A stretch of DNA of 64,000 bases, from positions 310,001-374,000 of the forward strand of contig NZ_CP032096.1 in assembly GCF_004786015.1 (NCBI RefSeq), written 5' to 3'. The position numbers and the translations under genes were made by a program. Positions 1 to 64,000 of the stretch are shown in pieces (within the stretch, counting starts at the first letter, position 1; the number at the start of each line of letters is the position of its first letter). The notes beneath the pieces were generated by a model that did not search any database, was not told the DNA's origin, and saw only the letters and a list, made by a program, of their open reading frames with translations. The stretch comes from Hydrogenovibrio crunogenus (GTDB taxonomy: Bacteria; Pseudomonadota; Gammaproteobacteria; Thiomicrospirales; Thiomicrospiraceae).

Positions 1-561
1 GAATGGCAGTGGCATCCGGTTGGTCTGGTAACCGGATCCTTAGTGCTTAACCTGAAGCTCAGTGCACCGAAAGCACATCTTGAAGCACAGGTATCGGCGG
101 ACACAACCGAGGTCGCCGTGAAGAATATGAACGGAACTTTCAGTTTGTCTTATCTTTCCAACCTATTTAAATCTGCTTCCATATTGCAGGCGGCGGAAGG
201 CGATGTGGTTCTTAAAGACGTATCATCTGCGCTTGCTCAGGCGAGCTTAAGTCGTGGCGAGGCTTGGCCAAATCATCTTAAAGGGCAAATGGTGTTAGTC
301 GATTTCGATCTGATGGGGATTCATTTACCCTTGTTGAAAGTCACGCCAGAACTAAACAGTGAGGCGATGACATTGCGCTTAAATGGAACAGGCAAGGGCT
401 GGCAATTGACAGGAACCAGTCTTGTGACGGCGAATCACCGTTTTCAGAATAATCTAGTCTTGACGTCGAAAACCCCGCAAAGCTTTCCAAGCTGGGGAGG
501 GGTTATGATGCAAAAAACGGCCCCCAATAAAGCGGTTTTAAAAAATACCGGTCGCTGGTAA
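1..561 (+). CDS. gspN: Type II secretion system protein N-like (GspN), 3' part
   Basis: The frame is open from the first base, so the 5' part of the gene lies outside the window; the GTG at 43 is internal. The visible 186 residues begin with a W-x-W-x-P...L..G pattern like that in GspN proteins and continue with alternating short beta-strand-like segments, with no catalytic motif. GspN is an inner-membrane/periplasmic accessory part of the type II secretion apparatus. No other gsp gene is visible, so the assignment rests on weak sequence flavour only. It converges on bioD with 7 bases between the stop codons. Alternative: an unrelated beta-rich periplasmic protein. Confidence 0.55.
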   Translation, partial: EWQWHPVGLVTGSLVLNLKLSAPKAHLEAQVSADTTEVAVKNMNGTFSLSYLSNLFKSASILQAAEGDVVLKDVSSALAQASLSRGEAWPNHLKGQMVLVDFDLMGIHLPLLKVTPELNSEAMTLRLNGTGKGWQLTGTSLVTANHRFQNNLVLTSKTPQSFPSWGGVMMQKTAPNKAVLKNTGRW

Positions 562-568
562 GTAGGGG

Positions 569-1237
569 TTAGCTGGTTTGAGCTTGATATGGAACTAAGC
601 TGACAGGGTGTGAGGTGAGCGACTCTAGGTCTGTAACGTTTTCAAGATCGCTTTGATCAGATAAGTTATTTACAAAAATGTGAGCAATTTCTAACCCGGC
701 ATTTTCAATCGCATTGATGCTAAGCAAAGCATGGTTTAAGCACCCTAATCGGTTGCCAACGACTAGAATGACCGGATAGCCAAGTTGCTTTGCAAGGTCA
801 ATATTGAGACCGTCTGATGCTAGAGGAGAGTAAATACCTCCCGCGCCTTCAACAAATGCTACGGTTTGTTGAGGAACTTCGCTCGCTAAGGCAAGATCAT
901 GAATGGTGATGGTTTGTTTGGCTTGCGCAATCGCTCTGGCTGGTGAAATAGCAGGCTCAAGAAGGTAAGGGCAGACTGTCTGGAGAGATTCCTGACTTTC
1001 GCAGGCTTGGTGAAGCTGGACAGCATCTTCAGAATACAGTTCTCCGTTTTGATCCCTTAATGCGCCAGATGCAATCGGTTTGCGTGGAGAAATGACCAGG
1101 CCTGGTTGTTTTTTCAGCAAATACTGCGCAATGGTACAACTGACAAATGTTTTACCAATATCGGTATCTGTTCCGGTTATAAAAAAACCACCGGGTTGGG
1201 TGGTTTTGAAATAATGAAGAAAACTCGAGAAAGGCAT
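569..1237 (-). CDS. bioD: Dethiobiotin synthetase BioD
   Basis: ATP-dependent closure of the ureido ring of 7,8-diaminopelargonate to dethiobiotin, the next-to-last step of biotin synthesis; cytosolic. The P-loop GTDTDIGKT lies at about residues 22-30, followed by the conserved PRKPIASG segment and VEGAGGIYSPL. At 222 aa it is of normal family length. The ATG shares one base with the purC stop (TAATG), so translation is probably coupled to purC. The next biotin gene, bioA, is 13 kb away on the same strand, so the biotin genes are split here. The gene contains one internal copy (1096-1105) of the CCAGGCCTGG core also found in three terminators of this window. Confidence 0.93.
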   Translation of the reverse strand: MPFSSFLHYFKTTQPGGFFITGTDTDIGKTFVSCTIAQYLLKKQPGLVISPRKPIASGALRDQNGELYSEDAVQLHQACESQESLQTVCPYLLEPAISPARAIAQAKQTITIHDLALASEVPQQTVAFVEGAGGIYSPLASDGLNIDLAKQLGYPVILVVGNRLGCLNHALLSINAIENAGLEIAHIFVNNLSDQSDLENVTDLESLTSHPVSLVPYQAQTS

Positions 1238-2124
1238 TACGGATTTTCCATTAAACGTGCTTGCGCTTCTTGATATTTCTGGAAAGTCATGTCCACAACC
1301 TCTTCAGGTAGCTCAGGGCCTGGAGCAGTTTTGTCCCAGTCCAACGATTCTAAATAATCACGAATATATTGTTTGTCAAAACTGTCTGGGTTTTTGCCGA
1401 CTTGGTAGGTTTTTGCTGGCCAGAAGCGAGAACTATCAGGTGTTAGGGCTTCATCAATTAAGTGGATGACACCGTGTTCATCTTCACCGAATTCAAATTT
1501 GGTATCAGCGATAATAATGCCGCGTTCAGCGGCAAACTCAGCCGCCATTTTGTAAAGTGCTAAGCTGTATTCCTTCACCTTTTGTGCTTTTTCTTCGCCA
1601 ATTAATTTAACCACTTCTTCAAAGGAGATGTTTTCATCATGATCTCCTATTTCCGCTTTTGTTGACGGGGTAAACAGTGGTTCAGGGAGTTGCTGCGCTT
1701 TTTTGAGCCCCTTAGGCAGGTCGATGCCACAGACCGTTTGTGTCTTTTTGTATTCTTTCCAGCCCGAACCGACTAAATAACCGCGCACAATGGCTTCAAC
1801 TGGTAGAGGCTTCAGTTTGCGCACAATCATGCCTCGACCATCCAATTGAAGAAGTTCATCTGGTGTCAGCACATCGGCAAGTTGCATGTCATCTGCTAAT
1901 TGGTTTGGCAGAATGTGGCTGGCTTTTTTCATCCAGAACTGTGCGGTTTCCGTCAGAATACGCCCTTTTCCTGGAATAGGCGTTGGCAACACCACATCAA
2001 ATGCGGAAATTCGATCAGTGGTGACAATGAGTAAGTGATTCTCATCAATGTCATATAAATCGCGTACTTTCCCTTTGTTGATCAAAGGCAAGCTGGTTAA
2101 ATTTGATTCGAAAAGTGGTTGCAT
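1237..2124 (-). CDS. purC: Phosphoribosylaminoimidazole-succinocarboxamide synthase PurC
   Basis: Joins CAIR and aspartate using ATP to give SAICAR in de novo purine synthesis. The N-terminal GKVRDLYD and TDRISAFDVVLP motifs, the VEAIVRGYLVGSGWKEY block and the DTKFEFG and DEALTPDSSR signatures are all present. At 295 aa it belongs to the longer bacterial/eukaryotic-like SAICAR synthetase type rather than the 237-aa E. coli type. It lies 14 bases downstream of psiE and overlaps the bioD start by one base, so psiE-purC-bioD is a probable operon. Confidence 0.95.
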   Translation of the reverse strand: MQPLFESNLTSLPLINKGKVRDLYDIDENHLLIVTTDRISAFDVVLPTPIPGKGRILTETAQFWMKKASHILPNQLADDMQLADVLTPDELLQLDGRGMIVRKLKPLPVEAIVRGYLVGSGWKEYKKTQTVCGIDLPKGLKKAQQLPEPLFTPSTKAEIGDHDENISFEEVVKLIGEEKAQKVKEYSLALYKMAAEFAAERGIIIADTKFEFGEDEHGVIHLIDEALTPDSSRFWPAKTYQVGKNPDSFDKQYIRDYLESLDWDKTAPGPELPEEVVDMTFQKYQEAQARLMENP

Positions 2125-2138
2125 ACAATCTCTTCCAG

Positions 2139-2591
2139 TTATTTCTTTAGGTTGTCTTCAAGCTGTTTTCTGTCGGAGTAGGGCAGTTTCAAATGTCCAT
2201 ATCGTAAAATAATGACCGCTGCGGCAATCATCAGCATGGTGGTAGCCACCGCAATCATCTCCCATTCGGTGAGATTTTTCATGTCCAGTATCAGATAACG
2301 GGCGAGGGCAATAATGGCGATGTACATCGGAAATCGTATGGGCAGTTTCCCTGAGTCCATGTAGATCGCGACCATCGCTAGCACTTCAAGGTAAAGAAAA
2401 AGCAAAAGTAAGTCACCCAGTGTGACTCTCATATTCTCTATCATGACCCAGACTTCTTGGATCCCCGCAATGACGGTGGCGATGGCAATAATGATGAGAC
2501 CAACGATCTCACTCATGCGAATACTTCGTTTGATTCCTCTTACTGCAGGGTACTGGTCCATGCCGAAACCTCTTTTTACTTTAACAGACAA
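2139..2591 (-). CDS. PsiE-family membrane protein
   Basis: A 150-aa protein with four predicted hydrophobic segments (about residues 27-47, 59-77, 87-103 and 111-129) joined by short loops. Pattern and length match the phosphate-starvation-inducible PsiE family, whose biochemical role is unknown. The ATG at 2591 is used; a second in-frame ATG ten codons later (before DQYP) is possible. It probably heads the psiE-purC-bioD operon. No pho box was recognised upstream, so phosphate control is not supported by the sequence itself. Confidence 0.8.
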   Translation of the reverse strand: MSVKVKRGFGMDQYPAVRGIKRSIRMSEIVGLIIIAIATVIAGIQEVWVMIENMRVTLGDLLLLFLYLEVLAMVAIYMDSGKLPIRFPMYIAIIALARYLILDMKNLTEWEMIAVATTMLMIAAAVIILRYGHLKLPYSDRKQLEDNLKK

Positions 2592-2841
2592 ACTAAAAGT
2601 AGAAACTTTAGTGCTTATCCCATTTCATTGAAACGGGCGCTTACGCACGAATTTTATCTTAAAATAAACCGTTTAGGAGAGAGTTTTATAAACTTTGTCC
2701 TTCCTGGAAAATCAGATTTTTGATAGTACCTTGAAAAGCCCACTGCAGACAATGAGCTAAAATGATGTTTTCTTTTTAAAAAAACAAGGAGTCTGGTAAA
2801 ATGCCTGCAATTTAATTTGTTTCTTAAAAAGGATTCTAAAA

Positions 2842-3546
2842 ATGGCTAAGAAAGAAAACTGGATTGCGCCGTCAATTCTATCAGCTGATTTCGCTCAACT
2901 TGGAACCGATGTCAAAGATGTCATCGCTGCTGGCGCAGACGTGGTTCACTTCGATGTAATGGATAATCATTATGTTCCTAACCTGACCATCGGGCCATTG
3001 GTCTGTGAGTCTTTGAAGAACTTCATGGTTAAAGAAGACGTGAAAGCACCGATTGATGTGCATTTGATGGTGAAGCCAGTCGATCGTTTGATTGGTGACT
3101 TTGCATCTGCCGGTGCGGACATCATTACGTTCCATCCAGAAGCATCTGAGCATATTGATCGTTCGTTACAGTTAATTAAAGCAGAAGGCTGTCAAGCTGG
3201 TTTGGTCTTTAACCCAGGAACGTCTCTAAGTTACCTTGAGCACGTGATGGATAAGATTGACATGATTCTAATCATGTCTGTTAACCCTGGGTTTGGTGGC
3301 CAAGCCTTTATTCCTCAAGCGTTGGAAAAGCTAAAAGCGGCACGTAAGATGATTGATGAGTCTGGTCGTGATATTCGCTTGGAAATTGATGGCGGTGTTA
3401 AAGTTGAAAATATCGCAGAAGTTGCTGCAGCCGGTTGTGATACGTTTGTTTCTGGTTCAGGTATCTTCGGTAAGGCAAATGCAAGTGATGCAAACCGTTA
3501 TGATACGGTTATCCAGCAAATGCGCGATGAGCTTGCTAAGGCTTAA
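2842..3546 (+). CDS. rpe: Ribulose-phosphate 3-epimerase Rpe
   Basis: Interconverts ribulose-5-phosphate and xylulose-5-phosphate in the pentose phosphate and Calvin cycles; cytosolic TIM barrel. Visible motifs are [13 protein letters not shown] at the N terminus, the metal-binding [23 protein letters not shown], and the phosphate-gripping [10 protein letters not shown] and EIDGGV. 234 aa, full length. An AAAAGGA sequence precedes the ATG. An intrinsic terminator separates it from gph. In an autotroph this enzyme serves RuBP regeneration, which fits the adjacent phosphoglycolate phosphatase; that link is inference. Confidence 0.96.
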
Positions 3547-3578
3547 TCCTTTTGAGCTAAAGCGCTGAATGATTCAAT

Positions 3579-3605
3579 AAACGCCAGTCAACGCTGGCGT
3601 TTTGT
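3579..3605 (+). terminator. Intrinsic terminator between rpe and gph
   Basis: The 7-bp stem ACGCCAG (3581-3587) / CTGGCGT (3594-3600) with a 6-nt loop can be extended by two A:T pairs and is followed by TTTG. The U-tract is short, so partial readthrough into gph is likely. Confidence 0.65.
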
Positions 3606-3663
3606 CGTTCTAATAAAAGTAAAAGAATGGGTTGGATAACCTGATTAATACATTGGAAAAACT

Positions 3664-4347
3664 ATGTCGCAAGAAAAAATAAAACCTGGGTTCATCTTGA
3701 TTGACCTAGATGGAACCTTAATTGACAGTGTGCCGGATTTGGCTTATTGCGTTGACGAAATGATGAAGCAGCTTGATATGCCTGTCCGGGGCGAAGCAGC
3801 GGTGCGCAATTGGGTAGGAAATGGTGTTCAGCGTCTTGTTGAAAGAGCGTTGATTAACTCTGTCGATGGTATGCCGGATCAAGCGTTGATGGAGAAGGCA
3901 TACCCTATTTACCTTGAGCTTTATAAAGAAAATACTTCTAAACGCAGTTGTGTTTATGAGGGCGTCGTTGAGGGAATTGAGTGGATGAAAGCACAAGGCT
4001 ACCGTGTGGCCTGTGTGACGAACAAAGCCGCCGCTTTTACCATTCCGCTTCTGAAAGACAAAGGACTTTACGATTCTTTTGAAGTCGTGGTTTCCGGCGA
4101 TACCTGTGAAGAGAAAAAACCACATCCTATGCCTTTGCTGCATGCTGCGGAATTATTAGGGGTATCACCGGAAAATGCTTTGATGATCGGTGATTCAAAG
4201 TCTGATGTGAAAGCAGCTCGTGCGGCTGGCTTCCATATTTTCTGCATGACTTATGGGTATAATCATGGTGAAGATATTCGAAACTATGAACCGGATGCCG
4301 TTATGGATTCTTTTATGGAATTGCCAAATTACTTAGCGGCTAAATAA
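3664..4347 (+). CDS. gph: Phosphoglycolate phosphatase (HAD superfamily)
   Basis: Removes phosphate from 2-phosphoglycolate, a by-product of RuBisCO oxygenation and of DNA repair. HAD motif I is DLDGTLIDS (D14 and D16 nucleophile and acid), motif II is VTNK near residue 118, and motif III/IV is IGDSKSDVKAARAAG. 227 aa, the usual Gph length with a helical cap. The neighbourhood rpe-gph-trpE is a common gammaproteobacterial arrangement. Other HAD phosphatases share these motifs; the rpe and trp context supports Gph. Confidence 0.9.
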   Translation: MSQEKIKPGFILIDLDGTLIDSVPDLAYCVDEMMKQLDMPVRGEAAVRNWVGNGVQRLVERALINSVDGMPDQALMEKAYPIYLELYKENTSKRSCVYEGVVEGIEWMKAQGYRVACVTNKAAAFTIPLLKDKGLYDSFEVVVSGDTCEEKKPHPMPLLHAAELLGVSPENALMIGDSKSDVKAARAAGFHIFCMTYGYNHGEDIRNYEPDAVMDSFMELPNYLAAK

Positions 4348-4373
4348 TCATTAAGCAAGGAGAGTGACCTGAA

Positions 4374-4520
4374 ATGAAATCGTTTTTAAAAGCCTTTTTG
4401 ACAGTGCTGGCGAAGCCTTTCTGGTGTTCTTTTTCAGGTCTCTACCAAACGATTCAGCTTAAAAGATTTGAGCGCAAGACCGCTCTAGCATCAACGGCGG
4501 AAGGGGAAAAAAATGAATGA
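4374..4520 (+). CDS. Small ORF (48 aa) overlapping the trpE start
   Basis: An ATG at 4374, preceded by AAGGAGAG about ten bases upstream, opens a 48-codon frame that stops with TGA at 4518-4520 and so overlaps the trpE start (4513) by eight bases. The peptide begins [17 protein letters not shown], a positively charged hydrophobic helix, and continues with a lysine/arginine- and glutamate-rich tail. It contains a single Trp, so it is not a classical Trp-run leader peptide. Coupling of trpE translation to this ORF is plausible. I recognise no family. Confidence 0.55.
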
Positions 4521-6018
4521 TACACATTTTACCGCCTTATTTGATCAGGGGTATAAAACCGCGCCGGTGATGCGGACTATTTTGTCTGACTATGATACGC
4601 CATTGAGTGTTTATCATAAGGTGGCGAATCAGCCCCAAAGCTATTTGTTTGAATCCGTACAAGGCGGGGATAAATGGGGGCGTTACTCCATTATCGGCTT
4701 ACCTTGCTCGAAACGCTTGGTGATTAAAGGTCAGCAAATCACGGTGTTGGACGGCGAAAAGGTTGTAGAACAACAAGTCTCTGAAGATCCACTAGCATGG
4801 ATCGAAGCTTTTCAGTCTCGCTTTAAAGTCTTCCATCAGCCAGGTCTGCCGGCGTTTACTGGTGGGCTGGTGGGCTATTTTGGTTATGACACCATTCGAT
4901 ATGTCGAGAGTCGTCTACAGGCATCAGAGCCGGAAAAAGATGATATTCAAGCTCCGGATATTCAGCTGTTAGTGTCTGAAGAAATTGTTGTATTTGACAA
5001 CCTGAGTGGACAGGTTCATGTCATCGTACATGCTGACTTAAGTCAGAAAAATGCCTATTCAAAAGCCGAAGCACGCGTGGCTGAAATCGCTGAGTTGATT
5101 CAGCAACCGATGTCGGTTCCGAATGATTTACCGAAAGAGACGATTTTAACCGAACAGGACTTTGTTTCCAGTTTTGGAGAGGAAGCCTTTAAGCAAGCCG
5201 TTGCTAAAATTAAAGAATATATTTTAGCGGGAGACGCAATGCAGGTCGTGATCTCTCAGCAAATGTCGGTAGATTTTGATGCGGCACCGATTGATCTCTA
5301 TCGTGCACTCCGATATTTGAACCCGTCACCGTATATGTTCTTTTTAGATTTGGGTGACTTACAGATTGTCGGTTCCTCGCCTGAAATTCTGGTTCGTTTG
5401 GAAGACAATACCGTTACAGTCCGCCCGATTGCCGGTACACGTCGGCGAGGTTTGACACCGGAAAAAGATCAGGCTTTGGAAGAGGATTTGTTGTCCGACC
5501 CGAAAGAATTGGCAGAGCACTTGATGTTGATTGATCTTGGCCGGAATGATGTCGGTCGTATTGCCAATGTCGGTTCGGTTGAGTTAACTGAAAAAATGAT
5601 TGTTGAGCGTTATTCTCATGTGATGCATATTGTGTCAAACGTCAATGGTCAAGCCAAACCAGGCATGTCGTCGATTGATGTGCTGCGAGCTACCTTCCCG
5701 GCGGGCACAGTTTCTGGTGCGCCGAAAATTCGAGCGATGGAAATTATCGATGAATTAGAGCCGGTTAAACGAGGGGTGTATGCAGGCGCGGTCGGTTATC
5801 TGGGTTGGCATGGCAATATGGATACTGCCATTGCCATTCGAACCGCGGTGATAAAAGATGGGCGCCTGTTTGTGCAAGCCGGTGCCGGAGTCGTGGCGGA
5901 TTCGGTACCACAGTCAGAATGGGATGAAACCATGAATAAAGGGCGCGCGATTTTTAAAGCCGCTGAATTTGTGACCAAAGGCCTCAAAACCGATAACCCA
6001 GATGCTGGACATCGTTAA
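4513..6018 (+). CDS. trpE: Anthranilate synthase component I TrpE
   Basis: Makes anthranilate from chorismate with ammonia delivered by TrpG; first committed step of tryptophan synthesis. 501 aa. The C-terminal chorismate-binding domain shows [23 protein letters not shown] and [18 protein letters not shown]. The N-terminal feedback-site motif usually seen as LLES reads LFES here (about residues 46-49), within [16 protein letters not shown]. The start overlaps the 48-aa ORF; trpG follows after 20 bases and trpD after that. No Trp-rich leader peptide was found upstream. Confidence 0.97.
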
Positions 6019-6038
6019 TAGGAAAAGGATAAAAAGTT

Positions 6039-6632
6039 ATGTTACTGATGATTGATAATTACGATTCTTTTACCTATAACTTGGTGCAATATTTCGGTGA
6101 GTTAGGTCAGGAAGTGGAAGTGTATCGTAACGACCAAATTACGATTGAAGCCATCGAAAAAATGAAACCGGATTACCTGGTTATCTCCCCCGGTCCATGT
6201 ACACCGAATGAAGCAGGTATTTCAATTGCCGCAATCCAACACTTTGCCGGTAAAATTCCGATTTTAGGCGTGTGTTTGGGGCATCAAAGCATAGGGCAAG
6301 CATTTGGTGCCAACGTGATCCGAGCCAAAGAAGTGATGCATGGAAAAACGTCTCCTGTTTATCATCATGATATGGGCGTGTTCAGAGGATTGCAGAACCC
6401 GGTCGAAACAACGCGTTACCATTCTTTGGTGCTAGAGCAGGAAACATTACCCGACTGTTTGGAAGTAACGGCTTGGACACAATGCAAACAAGGCGGGGTT
6501 GACGAGATCATGGGAGTGCGCCATGTCTCTTTGCCAATTGAAGGGGTTCAATTTCATCCCGAATCGATTTTGACCGAACAAGGTCATGCGATGTTAAAGA
6601 ATTTTTTAGAACAGAAAGATCAACGACCATAA
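6039..6632 (+). CDS. trpG: Anthranilate synthase component II TrpG (glutamine amidotransferase)
   Basis: Class I glutamine amidotransferase that supplies ammonia to TrpE. The nucleophile is C79 in [10 protein letters not shown], and the His/Glu of the triad lie in VQFHPES near the C terminus. The N terminus [15 protein letters not shown] is typical. 197 aa. In organisms of this type the subunit is often shared with PabB for folate synthesis, which cannot be judged here. It lies between trpE and trpD in one transcription unit. Confidence 0.96.
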
Positions 6633-6651
6633 TTTGATACTAGGATCGCTT

Positions 6652-7674
6652 ATGCAATTACGAGATGCGCTGGAACAGCTTTTAAATAAACAGGACTTAA
6701 CAGCCGAGCAAATGGAATGGGTGATGCAGATGTTGATGTCTGGTCAAGCGACTCCTGCACAGATTGCTGCCATTCTCGTTGCATTAAGAGCGAAAGGTGA
6801 AACGGTTGAAGAAATTACGGCTGCAGCATCGGTGATGCGTTCTTTAGCGACTCAAGTGACTTTGGCTGATAAAACTCATATGGTCGATACCTGCGGAACA
6901 GGTGGGGATGGCGCCAATACCTTTAATATCTCGACAGCGTCAGCTTTCGTCGCAGCAGCAGCCGGCGCAAAAGTCGCCAAACATGGCAGTCGATCGGTTT
7001 CCAGTCAATCAGGCAGTGCCGATTTATTAGAAAAAGCCGGAGTGAATTTAAATCTGAGCCCAGAACAAGTAGCCGAGTGTGTTGAGACAATCGGGGTCGG
7101 TTTTATGTATGCGCCAGCGCACCATAGTGCGATGAAACATGTCATTGGCGTGCGTAAAGAAATTGGCGTTCGAACGCTTTTCAATATTCTTGGTCCATTA
7201 ACGAATCCGGCTCAAGCGCCAGCCCAAGTGTTGGGTGTCTATGATTCTAACCTGCTAATGCCATTTGCACAGGTGTTAAGGGAATTAGGGTCAAAGCATG
7301 TCATGATTGTGCATGCACAGGATGGATTGGATGAAATCAGTATTGCCAGCTTAACGGAAGTAGCGGAACTGAAAGATGGCGTTATTACTCAGTGGACACT
7401 TGATCCATCTGAGTACGATGCTGACCATCCCGATTTAAGTGAATTGAAAATTGATTCAGCCCAAGACAGTTTGAATATCATTCATGCGGTTTTGGCGAAC
7501 GATCACAGTGCAGCAGCGGATATTGTTTGTTTGAATGCCGGCGCATCCATTTACGTATCAGGCGTGGCAAGCTCTTATGCCGAAGGCGTACAAATGGCTA
7601 AAAACGTGATTGCCAATGGTCAAGCCAGAGCATTGTTTAATCAGTTTATCGAAAAAACGCAAAGTTTCGCATAA
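6652..7674 (+). CDS. trpD: Anthranilate phosphoribosyltransferase TrpD
   Basis: Transfers phosphoribose from PRPP to anthranilate. The PRPP-binding motif DTCGTGGDGANTFNIST and the KHGSRSVSSQSGSADLLE block are present. I use the ATG at 6652 (340 aa), preceded by TAGGA, rather than the in-frame TTG at 6634, which would add six residues and sit two bases after the trpG stop. A strong palindromic terminator follows, so trpEGD and the downstream trpC are separated. Confidence 0.96.
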   Translation: MQLRDALEQLLNKQDLTAEQMEWVMQMLMSGQATPAQIAAILVALRAKGETVEEITAAASVMRSLATQVTLADKTHMVDTCGTGGDGANTFNISTASAFVAAAAGAKVAKHGSRSVSSQSGSADLLEKAGVNLNLSPEQVAECVETIGVGFMYAPAHHSAMKHVIGVRKEIGVRTLFNILGPLTNPAQAPAQVLGVYDSNLLMPFAQVLRELGSKHVMIVHAQDGLDEISIASLTEVAELKDGVITQWTLDPSEYDADHPDLSELKIDSAQDSLNIIHAVLANDHSAAADIVCLNAGASIYVSGVASSYAEGVQMAKNVIANGQARALFNQFIEKTQSFA

Positions 7675-7688
7675 GCGTATCACTCATT

Positions 7689-7714
7689 AAAACTGCCAGG
7701 CCTGGCAGTTTTTT
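7689..7714 (+). terminator. Palindromic intrinsic terminator after trpD
   Basis: A perfect 20-bp palindrome, AACTGCCAGGCCTGGCAGTT (7691-7710), is flanked by AA and TTTT and lies between trpD and trpC. It has almost no loop. The centre CCAGGCCTGG recurs in the terminators at 13472-13515 and 52507-52538. Confidence 0.85.
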
Positions 7715-7755
7715 ACACACTAATGTCAGTCATTGATTGAATTGAGAATAAGAAC

Positions 7756-8562
7756 ATGAACCAAACACCAGATATTTTAAAGAAAATCATTTTCCGTAAA
7801 TTGGAAGAAATTCAAGCCGGCTGCGATCGCATTTCACTGAGAGAAATGAAACAAAAGGCGTTGATGATGACAACTTCTCCCACGCGAGGATTTGCCGATG
7901 CCATGCAAGCTAAGTTGGATGCTGGGCAGTCAGCGGTGATTGCTGAAATCAAAAAAGCTTCTCCGAGCAAGGGCGTTTTACGCGACCCCTTTGATCCGGT
8001 TGAGATTGCCAAGAGTTATGAAGCGCATGGCGCGGCTTGTTTGTCGGTACTGACAGATCAAGATTTTTTTCAAGGCTCGAATGAATACTTGAAACAGGTT
8101 CATGACGCGGTGGATTTACCCATTATTCGTAAAGATTTTATCGTGGATGATTATCAAGTGTATGAAGCGCGAGTGATTGGTGCGGACTGTATTTTATTGA
8201 TTGCCGCCGCCATTGGTGATGCGCAACTATATGAACTTACGGAAACTGCCTTACAATTAGGAATGGATGTTTTGGTCGAAGTGCATAACGAAGAAGAAAT
8301 GGAGCGCGCTTTAAGATTGCCATTACCGATGATTGGTATCAATAATCGTGATTTACATACATTTGATGTGTCATTGGAAACCACTATTCGTATGTTGGAT
8401 ATGATTGAAGATGATCGTATCGTGATTACCGAAAGTGGCATCCTGGGTGCGGAAGACGTTGCGAAAATGCGCCAACATAAAGTGAACAGCTTCTTAGTGG
8501 GTGAAGCCTTTATGCGAGCCGATAACCCAGGTGAAAAATTGGCAGAATTATTCAATTTGTAA
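7756..8562 (+). CDS. trpC: Indole-3-glycerol phosphate synthase TrpC
   Basis: Closes the indole ring from CdRP. TIM-barrel signatures: IAEIKKASPSKGVLR, SVLTDQDFFQGS, LPIIRKDFIVDDYQ, INNRDLHTFDV and ESGILGAEDV. At 268 aa it is the single-function enzyme; there is no fused TrpF domain. It lies downstream of the trpD terminator, so it probably has its own promoter or depends on readthrough. No trpF, trpB or trpA is seen in this window. Confidence 0.96.
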   Translation: MNQTPDILKKIIFRKLEEIQAGCDRISLREMKQKALMMTTSPTRGFADAMQAKLDAGQSAVIAEIKKASPSKGVLRDPFDPVEIAKSYEAHGAACLSVLTDQDFFQGSNEYLKQVHDAVDLPIIRKDFIVDDYQVYEARVIGADCILLIAAAIGDAQLYELTETALQLGMDVLVEVHNEEEMERALRLPLPMIGINNRDLHTFDVSLETTIRMLDMIEDDRIVITESGILGAEDVAKMRQHKVNSFLVGEAFMRADNPGEKLAELFNL

Positions 8563-8658
8563 TCTGACTAAACGTTTGAGCAGAGTTGTAAGTTGATTGA
8601 CTTCGTTTCGTTTTACGTGATAATCTTAAAATTGCGTAGTATAAAAAGGAGCTGAAAA

Positions 8659-9036
8659 ATGAGAAAGACAATCGCAATGAGTGTGTTACTGTCGTTATTA
8701 AGTGTGATTACACTTCCTGTACAGGCAGCAATGTTAAATACGCAGCAACTGGTTCAAGAATCTTCCATGATATCAGAGCGTGCTAAGTTAAACGCCATGA
8801 TGCAGCGTGAAGACATTCAATCTCAGTTTCTTGAGATGGGGGTTTCGCCAGAAGAAGTCCAACAGCGTGTGGCCGCTTTAACGGATGCAGAGGTGGCTCA
8901 ATTGAACCATCAGATGGAACAGGTTCCTGCCGGTGGTGATATTTTGGGTGTAGTGGTATTAATTTTTCTTGTCTTTATTATAACGGATGTTATCGGTGCG
9001 ACAGATGTCTTCCCATTTGTTCACTCCGTTGATTAA
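8659..9036 (+). CDS. PA2779-family exported protein
   Basis: 125 aa: an N-terminal signal peptide (MRKTIAMSVLLSLLSVITLPVQA), a short helical region with a repeat of charged residues, and a C-terminal hydrophobic helix (about 95-112). Length, the EEVQQRVAALTDAEVAQL segment and the partnership with the next gene match the PA2779 family, of unknown function. An AAAAGGAG sequence lies just before the ATG. The two genes are 13 bases apart and probably form a two-gene operon. Confidence 0.75.
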   Translation: MRKTIAMSVLLSLLSVITLPVQAAMLNTQQLVQESSMISERAKLNAMMQREDIQSQFLEMGVSPEEVQQRVAALTDAEVAQLNHQMEQVPAGGDILGVVVLIFLVFIITDVIGATDVFPFVHSVD

Positions 9037-9049
9037 ATACTAGCGTAAA

Positions 9050-10057
9050 ATGAACTTATCCTTCAATATAGACACCCGGCTTTTGCCGGGTGTTTTGCTT
9101 TTATCCTTTTTATTATTATCCGGGTGCGCAACCGCTCCGCAAACCAAGGCGTTATATGAGCGTTCTTCAATGCCTGTCAAACCAACGGTTGAGTTGACCG
9201 ATGTCCCGTTTTTTCCTCAGGAAAAATATCAATGTGGTCCGGCGGCACTGGCAACAGTTCTTAATTATCAGAAAATAAAGGTTTCTCCCGATACCTTAAC
9301 GCCTTCCATCTATGTGCCCGAACGGCAGGGGAGCTTTCAGCTAGAAGTTATGGCGGCTGCTCGACAATATGGGCAAGTGGCCTATGTCATCAATCCTAGT
9401 ATGGATGCATTGCTAAAAGAAGTCGAAGCAGGTAACCCAGTATTGGTGTTGCAAAATTTGGGGCTTGAAAGCTATCCGGTATGGCATTTTTCGGTGGTGG
9501 TTGGGTATGATCTCGCTAGCTCAACCATGATTTTACGTTCAGGCACGACCCGTCGCTGGCAAACCTCATTGTCAAATTTTGAACAAACTTGGCTTCGTTC
9601 AAATTATTGGGGCTTGGTTATTACTGATCCATCCCACTTACCGACCACGGCGGAGTATCCGGCTTGGTTAAAAGCGGCTTATGATTTAGAGAGTGTGCAA
9701 CAGTTTAGGGCTGCTGAAAAAGCCTATTTGACCGCAACGCGCACTTGGCCTGAGCAAAAAAATGCTTGGTTGGCATTAACCAACTTGTATTATCAGCAAG
9801 GGCAAACGGCGAAAGCATTAGAGGTTTTTAGTTCTATCATGTCGGAATTTTCTAAATCCGCAGAGATGTGGAATAACTATGCTTATGTATTACAAGCGGA
9901 AGGATGTCATAAAGCAGCGTTTAAAGCAGCACAATGTGGTTTAAAGTTGTCTCCGAATGATCTTAATCTGCAAGCAACAGTGGCTGAAATGCGCTCAAAT
10001 TCAACCCTTCTTTCTTCTCAACGGCATTGTCCAATCCTGAAATGCAAACCAAAATAA
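9050..10057 (+). CDS. PA2778-type C39-like cysteine peptidase lipoprotein with TPR repeats
   Basis: 335 aa. The N-terminal lipobox LLLSGC (about residues 20-25) indicates a lipoprotein. The C39-like peptidase domain (about 50-190) has the catalytic Cys in KYQCGPAALATVLNY and a His in WHFSVVVGYD, followed by TPR-like repeats (about 200-310). It is the usual partner of PA2779-family proteins; the pair has been linked by context to peptide or bacteriocin-like processing, but no substrate is visible. No clear Shine-Dalgarno sequence is seen, so coupling to the upstream gene is likely. Confidence 0.8.
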   Translation: MNLSFNIDTRLLPGVLLLSFLLLSGCATAPQTKALYERSSMPVKPTVELTDVPFFPQEKYQCGPAALATVLNYQKIKVSPDTLTPSIYVPERQGSFQLEVMAAARQYGQVAYVINPSMDALLKEVEAGNPVLVLQNLGLESYPVWHFSVVVGYDLASSTMILRSGTTRRWQTSLSNFEQTWLRSNYWGLVITDPSHLPTTAEYPAWLKAAYDLESVQQFRAAEKAYLTATRTWPEQKNAWLALTNLYYQQGQTAKALEVFSSIMSEFSKSAEMWNNYAYVLQAEGCHKAAFKAAQCGLKLSPNDLNLQATVAEMRSNSTLLSSQRHCPILKCKPK

Positions 10058-10378
10058 TTCCATTGTAATGAACGAGCTTCTTTCAAAAAATGATTGTAGT
10101 ATCACTATTTTAACCAATTGATTCTTAGTGACTTTTTAAAGAAATTAAGACGGTTTGAAAAATCTTTAAATAGAGTGAAAAAATTACTTGCAATGAATTA
10201 AAAAAGGGGAATAATACGCTCTCCTTTTTTCCAAAAGAAAAATGGTTATACCTCACGTGATGTCACTTAGGCATACGTGGTTGGGGTTCATCAAACTACG
10301 CCTTTGTTTGTGAACTAATATTAATCATTCATCCGTATACATTTCTTTTTTGCGGGTGTTTTATAAGGTACTCCTTAC
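10058..10378 (+). promoter_or_regulatory. speD upstream region with sigma-70 promoter
   Basis: This gene-free stretch holds a candidate promoter: -35 TTGCAA (10188-10193), 16-bp spacer, -10 AATAAT (10210-10215). That leaves a long 5' UTR of about 155 nt before speD. The UTR contains an imperfect hairpin (arms 10276-10284 and 10292-10300, loop 10285-10291, with an outer AGG/CCT clamp). The AAAAAAGGGGA / TCTCCTTTTTT pairing across 10199-10230 overlaps the promoter and could act as a terminator for the upstream unit. Confidence 0.45.
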
Positions 10379-10882
10379 ATGCCAAATTCAGAAAACGTCC
10401 TGGTCACGGGTAACGACCACTTTGAAGTGATTGAAAAAACCACCGTGATTGATGACACCTGGCCAACACATGACCAGGCGATTGAGGATCAAACTTTAGA
10501 TCATTTTATTTGCCGAGACGGTAAAACCTTTGCAGGCACGCATTTAATTGCAGATTTTTGGGGGGCGTCTCATTTAGATGACCTTGCTTTAATGGAAAAA
10601 GCGTTGCGTGAAGCGGTTGAAAAAGCGAAGGCGACATTGTTGCACATTCACTTACATCACTTTACACCCAATGGGGGTATTTCAGGAGTCGCCGTTCTGG
10701 CTGAATCCCATATCAGTGTACATAGCTGGCCTGAGCGAAACTATGCGGCGTTTGACGTGTTTATGTGCGGTGATTCGGAACCGGCCAAGGCCATTGAAGT
10801 GTTAGAAGCCGCTTTCACGCCGAGTAAAGTCGGGGTGGACAATATTCTGCGCGGGGAAGTCACTGATGACAACCAAAGCTAA
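10379..10882 (+). CDS. speD: S-adenosylmethionine decarboxylase proenzyme SpeD
   Basis: Pyruvoyl enzyme that makes decarboxylated SAM, the aminopropyl donor for spermidine. The self-cleavage/pyruvoyl site is the Ser of ESHISVHSWPE, followed by the catalytic AAFDVFMCG. At 167 aa it is longer than the short class 1B enzymes because of about 45 extra N-terminal residues before GTHLIADFWGA, a region I do not recognise. The gene overlaps speE by 17 bases. Confidence 0.92.
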   Translation: MPNSENVLVTGNDHFEVIEKTTVIDDTWPTHDQAIEDQTLDHFICRDGKTFAGTHLIADFWGASHLDDLALMEKALREAVEKAKATLLHIHLHHFTPNGGISGVAVLAESHISVHSWPERNYAAFDVFMCGDSEPAKAIEVLEAAFTPSKVGVDNILRGEVTDDNQS

Positions 10883-11735
10883 AACAACCAATACGTATTT
10901 AGAAACGCTTTATCCAACCTGGGGACAGCAGTTTGTGATGAGTGAGGTGCTGTTTGAAGTCGATACCGGGCATCAGCATTTGATCATTTTCAAAAATGAT
11001 CAGTGGGGGACGGTGATGGCTTTAGATGGCGTGATTCAGACCACGGAAAAAGATGAGTTCATTTATCACGAAATGATGACGCATGTCCCAATGTTCGCGC
11101 ATGGCAACGCTAAGAAAGTGTTGATTATCGGCGGCGGTGACGGGGGGATTTTGCGTGAAGTGTTGAAACATCCAACTGTCGACACAGTGACTCAGGTTGA
11201 GATTGATCAGCAAGTCATTGACATGTGTAAGCAATACCTGCCTAAGCATTCAGCGGGTGCTTTTGAACACTCGAAGGCTAACGTAGTGATCGCTGATGGG
11301 GTGGATTTTGTGACTGACTGCACGGAAAAATTTGATGTAATTATTTCCGATTCAACCGACCCGATTGGCCCAGGAGAAGTGTTATTCACCTCTCGCTTTT
11401 ACCAAGGCATTCAGTCATGTTTGAACGATGGCGGGTTGTTCGTGGCGCAAAACGGGGTCAGTTTTATGCAGGCGGATGAAGTCACCACGACGTTTAAGCG
11501 TTTGTCACCGTTATTCAACGAGTCGAGTTTTTATTCGGCCGCTGTCCCCACATACGTGGGTGGGATTATGACGTTTGCCTGGGCAACGAATGATCTGAGT
11601 TTAAAGCAACAGTCCGTTGACGTCATTCGGTCACGTTATGACGCCGCGGCGATTGAAACGCGTTTTTATACGCCGGAATTACATATTGGGGCCTTTGCAC
11701 TGCCCAAATACTTACAACAAGCAATACAAGCATAA
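10866..11735 (+). CDS. speE: Spermidine synthase SpeE
   Basis: Transfers the aminopropyl group from decarboxylated SAM to putrescine. Motifs are the GGGDGGILREVLKH nucleotide site, VEIDQQVIDMCKQYLP, DSTDPIGPGEVLF (catalytic Asp), and the QNGVSF region near residue 195. 289 aa, full length. The ATG lies inside speD, so the two are translationally coupled. With the decarboxylase downstream, the operon can make spermidine from ornithine. Confidence 0.96.
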   Translation: MTTKAKTTNTYLETLYPTWGQQFVMSEVLFEVDTGHQHLIIFKNDQWGTVMALDGVIQTTEKDEFIYHEMMTHVPMFAHGNAKKVLIIGGGDGGILREVLKHPTVDTVTQVEIDQQVIDMCKQYLPKHSAGAFEHSKANVVIADGVDFVTDCTEKFDVIISDSTDPIGPGEVLFTSRFYQGIQSCLNDGGLFVAQNGVSFMQADEVTTTFKRLSPLFNESSFYSAAVPTYVGGIMTFAWATNDLSLKQQSVDVIRSRYDAAAIETRFYTPELHIGAFALPKYLQQAIQA

Positions 11736-11785
11736 GCAATACATTAATTTACAGGCTGATTCGGCCTTTTGGAGAATAACATAAA

Positions 11786-12982
11786 TTGAATACAGCAGAA
11801 CTCGTCCAACATTTTGCAGAACAGACGCACCCGGATGAACTTGAGCAGTTTGACCGCTCAACCTTAAGGGACTTGCTGACACAGCATGAAACGCCTTTTC
11901 TGGTTTTGGATTTGCAAGAAGTGGAATACCAGTACAGTGCTTTGCAAAAAGCGTTGCCTGGGGTTGAGTTATTTTATGCCATTAAATCACTCGCACACCC
12001 TGCCGTGATTCGTCGGTTGAAAAAACTGGGAGGCAGTTTTGATTTGGCCACGTCAGGAGAAGTTGACTTGGTTAAAGGGTTGGGCATTGAAGGGCATCAA
12101 TGTATTCACACTCACCCGATTAAAAAAGACCGTGAAATTCGTCATGCGTTGGATTTCGGGTGCACCCGGTTTGTGGTGGACAACCCGGATGAAGTGCTGA
12201 AGTTTATTCCGTATAAAGATGAAGTGGAATTGATGATACGGGTCAGTTTCCGCAGCCAGGATGCCATTGTCGATTTATCCCGTAAGTTTGGGTCGGCCTT
12301 GGAAGAATTGCCAGGCCTGGTTAATTTAGCGATGGAAAATGGCTTAACCGTGTCGGGCTTGTCTTTCCACGTGGGATCGCAATCCTTGTCGCCTTTTGCC
12401 CAAGTGAACGCGGTGCAGGCTTCGATTTCGGCCATGAAAGAAATGTCCCATGTTCATTGGAAATGGCTCGATATTGGAGGCAGTTTTCCGGTGTCCTATC
12501 AAGGTCCGGTCATGCCGATCGAAGATTTTTGTGCGCCAATTATGGAAGCGTTAGCTGAATTGCCAGCTTCCGTGAAGGTGTTTGCGGAACCGGGTCGATT
12601 CATTTCAGCGCCTTCGATGATTGAAGTCATTCGAGTGGTGGGGAAAGCGAAACGTGGTGCTCGAACTTGGTATTATCTGGACGATGGCGTTTATGGGGCG
12701 TTGAGTGGTCAAATGTATGATCATGCTAAGTATCCGATTGCCCCTTTAAAACCGGTTGATCCGACAGGCGATTTTTATCCGAGTGTGTTGGCTGGGCCGA
12801 CCTGTGACAGTGTCGATGTGGTGGATGAAGACATTGAACTGCCGGAATTAGCGGTGGGTGATATTTTGATTGCGAAACAAATGGGCGCCTATACCATTGC
12901 GTCTGCGTCGGAATTTAACTATTATCCTAAACCTAAGATAGTGGTGGTTGAAGACTTAATTGACCATACGGATGATGAATAG
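11786..12982 (+). CDS. Ornithine (lysine/ornithine) decarboxylase, alanine-racemase fold
   Basis: PLP enzyme of fold type III that decarboxylates ornithine to putrescine, feeding SpeE. The PLP lysine is in FYAIKSLAHP (about K67), the glycine loop is WLDIGGSFPV, EPGRF binds phosphate, and the catalytic Cys is in GPTCDSVD (about C332). 398 aa. The best start is TTG at 11786, preceded by TTTTGGAG; no in-frame ATG fits. Ornithine and lysine preference cannot be separated by eye. A copy of CCAGGCCTGG lies inside at 12311-12320. Confidence 0.88.
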   Translation: MNTAELVQHFAEQTHPDELEQFDRSTLRDLLTQHETPFLVLDLQEVEYQYSALQKALPGVELFYAIKSLAHPAVIRRLKKLGGSFDLATSGEVDLVKGLGIEGHQCIHTHPIKKDREIRHALDFGCTRFVVDNPDEVLKFIPYKDEVELMIRVSFRSQDAIVDLSRKFGSALEELPGLVNLAMENGLTVSGLSFHVGSQSLSPFAQVNAVQASISAMKEMSHVHWKWLDIGGSFPVSYQGPVMPIEDFCAPIMEALAELPASVKVFAEPGRFISAPSMIEVIRVVGKAKRGARTWYYLDDGVYGALSGQMYDHAKYPIAPLKPVDPTGDFYPSVLAGPTCDSVDVVDEDIELPELAVGDILIAKQMGAYTIASASEFNYYPKPKIVVVEDLIDHTDDE

Positions 12983-12993
12983 AGGATAACAAG

Positions 12994-13410
12994 ATGGCAA
13001 CAATCATTAAATGGCAAGGTGGAATGGCCTTTGAAGGCACAACAGAAAGTGGGCACTCCGTATTGATGGATGCGGCGCCTGAAGTCGGTGGTGAAAACAA
13101 AGGCGCGCGCCCCATGGAAATGGTGTTGCTTGGATTGGGTGGCTGTACCAGCATTGATGTGATCATGATGTTGCAAAAGAGTAAGCAGGCGGTTGACGAT
13201 TGTCAGGTTGAAATCACCGCTGAGCGCTCCGACAGCATTCCCAAAGTGTTTACGAAAATTCATGTGCATTTTAAAATTACTGGACAAGATTTAAATCTTA
13301 AAAAAGTGGAAAGAGCGGTCAACTTATCGGCTGAAAAATATTGTTCGGTGTCCAAAATGTTGGAGCACTCTGTCGAAATGTCTCATGATTTCGAGATTGT
13401 TGCGCCATAA
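12994..13410 (+). CDS. OsmC-family peroxiredoxin-like protein (YhfA type)
   Basis: 138 aa, small OsmC/Ohr-fold protein. The two conserved cysteines are in LGGCTSIDV (about C50) and EKYCSVSKML (about C116), the usual pair for thiol-dependent peroxide reduction. Its RPMEMVLLGLGGC segment resembles the YhfA subgroup, whose substrate is unclear. GAGG precedes the ATG, 11 bases after the decarboxylase stop, so it may be the last gene of the spe operon. The following convergent palindrome ends the unit. Confidence 0.85.
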   Translation: MATIIKWQGGMAFEGTTESGHSVLMDAAPEVGGENKGARPMEMVLLGLGGCTSIDVIMMLQKSKQAVDDCQVEITAERSDSIPKVFTKIHVHFKITGQDLNLKKVERAVNLSAEKYCSVSKMLEHSVEMSHDFEIVAP

Positions 13411-13471
13411 CGCTTTTTAAGTCATTCCATTGATCGGTTGAATGATCTTCTGATTGGGTGTGACTCTCCGT

Positions 13472-13515
13472 CTTAAACAAAAAAACGACCAGGCCTGGTC
13501 GTTTTTTTGTTTAAG
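13472..13515. terminator. 44-bp perfect palindrome, bidirectional terminator
   Basis: This perfect inverted repeat is centred on CCAGGCCTGG (13489-13498). Its arms run outward through ACGA/TCGT and an A7/T7 tract. It sits between the convergent osmC-like and M42-like genes and includes the latter's stop codon. Each strand reads a G+C-rich stem followed by seven T, so it can terminate both ways. Confidence 0.88.
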
Positions 13516-14572
13516 GTTTCAGGGTTGCAAGATGCATAAGAACGTTTAAGAAGGCTTCACAAGCTTCAATGGAAGCGGTTTCATTCATGGTGTGATAACC
13601 GGTAGTCGGAATTTGGAGTGTGGTGCCGTGCACCAGTCCATTTGCATTGGCGGTGATTCTACCCAGCTCTGTGCGTCCAATACTCATTCGAGCTTGATCT
13701 GAGCCTAATGTCTGTTGGTTGAGGTGTTCTATATATTGATCCTTAAAACTAAAGGGAATGTCGAGATCAAAACAAAGTCGTGCCAAATCCTGAGTGGTTT
13801 CTAGATGAAATTCGGCATGTTCATCTTTGTTTCTGAGCACCACCAATTGTTTGTCCGCTTCTTCTCGATTACGGTAAGGACTGGTATCTAACACATATAA
13901 GTTATTGGTCGGGTCTCCAAATCGGCGATACCATTCCAGTAAATAACGCCAACTTCCACCCGACTCTTCTTCTGCGGTAAAAAAGGCCGTTCCCTGATAT
14001 CCCAAACTGAATAAATGCACCAGCATGGCGGCGGTCAAAACATTGTCGAGCTGACCAGACAGCAACCCATCATCTACTTTGAGTTTGTCTTGGAAACCGA
14101 CAGGCGTTCCAGCAACCAAATGTTCTAAGCCTTCAACCTCAAAAATTAAGTTATTACGAAATTCACAAATATAAGCATTGTTAATCGTCCCTGACCCCCG
14201 GTAAGCACCTGACCAGGGTTCGTAGGCTAAAACAGGTGTGCTTTCAAAACGGTTCATTAAGGTCATTTTCAGTTCATTACTGACATCATTACCGAGTAGG
14301 TCGGTCATTTTTCCGGCAATGAAAGCGGCAAACTGGAATTCATTTGGTCCTGTACACATGAGTCCGTGACGATCGATATGGCTTGAAAAGTGACAGCTTT
14401 CCGGCGCATTTCCTTGCGCTACCAGTAAGCCTTCATACCAAGTGACCTTGGCACCACGCTCTTCCAGCTCGCGTTGCAGTACTCTAAAAAAAGAATGTTC
14501 TGCACCGACGACACTGGGTTGTCTGATTAATGATTTTAATAAATCGAGAAATTCACTGAAACTATTGTCCAT
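13511..14572 (-). CDS. M42/M20-like metallopeptidase
   Basis: 353-aa cytosolic-looking protein. Metal-ligand type motifs appear in family order: SSHIDRHG (H65, D67), SGQLDNVLTAAML (bridging Asp), FTAEEESGG (Glu pair), VLDTSPY, and a C-terminal His in TTGYHTMNE. This matches dinuclear aminopeptidases/deacetylases of the M42/M28 group. The substrate cannot be read from the sequence. The gene stands alone between the palindrome and bioA, 106 bases from bioA, on the same strand. Confidence 0.72.
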   Translation of the reverse strand: MDNSFSEFLDLLKSLIRQPSVVGAEHSFFRVLQRELEERGAKVTWYEGLLVAQGNAPESCHFSSHIDRHGLMCTGPNEFQFAAFIAGKMTDLLGNDVSNELKMTLMNRFESTPVLAYEPWSGAYRGSGTINNAYICEFRNNLIFEVEGLEHLVAGTPVGFQDKLKVDDGLLSGQLDNVLTAAMLVHLFSLGYQGTAFFTAEEESGGSWRYLLEWYRRFGDPTNNLYVLDTSPYRNREEADKQLVVLRNKDEHAEFHLETTQDLARLCFDLDIPFSFKDQYIEHLNQQTLGSDQARMSIGRTELGRITANANGLVHGTTLQIPTTGYHTMNETASIEACEAFLNVLMHLATLKP

Positions 14573-14678
14573 GCTAGACCTATATTAAGAAGCATAAGAT
14601 GCGAAGACTTCAATTTTAATTGAAGTCATTCAAAAAGAAAGCACTCATTCATTTAAAGATTTGGATAGGCGATCTTCG

Positions 14679-15971
14679 TTAGCGCTGCAGCGCTTGAGTG
14701 ATGGCGGTTTTTAGTCCTTCAGTTAATTGCTTGAGTTGGTCTGCGGGAATGTTGTAGGCTGGCATGGTATAAATAAGTTTGCCAAAAGGACGAATCCAGA
14801 CGCCGTTTTGAACAGCCAGATGTTGAATGGTTTCACCTAAATCATTGCGCTCCAGTTCAATGACGCCTATTGCTCCTAACACTCGCGTATCGGCAACACC
14901 AGGTAGCGATTTTAAAGAGTGAAACGTATTGAGGAAATGCGATTCAATCCGTTGAATATTTTCTTGCCATGGGGAGGCTAATAATACATCAATATTGGAG
15001 GATGCAGCTCGACAAGCAAGCGGGTTGGCCATAAAGGTTGGACCATGCATGAGCAGGCCTGGTTGGCCTTGGCTAATGGTGTCGCTGATTTTTTCTGTGG
15101 CCAGAGTGGCCGCCAGCGTGATATTCCCACCAGTCAATGTTTTGCCTAGTGCCATAATGTCGGGGCTGATGTTGGCCCAGTCGCAGGCAAATAGTTTTCC
15201 GGTTCGCCCAAACCCGGTAGCGATTTCATCTGCAATGAGTAATACGTTAAATTCATCGCACAGTTCACGAACTTGGCGTAGATAGTCTGGGCGATAGAAA
15301 CGCATCCCTCCAGCACCTTGCACAATAGGTTCCAAGGTCACCGCGGCTATTTCAGTGTGATGTTTTTCAAGTAATGTTTTAAATTCGGCAATGTCTTGAT
15401 TGTCCGAGTCAATATCGAACCCTTTTTGCGGAGCGGGCGCAAAAAAGTGCTGGGGCAATGTGCTGTTAAATAAACGGTGCATGCCATTATCCGGGTCGCA
15501 GATTGACATGGTGGCAAACGTATCCCCGTGGTAGCCATTTTTGAGTGCTAAGAGTTTATTTTTTTGAGGTTGTTCTAAGCTAATCCAATATTGTATAGCC
15601 ATTTTAATAGCCACTTCCATCGCGACGGAACCGGAGTCCGTGAAAAATACTTTTTGTAATGGCGGGGGCGTCAGTTTGATGAGACGTTTTGCCAATTCAA
15701 TGGCAGGTTCATGGGTCAAGCCTCCAAACATAATATGCGGCATGGTTTCGATTTGGTCAATCATCGCTTTTTGAATGGCAGGATGGTTGTAGCCATGAAG
15801 AGCGGCCCACCATGAGCTCATGCCGTCTACCAATTCTTTGCCGTCAGATAAGGTAATGATGGAACCTTGGGTTTTGGCAACGCCGATGGCGGGAGTATCA
15901 GCCGGCATTTTTGCATAAGGGTGCCAAATGTGTTCTTGATCAAATTGTAAAAGTGATTGCCAGTGAGTCAT
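14679..15971 (-). CDS. bioA: Adenosylmethionine-8-amino-7-oxononanoate aminotransferase BioA
   Basis: PLP transaminase that converts KAPA to DAPA with SAM as amino donor, directly before BioD in biotin synthesis. HIWHPYAKM at the N terminus, SSWWAALHGYNHP, FFTDSGSVAMEVAIKMA, NGYHGDTFATMS, LIADEIATGFGRTG and the PLP lysine in ALGKTLTGG are all BioA signatures. 430 aa. The biotin genes bioF, bioB and bioC are not in the window. Confidence 0.95.
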   Translation of the reverse strand: MTHWQSLLQFDQEHIWHPYAKMPADTPAIGVAKTQGSIITLSDGKELVDGMSSWWAALHGYNHPAIQKAMIDQIETMPHIMFGGLTHEPAIELAKRLIKLTPPPLQKVFFTDSGSVAMEVAIKMAIQYWISLEQPQKNKLLALKNGYHGDTFATMSICDPDNGMHRLFNSTLPQHFFAPAPQKGFDIDSDNQDIAEFKTLLEKHHTEIAAVTLEPIVQGAGGMRFYRPDYLRQVRELCDEFNVLLIADEIATGFGRTGKLFACDWANISPDIMALGKTLTGGNITLAATLATEKISDTISQGQPGLLMHGPTFMANPLACRAASSNIDVLLASPWQENIQRIESHFLNTFHSLKSLPGVADTRVLGAIGVIELERNDLGETIQHLAVQNGVWIRPFGKLIYTMPAYNIPADQLKQLTEGLKTAITQALQR

Positions 15972-16242
15972 ATTTATATTTCAGTCATTTATCGTTAGCG
16001 TATGATAACGAAAACATACCAGAGTTTCATTATCCTAAAAATTAAGTTTCAAAAAAGAGGCTGACATAATCAGCGCAGAAGCATTACTGTAGAGGTCTCA
16101 ATGGTTTCTTAAAGGTTTCTTAATGACTGCTATAAAAAAATAAAATACCTAAGTAGTTGATGTTACTTTAAAAAGAAGTAGAATAGTTTGCAAGTAACGA
16201 AAACAATGTTTAATTGTTGTTACCGGTATTAGACAGAAAATT
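15972..16242 (+). promoter_or_regulatory. Promoter region upstream of the tandem riboswitch
   Basis: This is the space between the divergent bioA start and the first aptamer. On the plus strand, TTGATG (16157-16162), a 16-bp spacer and TAGAAT (16179-16184) make a candidate sigma-70 promoter that would start transcripts about 50 nt before the first aptamer. The rest is AT-rich with no coding signal. Confidence 0.45.
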
Positions 16243-16312
16243 TTGCCAAACTTGTTGTGAAGCAAGGACGGAAAGCCATGGGTCTCAAGGTTTGAGATCG
16301 CCAGGTTGCCAA
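16243..16312 (+). ncRNA. Cyclic di-GMP-I riboswitch aptamer, copy 1
   Basis: The element starts at GCCAAAC (16245). It has a hairpin CTTGTT-GTGA-AGCAAG with a GNRA tetraloop, the core GGACGGAAAGCC, the second hairpin GGTCTCAA...TTGAGATC and the closing CGCCAGGTTGCC. This order and these conserved bases match the GEMM-I/c-di-GMP-I class (typical core GGACGCAAAGCC). The position that in characterised aptamers separates c-di-GMP from cGAMP binding (G versus A after GGAC) is G, pointing to c-di-GMP. One base after it differs from the usual C. Confidence 0.85.
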
Positions 16313-16419
16313 ATTGATTAGAAAATGCGTTTCTTGGCATTTGTATGATTGATTTGTTCCCATTTTTCCGGCCGTGGATTACAACAGGTATTCCTTTTCT
16401 TTCTAATGAAAGTTTTTAA

Positions 16420-16487
16420 TTGCCAAACTTGTTGTGAAGCAGGGACGGAAAGCCATGGGTCTCAATGTTTGAGATCGCCAGGTTGCA
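16420..16487 (+). ncRNA. Cyclic di-GMP-I riboswitch aptamer, copy 2
   Basis: This copy repeats 63 of 65 core bases of the first, 177 bases downstream. The two changes are structurally neutral: one turns an A-U pair of the first hairpin into G-U (AGCAAG to AGCAGG), and the other is in the loop of the second hairpin. Tandem aptamers of this class are known and sharpen the response to c-di-GMP. It ends about 60 bases before the start codon of the downstream gene. Confidence 0.85.
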
Positions 16488-16524
16488 AACCAGTACTTTC
16501 TACCACTCTTCAACACACGTTTCG

Positions 16525-16543
16525 CTTGAGTTCTCTCAAGGAG
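16525..16543 (+). promoter_or_regulatory. Hairpin sequestering the Shine-Dalgarno sequence
   Basis: The perfect hairpin CTTGAG-TTCT-CTCAAG (16525-16540) contains the first half of the Shine-Dalgarno AAGGAG (16538-16543), which lies 6 bases before the ATG at 16550. No U-tract follows, so this looks like a translational expression platform rather than a terminator. Confidence 0.55.
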
Positions 16544-16549
16544 ATGAAG

Positions 16550-17004
16550 ATGTTGTTTGTAAAAAAATAAACCGTCAGGCTCGACTGACGGTCGCTTGTA
16601 TTAGCTTAATGACAATGGGGGCGCCCGATGCATTGGCTGATACAAAAGATAATCTTGGTGTTCAATTACTGCAGACATTTCATGCGGTAAGTGGGTCTTT
16701 AAAAAACATGTTTGAAGTAGAAGCGAAGGTTAACCTTCGTACGCTAAATAGCTCTGCTTATTCCGTTGAGATAGAGCAGCCTTATTGTTGTCAGGCTCGG
16801 AAAAGCGTAACGGTTGTTGATTTTTTGCGCTTTGGAAATGATAAATCAAATATTGTTATGGGGTTTAACCTGGTCGATAGCAATTTATTGATTTCTAAAG
16901 GGGAACAATGGCAAATGTCATTGGGTGTTAAAGAAGCGAAAACCAAGCTGTATGGTTCCGATGATATGGGGGTCATGCTACGTTTTCAAGCTTCCCTTCA
17001 TTAG
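16550..17004 (+). pseudogene. Riboswitch-controlled small exported protein, frame interrupted at an A7 run
   Basis: From the ATG at 16550, ideally spaced from AAGGAG, the frame reads M-L-F-V-K-K and hits TAA at 16568. The -1 frame, entered across the run of seven A (16561-16567, slippery form A AAA AAA), continues for 145 codons to TAG at 17002. The joined 151-aa product has a perfect signal peptide (KK...RLTVACISLMTMGAPDALA, then D) and a mature part of beta-rich character with a CC pair near residue 83. No family was recognised. It could be a programmed frameshift, transcriptional slippage, a phase-variable or true frameshift mutation, or a sequence error. A long frame beginning at 16465 starts inside the aptamer and is not a credible gene start. 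Confidence 0.65.
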
Positions 17005-17044
17005 ATGGATGGCATGGGTTCAGCCAATTCGACTAAATCAAAAT

Positions 17045-17081
17045 AAAACGGTCATTATGAAGTTGTGTAATTGACCGTTTC
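17045..17081. terminator. Bidirectional terminator between the riboswitch gene and truC
   Basis: The nine-bp arms AAACGGTCA (17046-17054) and TGACCGTTT (17072-17080) enclose a 17-nt loop that contains the truC stop codon. A- and T-rich ends on both sides allow function in either direction for these convergent genes. Confidence 0.6.
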
Positions 17082-17819
17082 TTCCTGCCAGTTCAGATGT
17101 TGTATTGCTTTTTGATAGCTTGATTCAAGAGGCGCGTTCAGAGTCATCTGCTGATTGGTTTTTGGATGATTGAACGTTAAACTGGTCGCCGCTAGATAAA
17201 GTCGGTGTTGTCCTAACCACGTATTGAAAAAATGATTGTGGTGGCGATCTCCATATTTGACATCTCCAATAATAGGATGGCTGATGTGATTTAAATGTCG
17301 ACGTAGTTGGTGTTTTCGCCCTGTTTTTGGCATTAACTTAACTAAAGAATAACGTTGGGAATCAAATCTTCCCATTTTATACATGACTTCAGTCGTCGCC
17401 AGGCGCTCATAATTTGTGAGGGCTTCCTGGGGAGGTTTGTTGGTTTGTGTATGACGATCGCCCAGCTTGTCTAATTTATGTTTTAACGCATGAGTAATTT
17501 CACCGGTTTCATTCATCCACCCTCTACATATCGCTAGATACTGTTTTTGAATGGTATGTTCTTCAAATTGCTGTCCCATTAATCGTGCGGTGTTAGAATC
17601 AAGAGCAAACAATAATAAGCCTGATGTTGCTTTGTCTAATCGATGCAGAGGGTAGACCTTTTGTTTGATCTGATCTCTAGTCATTTGTACTGCAAACTGT
17701 GTTTCATGCTTATCTATTGGTGAGCGGTGCACGAGTAACCCGGCAGGCTTATGGACTGCGACGAGGTAGTCATCTTGATACAGTATTTTAAATTGGTCGA
17801 GTTGGCAGTCTGTTTGCAT
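17055..17819 (-). CDS. truC: tRNA pseudouridine(65) synthase TruC
   Basis: RluA-family pseudouridine synthase. The catalytic Asp is in PLHRLDKATSGLLLFAL, and the C-terminal KTGRKHQLRRHLNHISHP with GDVKYGDRHHN is the TruC form of the family signature. The likely start is the ATG at 17819 (254 aa, MQTDCQLDQFKILYQDD); an upstream ATG at 17826 and a TTG at 17882 stay in frame but lack a Shine-Dalgarno sequence. RluC-type enzymes carry an S4 domain that is absent here, which favours TruC. Confidence 0.87.
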   Translation of the reverse strand: MQTDCQLDQFKILYQDDYLVAVHKPAGLLVHRSPIDKHETQFAVQMTRDQIKQKVYPLHRLDKATSGLLLFALDSNTARLMGQQFEEHTIQKQYLAICRGWMNETGEITHALKHKLDKLGDRHTQTNKPPQEALTNYERLATTEVMYKMGRFDSQRYSLVKLMPKTGRKHQLRRHLNHISHPIIGDVKYGDRHHNHFFNTWLGQHRLYLAATSLTFNHPKTNQQMTLNAPLESSYQKAIQHLNWQEETVNYTTS

Positions 17820-17924
17820 ATGGCATACCGCTGATTTCAAAGTGATTGCACATTCTAAACAAAACCTTATGCTGAAATACAAAAAAGATAAGATTTTGGT
17901 TGTTTTACTAAAAAGGGGGTTGAA

Positions 17925-18416
17925 GTGAAAATAAGCAAAGTCATTGGGATGTTCTTATTTGTCATTATGGGGCATGCTTTTGCAAACGACGTGGTTACCA
18001 CTAAGACTATTGGGTTAGGTATTGCAAATGACATTGCGATGTCCAGTATATTGGCTTGCCGAAAACAAGGGTATCAGGTCAGTGCTGTAGTGGTTGATCG
18101 CAATGGCGTGCTGCGCTCAGCTATGAGAGATGATCTTGCACCCAGGTTTACATTACAAATTGCTCAAGAAAAAGCGAATATGGTGGTCATGTCAGGTATT
18201 AAATCAGGTGTGTTCCGTCAGTTAAGGGCGGATATACGTCCGGAGTTGAATCATATTGATGGTTTGATTGTTATGGAAGGTGGTGTTCCTATTAAAGCGG
18301 CCGGCGTTAGGATTGGGGCTGTTGGTGTCAGTGGTGCGCCCGGTGGTGAAAAGGATGAAGTGTGCGCTGCCAAGGGAATTGAGTCTGTGCAGGAGCGCTT
18401 GGATTTTGCAGAATAA
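17925..18416 (+). CDS. Exported GlcG/HbpS-family (DUF336) protein
   Basis: 163 aa with a clear signal peptide (MKISKVIGMFLFVIMGHAFA) and one GlcG/HbpS domain (about 25-158) carrying AMRDDLAPRFTLQIAQEKANMVV and the glycine-rich AAGVRIGAVGVSGAPGGEKDEVCA. Members bind haem or corrinoid-like cofactors or accompany glycolate oxidation genes. The GTG start at 17925 is preceded by AAAAGGGGG. It is a single gene with no glc neighbours, so the ligand is unknown. The periplasmic location is inferred from the signal peptide. Confidence 0.8.
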   Translation: MKISKVIGMFLFVIMGHAFANDVVTTKTIGLGIANDIAMSSILACRKQGYQVSAVVVDRNGVLRSAMRDDLAPRFTLQIAQEKANMVVMSGIKSGVFRQLRADIRPELNHIDGLIVMEGGVPIKAAGVRIGAVGVSGAPGGEKDEVCAAKGIESVQERLDFAE

Positions 18417-18735
18417 ACGTTCATTAATCCTCGTAATCTAGTGATACAAGTTTCAGATTCGACAGCATGCTTTACAGCTTTTAAAGATAAAATTATTCGA
18501 TAAGGTCTTGAATCTTAATTACTTATCGATTTAATATACTCTTTAGTTCAACAAAGTGAAGGTGTTGTCCTAGCCAGAATAGGGTGGATATATGGCGCTT
18601 TGATTGCTCGAAACCCTTTAAAGTAAGCTTCTAGTAAGCAGGTGAATGAACTGAATTTAATAAAATAGAAAAATTCTGGTTTTTCTCTTGACACTAACGC
18701 GTTTTGCTTTAAAATACGCTCCATCAATTTGATTG
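18417..18735 (+). promoter_or_regulatory. Promoter of the tRNA-tufB operon
   Basis: Near the end of this gene-free stretch, TTGACA (18688-18693), a 16-bp spacer and TAAAAT (18710-18715) give a near-consensus sigma-70 promoter about 15 nt before the first tRNA. Upstream (18417-18680) I see only AT-rich sequence; a 69-codon minus-strand frame has no recognisable product. Confidence 0.8.
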
Positions 18736-18820
18736 GGAGGGTTTCCCGAGCGGCCAAAGGGGGCAGACTGTAAATCTGCTGGCTATGCCTTCAGTAGTTC
18801 GAATCTACTACCCTCCACCA
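18736..18820 (+). tRNA. tyrT: tRNA-Tyr (GUA)
   Basis: 85-nt class II tRNA with a long variable arm. Acceptor GGAGGGT pairs with ACCCTCC, anticodon loop CTGTAAAT (GUA), T-loop GTTCGAATC, and CCA encoded at the end. It is the first gene of the Tyr-Gly-Thr-tufB unit typical of gammaproteobacteria. Confidence 0.96.
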
Positions 18821-18842
18821 TTTTAAATTGTGTTTACATTAT

Positions 18843-18917
18843 GCGGGTATCGTATATTGGCTATTACCTCGGCCTTCCAAGCCGATGAGGGGGGTTCGAT
18901 TCCCCCTACCCGCTCCA
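18843..18917 (+). tRNA. glyT: tRNA-Gly (UCC)
   Basis: Acceptor GCGGGTA pairs with TACCCGC, anticodon stem-loop GGCCTTCCAAGCC gives UCC, T-loop GTTCGATTC, and an encoded CCA end. It lies 22 nt after tRNA-Tyr. Confidence 0.95.
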
Positions 18918-18987
18918 ATTTATAAGGCTCTCTTTGTTGGTCTGCATTGTTTTATGTAGGTTGATGGTGAGGGCCTTTTTAATATTT

Positions 18988-19063
18988 GCTCTCATAGCTC
19001 AGTAGGTAGAGCGCATCCATGGTAAGGATGAGGTCACCAGTTCGATCCTGGTTGAGAGCTCCA
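18988..19063 (+). tRNA. thrT: tRNA-Thr (GGU)
   Basis: Acceptor GCTCTCA pairs with TGAGAGC, the anticodon loop in ATCCATGGTAAGGAT gives GGU, and CCA is encoded. It lies 71 nt before the tufB start, in the conserved position. Confidence 0.96.
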
Positions 19064-19134
19064 GAATTTGATTTTTTCACTAGGCGGGCGTGGCTTTGTA
19101 AAAAGTCTGTCGCTGTTTTAACGGAGTTTGCATC

Positions 19135-20325
19135 ATGGCAAAAGAAAAGTTTGAACGTAGTAAGCCGCACGTAAACGTTGGTACGATTGGTCACGTTGAC
19201 CATGGTAAAACAACTCTTACAGCGGCTCTAACAATTGTACAAGGTAAAAAATTCGGTGGCGAAGCAAAAGACTACGCTAACATCGATAACGCACCGGAAG
19301 AGCGTGAGCGTGGTATTACTATCTCAACAGCACACGTTGAGTATGAGTCAGAAACACGTCACTATGCTCACGTAGACTGCCCAGGTCACGCCGACTATGT
19401 AAAAAACATGATCACAGGTGCGGCACAGATGGACGGTGCAATCCTAGTATGTTCAGCAGCAGATGGCCCAATGCCACAAACGCGTGAGCACATTCTTCTA
19501 TCTCGTCAGGTAGGTGTGCCATACATCGTTGTTTACCTAAACAAAGCTGACATGGTTGATGATGAAGAATTGCTAGAGCTAGTAGAAATGGAAGTTCGTG
19601 AACTTCTAGATACTTATGATTTCCCAGGTGATGATACACCGGTAATCATGGGGTCAGCTCTTAAAGCTATCGAAGGTGATCAATCAGAAATTGGTGAGCC
19701 ATCAATCGGTCGTTTGGTAGATGCATTGGATACATACATCCCAGAACCAACACGTCAAACAGATAAACCATTCCTAATGCCTGTAGAAGATATCTTCTCA
19801 ATCCAAGGTCGTGGAACGGTTGCAACAGGTCGTGTTGAAACAGGTGTTGTAAAAGTTGGTGAAGAAATCGAAATCGTCGGTATCCGTCCAACAACAACTA
19901 CAACTGTAACAGGTGTTGAAATGTTCCGTAAGCTGCTTGACCAAGGTGAAGCAGGGGATAACGTAGGTATCCTATTGCGTGGTACTAAGCGTGAAGATAT
20001 CGAACGTGGTCAAGTACTTGCTCATAAGGGTACAGTAACACCACATACTAAGTTCGAAGCAGAAGTGTATGTACTATCAAAAGATGAAGGTGGTCGTCAT
20101 ACACCATTCTTCCAAGGATATCGTCCACAGTTCTACTTCCGTACAACAGATGTAACAGGTGCATGTGAACTACCAGCAGGAACAGAAATGGTTATGCCTG
20201 GTGATAACGTGCAAATGACTGTAGAGTTAATCAACCCGATCGCGATGAACGAAGGTTTACGTTTCGCGATTCGTGAAGGTGGACGTACAGTTGGTGCGGG
20301 TGTTGTTGCTAAAATTATTGATTAA
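19135..20325 (+). CDS. tufB: Elongation factor Tu (copy 1)
   Basis: GTPase that carries aminoacyl-tRNA to the ribosome. 396 aa; P-loop GHVDHGKT (residues 19-26), switch [11 protein letters not shown], and NKAD base recognition; domains 2 and 3 complete. The protein is identical to tufA at 35459-36649, and the nucleotide sequence appears identical across the whole reading frame, while flanks differ right up to the start and stop. It is cotranscribed behind three tRNAs. Codons are unusually A-ending for a highly expressed gene (GTA, CTA, ACA, CCA), unlike the flanking biosynthetic genes. Confidence 0.98.
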
Positions 20326-20345
20326 TAATTAGCACTTGCTAAAAG

Positions 20346-20377
20346 AAAAAGGGGGTTGTATAATCCCCTTTTTTTTC
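20346..20377 (+). terminator. Intrinsic terminator after tufB
   Basis: AAAAAGGGG (20346-20354) pairs with CCCCTTTTT (20365-20373) across a 10-nt loop, and the T run continues to 20376. It separates tufB from tRNA-Trp. Confidence 0.85.
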
Positions 20378-20405
20378 GAATACTGAAACTGAAAAGTTTA
20401 GTTAC

Positions 20406-20482
20406 AGGGGTATAGCTCCAATTGGTAGAGCACCGGATTCCAAATCCGGGTGTTGGGGGTTCGAATCCCTCTACCCCTGCCA
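20406..20482 (+). tRNA. trpT: tRNA-Trp (CCA)
   Basis: Acceptor AGGGGTA pairs with TACCCCT, the anticodon stem-loop CCGGATTCCAAATCCGG gives CCA, and G plus CCA end are encoded. It lies between the tufB terminator and secE, the conserved location. Confidence 0.97.
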
Positions 20483-20541
20483 TATTTTATAACGGCCTGT
20501 TTGAATGACGGGTCGTTTTTATTTCAGATGTTTATTATATT

Positions 20542-20925
20542 ATGAGTCAAAAAGCAGAAAATCCATCGGCAGCTAAATCGCTGGAGACATTGAAGGTTGT
20601 TGTCTCAGTTATATTACTTTTAATGAGTTTGGTAGGTTACTACTATTATTCAGATGCTCATGCCGTTGTTAGAGTGTTGGGGTTGATTGGTGGTATTGCC
20701 GTGTCCGGATTGGTTTTTTATCAATCTGATAAAGGACGGTCTTGGTTCAGTTATCTTTCGCACGCGCAAAAAGAAGTGAAGCAAGTTATTTGGCCGACAA
20801 GACAAGAAACGGTTCAAATGACGTTGATAGTGTTTGCGGTTGTGATTGTGATGAGTATTTTCTTGTGGCTAGTGGATATGTTCTTTTTATGGGCTGTTCA
20901 GGTGTTAACAGGACAAGGTGGATAG
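20542..20925 (+). CDS. secE: Preprotein translocase subunit SecE
   Basis: 127-aa membrane subunit that clamps SecY. Three hydrophobic segments (about 17-36, 43-60 and 91-121) as in enterobacterial SecE, with the conserved amphipathic stretch [21 protein letters not shown] before the last one. nusG starts two bases after the stop, the standard secE-nusG pair. Confidence 0.95.
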
Positions 20926-20927
20926 TT

Positions 20928-21461
20928 ATGGCTCAGAGATGGTATGTTGTTCATGCGTATTCAGGGTATGAAAATAAAGTCAAAAAAGGTTTATCTGAAT
21001 ATATTGAACGCGCAGGTTTAGAAGATAGCTTTGGACAAATATTAGTTCCTTCAGAAGAAGTTGTTGAGATTCGTGAAGGGAAAAAGAGAACTTCGGAAAG
21101 AAAGTTTTTTCCTGGATATGTTCTGGTTCAGATGGAAATGAATGAAGATACTTGGCATTTGGTTAAAAGTGTCCCTCAGGTAATGGGGTTTATCGGTGGT
21201 ACATCTGATCGACCTGCGCCCATTAGTCAAAAAGAAGTGGATCGTATTCTTCAGAAAGTTGAAGAGGGTGTTGATAAGCCTAAGCCAAAAGTTATTTATG
21301 AACCAGGAGAAATGGTCCGAGTTATTGATGGTCCCTTTAATGACTTTGAAGCAGTTGTTGAAGGTGTTGACTACGATAAGAACAAGTTGCAGGTGTCTGT
21401 ACTGATTTTTGGTCGCTCAACACCTGTTGAGCTTGAGTTTACTCAAGTAGAGAAAAATTAA
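20928..21461 (+). CDS. nusG: Transcription termination/antitermination factor NusG
   Basis: 177 aa: NGN domain ([20 protein letters not shown] to about residue 115) that binds the RNA polymerase clamp helices, and a C-terminal KOW domain ([20 protein letters not shown]) that contacts Rho or ribosomal protein S10. The ATG at 20928, two bases after secE, is the start; an in-frame upstream extension runs through secE and is not real. Confidence 0.97.
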
Positions 21462-21469
21462 ATTATTGC

Positions 21470-21520
21470 TTACGTTGTAAGTTTTTAGTAACCCTGGGAA
21501 GTCGAAAGACGTTATACCCA
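21470..21520 (+). promoter_or_regulatory. rplKA leader with L1-binding-site mimic
   Basis: Two hairpins lie in the rplK leader. CTTAC-GTT-GTAAG followed by TTTTT (21470-21487) resembles a weak terminator. Downstream, TGGG (21495-21498) pairs with CCCA (21517-21520) around an inner stem GTC-GAAA-GAC (21501-21510) with an asymmetric internal loop, the arrangement expected of the L1 target by which L1 represses rplKA translation. The second ends three bases before the AAGGAG. Confidence 0.5.
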
Positions 21521-21533
21521 CAAGGAGAAAGAA

Positions 21534-21962
21534 ATGGCTAAGAAAATTGAAGCCTATATTAAGTTGCAAGTTCCTGCTGGGAATGCAAACCCTAGTCCAC
21601 CAGTTGGTCCTGCTTTGGGTCAGCATGGTGTGAATATTATGGAGTTCTGTAAAGCATTTAATGCACAGACTCAATCTTTAGAGAAAAATCTTCCCGTTCC
21701 TGTTGTTATTACTGTTTTTAATGACCGTAGTTTTACGTTTATTACAAAGACGCCTCCTGCATCAGTTTTGTTGAAAAAGGCAGCTGGTATCCAAAAAGGT
21801 TCTGGTGTTCCAAATATGGATAAGGTTGGAACAGTAACACGTGCGCAGTTAGAAGAAATTGCAAACACAAAAATGGCAGACCTGAATGCTAACGATTTAG
21901 ATGCGGCAGTAAAAATTATTGCTGGTTCAGCTCGTAGCATGGGCTTGAATGTAGAGGGGTAA
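21534..21962 (+). CDS. rplK: 50S ribosomal protein L11
   Basis: 142 aa, GTPase-centre protein on 23S rRNA helices 43-44. The N-terminal proline-rich [20 protein letters not shown], which contacts release factors and thiostrepton-class drugs, and the C-terminal GSARSMGL rRNA-binding motif are present. Strong AAGGAG upstream. It overlaps the shadow start of rplA by one base. Confidence 0.98.
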
Positions 21963-21967
21963 TGGGA

Positions 21968-22657
21968 ATGGCTAAGTTAACAAAAAAACAAAAGATGTTT
22001 GCTGAGAAAGTTGATTCTCTAAAGTCTTACGACGTTCTTGAAGGTTTTTCTTTGGTTTCAGAACTGGCGACAGCTAAGTTTTCTGAATCTGTAGATGTTG
22101 CTATTAAATTAGGGATTGATCCTCGTAAATCTGACCAAGTTGTACGTGGTGCAACGGTTATGCCGAATGGGACTGGTAAAGACGTGCGTGTTGCGGTATT
22201 TACTGGCGATGCAAATGCAGCGGCGGCAAAAGAAGCGGGTGCTGAGTTTGTTGGGATGGATGACCTCGCAGCGGAAGTGAAAGGTGGCATGATGGATTTT
22301 GACGTTGTGATTGCGTCTCCAGATGCGATGAGAGTTGTCGGTATGTTAGGTCAAGTGTTGGGTCCTCGTGGATTGATGCCGAATCCTAAAACTGGAACAG
22401 TTACGCCTGACGTGGTAAATGCAATTAAGAACGCAAAATCAGGTCAAGTTCGATTCCGTGCTGATAAAGCAGGGATTGTTCATGCGTCAATCGGTAAGGT
22501 TGATTTTGCGCCTGAAAAATTAAAAGAAAATTTAAACGCATTGATTGAAGATTTGAACAAGGCTAAACCTGCTGCTGCAAAAGGTACTTATATGAAAAAA
22601 GTATCTATTTCTAGCACAATGGGCCCTGGTATTGTTGTTGATCAATCATCATTGTAA
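21968..22657 (+). CDS. rplA: 50S ribosomal protein L1
   Basis: 229 aa, L1-stalk protein and translational repressor of its own operon. Signature [14 protein letters not shown] near residue 128. I choose the ATG at 21968 (MAKLTKKQK) over the ATG at 21962 because the family begins MAKLTK and the AGAGGGG then has normal spacing. Confidence 0.97.
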
Positions 22658-22742
22658 GAAATTTCTCATTTAATAGATGAGAATGCGAATTGGGACTCCT
22701 TAAGTTAAGTAATACTTAGATTGAGAGAGCGCCCATCGCAGA

Positions 22743-22825
22743 CCGTAGGTGAATGTTGAAGTTACATTCTTAATAGATTCAAACCTACGTAGATGGAGGA
22801 GCTTGGCTTTAGTCAAGCTGTTTTG
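22743..22825 (+). promoter_or_regulatory. L10 leader RNA
   Basis: The rplJ leader folds into a long hairpin closed by CGTAGGT (22744-22750) and ACCTACG (22783-22789) and a second hairpin GCTTGGC-TTTA-GTCAAGC (22801-22818), shortly before GGAGG. The position and the first stem match the ribosomal L10 leader, where the L10-(L7/L12)4 complex binds to repress translation of rplJL. Confidence 0.7.
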
Positions 22826-22833
22826 GAGGTTAT

Positions 22834-23334
22834 ATGGCACTCAATATCGAGGATAAAAAAGCCGTTGTTGAAGAAGTCTCTGCAATTATTGCAGAAGCGG
22901 GTTCAATGGTCGCGGCTGAATATCGTGGGTTGACTGTAGAGCAATTAACAGAACTACGTTCTAAAGCACGTGAAGCAAATGTATCAGTTCGTGTTGTTAA
23001 AAACACACTGGTTCGTCGAGCTGTTGCTGGAACTAAGTTTGAAGATATGGCAGAAACATTTTCTGGTCCATTAATCTTTGCATTTTCTGGAGAAGAGTTA
23101 GGAAACGCAGCTCGCGTTTTTAAAGACTTTTCAAAAGCAAATGAAGCTTTAGTAGTTAAGTCGCTTTCGATTGGTGAAGGTGTGATGGATGCTAGTCAGC
23201 TAGCGGCAATTGCGGCTCTACCGACCTACGATGAAGCATTAAGTAAGCTACTTTATGTAATGAAAGAGCCTGTCGCTAAGGTGGCACGTGGTCTTGTTGC
23301 AGTTAAAGATCAAAAAGAAGCTGAAGCAGCTTAA
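22834..23334 (+). CDS. rplJ: 50S ribosomal protein L10
   Basis: 166 aa, base of the L7/L12 stalk. N-terminal rRNA-binding region with AEYRGLTVEQLTELR and RVVKNTLVRRA; the C-terminal helix that binds L7/L12 dimers follows after about residue 130. TTTTGGAGG precedes the ATG. Followed by rplL after 39 bases. Confidence 0.97.
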   Translation: MALNIEDKKAVVEEVSAIIAEAGSMVAAEYRGLTVEQLTELRSKAREANVSVRVVKNTLVRRAVAGTKFEDMAETFSGPLIFAFSGEELGNAARVFKDFSKANEALVVKSLSIGEGVMDASQLAAIAALPTYDEALSKLLYVMKEPVAKVARGLVAVKDQKEAEAA

Positions 23335-23373
23335 GCTTACGTATTAAAAATATTTAATTTAAGGAAAATTAAA

Positions 23374-23745
23374 ATGGCAATTACAAAAGACGATATTTTA
23401 GAAGCAGTTGCTAACATGTCAGTAATGGAAGTTGTTGAACTTGTTGAAGCAATGGAAGAGAAATTTGGTGTTTCTGCGGCTGCAGTTGCAGTTGCAGGTC
23501 CTGCTGGTGATGCTGGCGCTGCTGGTGAAGAGCAAACTGAGTTTGACGTTATCTTGACTGGTGCTGGTGATAACAAAGTTGCAGCAATCAAAGCCGTTCG
23601 TGGCGCAACTGGTCTTGGGCTTAAAGAAGCGAAAAGTGCAGTTGAAAGTGCACCATTTACGCTTAAAGAGGGTGTTTCTAAAGAAGAAGCAGAAACTCTT
23701 GCAAATGAGCTTAAAGAAGCAGGTATTGAAGTCGAAGTTAAGTAA
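23374..23745 (+). CDS. rplL: 50S ribosomal protein L7/L12
   Basis: 123 aa. Acidic stalk protein that recruits translational GTPases: N-terminal dimerisation helix, Ala/Gly-rich hinge (about 33-52) and C-terminal domain with [21 protein letters not shown] long antisense frame covering this gene has no Shine-Dalgarno sequence and reflects its A/G-biased codons. An attenuator-type hairpin follows before rpoB. Confidence 0.98.
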
Positions 23746-23777
23746 AACTTCTTCTTCTGCTCTTGTAGCATGATTAT

Positions 23778-23810
23778 GGCTGGCGTTTTTTGCGTCGGCC
23801 TTTTGTTGTT
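23778..23810 (+). terminator. Attenuator between rplL and rpoB
   Basis: GGCTGGCG (23778-23785) pairs with CGTCGGCC (23793-23800), including two G-U pairs, around a T6G loop and is followed by TTTTGTTGTTT. The wobble pairs and broken U-tract suit partial termination, as known between rplL and rpoB in E. coli. Confidence 0.6.
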
Positions 23811-23928
23811 TATAGTAGTGTGTAAAAGTGTAATCAATAGTATTGAGATATTTGGTTCTGTTATTACAGTTTTATGCATTTTCTGGAAAGAAATTTTTCT
23901 TTCTTTTATTTAGTCGAATGTTGGGGTA

Positions 23929-26900
23929 ATGATGACCTATTCTTTAACTGAAAAGAAACGTATTCGTAAAGATTTTGCGACACGATCTTCAATTCTTGAA
24001 GTTCCTTATCTTCTTTCTCTCCAGAAAGAATCTTTCAAAGAGTTTTTACAAAAGGATAAAAAACCACTTGAGCGTGATCCAATAGGATTGCACTCTGCAT
24101 TTTCATCTGTTTTTCCGATTCATGGTGTTGCTGGAACAGCAGATCTTGAGTACGTCAGCTATACGATGGGTCAACCAGAGTTTGATGTTAAGGAATGTAA
24201 GCAACGTGGTGTAACTTATTCATCCCCTTTGCGTGTCAAAATGCGTTTGGTCTTATTTGATAAAGATGCGCCAGCAGGAAAGCGCCCGGTTAAGGATGTT
24301 AAAGAGCAAGAGGTTTATCTAGGTGATGTTCCTTTAATGACAGAGAATGGAACATTTGTTATTAACGGAACAGAGCGCGTTATTGTTACTCAACTTCATC
24401 GTTCCCCTGGTGTGATTTTTGACAGTGATAAAGGAAAGTCACATTCGTCTGGGAAAGTTTTATTTAATGCTCGTATTATTCCATATCGCGGTTCTTGGTT
24501 GGATTTTGAATTTGATCATAATGACTGTGTGTTTGTTCGTATTGACCGTCGTCGTAAACTTCCAGTTTCGATTATTTTTAGAGCTATGGGGTATAGCTCT
24601 GAAGAGATTCTAGATACCTTTTTTGAACACACGCATATTTCTTACAAGAAGGATGCATTTGTCATGCAACTGGTTCCAAGCCAGTTAAAAGGACAAACTG
24701 CGGCATTTGATATCGCTGATGGCGATAAAGTAATTGTGAAAGCTGGTAAGAAAATTACAGCACGAAACATTAAGCAACTGCAAGAAGCGAAAGTTGAGAG
24801 TGTTGTTATCCCGGAAGAGTATCTTCTAGGAAAAGTGTTATCTTCAGGAATTACGAATGAAGAGACTGGCGAGTTAGTCGCTCGTTCGAACGAAGTCATC
24901 GCCAGTGACTTGATTGAAACAATGAAGTCTATTAAAGATTTATCTTTCCGTATTTTGTTTATTGACGATTTAGAAAATGGATCTTATATCTCAGATACGT
25001 TGAATCTAGATACCACTACATCACAACTTGAAGCTCAAATTGAGATTTATCGCATGATGCGTCCTGGTGAGCCGCCAACAAAAGAATCATCAGAAGCGTT
25101 GTTTAATAGTTTGTTCTTTGATGAAGCGCGTTATGACTTGTCTTCAGTTGGTAGAATGAAACTAAACAGACGCCTAGGGCGTAAAGACAATGAAGGCAGT
25201 CTGGTACTTGAAAATCAAGATGTTGTCGATGTTGTAAAAGAACTGCTTAATATTCGTAATGGCTTAAGCACAATTGATGATATTGATACACTTGGTAATA
25301 GACGAATTCGTGCTGTTGGTGAAATGGCAGAGAATGCCTTCCGAGTAGGTTTGGTACGTGTAGAAAGAGCGGTTAAAGAACGTCTAAATCAAGCTGAAAC
25401 AGATGGGTTGTTGCCACAAGATTTAATTAATGCTAAACCGGTTTCGGCAGCTATTAAAGAGTTTTTTGGTTCGAGTCAGTTGTCACAATTTATGGATCAA
25501 GTGAATCCTCTATCGGAAGTCACTCATAAGCGACGTGTTTCTGCTTTGGGGCCAGGTGGTCTAACACGTGAGCGTGCAGGTTTTGAAGTACGTGATGTGC
25601 ATCCAACGCATTATGGACGTGTTTGTCCAATTGAAACACCTGAAGGACCAAACATTGGTTTGATCAATACATTGGCTATTTATGCAAAAACTAATAAATA
25701 TGGTTTCTTAGAAACACCATATCGCAAAGTTATTGATGGTCAAGTGACGGAAGAGGTTGAATACGTTTCTGCTATCGATGAAGCACAGTTTGTGATCGCA
25801 CAGGCCAGTGCTGCAATGGATTCAGACAATAAATTACTTGATGAACTAGTAACAGCAAGACATAAAAATGAAACGATTTTGGCATCCTCTCAAGATGTTG
25901 ATTATATGGATGTTTCACCAAAACAAATCGTTTCAGTTGCAGCCTCTTTGATTCCATTCCTTGAGCATGATGATGCTAACCGTGCTTTGATGGGGTCAAA
26001 CATGCAGCGTCAAGCTGTCCCAACATTGCGAGCTGATAAGCCGTTAGTTGGAACAGGGATTGAAAAAACTGTTGCGATTGATTCTGGTGTTACTGTGATT
26101 GCATTGCGTGGTGGGGAGATTGTTTCTTCAGACTCTGCTCGTATTGTAGTTCGTGCAAACCAGGAAGAGATTGCTGAAGGTGAAACTGGGGTTGATATTT
26201 ATAACTTGATTAAATATCAGCGTTCAAACCAAAACACTTGTATTAATCAGAAACCTATTGTCAAAGCAGGTGATGTCGTATCGCGTGGTGATGTATTGGC
26301 AGATGGTCCTTCAACCGATTTAGGTGAGTTGGCTATTGGTCAAAATATGCGTATCGCCTTCATGCCGTGGAACGGTTATAACTTTGAAGATTCGATTCTA
26401 GTTTCTGAAAGAGTGGTGCAAGAAGATCGTTATACAACCATTCATATTGAAGAATTGACCTGTCTTGCACGTGATACAAAGTTAGGGCCTGAAGAAGTCA
26501 CTTCAGATATTCCGAACGTTGGTGAAGCAGCATTGTCCAGACTAGATGAGTCTGGAATTGTTTATGTCGGTGCGGAAGTTAAGCAGGGTGACATTTTGGT
26601 TGGTAAGGTGACACCAAAAGGTGAAACTCAATTAACTCCAGAAGAAAAACTTCTACGTGCAATCTTTGGTGAAAAAGCATCAGATGTGAAAGATACGTCT
26701 TTACGTGTAAGTAAAGGGGTGGAAGGAACCGTTATTGATGTTCAGGTCTTTACGCGTGAAGGTGTTAAAAAAGATGCCCGTGCTTTAGCAATTCAAGAAG
26801 ATGAGTTGCAAAAAGTTAGAAAAGACATTGATGAGCAATACAAGATACTTGAAGAAGATACTCTTGATCGTATCCAACCAATGCTGATTGGTCAAAAATT

Positions 26901-27990
26901 AGTGGATGGTACTGAAATTACAGCAGACTTTTTAGCTTCTCAAGAGTCAAGTAAATGGTTTGGTTTGAATGTAGCAGACGAAGCTCTTGCTTCGCATTTA
27001 GAGAGTCTGGAAAAGCAGCTTGTTGCTAAGAAAGAAGAGTTAAATGGAATTTTTGAAGAGAAGAAGAAGAAATTAACTCAAGGTGATGATCTTCAGCCAG
27101 GTGTTTCGAAAATGGTTAAGGTCTATGTAGCCGTTAAGCGTCGCATTCAACCGGGTGATAAGATGGCTGGGCGCCATGGTAACAAAGGTGTTATTTCACG
27201 TATTTGTCCCGTTGAAGATATGCCTTATGATGAAACGGGTCGACCTGTAGATATCTGTTTGAACCCGTTAGGGGTTCCTTCTCGAATGAATGTTGGGCAG
27301 ATTCTAGAAACTCACCTTGGGCTTGCTGCTGAAGGATTGGGTGCAAAAATTAATGCCATGCTTGAACAACAAGCAGATATCAAGGAACTTAAAACTTTCT
27401 TGCATAAAATCTACAATGAAACTCAAGGTCAAAAAGTTGACTTTGACTCTTTGACTGATGCAGAAATCATCGAGTTGGCTGGCAATCTTCGTAAAGGAGT
27501 TCCGATGGCCTCTCCTGTGTTTGATGGCGCATCTGAAGATGAAATTAAGGCCTTGCTAAGACTTGCGGATTTGCCAGAATCAGGTCAAATGAAGCTATAC
27601 GATGGTATCAGCGGGGAAGAGTTTGATCGTCCAGTCACAGTTGGTTATATGTATTACTTGAAGTTGAACCATTTGGTTGATGACAAAATGCATGCGCGTT
27701 CAACTGGACCTTATAGCTTAGTTACACAGCAACCATTAGGTGGTAAGGCACAATTTGGTGGTCAGCGATTTGGTGAGATGGAAGTGTGGGCTCTAGAAGC
27801 ATATGGGGCAGCATTTACATTACAAGAAATGTTGACAGTTAAATCAGATGATTTAAATGGTCGTACACGCATGTATAAAAATATTGTCGATGGTAATGAA
27901 TACATGGAACCAGGTATTCCTGAGTCATTCAGTGTATTACGTAAAGAAATTCGTGCCTTGGGTATTGATATTGAGTTGGAGCAAGAATAA
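23929..27990 (+). CDS. rpoB: DNA-directed RNA polymerase subunit beta
   Basis: 1353 aa. Forms one half of the RNA polymerase active-site cleft. The rifampicin region [21 protein letters not shown] has wild-type drug-contact residues (Q, F, D, H, R, S, L); the residue at E. coli N518 is V (residue 525 here). Other landmarks are [17 protein letters not shown]-like [12 protein letters not shown], and the C-terminal [15 protein letters not shown] second ATG follows directly (MMTYS). The stop overlaps the rpoC ATG by one base (TAATG). Confidence 0.99.
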
Positions 27991-30900
27991 TGAAAGATTT
28001 ATTAGGATTTCTAAAAAAACAAAATGTATCAAGTGACTTCGATACGATAAAAGTTACTCTTGCTTCTCCTGAAAAGATCCGTTCGTGGTCCTTTGGTGAG
28101 GTTAAAAAGCCTGAAACTATTAATTATCGTACCTTCAAGCCTGAGCGTGACGGATTGTTCTGTGCCAAGATATTTGGCCCAATCCGTGATTACGAATGTT
28201 TGTGTGGTAAATACAAGCGCTTAAAGCATCGCGGTGTTATCTGTGAGAAATGTGGTGTAGAAGTTACTCAGTCTAAAGTACGTCGTGAGCGTATGGGGCA
28301 TATCGACCTAGCTACATCTGTTGCTCATATTTGGTTTCTAAAGTCATTACCTTCAAGAATCGGTTTAATGTTAGATATGACATTGAAAGAGATTGAAGCG
28401 GTGCTTTATTTTGAAGCCTTTATGGTTGTTGACCCAGGTTTAACACCGCTTGAACCATGGCAGTTGCTAAGTGAAGAAGAATACTTAGATGCGATGGATG
28501 AATATGGTGATGAATTTGAAGCTCAAATGGGTGCTGAGGCCATCAAGAAAATGCTACAAGCGATTGATCTTGACGCAGAAGCAACACGCTTGCGCGAAGA
28601 AATGGAAGCAACCAGCTCAGAAACCAAGCAGAAGAAAATTTCTAAGCGTCTAAAATTGATTGACTCGTTTGTTCAATCAGGAAATAAGCCTGAATGGATG
28701 ATTTTAGATGTGCTTCCAGTGTTGCCGCCAGAGTTAAGACCGTTGGTGCCTTTGGATGGTGGTCGTTTTGCCACATCTGATTTGAATGATTTATACCGTC
28801 GAGTGATCAATCGTAATAATCGTTTAAAAAGATTATTAGATTTGATGGCGCCAGACATTATTGTTCGTAATGAAAAGCGTATGCTTCAAGAGTCGGTTGA
28901 TTCGATGCTTGATAACGGGCGTCGTGGAAGAGCTGTTACAGGAACAAACAAACGCCAATTAAAATCCTTAGCTGATATGATCAAAGGTAAGCAAGGTCGT
29001 TTCCGTCAGAACTTACTTGGTAAGCGTGTGGATTACTCTGGTCGTTCCGTTATTGTTGTTGGTCCATCGTTGCGATTGCACCAGTGTGGGCTGCCTAAGA
29101 AAATGGCTTTAGAGCTGTTTAAGCCTTTTATTTTCAGTAAGCTTCAAAAGCGTGGTTTGGCTACGACAATTAAAGCTGCTAAAAAGATGGTTGAACAAGG
29201 TTTGCCAGAGGTTTGGGATGTTTTGGACGAAGTCATTCGTGAGCACCCAGTTCTGTTGAACCGTGCCCCAACGCTTCATAGACTTGGGATTCAAGCATTT
29301 GAGCCTGTCTTGATTGAAGGGAAAGCAATTAACTTGCACCCATTGGTTTGTTCTGCCTTTAACGCCGACTTTGATGGTGACCAAATGGCCGTCCACGTGC
29401 CTCTTTCACTAGAAGCGCAGCTTGAAGCCAGAACCCTGATGATGTCGACTAATAACTTATTATCTCCTGCAAATGGTGATCCTATTATCGTGCCATCACA
29501 GGATGTTGTATTAGGGCTTTACTATATTACCCGTGAAAAAGTAAACGCAAAAGGGGAAGGAAAAGCATTCTCTAACTGGATGGAAGTACAGCGTGCCTTA
29601 GATGCTAAAGCGGTTCATGTACATACCAAGATTAAATTAAAGATTGAAGAAACTATTATTGATGATGCAGGTGTTGAATCTGTTAAGAAAGGTCTTGTTG
29701 ATACAACTGTAGGGCGAGCCCTTTTGTTGAGAATTCTGCCTAAAGGTCTTGGCTTTGATTTGTTAAATCTTAATTTAACAAAAAAGAATATCTCTAAAGC
29801 CTTGAACGCCTGTTATCGTCTTCTTGGGCCTAAAGAAACAGTGATTTTTGCTGACCAGCTTATGTATGCAGGGTTCAAGTGGTCTACACTTGCTGGTTTA
29901 TCTTTTTGTTCAGATGACATGCTTATTCCAGATGATAAAGCATCAATTATTGAGCGTGCTGATGATCAGGTAACAGAAATTCAGAGACAGTTTGCGCAAG
30001 GGTTAGTCACTGAAGGTGAGCGTTACAATAAAGTTGTTGATATTTGGTCTCATACTAATGAATTAGTCACAAAATCAATGATGGAAGAGCTTCAGTTTGA
30101 AACTGTTACGGATGCTGAAGGAAAAGATGTTAAGCAAACCTCTTTTAACTCGGTTTATATGATGGCTGATTCTGGTGCTCGTGGTTCTGTTGCTCAGATG
30201 CGCCAGCTAGGTGGTATGCGTGGTTTAATGGCTAAACCAGATGGTTCTATCATTGAGACTCCGATCACTGCAAACTTCCGTGAAGGGTTGAATGTACTTC
30301 AGTACTTTATCTCCACACACGGGGCTCGTAAAGGTCTGGCAGATACCGCATTGAAAACGGCAAACTCAGGTTATTTGACTCGTCGTTTAGTCGATGTTGC
30401 TCAAGATGTAGTTGTTACAGAGCCTGACTGCGGAACTGAAGCTAGTATTACAATGGCACCACATGTTGAAGGTGGTGAAGTTGTAGAGGAACTTAAAGAG
30501 CGAATTCTAGGCCGTGTTGTTGCAGAAGATGTCGCTGGTCTAGATGGCGAAATTATTGTAGAAAAGGGTACATTACTTGATGAGCGTTTAGTAAACCTAA
30601 TCGATGAATCTGGTGTTGATGCCGTTAAAGTACATTCTCCAATTACCTGTGAAACGAAGTTTGGTATTTGTCAGAAGTGTTATGGTCGTGATTTGGCACG
30701 AGGCCATATGGTGAATCTGGGTGAAGCAGTTGGGGTTATGGCTGCACAATCAATCGGTGAGCCAGGTACACAGTTAACCATGCGTACATTCCATATCGGT
30801 GGTACGGCATCTGCTTCAACGGCGCAAAGTCAGGTTGAAGTGAAGCATGAAGGTAAAGTTAAATTTGATAACTTAAAAACCATTAAAAACACTGAAAATC

Positions 30901-32216
30901 AGGTTGTGGTGACTTCACGTTCAGGGGAAATTTCTATCCTAGATAGTTTAGGGAGAGAGAAAGAAAGGTATAAGATTCCTTATGGTTCGATGCTGAATGT
31001 TAAAGACGGCATTGATGTGACTTCTGGTAATGTACTAGCAACATGGGATGCGCATACACATCCGATTATCACTGAAGCTGAAGGGATTATTCAATTTGGT
31101 AATTTTGAAGGTGCTGTAGAAGAACATGTAGATGAACTGACAGGGTTGACGACTCACGTTGTTAAAAGCTCTAAAGAGCGTTCTTCAGCGACTAAAGAGT
31201 TAAGACCTTATATCCAGTTGGTGGATGATAAAGGTGAAGTTGTACCATTCCCTGGAACACAAACACCAGCAATGTATTACCTACCGGAAAACTCGGTGGT
31301 CGTCGTTAACCAGTCTGATAAGGTTGGTGCAGGTGATATTTTGGCAAGAATTCCTCAGGAATCTTCAAAAACTAAAGATATTACTGGGGGGCTTCCTCGA
31401 GTGGCAGACTTGTTTGAAGCTAGAGTGCCGAAAGAGCCAGCAATCATGGCAGAGGTATCTGGTGTGGTTGGTTTTGGTAAAGAAACTAAAGGTAAACAAC
31501 GTTTAGTGATTACTCAGGACAGCGGAGAGCAACACGAAACGTTGATTCCAAAATGGCGTTCAGTTGATGTGTTTGAAGGTGAGCGCGTCGAGAAAGGGGA
31601 TATTGTTGTTGATGGTAACCCTAATCCACATGATATTTTGAGACTATTGGGTGTTGAGAGGCTTACTAAATATATTGTTGATGAAGTTCAGGATGTATAT
31701 CGTTTACAAGGTGTAAGAATTAACGATAAACATATTGAAACGGTAGTCCGTCAGATGTTAAGAAAAGTTGAAGTTCGCTCAACTGGTGATACAAGCTTGA
31801 TCAAAGGTGAACAGGCTGAGTTTGCAAGAGTGCTTGAGATGAATGAAAAAGTTTCTGATGAAGGCTCTGTAGAAGCTTCTTACCAAAGAGTGTTACTGGG
31901 GATTACTAAGGCTTCGTTAGCCACAGAATCCTTTATTTCCGCTGCGTCTTTCCAGGAAACAACTCGTGTATTAACGGAAGCTGCTGTAAGTGGAAAAGAA
32001 GATAAACTGGTCGGGTTGAAAGAAAACGTTATTGTAGGTCGTTTGATTCCAGCCGGAACAGGGTTCGCTTATCATAAGGCTCGCAAGGAAGCGAGTGAAA
32101 AAACTCAACGTGAGTTAGCGGCGTTTATGAACACGGATGATGAAAGCGCTGTTCAAGAAGAAGTAGTTGAAGAAACTATTTCTATAACAGAGAGTGTCGA
32201 GCAAACAACTGAATGA
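27990..32216 (+). CDS. rpoC: DNA-directed RNA polymerase subunit beta'
   Basis: 1408 aa. The N-terminal zinc site CLCGKYKR...CEKCG is near residues 70-90; the catalytic [12 protein letters not shown], whose three Asp hold Mg2+, is near 460; the bridge helix and trigger loop lie around [14 protein letters not shown] and [11 protein letters not shown]-like segments; a second zinc cluster includes [12 protein letters not shown]. The acidic C-terminal tail (about 35 residues rich in E, S, T) is slightly extended. Translationally coupled to rpoB. Confidence 0.99.
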
Positions 32217-32244
32217 TTCATTGAATAAATTCATAAACTTATGC

Positions 32245-32315
32245 TTGACAATGTGTTTGGGGATCACTAAAATTCCTCAACCTTACTCATGGGCTTTTTT
32301 AGCCCATGGATTTTT
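32245..32315 (+). promoter_or_regulatory. str operon promoter and promoter-proximal hairpin
   Basis: Consensus TTGACA (32245-32250), 17-bp spacer and TAAAAT (32268-32273) form a strong promoter. About 8 nt after the expected start lies a perfect hairpin CATGGGCT / AGCCCATG (32288-32308) followed by GATTTTTAG. As it is downstream of the promoter, it can attenuate both rpoC readthrough and new str transcripts. Confidence 0.8.
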
Positions 32316-32354
32316 AGTAATTAAGATTTAGATCTTAAGATGGAGTGAGAATTA

Positions 32355-32729
32355 ATGGCTACTATTAACCAGTTGGTGCGTAAGCCGCGTAAAGATAAGA
32401 TGAAAAAGTCAAATGTACCTGCGCTAGAGGCTTGTCCTCAACGTCGTGGAGTATGTACGCGTGTTTATACAACAACCCCTAAAAAGCCTAACTCTGCCCT
32501 ACGTAAAGTTGCACGTGTACGCTTAACTAACGGATATGAAGTTTCTAGTTATATCGGTGGTGAAGGTCACAACTTGCAAGAACACTCCGTGATTTTAATT
32601 CGCGGTGGTCGTGTAAAAGATTTACCTGGTGTACGTTATCATACAGTTCGTGGTTCTCTGGATTGCGCAGGTGTAGATGGTCGTAAACAAGGTCGTTCTA
32701 AGTACGGTGCGAAGCGTCCTAAGGGGTAA
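32355..32729 (+). CDS. rpsL: 30S ribosomal protein S12
   Basis: 124 aa, decoding-site protein. The lysines of [17 protein letters not shown] and of [13 protein letters not shown] that are altered in streptomycin-resistant mutants are wild type. First gene of the str operon; TGGAGTGAG precedes the ATG. Confidence 0.99.
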
Positions 32730-32787
32730 TAATTCCTTAACATACGTTTTGCAATAATTAGTGTAAATTTATACCGGAAGAGTAAGA

Positions 32788-33261
32788 ATGGCAAGAAGAA
32801 GAGAAATACCTAAAAGACAAGTTTTACCAGATCCAAAGTTTGGTGATACAACATTAACAAAGTTTGTAAACATGATTATGGTCAGTGGTAAAAAAGCTGT
32901 CGCTGAAAAAATTGTCTATGATGCATTAGATGTTGTTGTAGATAGAAAAAAAGGCGGCGAGCATGCAGTGCTACTGAGAGAAGCTTTGGAAAATGTTGGC
33001 CCGATGGTAGAGGTTAAATCTCGCCGTGTGGGTGGTGCAACTTACCAAGTACCAGTTGAAGTGCGTTCAGAGCGTAAGACAGCTCTAGCGATGAGATGGA
33101 TTGTAGAAGCTGCTCGTAAGCGTAGTGAGAAAGGCATGATGTTGCGCTTAGCTGGTGAATTATCAGATGCTCTCGAAAATCGCGGTTCTGCGATTAAGAA
33201 GAAAGAAGATACTCATCGAATGGCGGAAGCGAACAAAGCGTTTTCACATTTCCGTTGGTAA
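32788..33261 (+). CDS. rpsG: 30S ribosomal protein S7
   Basis: 157 aa, assembly-initiator protein for the 30S head. [19 protein letters not shown] and [18 protein letters not shown] at the N terminus, [15 protein letters not shown] and the helical C terminus are typical. S7 is the translational repressor of the str operon in E. coli and binds the rpsL-rpsG gap, which is 58 bases here. Confidence 0.98.
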
Positions 33262-33322
33262 TCTAAATTGGGCCCGGTTAGGGCCTTTATTATTTTAGAA
33301 TTAAATTAAAAGGTTAATTAAC

Positions 33323-35425
33323 GTGGCACGTAAGACCCCAATTGAAAGATATCGTAATATCGGTATCATGGCCCACATTGATGCGGGTAAAACCACAACA
33401 ACAGAGCGTATTTTGTTCTACACAGGTGTTTCTCACAAAATTGGTGAGGTGCATGATGGTGGTGCAACCATGGACTGGATGGAGCAAGAGCAAGAGCGTG
33501 GTATTACAATTACTTCTGCAGCAACGACTACTCACTGGAGCGGGATGGCGCAGCAGTTTCCTGAGCATCGTATTAACATTATCGATACTCCAGGGCACGT
33601 TGACTTTACGATTGAAGTAGAGCGTTCATTGCGTGTTCTTGATGGTGCTGTAACGTGTTTTTGTTCAGTAAGTGGTGTTGAGCCTCAGTCTGAAACAGTC
33701 TGGCGTCAAGCGGATAAGTATGGCGTGCCACGTATGGGCTTTGTTAATAAAATGGACCGTGCTGGAGCGAACTTTTTAAACGTAAATCAAATGGTTATTG
33801 ATCGTTTGGGTGCGTTGCCGGTTCCTATGCAGTTGCCTATTGGTGCAGAAGAAACTTTCCGTGGTGTAGTTGATCTTGTCAAAATGAAAGCAATTTACTG
33901 GGAAGAAGAAAACATGGGGATGAAATATACCTATGAAGATATCCCAGAAGATATGGTTGAGTTGTGTCAAGAATGGCGCGAAAAGATGGTTGAGTCTGCA
34001 GCAGAAGCTAATGAAGAATTAATGGATAAGTACTTGGAAGAAGGTGATCTTTCTGAAGAGGAAATTAAAGCCGGTATTCGTCAGCGTTGTATTGATGTTG
34101 AAATTGTTCCAATGTTCTGTGGTTCTGCCTTTAAAAATAAAGGTGTTCAAGCATTATTGGATGCGGTTATTGAGTATATGCCTGCACCATCTGATGTTCC
34201 TGCGATACAGGGTGAATTAGAAGATGGTACAAAAGCTGAACGTCATTCAACAGATGATGAGCCTTTTGCAGCATTGGCATTTAAGGTTATGACGGACCCT
34301 TATGTTGGGACGCTAACTTTCTTCCGTGTTTATTCAGGTGTGTTGACGGCAGGTAGTCCAGTTTACAATTCAGTGAAGAGTAAGCGTGAGCGTGTAGGAC
34401 GTATTCTGCAGATGCACTCTAACTCTCGTGAAGAGATTAAAGAAGTTCGTGCAGGTGAAATTGCTTGTGCCGTTGGTCTAAAAGATACGACTACAGGTGA
34501 TACGTTGTGTGATCCAGATAATAAAATTATCTTGGAGCGTATGGAATTTCCGGATCCAGTAATCTCGATCGCGATTGAGCCTAAAACAAAAGCGGACCAA
34601 GAAAAAATGGGGATTGCTCTTCAGAAGTTGGCTGCGGAAGATCCTTCTTTCCGAGTTAAAACAGACGAAGAAACCAATCAAACCATTATTTCAGGTATGG
34701 GTGAGCTTCACTTGGACATCATTGTTGATCGTATGAAGCGTGAGTTCAATGTGGAAGCGAATATTGGTGCTCCACAAGTTTCATACCGTGAAACCATTAA
34801 GAAGCCAGTAGAAGCGGATGGGAAGTTTGTTCGTCAGTCCGGTGGTCGTGGTCAGTATGGTCATGTTGTATTTAAAATCTCTCCTCGTGAAGCTGGGTCA
34901 GGTTTTGAGTTTATCAACAGTATTGTTGGTGGTGCTGTACCTCGTGAGTATATTGGTGCTGTTGAGAAAGGTGCACAGCAACAATTAGAAAATGGTGTTA
35001 TTGCTGGCTTCCCTATGGTTGATGTTTCTGTTGAGTTAATTGATGGTTCTTACCATGATGTGGACTCTAACGAAATGGCTTTCAGTGTTGCAGCTGGTAT
35101 GGGTATTAAAAATGGTGTTACCCAAGCAAATCCAGTAATTCTTGAGCCGGTTATGGCGGTTGAAGTGACAACTCCTGAAGAATATATGGGAGATATTATC
35201 GGTGACTTGAATAGACGTCGTGGGATGGTTTCAAGTATGGATGATATTGCTTCTGGTAAATCAATTAAAGCAGAAGTGCCACTTTCTGAAATGTTTGGGT
35301 ATTCCAACCAGATGCGTTCTTTAACTCAAGGTCGTGCAAACTATAGTATGACATTCTTGAAATATAATGATGCGCCTTCTAATATCCAAGAAGAGATTAT
35401 TGCTAAAGCCCAGAAGGGTGAATAA
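33323..35425 (+). CDS. fusA: Elongation factor G
   Basis: 700 aa. GTPase that drives translocation. P-loop [19 protein letters not shown], switch [19 protein letters not shown], then domains II-V including [10 protein letters not shown] and the C-terminal [17 protein letters not shown] start at 33323, preceded by AAAAGG; the family begins [15 protein letters not shown]. tufA follows after 33 bases. Confidence 0.98.
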
Positions 35426-35458
35426 TTTAAAATTTAAAGTTTAATTAGGATTTTTAAA

Positions 35459-36649
35459 ATGGCAAAAGAAAAGTTTGAACGTAGTAAGCCGCACGTAAAC
35501 GTTGGTACGATTGGTCACGTTGACCATGGTAAAACAACTCTTACAGCGGCTCTAACAATTGTACAAGGTAAAAAATTCGGTGGCGAAGCAAAAGACTACG
35601 CTAACATCGATAACGCACCGGAAGAGCGTGAGCGTGGTATTACTATCTCAACAGCACACGTTGAGTATGAGTCAGAAACACGTCACTATGCTCACGTAGA
35701 CTGCCCAGGTCACGCCGACTATGTAAAAAACATGATCACAGGTGCGGCACAGATGGACGGTGCAATCCTAGTATGTTCAGCAGCAGATGGCCCAATGCCA
35801 CAAACGCGTGAGCACATTCTTCTATCTCGTCAGGTAGGTGTGCCATACATCGTTGTTTACCTAAACAAAGCTGACATGGTTGATGATGAAGAATTGCTAG
35901 AGCTAGTAGAAATGGAAGTTCGTGAACTTCTAGATACTTATGATTTCCCAGGTGATGATACACCGGTAATCATGGGGTCAGCTCTTAAAGCTATCGAAGG
36001 TGATCAATCAGAAATTGGTGAGCCATCAATCGGTCGTTTGGTAGATGCATTGGATACATACATCCCAGAACCAACACGTCAAACAGATAAACCATTCCTA
36101 ATGCCTGTAGAAGATATCTTCTCAATCCAAGGTCGTGGAACGGTTGCAACAGGTCGTGTTGAAACAGGTGTTGTAAAAGTTGGTGAAGAAATCGAAATCG
36201 TCGGTATCCGTCCAACAACAACTACAACTGTAACAGGTGTTGAAATGTTCCGTAAGCTGCTTGACCAAGGTGAAGCAGGGGATAACGTAGGTATCCTATT
36301 GCGTGGTACTAAGCGTGAAGATATCGAACGTGGTCAAGTACTTGCTCATAAGGGTACAGTAACACCACATACTAAGTTCGAAGCAGAAGTGTATGTACTA
36401 TCAAAAGATGAAGGTGGTCGTCATACACCATTCTTCCAAGGATATCGTCCACAGTTCTACTTCCGTACAACAGATGTAACAGGTGCATGTGAACTACCAG
36501 CAGGAACAGAAATGGTTATGCCTGGTGATAACGTGCAAATGACTGTAGAGTTAATCAACCCGATCGCGATGAACGAAGGTTTACGTTTCGCGATTCGTGA
36601 AGGTGGACGTACAGTTGGTGCGGGTGTTGTTGCTAAAATTATTGATTAA
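35459..36649 (+). CDS. tufA: Elongation factor Tu (copy 2)
   Basis: 396 aa, same protein as tufB at 19135-20325. Third-position choices match throughout as far as I compared, and the shared sequence stops at the ATG and at the TAA. This pattern implies ongoing gene conversion between the two loci 16 kb apart. It lies at the end of the str operon directly downstream of fusA, with TTAGGATTT upstream. Confidence 0.98.
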
Positions 36650-36679
36650 ATAATGTTTAGAAAACAATAAATTAAATGC

Positions 36680-36760
36680 TTGAAAGTATTTTGATTTATT
36701 GTTACAATCCGCAACCTTAGTGAGCAGTGGCTATATTCATGTCACTGCTTTTCTTTTTTT
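36680..36760 (+). promoter_or_regulatory. S10 operon promoter and promoter-proximal hairpin
   Basis: TTGAAA (36680-36685), 17-bp spacer, TACAAT (36703-36708). Eight nt after the expected start, AGCAGTG (36723-36729) pairs with CACTGCT (36743-36749), followed by TTTCTTTTTTT. The layout matches that upstream of rpsL and rplN. In E. coli the S10 leader is controlled by L4; whether this shorter leader does the same is open. Confidence 0.75.
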
Positions 36761-36782
36761 GTAATATGAGAAAAAGATTATT

Positions 36783-37094
36783 ATGGCGACTCAAAATATT
36801 CGTATTCGCTTGAAGGCTTTCGATCATCGTTTGATTGATCAGTCTGCTCGTGAAATTACGGAAACAGCTAAAAGAACAGGCGCTCAGGTTAAGGGCCCTA
36901 TTCCAATGCCTACCCGTAAAGAGCGTTTTACAGTGTTGGTTTCACCGCATGTTAACAAAGATGCGCGTGACCAGTATGAAATTCGTACACATAAGCGTTT
37001 GTTGGATATCGTTGATCCGACAGATAAAACAGTTGATGCATTGATGAAGTTAGATCTTGCAGCAGGTGTGGATGTACAGTTAGAGCTAAGATAA
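36783..37094 (+). CDS. rpsJ: 30S ribosomal protein S10 (NusE)
   Basis: 103 aa. [20 protein letters not shown] at the N terminus and [15 protein letters not shown] in the exposed loop. It is part of the 30S head and, as NusE, joins NusB/NusG in antitermination. First gene of the S10 operon. Confidence 0.98.
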
Positions 37095-37156
37095 TTAGCT
37101 TGGTTGTTAACCATCAATCGAAATGGTTAATGTAGAAATAATAATGAGGTAACGAT

Positions 37157-37795
37157 ATGGGTATTGGTGTCATTGGTACCAAAGTTGGTATGACTCGTGT
37201 ATTTAACGAGGATGGTGTATCGACTCCTGTGACGGTGGTGGAGGTTTCACCAAACCGCATAACACAAATCAAAAATAATGAAACTGATGGTTATGATGCC
37301 ATTCAGGTTACTTTCGGTTCAAAGCACGCTGGTCGTGTTTCAAAGCCTGAAGCTGGTCATTATGCAAAAGCTGGTGTAGAAGCTGGTCAAGGTTTGTGGG
37401 AGTTTAGATTAGATGATGTTTCAGAAGCAGAAGGTTTAGAGCCTGGTTCTGAAATTACAGTCGAAAAATTTAATGATGTTGCAGTAGTTGATGTGTCTGG
37501 CACAACTAAAGGTAAAGGTTTTCAAGGTGGTGTCAAAAGACATAACTTTAAAATGCAAGATGCAACTCATGGTAACTCTATTTCTCACCGTGCACCTGGT
37601 TCAATTGGTCAAAACCAAACTCCTGGAAGAGTATTCAAGGGGAAAAAGATGGCCGGTCATATGGGGAATGTAAAACAAACAACGCTTAATCTTGAGTTGG
37701 TTAAGGTTGATGTTGAAAATTCATTACTGTTGATCAAAGGTGCTTTGCCTGGCGCAAAAGGTAGTACCGTTATTGTTCGCAAGGCAATTAAATAA
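37157..37795 (+). CDS. rplC: 50S ribosomal protein L3
   Basis: 212 aa, early assembly protein near the peptidyl transferase centre. [15 protein letters not shown] at the start and the central [10 protein letters not shown]...[33 protein letters not shown] loop region, here cited in parts, contain the glutamine methylated by PrmB in E. coli. Strong AGGT before the ATG. Confidence 0.97.
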
Positions 37796-37805
37796 GGTGG
37801 GCGTG

Positions 37806-38426
37806 ATGGATTTAAAATTAATTGAATTAGCAAGTGGAAAAGAAGCGGGATCAGTTAAGGTTTCAGAAGCCATTTTTGGTGCTGAATTTAACGAAGCCCT
37901 TGTTCATCAAGTTGTTAACGCTTATCTAGCTGGTGCACGTTCTGGTACGAAAGGTCAGAAAAATCGTTCAGCAGTAAGAGGTGGTGGTGCAAAACCATGG
38001 GCTCAGAAAGGTTCAGGTCGTGCGCGTGCGGGTACCAGTCGTGGTCCAATCTGGATTGGTGGTGGGCGTGCATTCCCAGGCCATAACCGTGACTTTTCTC
38101 AGAAAGTGAATAAAAAAATGTACCGTGGTGCGATGAAAGCGATTTTTTCAGAGTTAGCACGTACAGAAAGATTAGTAGTCGTTGATGACTTTAAAATAGA
38201 AGCACCTAAGACGAAAGACTTTGTGGCTAAATTGAATACTTTGAACCTGAAAGATGCTTTAGTTATTACAGAAGGTTTTGATGAGTATTTATATTTGTCA
38301 GCACGCAATTTATATCATGCAGATGTGTGTGATGTTGCCTCAATTGATCCGGTCAGTTTAGTAGGTTTTAAGTCGATTGTAGTAACGCAAGGTGCGATTA
38401 AGCAACTTGAGGAGAAGCTAGCATGA
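37806..38426 (+). CDS. rplD: 50S ribosomal protein L4
   Basis: 206 aa, lines the peptide exit tunnel and, in E. coli, represses the S10 operon. The internal loop has [19 protein letters not shown] and [14 protein letters not shown]. Start at the ATG 37806 ([11 protein letters not shown]); the frame is open further upstream inside rplC but that extension is not real. It ends overlapping rplW by four bases (ATGA). Confidence 0.97.
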
Positions 38427-38719
38427 GTAAAGAACGTTTACTAAAAGTATTATTGGCTCCTCATGTCTCAGAAAAATCAGCTTTGATGGCGGATGCTTCT
38501 GAGCAGTATATTTTCAAGGTTGTGCCTAATGCAACAAAGCCTGAAGTTAAACAAGCGGTTGAATCATTGTTTGATGTAAAGGTTCAATCTGTAAACATGA
38601 TCAATATTAAAGGCAAAACAAAAGTCTTTAAAGGTCGAGTAGGTAAGCGTAATGGTTTGAGAAAAGCTATTGTACGTTTAGCTCCTGGGCAAGAGATTGA
38701 TTTTGTTGGTGCTGAATAA
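38423..38719 (+). CDS. rplW: 50S ribosomal protein L23
   Basis: 98 aa, at the tunnel exit where SRP and trigger factor dock. [13 protein letters not shown] near the N terminus and [19 protein letters not shown] in the loop. Coupled to rplD by a four-base overlap. Confidence 0.97.
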
Positions 38720-38730
38720 GAGGGTTTGTC

Positions 38731-39558
38731 ATGGCTATAATTAAAAAATCAAAACCTACATCACCAGGTCGTCGTTTTGTCGTAAGTGTTGTTGAACCAG
38801 ATTTGCATAAAGGCAAACCTTTTTCAGCATTGCTAGAAAAGAAATCTAAATCTGGTGGTCGTAACTCTAATGGTCGCATTACAGTAAGACACCAAGGTGG
38901 TGGTCACAAGCAACATTATCGTCAAATTGATTTCAAAAGAAACAAAGATGGTGTCGCTGCGGTTGTAGAGCGCTTAGAATATGATCCAAACAGAACAGCA
39001 CACATCGCGCTGTTGAAATATGCGGATGGTGAAAGACGTTATATTCTTGCACCAAGACATGTTAAAGCAGGTGATCCTGTTGAGTCTGGTGAGCATGTTT
39101 CTATTAAGGCTGGAAATGCCTTGCCGTTAAGAAATATTCCAGTTGGTACTGTCGTACACGCATTAGAAATGAGACCAGGTAAAGGTGCTCAAATCGCTCG
39201 AAGTGCTGGTGCTTATGCTCAAATTGCTGGGCGTGATGGTGCTTATGTTTTAGTTAAACTGCGTTCAGGTGAGATGAGAAAAATCTTAGCTGATTGTCGT
39301 GCAACTATCGGTGAAGTTGGAAACCAAGAACATTCACTTAGAAAGCTTGGGAAAGCTGGTGCTAAGCGTTGGAAAGGTGTTCGTCCAACTGTACGTGGTG
39401 TTGCAATGAACCCGGTTGATCACCCTCATGGTGGTGGTGAAGGTCGTACTTCAGGTGGTCGTAACCCAGTTACACCATGGGGTGTTCCGACCAAAGGTAA
39501 GAAGACACGTAGTAATAAACGTACTGACAGAATGATCGTACGTCGTAGAAATAAATAA
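38731..39558 (+). CDS. rplB: 50S ribosomal protein L2
   Basis: 275 aa, essential for subunit joining and peptidyl transfer. The C-terminal signature [20 protein letters not shown] with its functional His is intact, as is the N-terminal [20 protein letters not shown]. Shine-Dalgarno AAGAGGG ten bases before the ATG. Confidence 0.98.
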
Positions 39559-39569
39559 GGAAGGACCCT

Positions 39570-39842
39570 ATGCCACGTTCAGTTAAAAAAGGACCTTTTG
39601 TAGATCATCACCTTGTAAAAAAGGTGATGGAGGCACAAGAATCTGGTAATAAACGTCCAATAAAAACATGGTCAAGAAGATCTATGATTCTTCCTGATAT
39701 GATTGGTTTGACGATTGCAGTTCACAACGGTAAAGAGCATATTCCTGTCTATGTTTCAGAAAACATGGTCGGACATAAGCTTGGTGAGTTTTCAATGACC
39801 CGTACATATCGCGGTCATGCAGCTGATAAAAAATCTAAATAA
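39570..39842 (+). CDS. rpsS: 30S ribosomal protein S19
   Basis: 90 aa. [19 protein letters not shown] and the C-terminal [15 protein letters not shown] are the S19 signature, in the head of the small subunit next to S13. Spaced 11 bases from rplB. Confidence 0.98.
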
Positions 39843-39853
39843 GGAGAGATAAC

Positions 39854-40186
39854 ATGCAGGTTAGTGCTACTCATAGATTTGCTCGTATTTCTCCTCAGAA
39901 AGCGCGTCTTGTAGCGGATTTAATTCGTGGAAAAGATGTTGAAGCAGCTGTAAATATATTGGCTTTTAGTGATAAAAAGGCCTCTGAGTTGATGAGCAAA
40001 GTATTGAATTCGGCTATTGCGAATGCAGAAAATAATGAAGGTGCAGATATTGATGAGCTAAAGGTAACTGAAGCTTATGTCAATGAAGGGCCTATCATGA
40101 AACGTATGCGTGCTAGAGCAAAAGGTCGTGGAAATCGTATCCTAAAACGTATCAGTCATATTACTGTTACTGTTGGCGATAAGTAA
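39854..40186 (+). CDS. rplV: 50S ribosomal protein L22
   Basis: 110 aa. The long hairpin loop (about 80-100, [15 protein letters not shown]) that reaches into the exit tunnel, a macrolide-resistance site elsewhere, looks standard in length. [17 protein letters not shown] near the N terminus. Confidence 0.97.
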
Positions 40187-40197
40187 GGAGAGTCAGA

Positions 40198-40884
40198 ATG
40201 GGTCAAAAAGTACATCCGATTGGGATCCGATTAGGGATTACCAAAGATTGGAATGCTCGCTGGTATGCGGATAGCAAAAACTATTCTGATTTCCTTATCA
40301 GTGATATCGAAATCCGAAAAGAGTTAAATGAAAAGCTAAAACATGCTTCAGTGAGCCAAATTAACATCGAACGCGTTGCAAACGGTGTTCGTGTTACTAT
40401 TCACACCGCTCGTCCAGGTGTTGTGATTGGTAAGAAAGGTGAAGATATTGAAAAATTAAAGCAAGCTTTGATTGCTAAAACTGGGATGCCGGTTAACATT
40501 AATATCGAAGAAATCAAGAAGCCTGAATTAGATGCTAAGTTGGTCGCTGAAGGAATTGCACAGCAATTAGAGAAGCGTATCCAGTTCCGTCGTGCTATGA
40601 AGCGTGCGGTAAGTAATGCAATGCGTTTAGGTGCGCAAGGTATTAAAGTAAATGTTTCTGGTCGTTTAAATGGTGCAGAAATTGCACGTGCTGAGTGGTA
40701 TAGAGAAGGACGTGTTCCTCTTCATACACTTCGTGCTGACATTGATTACGCGACTTTCGAAGCAGATACCACTTACGGTAAAATTGGGGTTAAAGTTTGG
40801 ATCTTTAAAGGTGAAAAGCTAGAAAAAATTTCAATGGTAAGTGATGACAAGAAACAATCTAAAGGCAAGAAAGGCCGTAAATAA
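40198..40884 (+). CDS. rpsC: 30S ribosomal protein S3
   Basis: 228 aa. KH domain with [15 protein letters not shown]-terminal [10 protein letters not shown], and a lysine-rich tail. Part of the mRNA entry-site helicase with S4 and S5. [14 protein letters not shown] start. Confidence 0.98.
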
Positions 40885-40898
40885 AAGGAATACTTGTT

Positions 40899-41312
40899 AT
40901 GTTAATGCCAAAACGTACAAAATTTAGAAAGATGCATAAAGGACGTAACCGCGGTCTTGCTAATGTTGGTAACAAAATTAGCTTTGGTGAATTCGGTTTG
41001 AAGGCAATGGAGCGTGGTCGTATGACTTCACGTCAAATTGAAGCAGCCCGTCGTGTTATGACACGTAAAGTAAAGCGTGGTGCTAAGATTTGGATTCGTG
41101 TATTTCCTGATAAGCCGATTACCAATAAACCTCTTGAGGTTCGTATGGGTAAAGGTAAAGGTAGTGTAGAGTACTGGGTTGCTCAGGTTCAACCTGGTCG
41201 TGTCCTTTATGAAATGCAAGGTGTTGATGAAGTTGTTGCAAGAGAAGCATTTGAGCTTGCTGCTGCAAAACTTCCTTTCAAAACACAATTTGTAACAAGA
41301 ACGGTGATGTAA
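40899..41312 (+). CDS. rplP: 50S ribosomal protein L16
   Basis: 137 aa. [19 protein letters not shown] start and the [20 protein letters not shown] block, with the Arg hydroxylated in E. coli in the latter part. It organises the A-site of the large subunit. Two bases separate it from rpmC. Confidence 0.97.
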
Positions 41313-41313
41313 G

Positions 41314-41502
41314 ATGACTTCAGAATTAAAAGAAAAGTCAGTTGAAGAGCTTAGAGAAGATTTACTAAATCTTCTTCAAGAGCAATTTAACTTAAGAATG
41401 CAACATGCGACTGGTCAGTTGTCGAATAGCGCACAGTTAAAAACTGTTCGTCGTTCTGTTGCACGAGTTAAAACCATCATTCGTCAAAAAGTGAGTAAAT
41501 AA
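41314..41502 (+). CDS. rpmC: 50S ribosomal protein L29
   Basis: 62 aa, two-helix protein at the tunnel exit. The [22 protein letters not shown] stretch, given here only in part, and [14 protein letters not shown] are standard. The ATG follows the rplP stop by one base. Confidence 0.96.
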
Positions 41503-41504
41503 GA

Positions 41505-41768
41505 ATGGCTGGTAGTGAAAATAAAGCACGTACAATGCAAGGTGTTGTTGTTAGCAACGGCATGGACAAATCAGTTGTAGTTATGACAAACCGTTATATT
41601 AAGCATCCTAAATATAAAAAGTTTGTTAGAAAGTCTACAAAAGTTATGGCACATGATGCTGATAATGCTTGCGGAGTTGGTGATAGAGTCACCATTTCAG
41701 AATGTACCCCTTTCTCTAAGAGAAAGACTTGGTCATTGGTTTCAATTGACGAAAAAGCTGCGTTGTAA
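41505..41768 (+). CDS. rpsQ: 30S ribosomal protein S17
   Basis: 87 aa, OB-fold 16S rRNA-binding protein. GVVVSNGMDKSVVVMTNR and HDADNACGVGDRVTISECTP are typical. Last gene of the S10 unit here, before the spc promoter. Confidence 0.97.
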   Translation: MAGSENKARTMQGVVVSNGMDKSVVVMTNRYIKHPKYKKFVRKSTKVMAHDADNACGVGDRVTISECTPFSKRKTWSLVSIDEKAAL

Positions 41769-41774
41769 TAAAAG

Positions 41775-41869
41775 TAGACTTTTGATATCAATCTGATATA
41801 ATTGCCCAAATTTTTCACCGCCTTAATAACCAAGCCTGTAAAAAGGGACTAGTTATTTTGGCGGTTTTT
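41775..41869 (+). promoter_or_regulatory. spc operon promoter and promoter-proximal hairpin
   Basis: Perfect TATAAT (41797-41802) with a weak -35 TAGACT 16 bases upstream. A large hairpin follows: CCGCC-TT-AATAAC (41818-41830) pairs with GTTATT-TT-GGCGG (41852-41864), then TTTTTG. It can end S10-operon transcripts and attenuate new spc transcripts; the spc promoter lies here in E. coli too. Confidence 0.72.
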
Positions 41870-41902
41870 GTGTTATTTAAATTTTATGGATGGAGTTCCA
41901 TC

Positions 41903-42271
41903 ATGATTCAAATGCAAACTGTACTTGATGTCGCTGACAATAGTGGTGCAAGAAAGGTCCAATGTATTAAGGTACTGGGCGGTTCTAAGCGTCGCTATGC
42001 GAGTGTTGGTGATGTTATTAAAGTAGCTGTTAAAGAGGCTGCACCTCGCGGCAAAGTCAAAAAAGGTGATGTTTTTGATGCGGTTGTCGTTCGTACGGCG
42101 CAAGGCGTAAGACGTCCAGATGGTTCAAAGATTAAGTTTGATGGTAATGCTGCTGTTATTCTTAATACTAAGCTAGAGCCTATCGGAACACGTATTTTTG
42201 GCCCAGTAACACGTGAGCTACGTAACGATAAATTTATGAAAATCGTTTCGCTAGCTCCAGAAGTTTTATAA
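41903..42271 (+). CDS. rplN: 50S ribosomal protein L14
   Basis: 122 aa. Start at ATG 41903 ([18 protein letters not shown]) with GATGGAG upstream; the longer in-frame extension from 41858 lies in the terminator-like leader. [12 protein letters not shown]-type end ([13 protein letters not shown]). First gene of the spc operon. Confidence 0.97.
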
Positions 42272-42281
42272 GGAACTGATA

Positions 42282-42596
42282 ATGAATCGTCTAAGAAAAG
42301 GTGATGAGGTTATCGTTATTGCTGGAAAAGACAAAGGGAAACGCGGTTCAGTTTCTCAAGTTATGCAAAATGGTAAGCTAATAGTAGATGGAATTAATTT
42401 GGCTAAGAAACATGTTAAACCTAACCCTATGACGGGTGAACAAGGTGGTATTGTTTCTAAAGAAATGCCTGTTGATGCTTCTAATGTTGCTTTATACAAT
42501 CCTGAAACAAAAAAAGCGGACCGTGTTGGTGTTAGAGTTGAAGGAGATGTGAAAACACGTTTCTTTAAGTCTAATGGCAAGTCGGTTGATGCTTAA
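42282..42596 (+). CDS. rplX: 50S ribosomal protein L24
   Basis: 104 aa, KOW-motif assembly initiator. [18 protein letters not shown] and [13 protein letters not shown] near the middle. In E. coli the S8 repressor target lies just downstream, at the rplX-rplE junction. Confidence 0.97.
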
Positions 42597-42608
42597 GTAG
42601 GTTGAAAT

Positions 42609-43151
42609 ATGGCAAGATTACAAAAAATTTATAATGATCAAGTTATTCCGGCGTTAGTCGAAAAATTTGGTTATAAGTCAGTAATGCAAGCTCCAAAACT
42701 CACAAAGATTACGATCAATATGGGCGTTGGTGAAGCAATTGGTGACAAGAAAATACTTGATAATGCAGTGTCAGATATGGAAGCGATTACTGGTCAGAAG
42801 CCTGTTAAAACGCTTGCAAGACGCTCTGTTGCAAGTTTTAAAGTACGTGATGGATATCCACTTGGTTGTAAAGTGACACTTCGTGGGGCCAAAATGTATG
42901 AGTTTTTGGATAGATTGATTAATGTTGCTTTGCCACGAGTTCGTGATTTCCAAGGTGTTAAAGGAAATGCGTTTGATGGTCGAGGTAATTACAATTTAGG
43001 TGTGAAAGAGCAAATCATTTTCCCTGAAATTGAATTTGAAAAGGTTGATAAAATTCGTGGAATGGATATCAACTTTGCAACGACTGCTTCAACAAATGAA
43101 GAAGCAAAAGCTCTTTTAGAAGCCTTTAATTTTCCATTTAAAAAGCAATAG
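42609..43151 (+). CDS. rplE: 50S ribosomal protein L5
   Basis: 180 aa, binds 5S r[40 protein letters not shown] in pieces, and [17 protein letters not shown] are all standard. Short gaps on both sides (12 and 9 bases). Confidence 0.98.
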
Positions 43152-43160
43152 AGGTTTCTC

Positions 43161-43466
43161 ATGGCAAAGCAATCAATGATTGAAAGAGAAAAGAAAAGAG
43201 CAAAGATGGTTGCTAAATATTCAGCAAAAAGAGCTGAGTTAAAAAAAGCATCTGTTGATATGTCTCTAAGCTTTGAAGAACGTATGGAAGCAATGGATAA
43301 GTTGGCAAAACTTCCAAGAAACGCTTCTCCTGCTAGACAACAGAATCGTTGTAGATTAACAGGACGTCCTCATGGTGTTTACAGAAAATTTGGGTTGTCA
43401 CGTAACATGCTAAGACAGTTAGCAATGCAGGGTGATGTTCCTGGTTTAAGAAAAGCAAGTTGGTAA
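43161..43466 (+). CDS. rpsN: 30S ribosomal protein S14 (zinc-free form)
   Basis: 101 aa, the long version without CxxC zinc ligands. [20 protein letters not shown] and the PGLRKASW terminus are diagnostic. No second, zinc-requiring copy is seen in the window. Confidence 0.98.
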
Positions 43467-43478
43467 GGATAAATATTT

Positions 43479-43874
43479 ATGAGTATGTCTGATCCAATAG
43501 CTGATATGCTAACTCGTATTCGTAATGGTCAAATTGCTGGTCATTCGAATGTTGTTATGCCTTCATCAAAAGTTAAAGTTGCAGTCGCAAAAGTATTAAC
43601 GGGTGAAGGGTATGTTAGTTCATACAGCGTAAGTGATAAGAATGGTAAGTCAGAATTATCGGTTGATTTGAAGTATTTTGAAGGTCAACCAGTCATTGAA
43701 ATGCTTAAGCGTGTAAGCCGTCCAGGTTTGCGTGTTTATAAGAATAAAGATGAGTTGCCAAAAGTAATCGGTGGTTTAGGAGTTGCTGTAGTTTCAACTT
43801 CTAAAGGAATCATGTCTGATCGTGATGCGCGTAAAGCGGGTATCGGCGGTGAGATTATTTGTTATATAGCTTAA
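43479..43874 (+). CDS. rpsH: 30S ribosomal protein S8
   Basis: 131 aa. [18 protein letters not shown] start and the C-terminal [18 protein letters not shown] signature. Represses the spc operon in E. coli by binding mRNA that mimics 16S helix 21. Confidence 0.98.
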
Positions 43875-43886
43875 GGGAGATAAACA

Positions 43887-44420
43887 ATGTCAAGAATTGC
43901 AAAATCTCCTATTACTTTACCATCTGGTGTAGATGTAACGATCAATGGAACTGATGTGTCTGTAAAAGGATCAAAGGGTGCATTGTCTAAAACATTTAAC
44001 CATGCTGTTTCAGTATCTCTAGAAGACGGTGTTGTAACAGTGGCGCCGAAGAGCGAAAGTAAGAATGCATGGGCACAAGCTGGTACAGCGAGATCTATCA
44101 TTAATAATATGGTGTTAGGTGTTACTGAAGGATTTGAAAAGAAATTACAATTGGTCGGTGTCGGTTATAGAGCACAGGCACAAGGTAAAGTGCTTAACTT
44201 AACGTTAGGTTTTTCTCATCCAGTCAATCATGAGCTACCTGAGGGTGTGACGGTTGAAACACCAAGCCAGACTGAAATCGTAGTTAAAGGCGCAGATAAG
44301 CAAGTTGTTGGTCAAGTTGCTGCTGAAATTCGTGGGTATAGACCTCCTGAACCTTATAAAGGTAAAGGTGTTAAATATGCTGATGAATATATCTTGCGTA
44401 AAGAAGCTAAGAAAAAATAA
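43887..44420 (+). CDS. rplF: 50S ribosomal protein L6
   Basis: 177 aa, near the sarcin-ricin loop. Two repeated beta-alpha domains; the C-terminal signature [16 protein letters not shown] is complete. GGGAGA upstream of the ATG. Confidence 0.98.
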
Positions 44421-44435
44421 AGGTTGGGAATATAA

Positions 44436-44789
44436 ATGGATAAGAAAGCTACCCGACTTCGTAGAGCAAAAAAGACTAGAGCAAAACTTGGTTCACAAGA
44501 TAGAGCTCGTCTTTGTGTGCATCGCACGCCTAAGCATATTTATGCTCAGATTATCTCTTCAGATGGTTCATCTGTTGTTGCTTCATGCTCTACAGTCCAA
44601 GCAGATATTAAAAAGCAAGTTGCTTTTGGTGGAAACAAAGAAGCGGCTGAACTCGTTGGTAAGTCAATAGCGGAAAAGGCTAAGGCTGCGGGTATTGAAT
44701 CTGTTGCATTTGACCGCTCTGGTTTTAAATATCATGGACGCGTTCAAGTCTTGGCAGATTCTGCTCGAGAGAACGGTCTTCAATTTTAA
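44436..44789 (+). CDS. rplR: 50S ribosomal protein L18
   Basis: 117 aa, 5S rRNA-binding protein. [15 protein letters not shown] and the end [20 protein letters not shown] fit. The N-terminal 20 residues are highly basic, as usual. Confidence 0.97.
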
Positions 44790-44803
44790 AAGAAGGGATT
44801 ACA

Positions 44804-45313
44804 ATGTCTTCAAAGGAATTACAAGAAGGTCAAGATGGTCTTGTTGAAAAATTAGTCTCTGTCCGCCGTGTCGCAAAAGTTGTGAAAGGTGGTCGAGTGT
44901 TTGGTTTTTCTGCTTTAACTGTTGTTGGTGACGGTGAAGGTCGTGTTGGCTATGGAAGTGGTAAGGCGAATGAAGTTCCTGTTGCCATTAAAAAAGCAAT
45001 GGAAAAAGCTCGTCGTAATATGAAAGATGTTCACCTAGATGGTGGTACATTGCAGTATCCTATTAACTTTAAACAAGGTGCTGCCAATATCGTGATGTTA
45101 CCTGCCTCTGATGGTACGGGAATTATCGCGGGTGGTGCGATGCGCGCAGTATTAGAAGCAGCTGGTGTAAAAGACGTATTAGCAAAATGTGTTGGTACAA
45201 CTCGTCCAGTAAACGTTGTTCGTTCAACCGTTAATGCTTTGACAGGAATGAGTAGCCCAGAACTGATTGCTGCAAAACGTGGTAAATCAGTTGAAGAAAT
45301 TTTAGGTGAATAA
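44804..45313 (+). CDS. rpsE: 30S ribosomal protein S5
   Basis: 169 aa. The dsRNA-binding fold signature [20 protein letters not shown] and [20 protein letters not shown] are intact, including the loop altered in spectinomycin resistance. rpmD begins one base after its stop. Confidence 0.98.
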
Positions 45314-45314
45314 A

Positions 45315-45503
45315 ATGTCAGATAAGAAATTAGTCAATGTTACTTTGGTTAAAAGCACTATTGGACGTTTGCCAGCACACAAAGCTTGTGTGTCTGGTTT
45401 AGGTTTGAGAAAAATGCACCAAACAGTAGCGGTTATTGACACTCCTGAAAATAGAGGAATGATCAATAAAGTTTCCTATTTGCTTAAAGTAGAGGAAGCA
45501 TAA
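45315..45503 (+). CDS. rpmD: 50S ribosomal protein L30
   Basis: 62 aa from the ATG at 45315 ([18 protein letters not shown]); an in-frame upstream ATG at 45306 lies within rpsE and is rejected. [20 protein letters not shown] is typical of the bacterial short form. Confidence 0.96.
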
Positions 45504-45504
45504 T

Positions 45505-45939
45505 ATGCATTTAAATACTTTAAAGCCTGCTGAAGGCGCAAAGAAACTTGCGAAGCGTAAAGGTCGTGGCCAAGGTTCTGGAAACGGAAAAATGGCTGGT
45601 AGAGGTCATAAAGGTCAAAAGTCACGTTCTGGCGGAATGCCAAAAATTGGTTTTGAAGGTGGTCAGATGCCATTGCAACGCCGTCTTCCAAAGGTTGGTT
45701 TTACATCTAGAAAGTCTGCTTATGCAGCGGAGATTCGTTTAGATGTATTATCTTCAGTTGATTCTGATGTCATTGATTTGCCAGCATTAAAAGCTGCAAA
45801 CCTTATTTCAGAAAAAATCAAGACGGTTAAAGTAATCAATAGCGGTGAGATGAAAAAAGCAGTTAAAATTTCTGGTCTGAAAGTAACTGCTGGCGCCAAA
45901 GCTACTATTGAAGCTGCCGGCGGATCAGTAGAAGTTTGA
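45505..45939 (+). CDS. rplO: 50S ribosomal protein L15
   Basis: 144 aa. [20 protein letters not shown] start, glycine-rich [11 protein letters not shown] extension that threads the 23S rRNA, and [17 protein letters not shown]. Ends two bases before the secY ATG. Confidence 0.97.
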
Positions 45940-45941
45940 TT

Positions 45942-47255
45942 ATGAATAGTCAGTCAATTGAAAATTCAGGCACAGGTGGGTTGAGCCAAAAAATATTTTT
46001 TGTCTTAGGTGCATTAATTGTTTACCGTTTAGGAACTCATATTCCTGTTCCTTTGATTGACCCAGTTGCGCTGGCTGCTATGTTTGAACAGCAAAAGGGT
46101 ACGATCTTAGACATGTTTAACATGTTTTCTGGTGGTGCTCTTCAAAGGCTTTCTATCTTGGCACTAGGGATTATGCCGTATATTTCTGCCTCTATCATTA
46201 TGCAGTTATTGACGGTTGTATCTCCTACCCTTGAGCAGTTAAAGAAAGACGGTGAAGCTGGTCGAAGAAAAATTACCCAATACACACGTTATGGAACTGT
46301 TGTGCTAGCAACATTCCAAGCGCTAGGCGTCGCAATAGCATTAGAGTCCCAGAATATTAATGGGATGTCTGTCGTTGTTGAGCCAGGTTTGTTATTTAAG
46401 GTTATTGCCGTTGCTACTTTAGTAAGCGGAACAATTTTCTTAATGTGGTTAGGTGAGCAAATCACCGAAAGAGGTATTGGAAACGGTATTTCTTTAATTA
46501 TTTTTGCAGGTATTGTAGCAGGTTTACCTTCTGCACTTGGCGGTACATTTGAGCAAGTTAATACTGGTGCAATGCATGCGATAACTGCTTTTGTGTTATT
46601 AGCATTAGTGTTCTTGGTGATTGCGTTCGTTGTTTTTGTTGAAAGAGGACAACGCCGTATTCCAATTCATTATGCTCAACGCATGCGTGGCCGTAAGTTG
46701 TATGGCGGTCAAGAAGGCCATTTGCCATTGAAGTTAAACATGGCGGGTGTGATTCCACCAATTTTTGCTTCAAGCATTATTCTATTCCCAGCAACACTTG
46801 GTGGATGGTTTGGTACTGCAGAAAATATGGGATGGCTTAAAGACATTGCAACAACAATGTCACCAGGTCAGCCTTTGTATATTTTATTTTATGCAATGGC
46901 GATTATTTTCTTTTGTTTTTTCTATACAGCAATTGTTTTCAATCCAAATGAAACAGCTGATAACTTGAGAAAATCTGGTGCTTATATTCCAGGTATTCGC
47001 CCTGGTCAGCAAACAGCAAGAAGAATTGATACAATCATGAGTCGTTTAACATTAGCAGGTGCAATATATATTACACTTGTCTGTTTGTTACCTGAATTCT
47101 TGATTTTGTATTGGAATGTTCCTTTTTATTTTGGTGGAACATCATTGCTGATTATTGTTATTGTGGTTATGGATTTTATGACAAACATTCAAGCTCACAT
47201 GCAATCAGGTCAATACGAAAGTATGATGAAAAAAGCTAATTTAAAGGGTCGGTAA
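45942..47255 (+). CDS. secY: Preprotein translocase subunit SecY
   Basis: 437 aa with ten predicted membrane helices, the channel of the Sec translocon. [17 protein letters not shown], the conserved cytoplasmic loop [17 protein letters not shown] and [13 protein letters not shown] are visible. The ATG at 45942 is chosen over the in-frame TTG two codons earlier. In E. coli rpmJ follows; here the next gene is rpsM after 98 bases. Confidence 0.98.
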
Positions 47256-47284
47256 TTTTAATTTATTGAAAATTAGAGTTACTA

Positions 47285-47353
47285 CTAGTAATTAATCCTA
47301 GAAATGAGTATAATCGCTCGTTTTTCGGTAGATGGATAGTTAAGGAGCGCAAA
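47285..47353 (+). promoter_or_regulatory. Alpha operon promoter region
   Basis: Perfect -10 TATAAT (47309-47314) preceded at normal distance only by a weak -35 (CTAGTA/TAGTAA). The leader to rpsM is about 33 nt, and no L36 gene (rpmJ) lies between secY and rpsM. Confidence 0.5.
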
Positions 47354-47710
47354 ATGGCTCGTATTGCCGGCGTAAACATTCCAGTAAATAAACATATTGT
47401 TATTGGATTAAGATCGATCTACGGGGTTGGACAAACGACAGCTCAAAAAATTTGTGCAGATGTGAATATTGATCCAACAACGAAAGTTCGTGAACTAACT
47501 GAAGAACAGTTAGAAGCACTTCGTTCAGAAGTTACAAAGTTTAAGATTGAAGGTGATCTTCGTCGTGACGTTACTATGAACATCAAGCGTTTGATGGATA
47601 TGGGGTGTTACCGAGGAATTCGCCATCGTCGTAGTCTTCCATTGAGAGGGCAACGCACAAAAAATAATGCTCGTACTCGTAAGGGTCCTAAAAAACCTAT
47701 TAAGCGTTAA
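47354..47710 (+). CDS. rpsM: 30S ribosomal protein S13
   Basis: 118 aa. [19 protein letters not shown] start, [11 protein letters not shown] helix-hairpin-helix and the C-terminal [22 protein letters not shown] tail that reaches the P site, given here in part. First gene of the alpha operon. Confidence 0.98.
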
Positions 47711-47730
47711 GCATAAATTAGAGATTAGAT

Positions 47731-48120
47731 ATGGCAAAAGCAAATTCACGTGTTAAAAAGAAGGCAAAACAGGTTGTAACTGATGCAGTTGCACATGTTC
47801 ATGCAACTTTTAATAACACCATTGTTACCATTACAGATCGTCAAGGAAATGCACTATGCTGGGCTACGTCCGGAGGAAGTGGTTTCCGTGGGTCGCGTAA
47901 AAGTACTCCTTTTGCTGCACAGGTAGCAGCAGAGCGCGCAGGTCAAATGGCGACAGAATATGGTGTTAAGAATATGGATGTTATGGTTAAAGGTCCTGGA
48001 CCCGGCCGTGATTCAGCAGTTAGAGGTTTAAATAGTGTTGGTTTTAAAATTACATCAATTTCTGATGTGACACCAATCCCTCATAACGGCTGTCGTCCGC
48101 CTAAAAAACGTCGCGTTTAA
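47731..48120 (+). CDS. rpsK: 30S ribosomal protein S11
   Basis: 129 aa. [38 protein letters not shown]-like stretch and the end [16 protein letters not shown] are diagnostic; the Asn-Gly pair known to form isoaspartate is present. Confidence 0.98.
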
Positions 48121-48136
48121 AATTCAGAGGTAGAAG

Positions 48137-48757
48137 ATGGCTAGATATATTGGTCCAAAGTGTAAACTATCACGTCGTGAAGGTACGGATCTATTTTTGA
48201 AGAGCGGTGTTCGTAGCATCGAATCAAAATGTAAAATTGATCAACTACCTGGTCAGCATGGTGCTGGCCGTAAACGCGTAACTGAATACGGTTTACAGTT
48301 AAGAGAAAAACAAAAAGTTCGTCGTATTTATGGCGTACTTGAAAAGAAGTTCCGTTTATATTACAAAGAAGCAGATCGTCGTAAAGGATCTACAGGTGTT
48401 AATCTTCTTCAGCTTTTAGAAAGCCGTTTAGATAACGTTGTATATCGTATGGGATTTGCATCTACACGCGCTGAAGCTCGTCAACTTGTATCGCATAAAG
48501 CCATTCAAGTGAACGGACAGTCTGTAAATATTCCTTCTTATGAAGTATCAGCTGGCGATGTAATCAGTATTAGAGAAAAATCACGTAACCAATCTCGTAT
48601 TGCAGCGGCACTAGAATTAAGTGCACAAGCTGGTAATGTTGGTTGGGTTGAAGTTGATTCTAGTAAGTTTGAAGGTGTCTTCAAAACTGTACCAGATCGT
48701 TCTGATTTATCTGCTGATATTTCAGAAAACTTAATTGTCGAGCTTTACTCTAAGTAA
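48137..48757 (+). CDS. rpsD: 30S ribosomal protein S4
   Basis: 206 aa. [19 protein letters not shown] start, S4 RNA-binding domain with [18 protein letters not shown], and [15 protein letters not shown]. Represses the alpha operon in E. coli. Only scattered Cys residues remain, so it is not the zinc form. Confidence 0.98.
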
Positions 48758-48783
48758 ACCCTTTGAAACGGAGATAACTTCTA

Positions 48784-49773
48784 ATGCAAGAGATGTTAGA
48801 GCAGCTACTAACTCCACGTTTAGTAGATATTAAAACGGTTAACGGTTTTAATAGCCGTGTAACTCTTGAGCCTCTAGAGCGTGGTTTTGGGCATACTCTA
48901 GGGAATGCTTTGAGAAGAATCTTATTATCTTCCATGCCGGGTGCTGCGATTGTTGAAGCACAAATTGATGGTGTATTACACGAATATTCAGCGATTGAAG
49001 GTGTTCGTGAAGATGTTTTAGAAATCATGCTTAATTTAAAGGAAGTTGCCATTAAATTAAATGAAACTTCTGAAGCAGAATTGACACTGTCTAAAAAGGG
49101 TCCTGCAGTAGTTACTGCAGCAGATATTCAGTTGAATCACGATACTGAAATCATGAACCCAGATCTTGTTATCGCTCACCTTGGTGAGGGTGCTGAACTT
49201 TCAATGAAGCTAAAGGTCGAAAAAGGGATTGGTTACAGAGCAGCTGTACAGTCTACTGATTCTGAATCAGCTAACATCGGTGTTTTAAAACTGGATGCAA
49301 GTTTCAGTCCTGTTAAAACAGTGAGTTATGAAGTTCAAAATGCTCGTGTTGAGCAAAGAACGGATTTAGATAAGTTGATCTTGAATGTCGTCACTGATGG
49401 AACATTAGATCCAGAAGATGCGATTAAACAAGCAGCAACAGTACTGCATTATCAATTAATTGCTTTTGTTGATTTAAAACATAAAGAAATTGTTGTTCAA
49501 GAAGAAGAAGAAAATGAATTTGATCCGATCTTCTTGCAACCAGTTGATGATTTAGAGTTGACAGTGCGTTCAGCTAACTGTTTAAAAGCAGAACAAATCT
49601 ATTACATTGGTGATTTAGTTCAAAGAGCTGAATCAAGCTTGTTAAAGACACCAAACCTAGGTAAAAAATCATTGCAGGAAATTAAAGATGTTCTTGCACA
49701 GAGAGGTTTAGGTTTAGGAACAAAACTCGAAAACTGGCCACCTTCAAGTTTGGTTAGTAAAGAGTCAGCATAA
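48784..49773 (+). CDS. rpoA: DNA-directed RNA polymerase subunit alpha
   Basis: 329 aa. N-terminal dimerisation/assembly domain with [19 protein letters not shown] and the flexible acidic linker around residue 240; the C-terminal domain with [19 protein letters not shown] and [12 protein letters not shown] binds UP elements and activators. Confidence 0.99.
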
Positions 49774-49790
49774 TTTAAAGGAAAGCTACC

Positions 49791-50177
49791 ATGCGTCATC
49801 GTAAAAGTGGTCGTAAATTAAATCGTAATAGCTCACATCGTAAAGCGATGTTCAGAAACATGTCTGCATCATTGTTTGAACATGAGATGATTAAGACAAC
49901 TGTTGCTAAAGCGAAAGAACTACGTGGTGTTGCTGAACCGCTAATTACATTAGCGAAGCAAGACAGTGTTCATAACCGTCGTATTGCTTTTTCACGTTTA
50001 CGTGACAAAGCAGCGGTTGGAAAATTATTTTCAGAATTAGGTCCTCGTTATGAGTCTAGACCAGGTGGATATGTCCGCATTCTTAAATGTGGATTCCGTC
50101 CTGGTGATAATGCTCCTATGGCTTATGTTGAATTAGTAGATCGTCCTCAAGTCGAATCTACTGAATCTGAAGATTAA
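49791..50177 (+). CDS. rplQ: 50S ribosomal protein L17
   Basis: 128 aa. [20 protein letters not shown] start and [17 protein letters not shown]; ends with [11 protein letters not shown] and an acidic tail. Last gene of the alpha operon, before a strong terminator. Confidence 0.98.
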
Positions 50178-50183
50178 AATAAG

Positions 50184-50208
50184 AAGCCAGCATTAGCTGG
50201 CTTTTTTT
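50184..50208 (+). terminator. Intrinsic terminator after rplQ
   Basis: AAGCCAGC (50184-50191), loop ATTA, GCTGGCTT (50196-50203), then a T-tract to 50208. The next base begins the ATG of the TatD-family gene. Confidence 0.9.
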
Positions 50209-50973
50209 ATGTCTTATTTATTTGATACTCACTGCCATTTGGCAGATCCGAAATTTTCTCATTCTTTGGCAGACGATTTAGAGATTGCCAACAATCATTC
50301 CACTTCTGAGTTTCTTTCTGTGGGAAGCTCCACCGCTGATTGGTTCGATACTCTGCAACTCGCAAAACAATTTCAAAGCATACACGCTGCTTTAGGACTT
50401 CACCCTTATTTCATTGAATCGGATTATCCTTCTCAGTTAGAGCAATTAGAATTGCTAATAGCGTCTAATTCAGTCAGTGCTATCGGCGAGATTGGTTTAG
50501 ATTTTTCAAAAGGTGTAACTGCAAATGACTCAACCCAAATGTTGGTTTTTTCGCAGCAAATTCAACTTGCACAGACATATAATTTACCCGTTTCTGTTCA
50601 TTGTCTAAAAGCGTATAACCCAATGCTTAACTTTTTAAAGAATCATCCCGTTGAAGGAGTCATGCATGGGTTTGCGGGTGGTGCTCAGATGGCCATCCAG
50701 TTTATTGATGCTGGACTCCATATTGGCATCAACTCAGTTTTACTTAATCAAAATGCAAGACGGTATCATGAGTTGGTGCAGTGTATTGGATTAGATAGGC
50801 TTGTATTAGAATCAGACGCACCCTTCGGGATGAACCTGGATTCTGATGCGCCTTTAGCCAGTTTAATGAAAGTTGCAATAAAAATAGCAGAACTGCTGGA
50901 ATGTCCTGTTCAGGAAGTGATAGAGAAAACAACGGCTAATGCAGAAAATTTATTTATAAGGAAGGATTCATGA
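50209..50973 (+). CDS. TatD-family metal-dependent hydrolase
   Basis: 254 aa TIM-barrel nuclease family. Metal motifs: DTHCHLADP at residues 6-14, GEIGLD near 95, SVHCLKAYNP, GFAGG with upstream MHG, and ESDAPF near 204. The start cannot be moved downstream because the first metal motif is at residue 8. The ATG touches the T-tract of the rplQ terminator and has no Shine-Dalgarno sequence, so its translation and transcription start are unclear. It overlaps tcdA by four bases (ATGA). Confidence 0.88.
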   Translation: MSYLFDTHCHLADPKFSHSLADDLEIANNHSTSEFLSVGSSTADWFDTLQLAKQFQSIHAALGLHPYFIESDYPSQLEQLELLIASNSVSAIGEIGLDFSKGVTANDSTQMLVFSQQIQLAQTYNLPVSVHCLKAYNPMLNFLKNHPVEGVMHGFAGGAQMAIQFIDAGLHIGINSVLLNQNARRYHELVQCIGLDRLVLESDAPFGMNLDSDAPLASLMKVAIKIAELLECPVQEVIEKTTANAENLFIRKDS

Positions 50974-51695
50974 CGCCACTTTTCGAAAGAAGTTTACTGG
51001 TCTTTGAAGAACGAGGCATTCAACAACTTCAACAGTCTCATGTATTGGTTGCAGGAGTAGGGGGAGTTGGAGGGTTTGTTATTGAAGCATTGGCACGAGC
51101 AGGGGTTGGTTCCCTGACTATTGTTGATCATGATTCGGTTTCACCTTCCAATTTAAATCGTCAGATTATCGCTCTTGAATCGACTATGGGTGAAAATAAA
51201 GCTGAAGTGATGAAGCAACGTATCCATGATATTAATCCGAGTTGTAAAGTGACAACGATTCAATCGTTTCTGAAACCAGATGACATGGATGAACTGCTTT
51301 CTGAGGATTTTGACTATGTGGTGGATGCGATTGATAGTCTTAACTGTAAAGTGGCTTTGGTGGCAACGGCGTACCAAAAAGGCTTAAAGGTGGTTTCAAG
51401 CATGGGCGCTGGGCGCAGGATAGATCCGAGTAAAATCTTAATTGCAGATATTTCAAAAACCCATACATGTGGTTTGGCTCGAAATATGCGGCAACGCCTA
51501 AAAAAGCAAAGAATTGCAAAAGGCATCCCCGTCGTTTTTTCGACAGAGCTTCCAAAAGCACCGGGTCCTATGGAAGAAATTGAAGGAGCGAGAGGGCGTG
51601 TTGTGAATGGAACCGCTAGTTATATGCCGGGTATTTTTGGACTCATGCTTGCAGGGTTAGTGGTTCAGGAACTTGCAAAGACAGAGCCTCAATAG
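50970..51695 (+). CDS. tcdA: tRNA threonylcarbamoyladenosine dehydratase TcdA
   Basis: 241 aa E1-like (ThiF/MoeB fold) enzyme that cyclises t6A37 to ct6A in ATP-dependent fashion. The nucleotide motif GVGGVGGFVIEALARAGVG is near residue 28, with DHDSVSPSNLNRQ and DAIDSLNCKVAL; SMGAGRRIDPSKI is characteristic of TcdA rather than ThiF. Coupled to the tatD-like gene; its stop overlaps the convergent DUF2927 gene by seven bases. Confidence 0.88.
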   Translation: MTPLFERSLLVFEERGIQQLQQSHVLVAGVGGVGGFVIEALARAGVGSLTIVDHDSVSPSNLNRQIIALESTMGENKAEVMKQRIHDINPSCKVTTIQSFLKPDDMDELLSEDFDYVVDAIDSLNCKVALVATAYQKGLKVVSSMGAGRRIDPSKILIADISKTHTCGLARNMRQRLKKQRIAKGIPVVFSTELPKAPGPMEEIEGARGRVVNGTASYMPGIFGLMLAGLVVQELAKTEPQ

Positions 51696-52474
51696 ATGAG
51701 GGGATAAAGCCCAGATTCTTTAACTTTTTTACTGGCCCCTTGAATCAAGTTAGAAGTTTTCCATTGGTATAATAAATGCTGCAGAATTGGATGAATTTGT
51801 TGGCGATCCATGCCTGGTTTCAAGTCTGGCGAGTAGAGTAGCTTTAGTAAAATATAATCCAGTCCCGTGAGTAAATCCAGTTTACTTTTATCGTTTGCAA
51901 TGCTGGGAAAGACCCAGTCAGAATCATTCGGTAATCCCATAACCTGGGTTGTTTCTTCTACGATGCAAGCAGGGAGTAAGCCTCGGCTCATTACATAATC
52001 AATCGGAATAACCACGTTTGCATTAATGATTTCATGTTGTTGGTTCAGCTGGAAGCTAGCGGAGCAATTGCTGTCGCGACTCAATGCTTTTGATTCTTTC
52101 TGGATATAACGTTGTATGGCTTCTTGGTAATGCTGATCCTTCGTGAAAATGATTTGAAGATTAGGGGCGTGTCCTGTCCTGACATGAGTGATGGGGTGCC
52201 TTGTAATCGTATGAAGTTGTTTTAAGTGCGTTACAGTCAAGTTTTCGATAAAAGGATTTTTGGGAAGGCCGAGATAGGTAAACTGGTACTGAATCGGAGC
52301 AACCCATTTGACTAGTTTCATATCGGTTTGACGATATTCATTTTTTAAAGCGACTTCTATGAAGGCACGCTCAATATACTCAATGTTTTGCCAGCTAGTA
52401 GCGGCGCTAGGTGCAGCCAATAATGGCTGGGCACAGAGCCATAGACTGATTATTTGCCAGGTTAATTTTTGCAT
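51689..52474 (-). CDS. DUF2927-domain exported protein
   Basis: 261 aa with a signal peptide (MQKLTWQIISLWLCAQPLLA). The middle and C-terminal parts carry the DUF2927 pattern: WVAPIQYQF, CIVEETTQVMGLPNDSDWVFPSI, TGLDYILLKLLYSPDLKPGM. The EET-Q with GLPNDSD recalls metal-protease-like helices but no HExxH is present. Function unknown; likely periplasmic. Its start is followed upstream by the palindromic uvrA terminator. Confidence 0.78.
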   Translation of the reverse strand: MQKLTWQIISLWLCAQPLLAAPSAATSWQNIEYIERAFIEVALKNEYRQTDMKLVKWVAPIQYQFTYLGLPKNPFIENLTVTHLKQLHTITRHPITHVRTGHAPNLQIIFTKDQHYQEAIQRYIQKESKALSRDSNCSASFQLNQQHEIINANVVIPIDYVMSRGLLPACIVEETTQVMGLPNDSDWVFPSIANDKSKLDLLTGLDYILLKLLYSPDLKPGMDRQQIHPILQHLLYQWKTSNLIQGASKKVKESGLYPLIY

Positions 52475-52506
52475 TCAGCACCTTCAGGTATCCATCTGGT
52501 TTTGTT

Positions 52507-52538
52507 CGTTAAAACAGCCAGGCCTGGCTGTTTTAACG
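52507..52538. terminator. 32-bp perfect palindrome, uvrA terminator
   Basis: A perfect inverted repeat centred on CCAGGCCTGG (52518-52527) lies between the uvrA stop and the DUF2927 start, both on the minus strand. Its arms continue as CAGC/GCTG, AAAA/TTTT and CGTT/AACG. T4 after the GC stem on either strand gives modest terminator quality. Confidence 0.78.
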
Positions 52539-52563
52539 GAATAGAAAGTGATTGTCGGTGTGG

Positions 52564-55371
52564 TTAATTCAAAATCTTTTTCAAATAATGTCCGGTATAG
52601 GATGCTTTATTTTCAGCCACCTCTTCAGGTGTGCCGGTCGCAATAATTTGCCCGCCTCCAGAGCCACCTTCCGGACCGAGATCCACAATCCAGTCAGCGG
52701 TTTTAATCACATCGAGGTTATGTTCGATAATGACAATGGTGTTGCCATGGTCTCGTAGGTTGCGGATGACCTTAAGCAGTAATTCAATGTCATGGAAATG
52801 CAGCCCTGTGGTCGGCTCATCGAGTATGTAAAGGGTACTGCCAGTATCGCGTTTTGACAGTTCTTTCGCGAGTTTAACACGTTGAGCCTCCCCGCCAGAA
52901 AGTGTAGTGGCACTTTGACCTAGCTTGATGTAGCCTAACCCCACTTCCATCAGCATCTGTAGCTTTCTGGAAAGCACAGGAATGGCATCAAAGAATGCGC
53001 GGGCGTCTTCGACAGTCATTTCCAAGATTTCATGAATGTTCTTTCCTTTGTAATCGACTTGTAAGGTTTCACGGTTATAGCGAGCACCCTGGCAAACGTC
53101 ACATGCCACATAGACATCGGGCAAGAAATGCATTTCGACTTTTAAGACCCCATCTCCCTGACAGGCTTCACAGCGTCCCCCTTTGACATTGAAGCTGAAT
53201 CGCCCAGGGGTATAACCACGGGTACGTGCTTCTGGAGTGGCTGAAAGCAATTCACGGATTGGCGTGAAAAGCCCAGTATAGGTTGCAGGATTAGAGCGAG
53301 GTGTCCGGCCAATTGGGCTTTGGTCAATGTTAACGACTTTATCGAAATGTTCTAATCCTGTGACTTTTTCATAAGGAGCGGGTTCCAGTAGCGCCTTATT
53401 CAGTTTACTGGCAGTAATTTTATACAATGTCTCATTGATCAGGGTGGATTTGCCGGAACCGGAAACCCCGGTAATACAAGTAAGAAGTCCGGTTGGGATT
53501 TCTAAGTCAACCGTTTGTAAGTTATTTCCGCAAGCACCATAAATCGATAGCCAATTATCGGGTAATGGCAAACGATCTTTCGGGATTTGAATCGATTTTT
53601 CACCCGTCAGGTATTGCCCAGTTAAAGAGGCTTTGGTTTGCATGATTTCTTTCGGAGTCCCTTGTGCCATGATGCGGCCGCCATGGACACCTGCACCCGG
53701 TCCGATATCCAGTACATAGTCTGCGGCTCGAATCGCATCTTCATCATGTTCCACCACAATGACTGTATTGCCCAAATCTCTTAAGCGAGTTAATGTGCTG
53801 AGCAGCCGATCATTGTCTCGCTGGTGTAATCCGATTGACGGTTCATCCAAGACATACATAACACCGACCAGTCCGGCGCCAATTTGGCTGGCGAGTCTGA
53901 TTCGTTGTGCCTCACCACCAGAAAGCGTGTCCGCACTTCGGTTTAACGTCAGATAGTTCAATCCAACGTTAACCAGAAAGGAGAGGCGGTCAAACACTTC
54001 TTTGATGATTTTTTCTGCAATTTCTCCTTTCGTGCCTTGAAGTTCCAATTGACTGAACAAGTCATATAGGTTGCCGATGGGGCGCTCTGTTAGAGCGGGC
54101 AAGGTTTCGTCGGCAACGAAAACGTGACGAGCCGCCTCATTCAAGCGAGCACCATGACAACTGCTACAAACGTGTGAAACACGAAACTTATCCAGTTCAT
54201 CACGCACCGTTTTGCTGTCAGTTTCAGTAAAGCGGCGTTCCATGTTTGGGATGACCCCTTCAAAACGGCGCGTATCGGAATAACGACCGTGTGGGAGCGG
54301 TAGCTTTTCTTTGCCTGAGCCATATAACACAATGTTTTGCTGCTCTTTAGTCAGTTCCAACCAGGGCGTTTCCATGTCAAACTGATAATAATCGGCAACG
54401 GCTTTCAGTAAATCATAATAGTATTTATGACGTCGATCCCAACCACGAATGGCACCGCCGGCTAAGCTCAAGTCCGGATGCATAATCACGCGTTCTGGAT
54501 CAAAGCTTTGCTTCACCCCGAGTCCATCGCAAGTTGGGCAGGCACCATGTGGGTTGTTGAATGAAAAAATTCGGGGCTCCAATTCCGGCACGGAATAACC
54601 ACATTGTGGGCAAGAAAAGCGCTCGGAAAATAATAAATGAAAGTCATCTTCTTCATCCATTGGAACGACTTGAGCAATGCCATCAGCAAGGTGTAATGCG
54701 GTTTCAAAAGATTCGGCTAAACGTTGTTTGATGCCGGGACGGACTTTAAAGCGATCCACGACCACTTCAATATCGTGCTTATATTTTTTATCCAGCTCAA
54801 TCGAGCCATCCAGCTCCATCAGTTTGCCATCTATTCGCGCACGGATATAACCTTGTGCTTGCAGCTCATCCAGTAAGTTTTGATGTGCCCCTTTTTTGCC
54901 GCGCACGACGGGAGCAATCAATAAACATTTGGTGCCTTCAGGGAGCTCGAGTGTGTGATCAACCATCTGGCTAACTGTCTGAGCAACTAGGTCACTGTTA
55001 TGTGTTGGACAGCGTGGGGTACCAGCACGAGCATACAATAGACGTAAATAGTCATAAATTTCGGTCACGGTTCCGACAGTAGAGCGCGGGTTATGAGAAG
55101 TGGATTTTTGTTCGATTGATATCGCAGGGGAAAGCCCCTCGATGTGATCGATATCTGGCTTCTCCATAACCGATAAAAACTGGCGCGCGTAAGCAGATAA
55201 AGATTCAACATAGCGACGTTGCCCTTCCGCATAAATGGTATCAAATGCCAGTGAAGATTTGCCCGAGCCGGATAGGCCTGTAATCACAATCAACTTATCT
55301 CGTGGAAGTGTGACATCGATGTTTTTCAAATTATGGGTGCGAGCACCTCGAACAATAATCTCTTCTAGCAT
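52564..55371 (-). CDS. uvrA: Excinuclease ABC subunit A
   Basis: 935 aa, damage-recognition ATPase of nucleotide excision repair. Walker [10 protein letters not shown] at 32-40 and [10 protein letters not shown] near 640; ABC signatures [13 protein letters not shown] and [13 protein letters not shown]; zinc modules [13 protein letters not shown]...CPTCDGLG and CEACQGDGV...CDVCQGARY. Full length. It is divergent from no SOS partner; no clear LexA box was noticed near the start at 55371. Confidence 0.98.
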
Positions 55372-55481
55372 GCGGGTTTAGCCTGTCGGTTATGAAAGCA
55401 AAAGTCTTATTATAACAAAACCCTAGCGATGAATGACACTGTCCGATCCCTTTGTAAAATAGGCTGTCGGCGTGCTTGGAA

Positions 55482-56195
55482 TCAGTTTTTTTGGTTTGAG
55501 ATCAAAACGCGACCAGATACGGTGATGCTTAAGCGAGATTCTCCGGTTTTAATGACAGGTGAGACCTCTTTTGAAGTCATTTTAGCCGTATATATATTTT
55601 GAGTCATTCGGTAAGGATGGGGGGCAGGCGACTGTTGGATGCGTGTTTGCGTGATGTGATAAACCGATTGGCCAAACGCATCGGCAATTAATTCCGCTTT
55701 GGCTTGGTATTGTGCCAATGCGCTTGTTAATAAAGATGTCATGGTTTGTTCACGCTGTGCCTCTGAAACGGAAAACTGCATATCGTTATAATTAAGATAT
55801 GGTTGCAGTTTAGTCAGAATGTCAGCTAGGCCTGGCTGATTTTTAAGCGTGAGATTAAGAATTTGTTGCCCTTTCCAGTGTTGGATTTTTTGATGGTCAT
55901 CATAGACAGGCACGACCCGATAATCTTGTGTGGTGGCGGTAATTTCCGGGTAACGGTTCAAGATTGTCTGAGCATGATGCATTTTTTGATTGATCTGGCG
56001 TTGAACAATGTTAGCCTCTTGATGCTCTGCTTGCGCGATCAGGCGAACGTTGACAAGGTCGTTTGTAATCTGTTGGCTTTGGGTGACAGAAAACTCAATC
56101 TGGTTAACATTCGGCAAGGTCTCTTCCGCGTGACTGACGCGTGAGAAAAAGAGACTGATAATGCAGGTTAAGAGAACAATAGATCGAATGTTCAT
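55482..56195 (-). CDS. SIMPL-domain (DUF541) exported protein
   Basis: 237 aa. N-terminal signal peptide (IRSIVLLTCIISLFFSRVSHA) and a SIMPL domain (about 30-230) with the SQQITNDLVNVRLIAQAEH start and VSPVIKTGESRLSITVSGRV end. Members are periplasmic, often linked to stress, with no known activity. It is divergent from the MFS gene, with a promoter between them. Confidence 0.8.
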   Translation of the reverse strand: MNIRSIVLLTCIISLFFSRVSHAEETLPNVNQIEFSVTQSQQITNDLVNVRLIAQAEHQEANIVQRQINQKMHHAQTILNRYPEITATTQDYRVVPVYDDHQKIQHWKGQQILNLTLKNQPGLADILTKLQPYLNYNDMQFSVSEAQREQTMTSLLTSALAQYQAKAELIADAFGQSVYHITQTRIQQSPAPHPYRMTQNIYTAKMTSKEVSPVIKTGESRLSITVSGRVLISNQKN

Positions 56196-56208
56196 TTTCG
56201 GGCTCCTG

Positions 56209-56236
56209 TTTAAAGAAATGGGAACAATGCTATAAT
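56209..56236 (+). promoter_or_regulatory. Promoter of the MFS transporter gene
   Basis: TTTAAA (56209-56214), 16-bp spacer, TATAAT (56231-56236), about 95 bases before the start codon, in the divergent SIMPL/MFS gap. Confidence 0.5.
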
Positions 56237-56331
56237 GCGGCCTATTTGAACAATTAAACTCTCTGATGCATTTCTTTTCGCGCGAAACGTGAGAACAAAC
56301 ACATCTATCAACGATAAACAGGATATCACAA

Positions 56332-57720
56332 ATGTCAGGAATCAGTCGTAGTATGGCGCCTATTGAACGACGTGCCGCTTTCTCAGTCGCGGGTATTTTT
56401 TCGACTCGAATGCTCGGTCTGTTTATGATTTTCCCCGTGTTTGCATTGTTTGCACACGAAGAATTTCAAGGCGTAACAGCGACTCAAATTGGGATCGCAA
56501 TGGGGATTTATGGATTAACGCAAGCCGTGCTGCAGATCCCTTATGGCATGTTGTCAGATCGTTTTGGTCGTAAACCACTGATTATTGTTGGGATGCTGGT
56601 CTTTATGATTGGGTCGATCGTCTGTGCGATGGCCGATTCGATTGAGATGATGATTGTCGGCCGAGCAATCCAGGGGATGGGAGCCGTTGCAGCTGTGCTG
56701 ATGGCAACTGTGGCTGATTTGGTGACAGAACAATTTCGTTTAAGAGCCATGTCCATTGTGGGGATGACGATTGGTTTATCGTTTACCCTTTCTTTAGTGG
56801 CCGGTCCTATGTTGGGTGAATTATTTGGTGTGAGAGGGATCTTCTGGGCAATTGCAGGCCTGGGCGTTTTAGGGATCGCTTTAGTGTTGTTTGCGGTGCC
56901 GAAAATTGAAAACCAAACCTTCCAGCGTGAAGCGGAAGCCGATCCGAGTCAATTTAAAGATGTAATTAAGAACCCTCAGTTGCTTCGTTTAGATATTGGG
57001 GTGTTTGTGTTGCACGCCATACTGACGGCGATGTTTATCGCGATTCCATTTATGATTCGAGATAACGCAGGGCTGGATTCGCTTCACCATTGGGAATTGT
57101 ATTTACCGGTCATGTTGTTGTCATTTGTTTTAATGGTGCCGTTTATTATTCAAGCTGAGTCGAGAGGGCGCATGAAGCCGATTTTTGTCGGGGCGATTTT
57201 AACCATTGCGCTCATGCAGCTTGGTTTTTTATTTGAAGCCAATGGTTTCTGGACAATGTTTGTTTTGTTGTTGATCTTCTTTACCGCTTTTAATTTGTTG
57301 GAAGCCTCGTTACCTTCTCTGGTTGTAAAACTTTCACCGGCAGACAAAAAAGGCACAGCAAGTGGGGTGTATTCCAGCAGTCAATTTTTAGGGGCCGCTT
57401 CCGGCGGGTTTATCGGGGGCTGGTTTTATGAAATGTATAGTCTGGAAGGGTTGTTTTTCTTTACGGCAACCATTGGGTTTGTCTGGTTTTTAATTGCGAT
57501 GAGCATGTCTAAACCACTGCCTTTGAGTATTGCTTCGGTTCACTATACGACGGACTTGGATGGAACCGAAAAACAGCAGTTGACCGAAAAAATGTTGTCT
57601 TATGACGGTATCTATGAAGTGGTCTTTTTGTTGGATGAACACAGAGTGTTTTTTAAGATCGACCGCAAGGTCATTGACGAAGTCGGATTGATTGATTACC
57701 TCGAAAGAGGTCTGGCATAA
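56332..57720 (+). CDS. YajR-like MFS transporter
   Basis: 462 aa. Twelve predicted membrane helices (about 15-400) with the MFS loop motif GMLSDRFGRKPLI between helices 2 and 3 and VGRAIQGMGAVAAVL. The C-terminal 60 residues (SVHYTTDLDGTEKQQL to LERGLA) form a small soluble alpha/beta domain like the YAM domain of E. coli YajR. Substrate unknown. The uvrA-MFS-ssb arrangement recurs in gammaproteobacteria. Confidence 0.82.
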   Translation: MSGISRSMAPIERRAAFSVAGIFSTRMLGLFMIFPVFALFAHEEFQGVTATQIGIAMGIYGLTQAVLQIPYGMLSDRFGRKPLIIVGMLVFMIGSIVCAMADSIEMMIVGRAIQGMGAVAAVLMATVADLVTEQFRLRAMSIVGMTIGLSFTLSLVAGPMLGELFGVRGIFWAIAGLGVLGIALVLFAVPKIENQTFQREAEADPSQFKDVIKNPQLLRLDIGVFVLHAILTAMFIAIPFMIRDNAGLDSLHHWELYLPVMLLSFVLMVPFIIQAESRGRMKPIFVGAILTIALMQLGFLFEANGFWTMFVLLLIFFTAFNLLEASLPSLVVKLSPADKKGTASGVYSSSQFLGAASGGFIGGWFYEMYSLEGLFFFTATIGFVWFLIAMSMSKPLPLSIASVHYTTDLDGTEKQQLTEKMLSYDGIYEVVFLLDEHRVFFKIDRKVIDEVGLIDYLERGLA

Positions 57721-57847
57721 GTTAAGATTTGAAGTGATCCGATATTTATCGAATTATCATCATGAGATATAAAATTTGAATTATCTTTTTTGGCGTAAAA
57801 AAGGTATTATTTCAAGATTAAAAAATAAAGAAGTTGGGGAGTAAAAG

Positions 57848-58447
57848 ATGGCGCGTGGTGTCAATAAAGTGATTTTGGTTGGAACGCTAGGAAGAGATCC
57901 TGAGCTGAAGTATGCGGCAAATGGTAATGCCATTGCGAATTTGAATGTTGCGACTTCCGAGCAGTGGAATGATAAAGCGTCTGGTCAAAAGCAAGAAAAA
58001 ACAGAGTGGCATCGTGTCGTTATTTTTGGCAAGTTGGCTGAAATTGCTGGGCAATATCTGAGCAAAGGCTCTCAGGTGTACCTTGAAGGAAAGCTACAAA
58101 CGCGCAAATGGCAAGACCAAAATACCGGTCAAGATCGCTATTCCACAGAAGTGGTGATTGATTTTAACGGTCAGATGCAAATGCTAGGCGGTGGCAATCG
58201 TCAAGGAACGGATGCGCCGTTTGACAATAATGCAGCAGGGTTTGGTCAGCAAGCACCGCAAGCGCCACAACAAAATAATATGGGGATGAATCAACAGCAA
58301 CCTCAGCCTGGTTTTGGTCAAGCTGCCCCACAACAGCAGGCAGCACCACAACAAGGGTTTGGTGGACAACCAAATAATCCAGCACCCGCACAACAAGTGC
58401 CTGCTTATACGGCAAATGATTTTGATGATGATGATGTACCGTTCTGA
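57848..58447 (+). CDS. ssb: Single-stranded DNA-binding protein
   Basis: 199 aa. OB-fold (about 1-110) with [39 protein letters not shown] and [14 protein letters not shown]; a Gln/Pro/Gly-rich linker; and the acidic tip DFDDDDVPF that recruits repair and replication partners. The linker is compositionally skewed to Q and A. Confidence 0.98.
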
Positions 58448-58486
58448 GTATCACAATAAAGTTAAATGTTGATATAGAAAAGAAAG

Positions 58487-58510
58487 AGCCCCTTATGTAG
58501 GGGTTTTTTG
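58487..58510 (+). terminator. Intrinsic terminator after ssb
   Basis: CCCCT (58489-58493), loop TATGT, AGGGG (58499-58503), then six T. The left A-rich side could give weak activity for the convergent DsrE-like gene. Confidence 0.8.
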
Positions 58511-58552
58511 TTTTTAGATATAAAAAAATTATGAGTTTTGGGGCATGGGTGG

Positions 58553-58984
58553 TTATTGTTTCCAATATTTATAGCCTTTCATTTGCAATCTAATCATCTC
58601 TGGTGCGCCAGCAGGAACGTATTCAACCTCTAACGGGAATTGTTCTTCACTTAATCCCCAGGACTTCATACTAATCTTGCATGCCTTAAAAGTTACCCCA
58701 CGATTCGACAACTTTGTTAACAGTTGTGAAGTTTTAGGATTGTCTGCTAATAATGCGTGGATGCCATTTTCGTAAGCCACGACAGTAATAGCTAATTTAT
58801 CTTCGCCAATTTCGTTTATAACTTCATTTATTTGAAGGAGGGCTCGTCGATGTCCAAAGTTTTCACTATTTCTGGTTAATTCAACAACAAATGGAATAGG
58901 GTTTGTTGCACGAGAGTCTGCACTTGAAATTGTTGGTATAAAAAAACTTATTAATCCTGAAGCTAAAATTAAGTACTTAAGCAT
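58553..58984 (-). CDS. Exported DsrE-family protein
   Basis: 143 aa: signal peptide (LKYLILASGLISFFIPTISSA), then a DsrE/F-like alpha/beta fold with FVVELTRNSENFGHRRALLQ, KLAITVVAYENGIHALL and GVTFKACKISMKSWG, the Cys in the usual DsrE position. Related proteins handle persulfide sulfur. It is the last gene of the thioredoxin-like/merR/dsrE group on the minus strand. Periplasmic by signal peptide. AT-richer than neighbouring ssb and uvrA. Confidence 0.75.
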   Translation of the reverse strand: MLKYLILASGLISFFIPTISSADSRATNPIPFVVELTRNSENFGHRRALLQINEVINEIGEDKLAITVVAYENGIHALLADNPKTSQLLTKLSNRGVTFKACKISMKSWGLSEEQFPLEVEYVPAGAPEMIRLQMKGYKYWKQ

Positions 58985-59147
58985 TGTATTTTCCTTTTTA
59001 TAACGTAGTTAAATAATAAAGTTGTTAGATTTTGCAAACTATCAGATATTATGAGTGCTCTTTTATTTCATTTTTAGAGTTAATATTTTTGGTAAAAGCA
59101 TTTTAATAGGGCATTTAAAATTAGTTTGAACTGCTTTTTTTATTAAT

Positions 59148-59576
59148 TTATTTCGGGGTTATCTCTTCTATGATTGGGCAGCCATCTTTTGATCCTGAGC
59201 AAAGGTTGATTAATAGTGTTAATTCTTTTTGAAGAGTGTTGAGTGTTTTTAATTGAGCTTCAACTTCAATGAGTTTAGTTTTTGTAAGCTCTCTTACATT
59301 ATTTTTTGCATGGCCTGGATTTTCACGCATTTGTAATAAACTTGAAATTTCATCGAGTGAAAAATTCATAGTTTTTGCACGTTGGATAAACCTGATGCAG
59401 GATAAATTTTGTTCGCTGTAAAGCCTTACGCCTGAAGAAGTGCGATTGATATTGTTCAACAAACCGATTTTTTCATAATATCGAAGCGTATCAATAGATA
59501 GAGCTGTTATTTCAGAAACTTCACCAATCTTATAAAATTGAGTGTTTTTTTGTCTTGCTATCATTGCAATTTCCAT
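59148..59576 (-). CDS. MerR-family metal-type regulator
   Basis: MerR winged helix-turn-helix (FYKIGEVSEITALSIDTLRYYEKIGLL in parts), a long dimerisation helix, and a C-terminal loop CSGSKDGCPII with a C-x6-C pair like heavy-metal sensors, one residue shorter than the C-x7-C of CueR. I use the ATG at 59576, one base after the stop of the broken thioredoxin-like gene; a GTG at 59585 and an ATG at 59564 are alternatives. About 142 aa. The metal is not identifiable. The IS element now separates it from its probable promoter at 61133-61163. Confidence 0.85.
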   Translation of the reverse strand: MEIAMIARQKNTQFYKIGEVSEITALSIDTLRYYEKIGLLNNINRTSSGVRLYSEQNLSCIRFIQRAKTMNFSLDEISSLLQMRENPGHAKNNVRELTKTKLIEVEAQLKTLNTLQKELTLLINLCSGSKDGCPIIEEITPK

Positions 59577-59817
59577 ATTAGACACTAGTGTGTACTTTTA
59601 TAGCTTCAAGTAGCTTGTGATATGTTGGTAATGCTGTGAATGTAAGCTCCCCATTTATTGCTATGGAAGGAGTGGATAATACTCCAAGCTCAATCGCATA
59701 CTCCATTTCTTCTATAATATTGACTTCACGCCATTCAATTGTTTTGTAGTGGTAAAGTGAAATTGGCCACCTAATTGGAGATGCTAAAATGCATCTAAAT
59801 CAAAAAGGTGAGTCAAA

Positions 59818-60995
<1,178 letters not shown>

Positions 60996-61125
60996 CCACT
61001 ACATTTCATCATTTAGTTGGTTGACGATCTTCTTAAAATTAGCTTTTGCTTTACTGCACTTTCCGCAGCTTGGGGTAAAGAATATTTCTAATTTAAGCAT
61101 TTAGTACTCTCTAAATTATCTGGAT

Positions 61126-61170
61126 TGAAACTATCTTATTGTATGGAGTTGACTCTAGGTCAAGAAAAAA
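61126..61170 (-). promoter_or_regulatory. MerR-type promoter/operator upstream of the thioredoxin-like gene
   Basis: On the minus strand, TTGACC (61163-61158) and TAAGAT (61138-61133) are separated by 19 bp, the long spacer typical of MerR-activated promoters. The spacer holds the dyad GAGT-CA-ACTC, close to the ZntR/CadR operator pattern (GAGTCGACTC in the E. coli zntA promoter). It would drive the thioredoxin-like/merR/dsrE operon. Confidence 0.62.
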
Positions 61171-61476
61171 ATATATCTTTTTAATAACGAATTTTTAAAT
61201 AAATAAGGACTAAAGTGGGTTAATTGAGTTTTATAATCAACAAAAGTTCCTATTTAGTTGATATTAAATTCATCTATCTATATGAATTAATTATGGTTGT
61301 ATAAGTATTGAGATGGTTTTTGTATTCTTTACCGTTTTAAAAAGTCCTTGGTTATTCAGCTTTCATTGTTCTTAAAGGCTCCATTTATTGGAGCTTTTTT
61401 GTTTGAATAAAGTATTTTAAAAATTGGCTTAATTGTTTTCGATTTTGGTCGATAACAGTCTATAGGGGGAGCCAAT
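61171..61476 (+). other. Gene-free stretch with an orphan terminator
   Basis: AT-rich. At 61378-61400, GCTCC-ATTTATT-GGAGC is followed by six T, an intrinsic terminator on the plus strand with no plus-strand gene upstream (the nearest is the IS). It may end an unannotated small RNA or be a remnant. No other feature was recognised. Confidence 0.5.
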
Positions 61477-62094
61477 ATGAATAAATCTGAAATCACACCC
61501 GCCTTACAATATTTCTTCAAAAAGTTAGAGCGTAAGTCGGAAGAAGTTCGTCAGCACAAACTAGCGACGGAAGATAAAAAAGAAATCGTTCCTTTTGATG
61601 AGGTTGAGCGATTTGCACGCGCCATTATGACGCAGAATATTTTTATTCATACTGTTGGGGTAAATGGGAAGCCAGAATCGACGATTTTGACTAAAGCGAT
61701 GTTCAGCATTAACAAGGTTGTACGGTTGTATTACAGTACGAGTCTGGATGAAGATCGACAAGGGTATTTGCGGATACATCCTGATCGCAACAAACAATTG
61801 ATTGTTGTCGAGCGGCTTCATGGCTTTCGACCGAAACCGGAAATCTTATACGCCAGCTTAGATGAGTGTCATGTAATTCGATTCTTTGTTGGCTGGTTAA
61901 TGCGTCGAATTGATTGGGAAAAAACAAAAATTGATAACTTGGATTTGTATAAGAAGTTTGTTGATTTAGAGCGTAAGGCCTTAGAAGAAGCGATTGCTGC
62001 TGAGGAAGCGGAAAAGCAAGAAGCTCAGTTACAGCAAACGCTTGATAAACATTTTAAAGGAAAGCAAAGAATTCCAAGTTCAAGAGTTAAATAG
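61477..62094 (+). CDS. Conserved-looking protein of unknown function
   Basis: 205 aa, soluble, no signal peptide or membrane helix. It has an N-terminal helical stretch, a middle beta-rich part (IFIHTVGVNGKPESTILTK, RLYYSTSL, KQLIVVERLH) and a C-terminal charged coiled-coil-like helix (about 150-190, repeated E/A/K) with a basic tail. I recognise no family. GGGGGAG precedes the ATG. Codon use is like the surrounding core genes. It is convergent with ispB, with 15 bases between the stops. Confidence 0.75.
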   Translation: MNKSEITPALQYFFKKLERKSEEVRQHKLATEDKKEIVPFDEVERFARAIMTQNIFIHTVGVNGKPESTILTKAMFSINKVVRLYYSTSLDEDRQGYLRIHPDRNKQLIVVERLHGFRPKPEILYASLDECHVIRFFVGWLMRRIDWEKTKIDNLDLYKKFVDLERKALEEAIAAEEAEKQEAQLQQTLDKHFKGKQRIPSSRVK

Positions 62095-62109
62095 AATGAG
62101 GCCGGTTTT

Positions 62110-63075
62110 TTAGTGGTTTCTTTGAACCGCTAAGTCCGCCAAAGATAATAACGCCTGTTTAATCTCAGAATCGTTCAGCGGAGCGAGAGCATCCTTAGCT
62201 TTTTCAGCTTCTTGAGTCGCAACTTCTTGTGTGTATTGAATGGCGCCGGAGGTTTGAATGATGGACGTGACTTCTTTCAATAATTTAATGCCTTCGGTTT
62301 CAATGGCTTTACGAATCAGTGACTTTTCTTCATCCGTTCCATTCTCAAGGACATAGATTAAAGGCAAAGTCGGTTTGCCTTCTGCTAAGTCATCTCCCAG
62401 GTTTTTGCCAAGTTGATCAGCGTCAGCCATATAGTCCAGCGCATCATCAATGAGCTGGAAAGCTGCGCCAAGGTGACGACCGTAGGATGCAAAGGCGGAT
62501 TCCAGTTCAGGTTTTTCAGCTAGGATAGGGCCTAATACAGTAGCCGCTTCAAATAATTTAGCGGTTTTTCGGTGAATCACTTCCATGTAGCGTTCGCTAG
62601 TGGTGTCAGCATCATGGCAGTTAAGCAATTGGAGGACTTCTCCTTCTGCAATCACATTTGTGGTTTCAGACATGACTTCCATGATGCGCATAATGCCAGG
62701 TTCCACCATCATTTCGAATGAACGAGAATACAAGAAATCCCCCACCAGTACGCTGGCAGCATTTCCCCAAACTTCATTCGCGGTTTGGTTACCGCGCCGG
62801 GTTTCAGATTCATCTACGACATCATCATGTAATAAGGTGGATGTGTGAATGAATTCAATGACCGCAGCAAGGGTGAGATGATGTTTGCCTTGGTAGTCAC
62901 AGGCGTGTGCGGATAATAAAACCAGTAAAGGGCGTAAACGCTTTCCGCCACTATTGATAATGTAGTGGCCAATTTGATTAATAAGAACCACATCGGAAGA
63001 CAGTTTAGACAGAATCAGTTGGTCAGTCGCCTCAATGTCATCCTGAATAAGTTTTCGAATCTGTGAAAGCGTCAT
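62110..63075 (-). CDS. ispB: Octaprenyl (polyprenyl) diphosphate synthase IspB
   Basis: 321 aa trans-polyprenyl synthase making the ubiquinone side chain. First aspartate-rich motif LLHDDVVDES (D84, D85, D88), second motif FQLIDDALDY near residue 215, GGKRLRPLL and GKPTLPLIY. Divergent from rplU-rpmA, the usual gammaproteobacterial layout. Chain length (eight or other) cannot be fixed by eye. Confidence 0.94.
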   Translation of the reverse strand: MTLSQIRKLIQDDIEATDQLILSKLSSDVVLINQIGHYIINSGGKRLRPLLVLLSAHACDYQGKHHLTLAAVIEFIHTSTLLHDDVVDESETRRGNQTANEVWGNAASVLVGDFLYSRSFEMMVEPGIMRIMEVMSETTNVIAEGEVLQLLNCHDADTTSERYMEVIHRKTAKLFEAATVLGPILAEKPELESAFASYGRHLGAAFQLIDDALDYMADADQLGKNLGDDLAEGKPTLPLIYVLENGTDEEKSLIRKAIETEGIKLLKEVTSIIQTSGAIQYTQEVATQEAEKAKDALAPLNDSEIKQALLSLADLAVQRNH

Positions 63076-63232
63076 AAGTCTAATAGGGGTATCATTGATT
63101 AGTTAAGACGCAAAGTTTAGTATGAAACGCTATAGATGCAAAGCTGTAAATGGTTTTTTTCAAGAAAAAACAGGGGCTTTGAGGCATTTTATCGCGTGAT
63201 AAAGTTTTTTTACAATTTATCCTGATTGGTGT

Positions 63233-63261
63233 TTGACCTAAAATAGAAAAGGTTATATAAT
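63233..63261 (+). promoter_or_regulatory. rplU-rpmA promoter
   Basis: TTGACC (63233-63238), 17-bp spacer, perfect TATAAT (63256-63261), about 65 bases before the rplU start, in the divergent gap with ispB. Confidence 0.75.
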
Positions 63262-63328
63262 CCCGCCTTTGCCGTTTCTGACGGTGTGAAAACAGAATTA
63301 ATGAAATTGAAACCGGGAGTTTCCAAGA

Positions 63329-63643
63329 ATGTATGCGGTAATTAAAACCGGTGGTAAGCAATATCGTGTTCGTGAAGGTCAAATTTTACGTGTCGAGTCC
63401 TTAGATGCAAACGAAGGCGACAAGGTTGAATTTGATCAAGTCATGATGGTTGGTGAAGGTGCAGATGTTAAAGTAGGTGCACCTCTTGTTGAAGGTGCAA
63501 AAGTTGCAGCAACCGTTAAAGCAAACGGTCGTGGTAAAAAAGTAACAATCATCAAGTTCCGTCGTCGTAAGAACAGATCACGTACTAAGCAAGGCCATCG
63601 TCAAAATTATACTGAAGTTGAAATTACAGGTATTTCAGCTTAA
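63329..63643 (+). CDS. rplU: 50S ribosomal protein L21
   Basis: 104 aa. [20 protein letters not shown] start and the C-terminal [23 protein letters not shown] basic segment (cited in part) that binds 23S rRNA. GGGAG upstream. rpmA follows after 98 bases. Confidence 0.98.
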
Positions 63644-63741
63644 TTTTTTAAACTTGTTGTTATACAGTAAGTTTGGTCGATTAATTAAAACCTCGCATTA
63701 TTTCTGAGTAGGGAATAATCAGGTTAACAGGAGATGTCACC

Positions 63742-63999
63742 ATGGCTCATAAAAAGGCTGCAGGTAGTACTAAAAACGGTCGCGATTCTAATGCTAAGCG
63801 ATTAGGCGTTAAACGTTTTGGTGGTGAGCAAGTTCTAGCAGGAAGCATTATTGTTCGTCAACGTGGAACGAAGTTTCATGCGGGTGATAATGTTGGTCGC
63901 GGTAAAGACGATACTTTGTTTGCAAAAGCAACCGGTGAAGTTGCTTTCGTAACAAAAGGTAAGCCACTACGTACGTTCGTAACAATTAAAGCTGACTAA
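63742..63999 (+). CDS. rpmA: 50S ribosomal protein L27
   Basis: 85 aa. [20 protein letters not shown] start, the flexible N terminus that reaches the peptidyl transferase centre, without the N-terminal extension cleaved in Firmicutes. GRIIVRQRG-like [14 protein letters not shown] follows. The stop lies one base before the end of the window. Confidence 0.98.
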
Positions 64000-64000
64000 T

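Follow-up and report, generated by a model that had tools for sequence, protein, structure and literature searches.

Among the closest described counterparts of the locus analysed here is inlA of Listeria monocytogenes, a surface protein gene with an A tract in its first codons. A tract of seven A's keeps inlA in frame, a tract of six leads to a stop after residue 8, and reversion from A6 to A7 occurs at about 5.5 × 10−7 (PMC2831843). A second group of described systems uses A_AAA_AAA as a site of −1 frameshifting. In IS3-family elements and in dnaX this heptamer is read in a defined phase and followed by a hairpin; these conserved sites are located towards the end of a long zero frame and give two useful products (PMC4066793, PMC5009743). 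In Buchnera, poly(A) frame breaks are rescued by RNA polymerase slippage, and the runs that a review names for bacterial slippage comprise nine residues (PMC2831843, PMC5009743). More than one c-di-GMP-I aptamer in a single 5′ leader has been described for the triple riboswitch Bc3-5 of Bacillus thuringiensis (PMC4759541).

The locus described here lies in a 64,000-nt stretch of the Hydrogenovibrio crunogenus genome (hereafter the window) and shares features with each of these systems. As in inlA, an A tract occupies the first codons of a gene for a probably exported protein, and a tract one base short leads to an early stop, here after residue 6. Unlike inlA, for which a strain series and a measured reversion are available, this locus is represented by a single sequence and lies behind riboswitches. 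The heptamer, its phase and a downstream hairpin are those of the IS3-family and dnaX sites, but the site is at codons 5–6, the hairpin is closer than usual and no conservation was seen. As in Buchnera, polymerase slippage could yield some correct mRNA, although the run has only seven A's. Compared with Bc3-5, there are two aptamers, the gene is an unrelated orphan and it is out of frame.

Leader and start region

Both tandem c-di-GMP-I aptamers passed the gathering score of the RF01051 covariance model, and they are 96% identical to each other over 70 nt (Table 1). The Shine-Dalgarno (SD) sequence is wholly enclosed in a hairpin, with a pairing probability of about 0.99 over the SD. This suggests control at the level of translation, with the hairpin as the presumed expression platform.

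Two ATG codons of the same frame are located 3′ of the SD, at 16544 (no spacer) and 16550 (6-nt spacer). The frame opened at 16550 reads ATG TTG TTT GTA AAA AAA TAA, with the stop codon at 16568–16570. The A7 heptamer is in the exact zero-frame X_XXZ_ZZN phase of a frameshift site, the stop is the next codon, and the initiation SD sits 17 nt upstream of the tract. A −1 slip would cause the two Lys codons to be re-read, followed by ATA AAC CGT and so on; this reading comprises MLFVKK plus 145 codons from the ATA at 16567, 151 aa in all, and ends with a TAG stop at 17002–17004. The homopolymer at codons 4–6 with an early stop at codon 7 also corresponds to an inlA-type contingency arrangement. 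The first-pass annotation had described a riboswitch, an SD and ATG opening a six-codon frame that ends in TAA, and an uninterrupted 151-aa product after a −1 shift on the A7 tract; the aptamer matches and the re-read sequence agree with all three statements.

Table 1. Features of the leader, the start region and the orphan gene (positions in the window)
Feature	Position	Strand	Basis or remark
First c-di-GMP-I aptamer	16235..16313	+	Rfam RF01051, 62.7 bits (gathering 35)
Second c-di-GMP-I aptamer	16412..16490	+	Rfam RF01051, 58.7 bits (gathering 35)
SD-enclosing hairpin, 12 bp, one bulge, loop TTCT	16518..16546	+	Presumed translational expression platform
Shine-Dalgarno sequence AAGGAG	16538..16543	+	Sequence
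Zero-frame short ORF MLFVKK, stop TAA	16550..16570	+	Sequence
A7 tract, A_AAA_AAA in slip phase	16561..16567	+	Sequence
−1 frame, remainder of the 151-aa probably exported orphan protein	16567..17004	+	Open, coding-like; signal peptide by eye
8-bp hairpin, 3 nt after A7	16571..16592	+	Possible frameshift stimulator; also minus-strand terminator match

Coding potential of the −1 frame

Coding potential was assessed with a three-periodic Markov model; the training set was 241 long ORFs from a 464-kb sample of this genome, which included 20 stretches of 20 kb. Downstream of the A7 tract, the −1 frame scored +14.9 nats; the other forward frames scored −89 and −99 nats, and the reverse-strand frames at the locus −52 to −66 nats. 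The stretch preceding the ATG was neutral in the model, and 16464–16560 is not coding-like. By codon usage the −1 frame was again the best of six, but its score lay near the bottom of the range for real genes. Of 2000 shuffled sequences, 12 contained an open frame of 145 codons or more. The −1 frame is thus probably a gene, of unusual composition, and no other inactivating change was found in it. Since the frame after A7 is coding-like and 16464–16560 is not, the good SD and ATG open the wrong frame, one base away from the coding one.

The N terminus, MLFVKKINRQAR-LTVACISLMTMGA-PDALA, resembles a signal peptide when judged by eye, and the 151-aa protein is probably exported. Of the textbook signal peptide claimed in the first-pass annotation, an apparent signal peptide at the N terminus is retained on inspection by eye. 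Single-sequence structure prediction of the 151-aa protein gave a mean pLDDT of 32.7 and no usable fold. A perfect 16-nt palindrome, CGAAGGTTAACCTTCG, is present within the coding frame at 16724–16739.

The least probable of the readings considered is that the open −1 frame is no gene at all and that nothing but a short peptide or an RNA is under the control of the leader. The lack of a homologue, the 12 shuffles with a frame this long, the low codon score and the dense inverted repeats would fit such a reading, but it is opposed by the strong frame-specific coding signal, by a plausible signal peptide precisely where the protein begins, and by the good SD and ATG.

The −1 frame is also open upstream as far as an ATG at 16465. 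An in-frame start at this codon was rejected: the codon is part of the second aptamer, lacks an SD and would place the non-coding-like 16464–16560 region within the gene. A separate start further downstream is very improbable. Re-initiation could take place at an AUA overlapping the UAA stop (AUAA, 16567–16570), an arrangement with the same geometry as the common AUGA overlap and with a permitted though rare start codon (table 11), or the gene could start at one of the in-frame ATGs at 16609 and 16615. However, AUA is a very weak start codon, and re-initiation there is a weaker possibility than recoding at the A7 tract. The two ATGs have no SD, and starting at either would cost the signal peptide its charged part and most of its core.

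Distribution of the orphan gene

No convincing homologue was found in 192 relatives, 369 genomes of the class and GTDB contigs, nor in viral contigs, plasmids, phages, Pfam, NCBIfam, PHROGs and the PDB. In nine congeneric species bioA and rluA lie close together, with about 150 nt or less between them, and none of these nine junctions holds the aptamers or the orphan gene. In the window the gap between bioA and rluA is 1083 nt. As no homologue was found and the insert of about 1 kb is missing from the nine congeneric species, the orphan gene is, on these comparisons, lineage-specific; consequently, the conservation and history of the A7 tract cannot be read from homologues. Orphan status and absence of the insert from congeners are what one would expect of a dispensable gene acquired recently. 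A scan of GTDB contigs with rluA for a closer strain did not reach XCL-2, the nearest sequenced strain (ANI 87.7%).

An inverted repeat, AAACGGTCA/TGACCGTTT, was identified by reading at 17046–17080 and could be a terminator shared with the convergent rluA.

A tracts and frame breaks in the genome

In the 464-kb sample, 12 of the 359 coding-like ORFs carry an A7 tract within 30 nt of the start, compared with about 3.6 expected if the tracts were evenly spread. Several genes with an early A7 have the tract in a Lys-rich N terminus. The same 5′ bias of A tracts appears in a published survey of 99 genomes (PMC2831843). With 12 of 359 ORFs sharing it, a 5′ A7 by itself is unremarkable in this genome.

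The frame was kept at all 80 tracts of seven or more A's inside coding sequence, in a test that needs coding sequence for 150 nt to either side of the tract and is blind to breaks in the first codons. The single frame change flagged at such a tract was an ordinary overlap of two genes, and those flagged at other A/T runs were all ordinary gene junctions. Because the sampled in-gene tracts all keep the frame, true breaks are rare, and the frame break at this locus is unusual.

Downstream hairpin and possible programmed recoding

The hairpin following the A7 tract spans 22 nt, with a free energy of −13.3 kcal/mol. Hairpins of equal strength occurred at 4 of 400 randomly chosen places and beside none of the window's other 27 A7 runs (both strands), making this the strongest hairpin beside any of the 28 runs. 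The region 16520–16660 is more structured than shuffled sequences (z = −5.95), as are the 120-nt intervals starting at 16500 (z = −3.3) and 16560 (z = −4.4). On the minus strand, 16570–16593 (the hairpin with the complement of A7) is a good match to an intrinsic terminator, with no obvious transcript to stop.

Programmed −1 frameshifting at A_AAA_AAA could draw on this hairpin, and perhaps on the upstream SD, to produce the exported protein in a set proportion, with the riboswitch controlling initiation on top. The exact slip phase, the stop as the next codon, the rarity of the hairpin and the local structure all point in this direction. A_AAA_AAA is also a common frameshift motif of insertion sequences (PMC4066793), and an A7 cassette from another gene gave 10% frameshifting (PMC3711429). 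Nevertheless, we consider such frameshifting unlikely. The 3-nt distance between hairpin and tract is shorter than the usual 5–8 nt (PMC4066793), the hairpin can also be explained as a minus-strand terminator, and early A7 tracts are common in this genome. A shift at codon 5–6 also leaves no useful zero-frame product. Conservation is the criterion that separates programmed shifts from errors and indels (PMC3711429), and no homologue was found in which a conserved frame transition could be seen.

The fuller proposal of two-layer control, in which c-di-GMP riboswitches would gate initiation and a −1 frameshift at codons 5–6 would set the amount of exported protein, is distinctly unlikely. Recoding combined with a riboswitch was the headline of the first-pass annotation; its riboswitch was borne out, but comparative support was lacking, as no homologue was detectable. 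The exact slip phase and the downstream hairpin leave recoding a small probability. The alternatives listed there (recoding, phase variation, recent mutation and sequencing error) were the correct ones. Were recoding to operate, riboswitch control and frameshifting would be united in one natural leader; the ligand-controlled frameshift device that turned up in a literature search is engineered (PMC4267651).

Transcriptional slippage driven by a sense-strand stem-loop is disfavoured: the hairpin lies 3′ of the A run and would not yet be present in the nascent RNA while the run is transcribed. Whatever the cause of the frame break, a small leak of full-length protein through spontaneous −1 slipping at A_AAA_AAA is likely, and it need not be functional.

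Origin of the frame break

We favour a one-base length change in the 5′ A tract that took a lineage-specific gene out of frame, and give it about an even chance of being correct. On this view the gene is genuine and lineage-specific; it encodes a probably exported protein of some 150 aa, follows the two tandem c-di-GMP-I aptamers and is probably gated at translation by the SD hairpin. The A tract at codons 4–6 would be of the wrong length by one base, most likely through a replication-slippage indel, for which 5′ A tracts are a known hot spot. The gene would now be in an OFF state that yields a six-residue peptide, and we infer that reversion is possible in principle.

This explanation is preferred because it needs nothing new and has a near-exact precedent in inlA. 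For orphan singletons, frame transitions are expected to be mostly gene overlaps, sequencing errors or indels (PMC3711429), and an indel or an assembly error explains the frame break with fewer assumptions than recoding. Several points argue against an indel: the A-tract evidence comes from one sequence; the gene is free of any further inactivating change; the sampled in-gene tracts were all in frame, making true breaks rare; and both the exact slip phase and the hairpin would have to be coincidence. If the indel is real, this would be another 5′ A tract silencing a gene for an exported, presumably c-di-GMP-regulated protein, and the host is a free-living vent bacterium, not a pathogen.

The main rival to the indel is a residual assembly error, which we regard as somewhat unlikely. 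The true tract would then be longer by one A (or shorter by two), leaving the gene intact and normally translated. The errors left in PacBio assemblies after polishing with Illumina reads are typically bases lost from homopolymers, and the gene is otherwise intact. The genome has the same length (2,453,259 bp) as the assembly of Hydrogenovibrio sp. SP-41, which was obtained from PacBio RSII reads with Canu and then corrected using Pilon and MiSeq reads of an enrichment culture; Pilon made 192 corrections, mostly of single bases (PMC6501319). However, coverage was 503× and the Illumina polishing was run with -fix all (PMC6501319). Moreover, all 80 in-gene tracts of seven or more A's in the 464 kb were in frame, which limits the error rate to a few per cent per tract at most. 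An assembly error at this position would call for caution in the annotation of this genome.

Other c-di-GMP-I riboswitches

Several congeneric species carry a c-di-GMP-I riboswitch beside prfC (L019 1501–1819, G000:C1:1071404 on; also L008, L009, L011, L014 and L022). It is followed by a conserved peptide of 46–49 aa whose N terminus is basic and which has one apparent membrane span, e.g. MKLKRRENIFRTQKKSHFKTITFFVVAMMVLVSYVYSVDPTVIDML. A second c-di-GMP-I riboswitch is common to several congeners (L026 from 1501; L010, L012, L013, L017, L018 and L020). No conserved ORF was found 3′ of it, but a conserved block, TTCAGAGTGCAAC, is present, and in L010 and L012 the riboswitch is followed by a strong terminator-like hairpin. 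This second riboswitch possibly controls a c-di-GMP-dependent small RNA. In G022, a genome of the same family, a c-di-GMP-I riboswitch (L021 1501 on, reverse strand) lies ahead of a 228-aa protein that seems to carry a signal peptide, apparently another exported protein under a c-di-GMP-I switch in this family.
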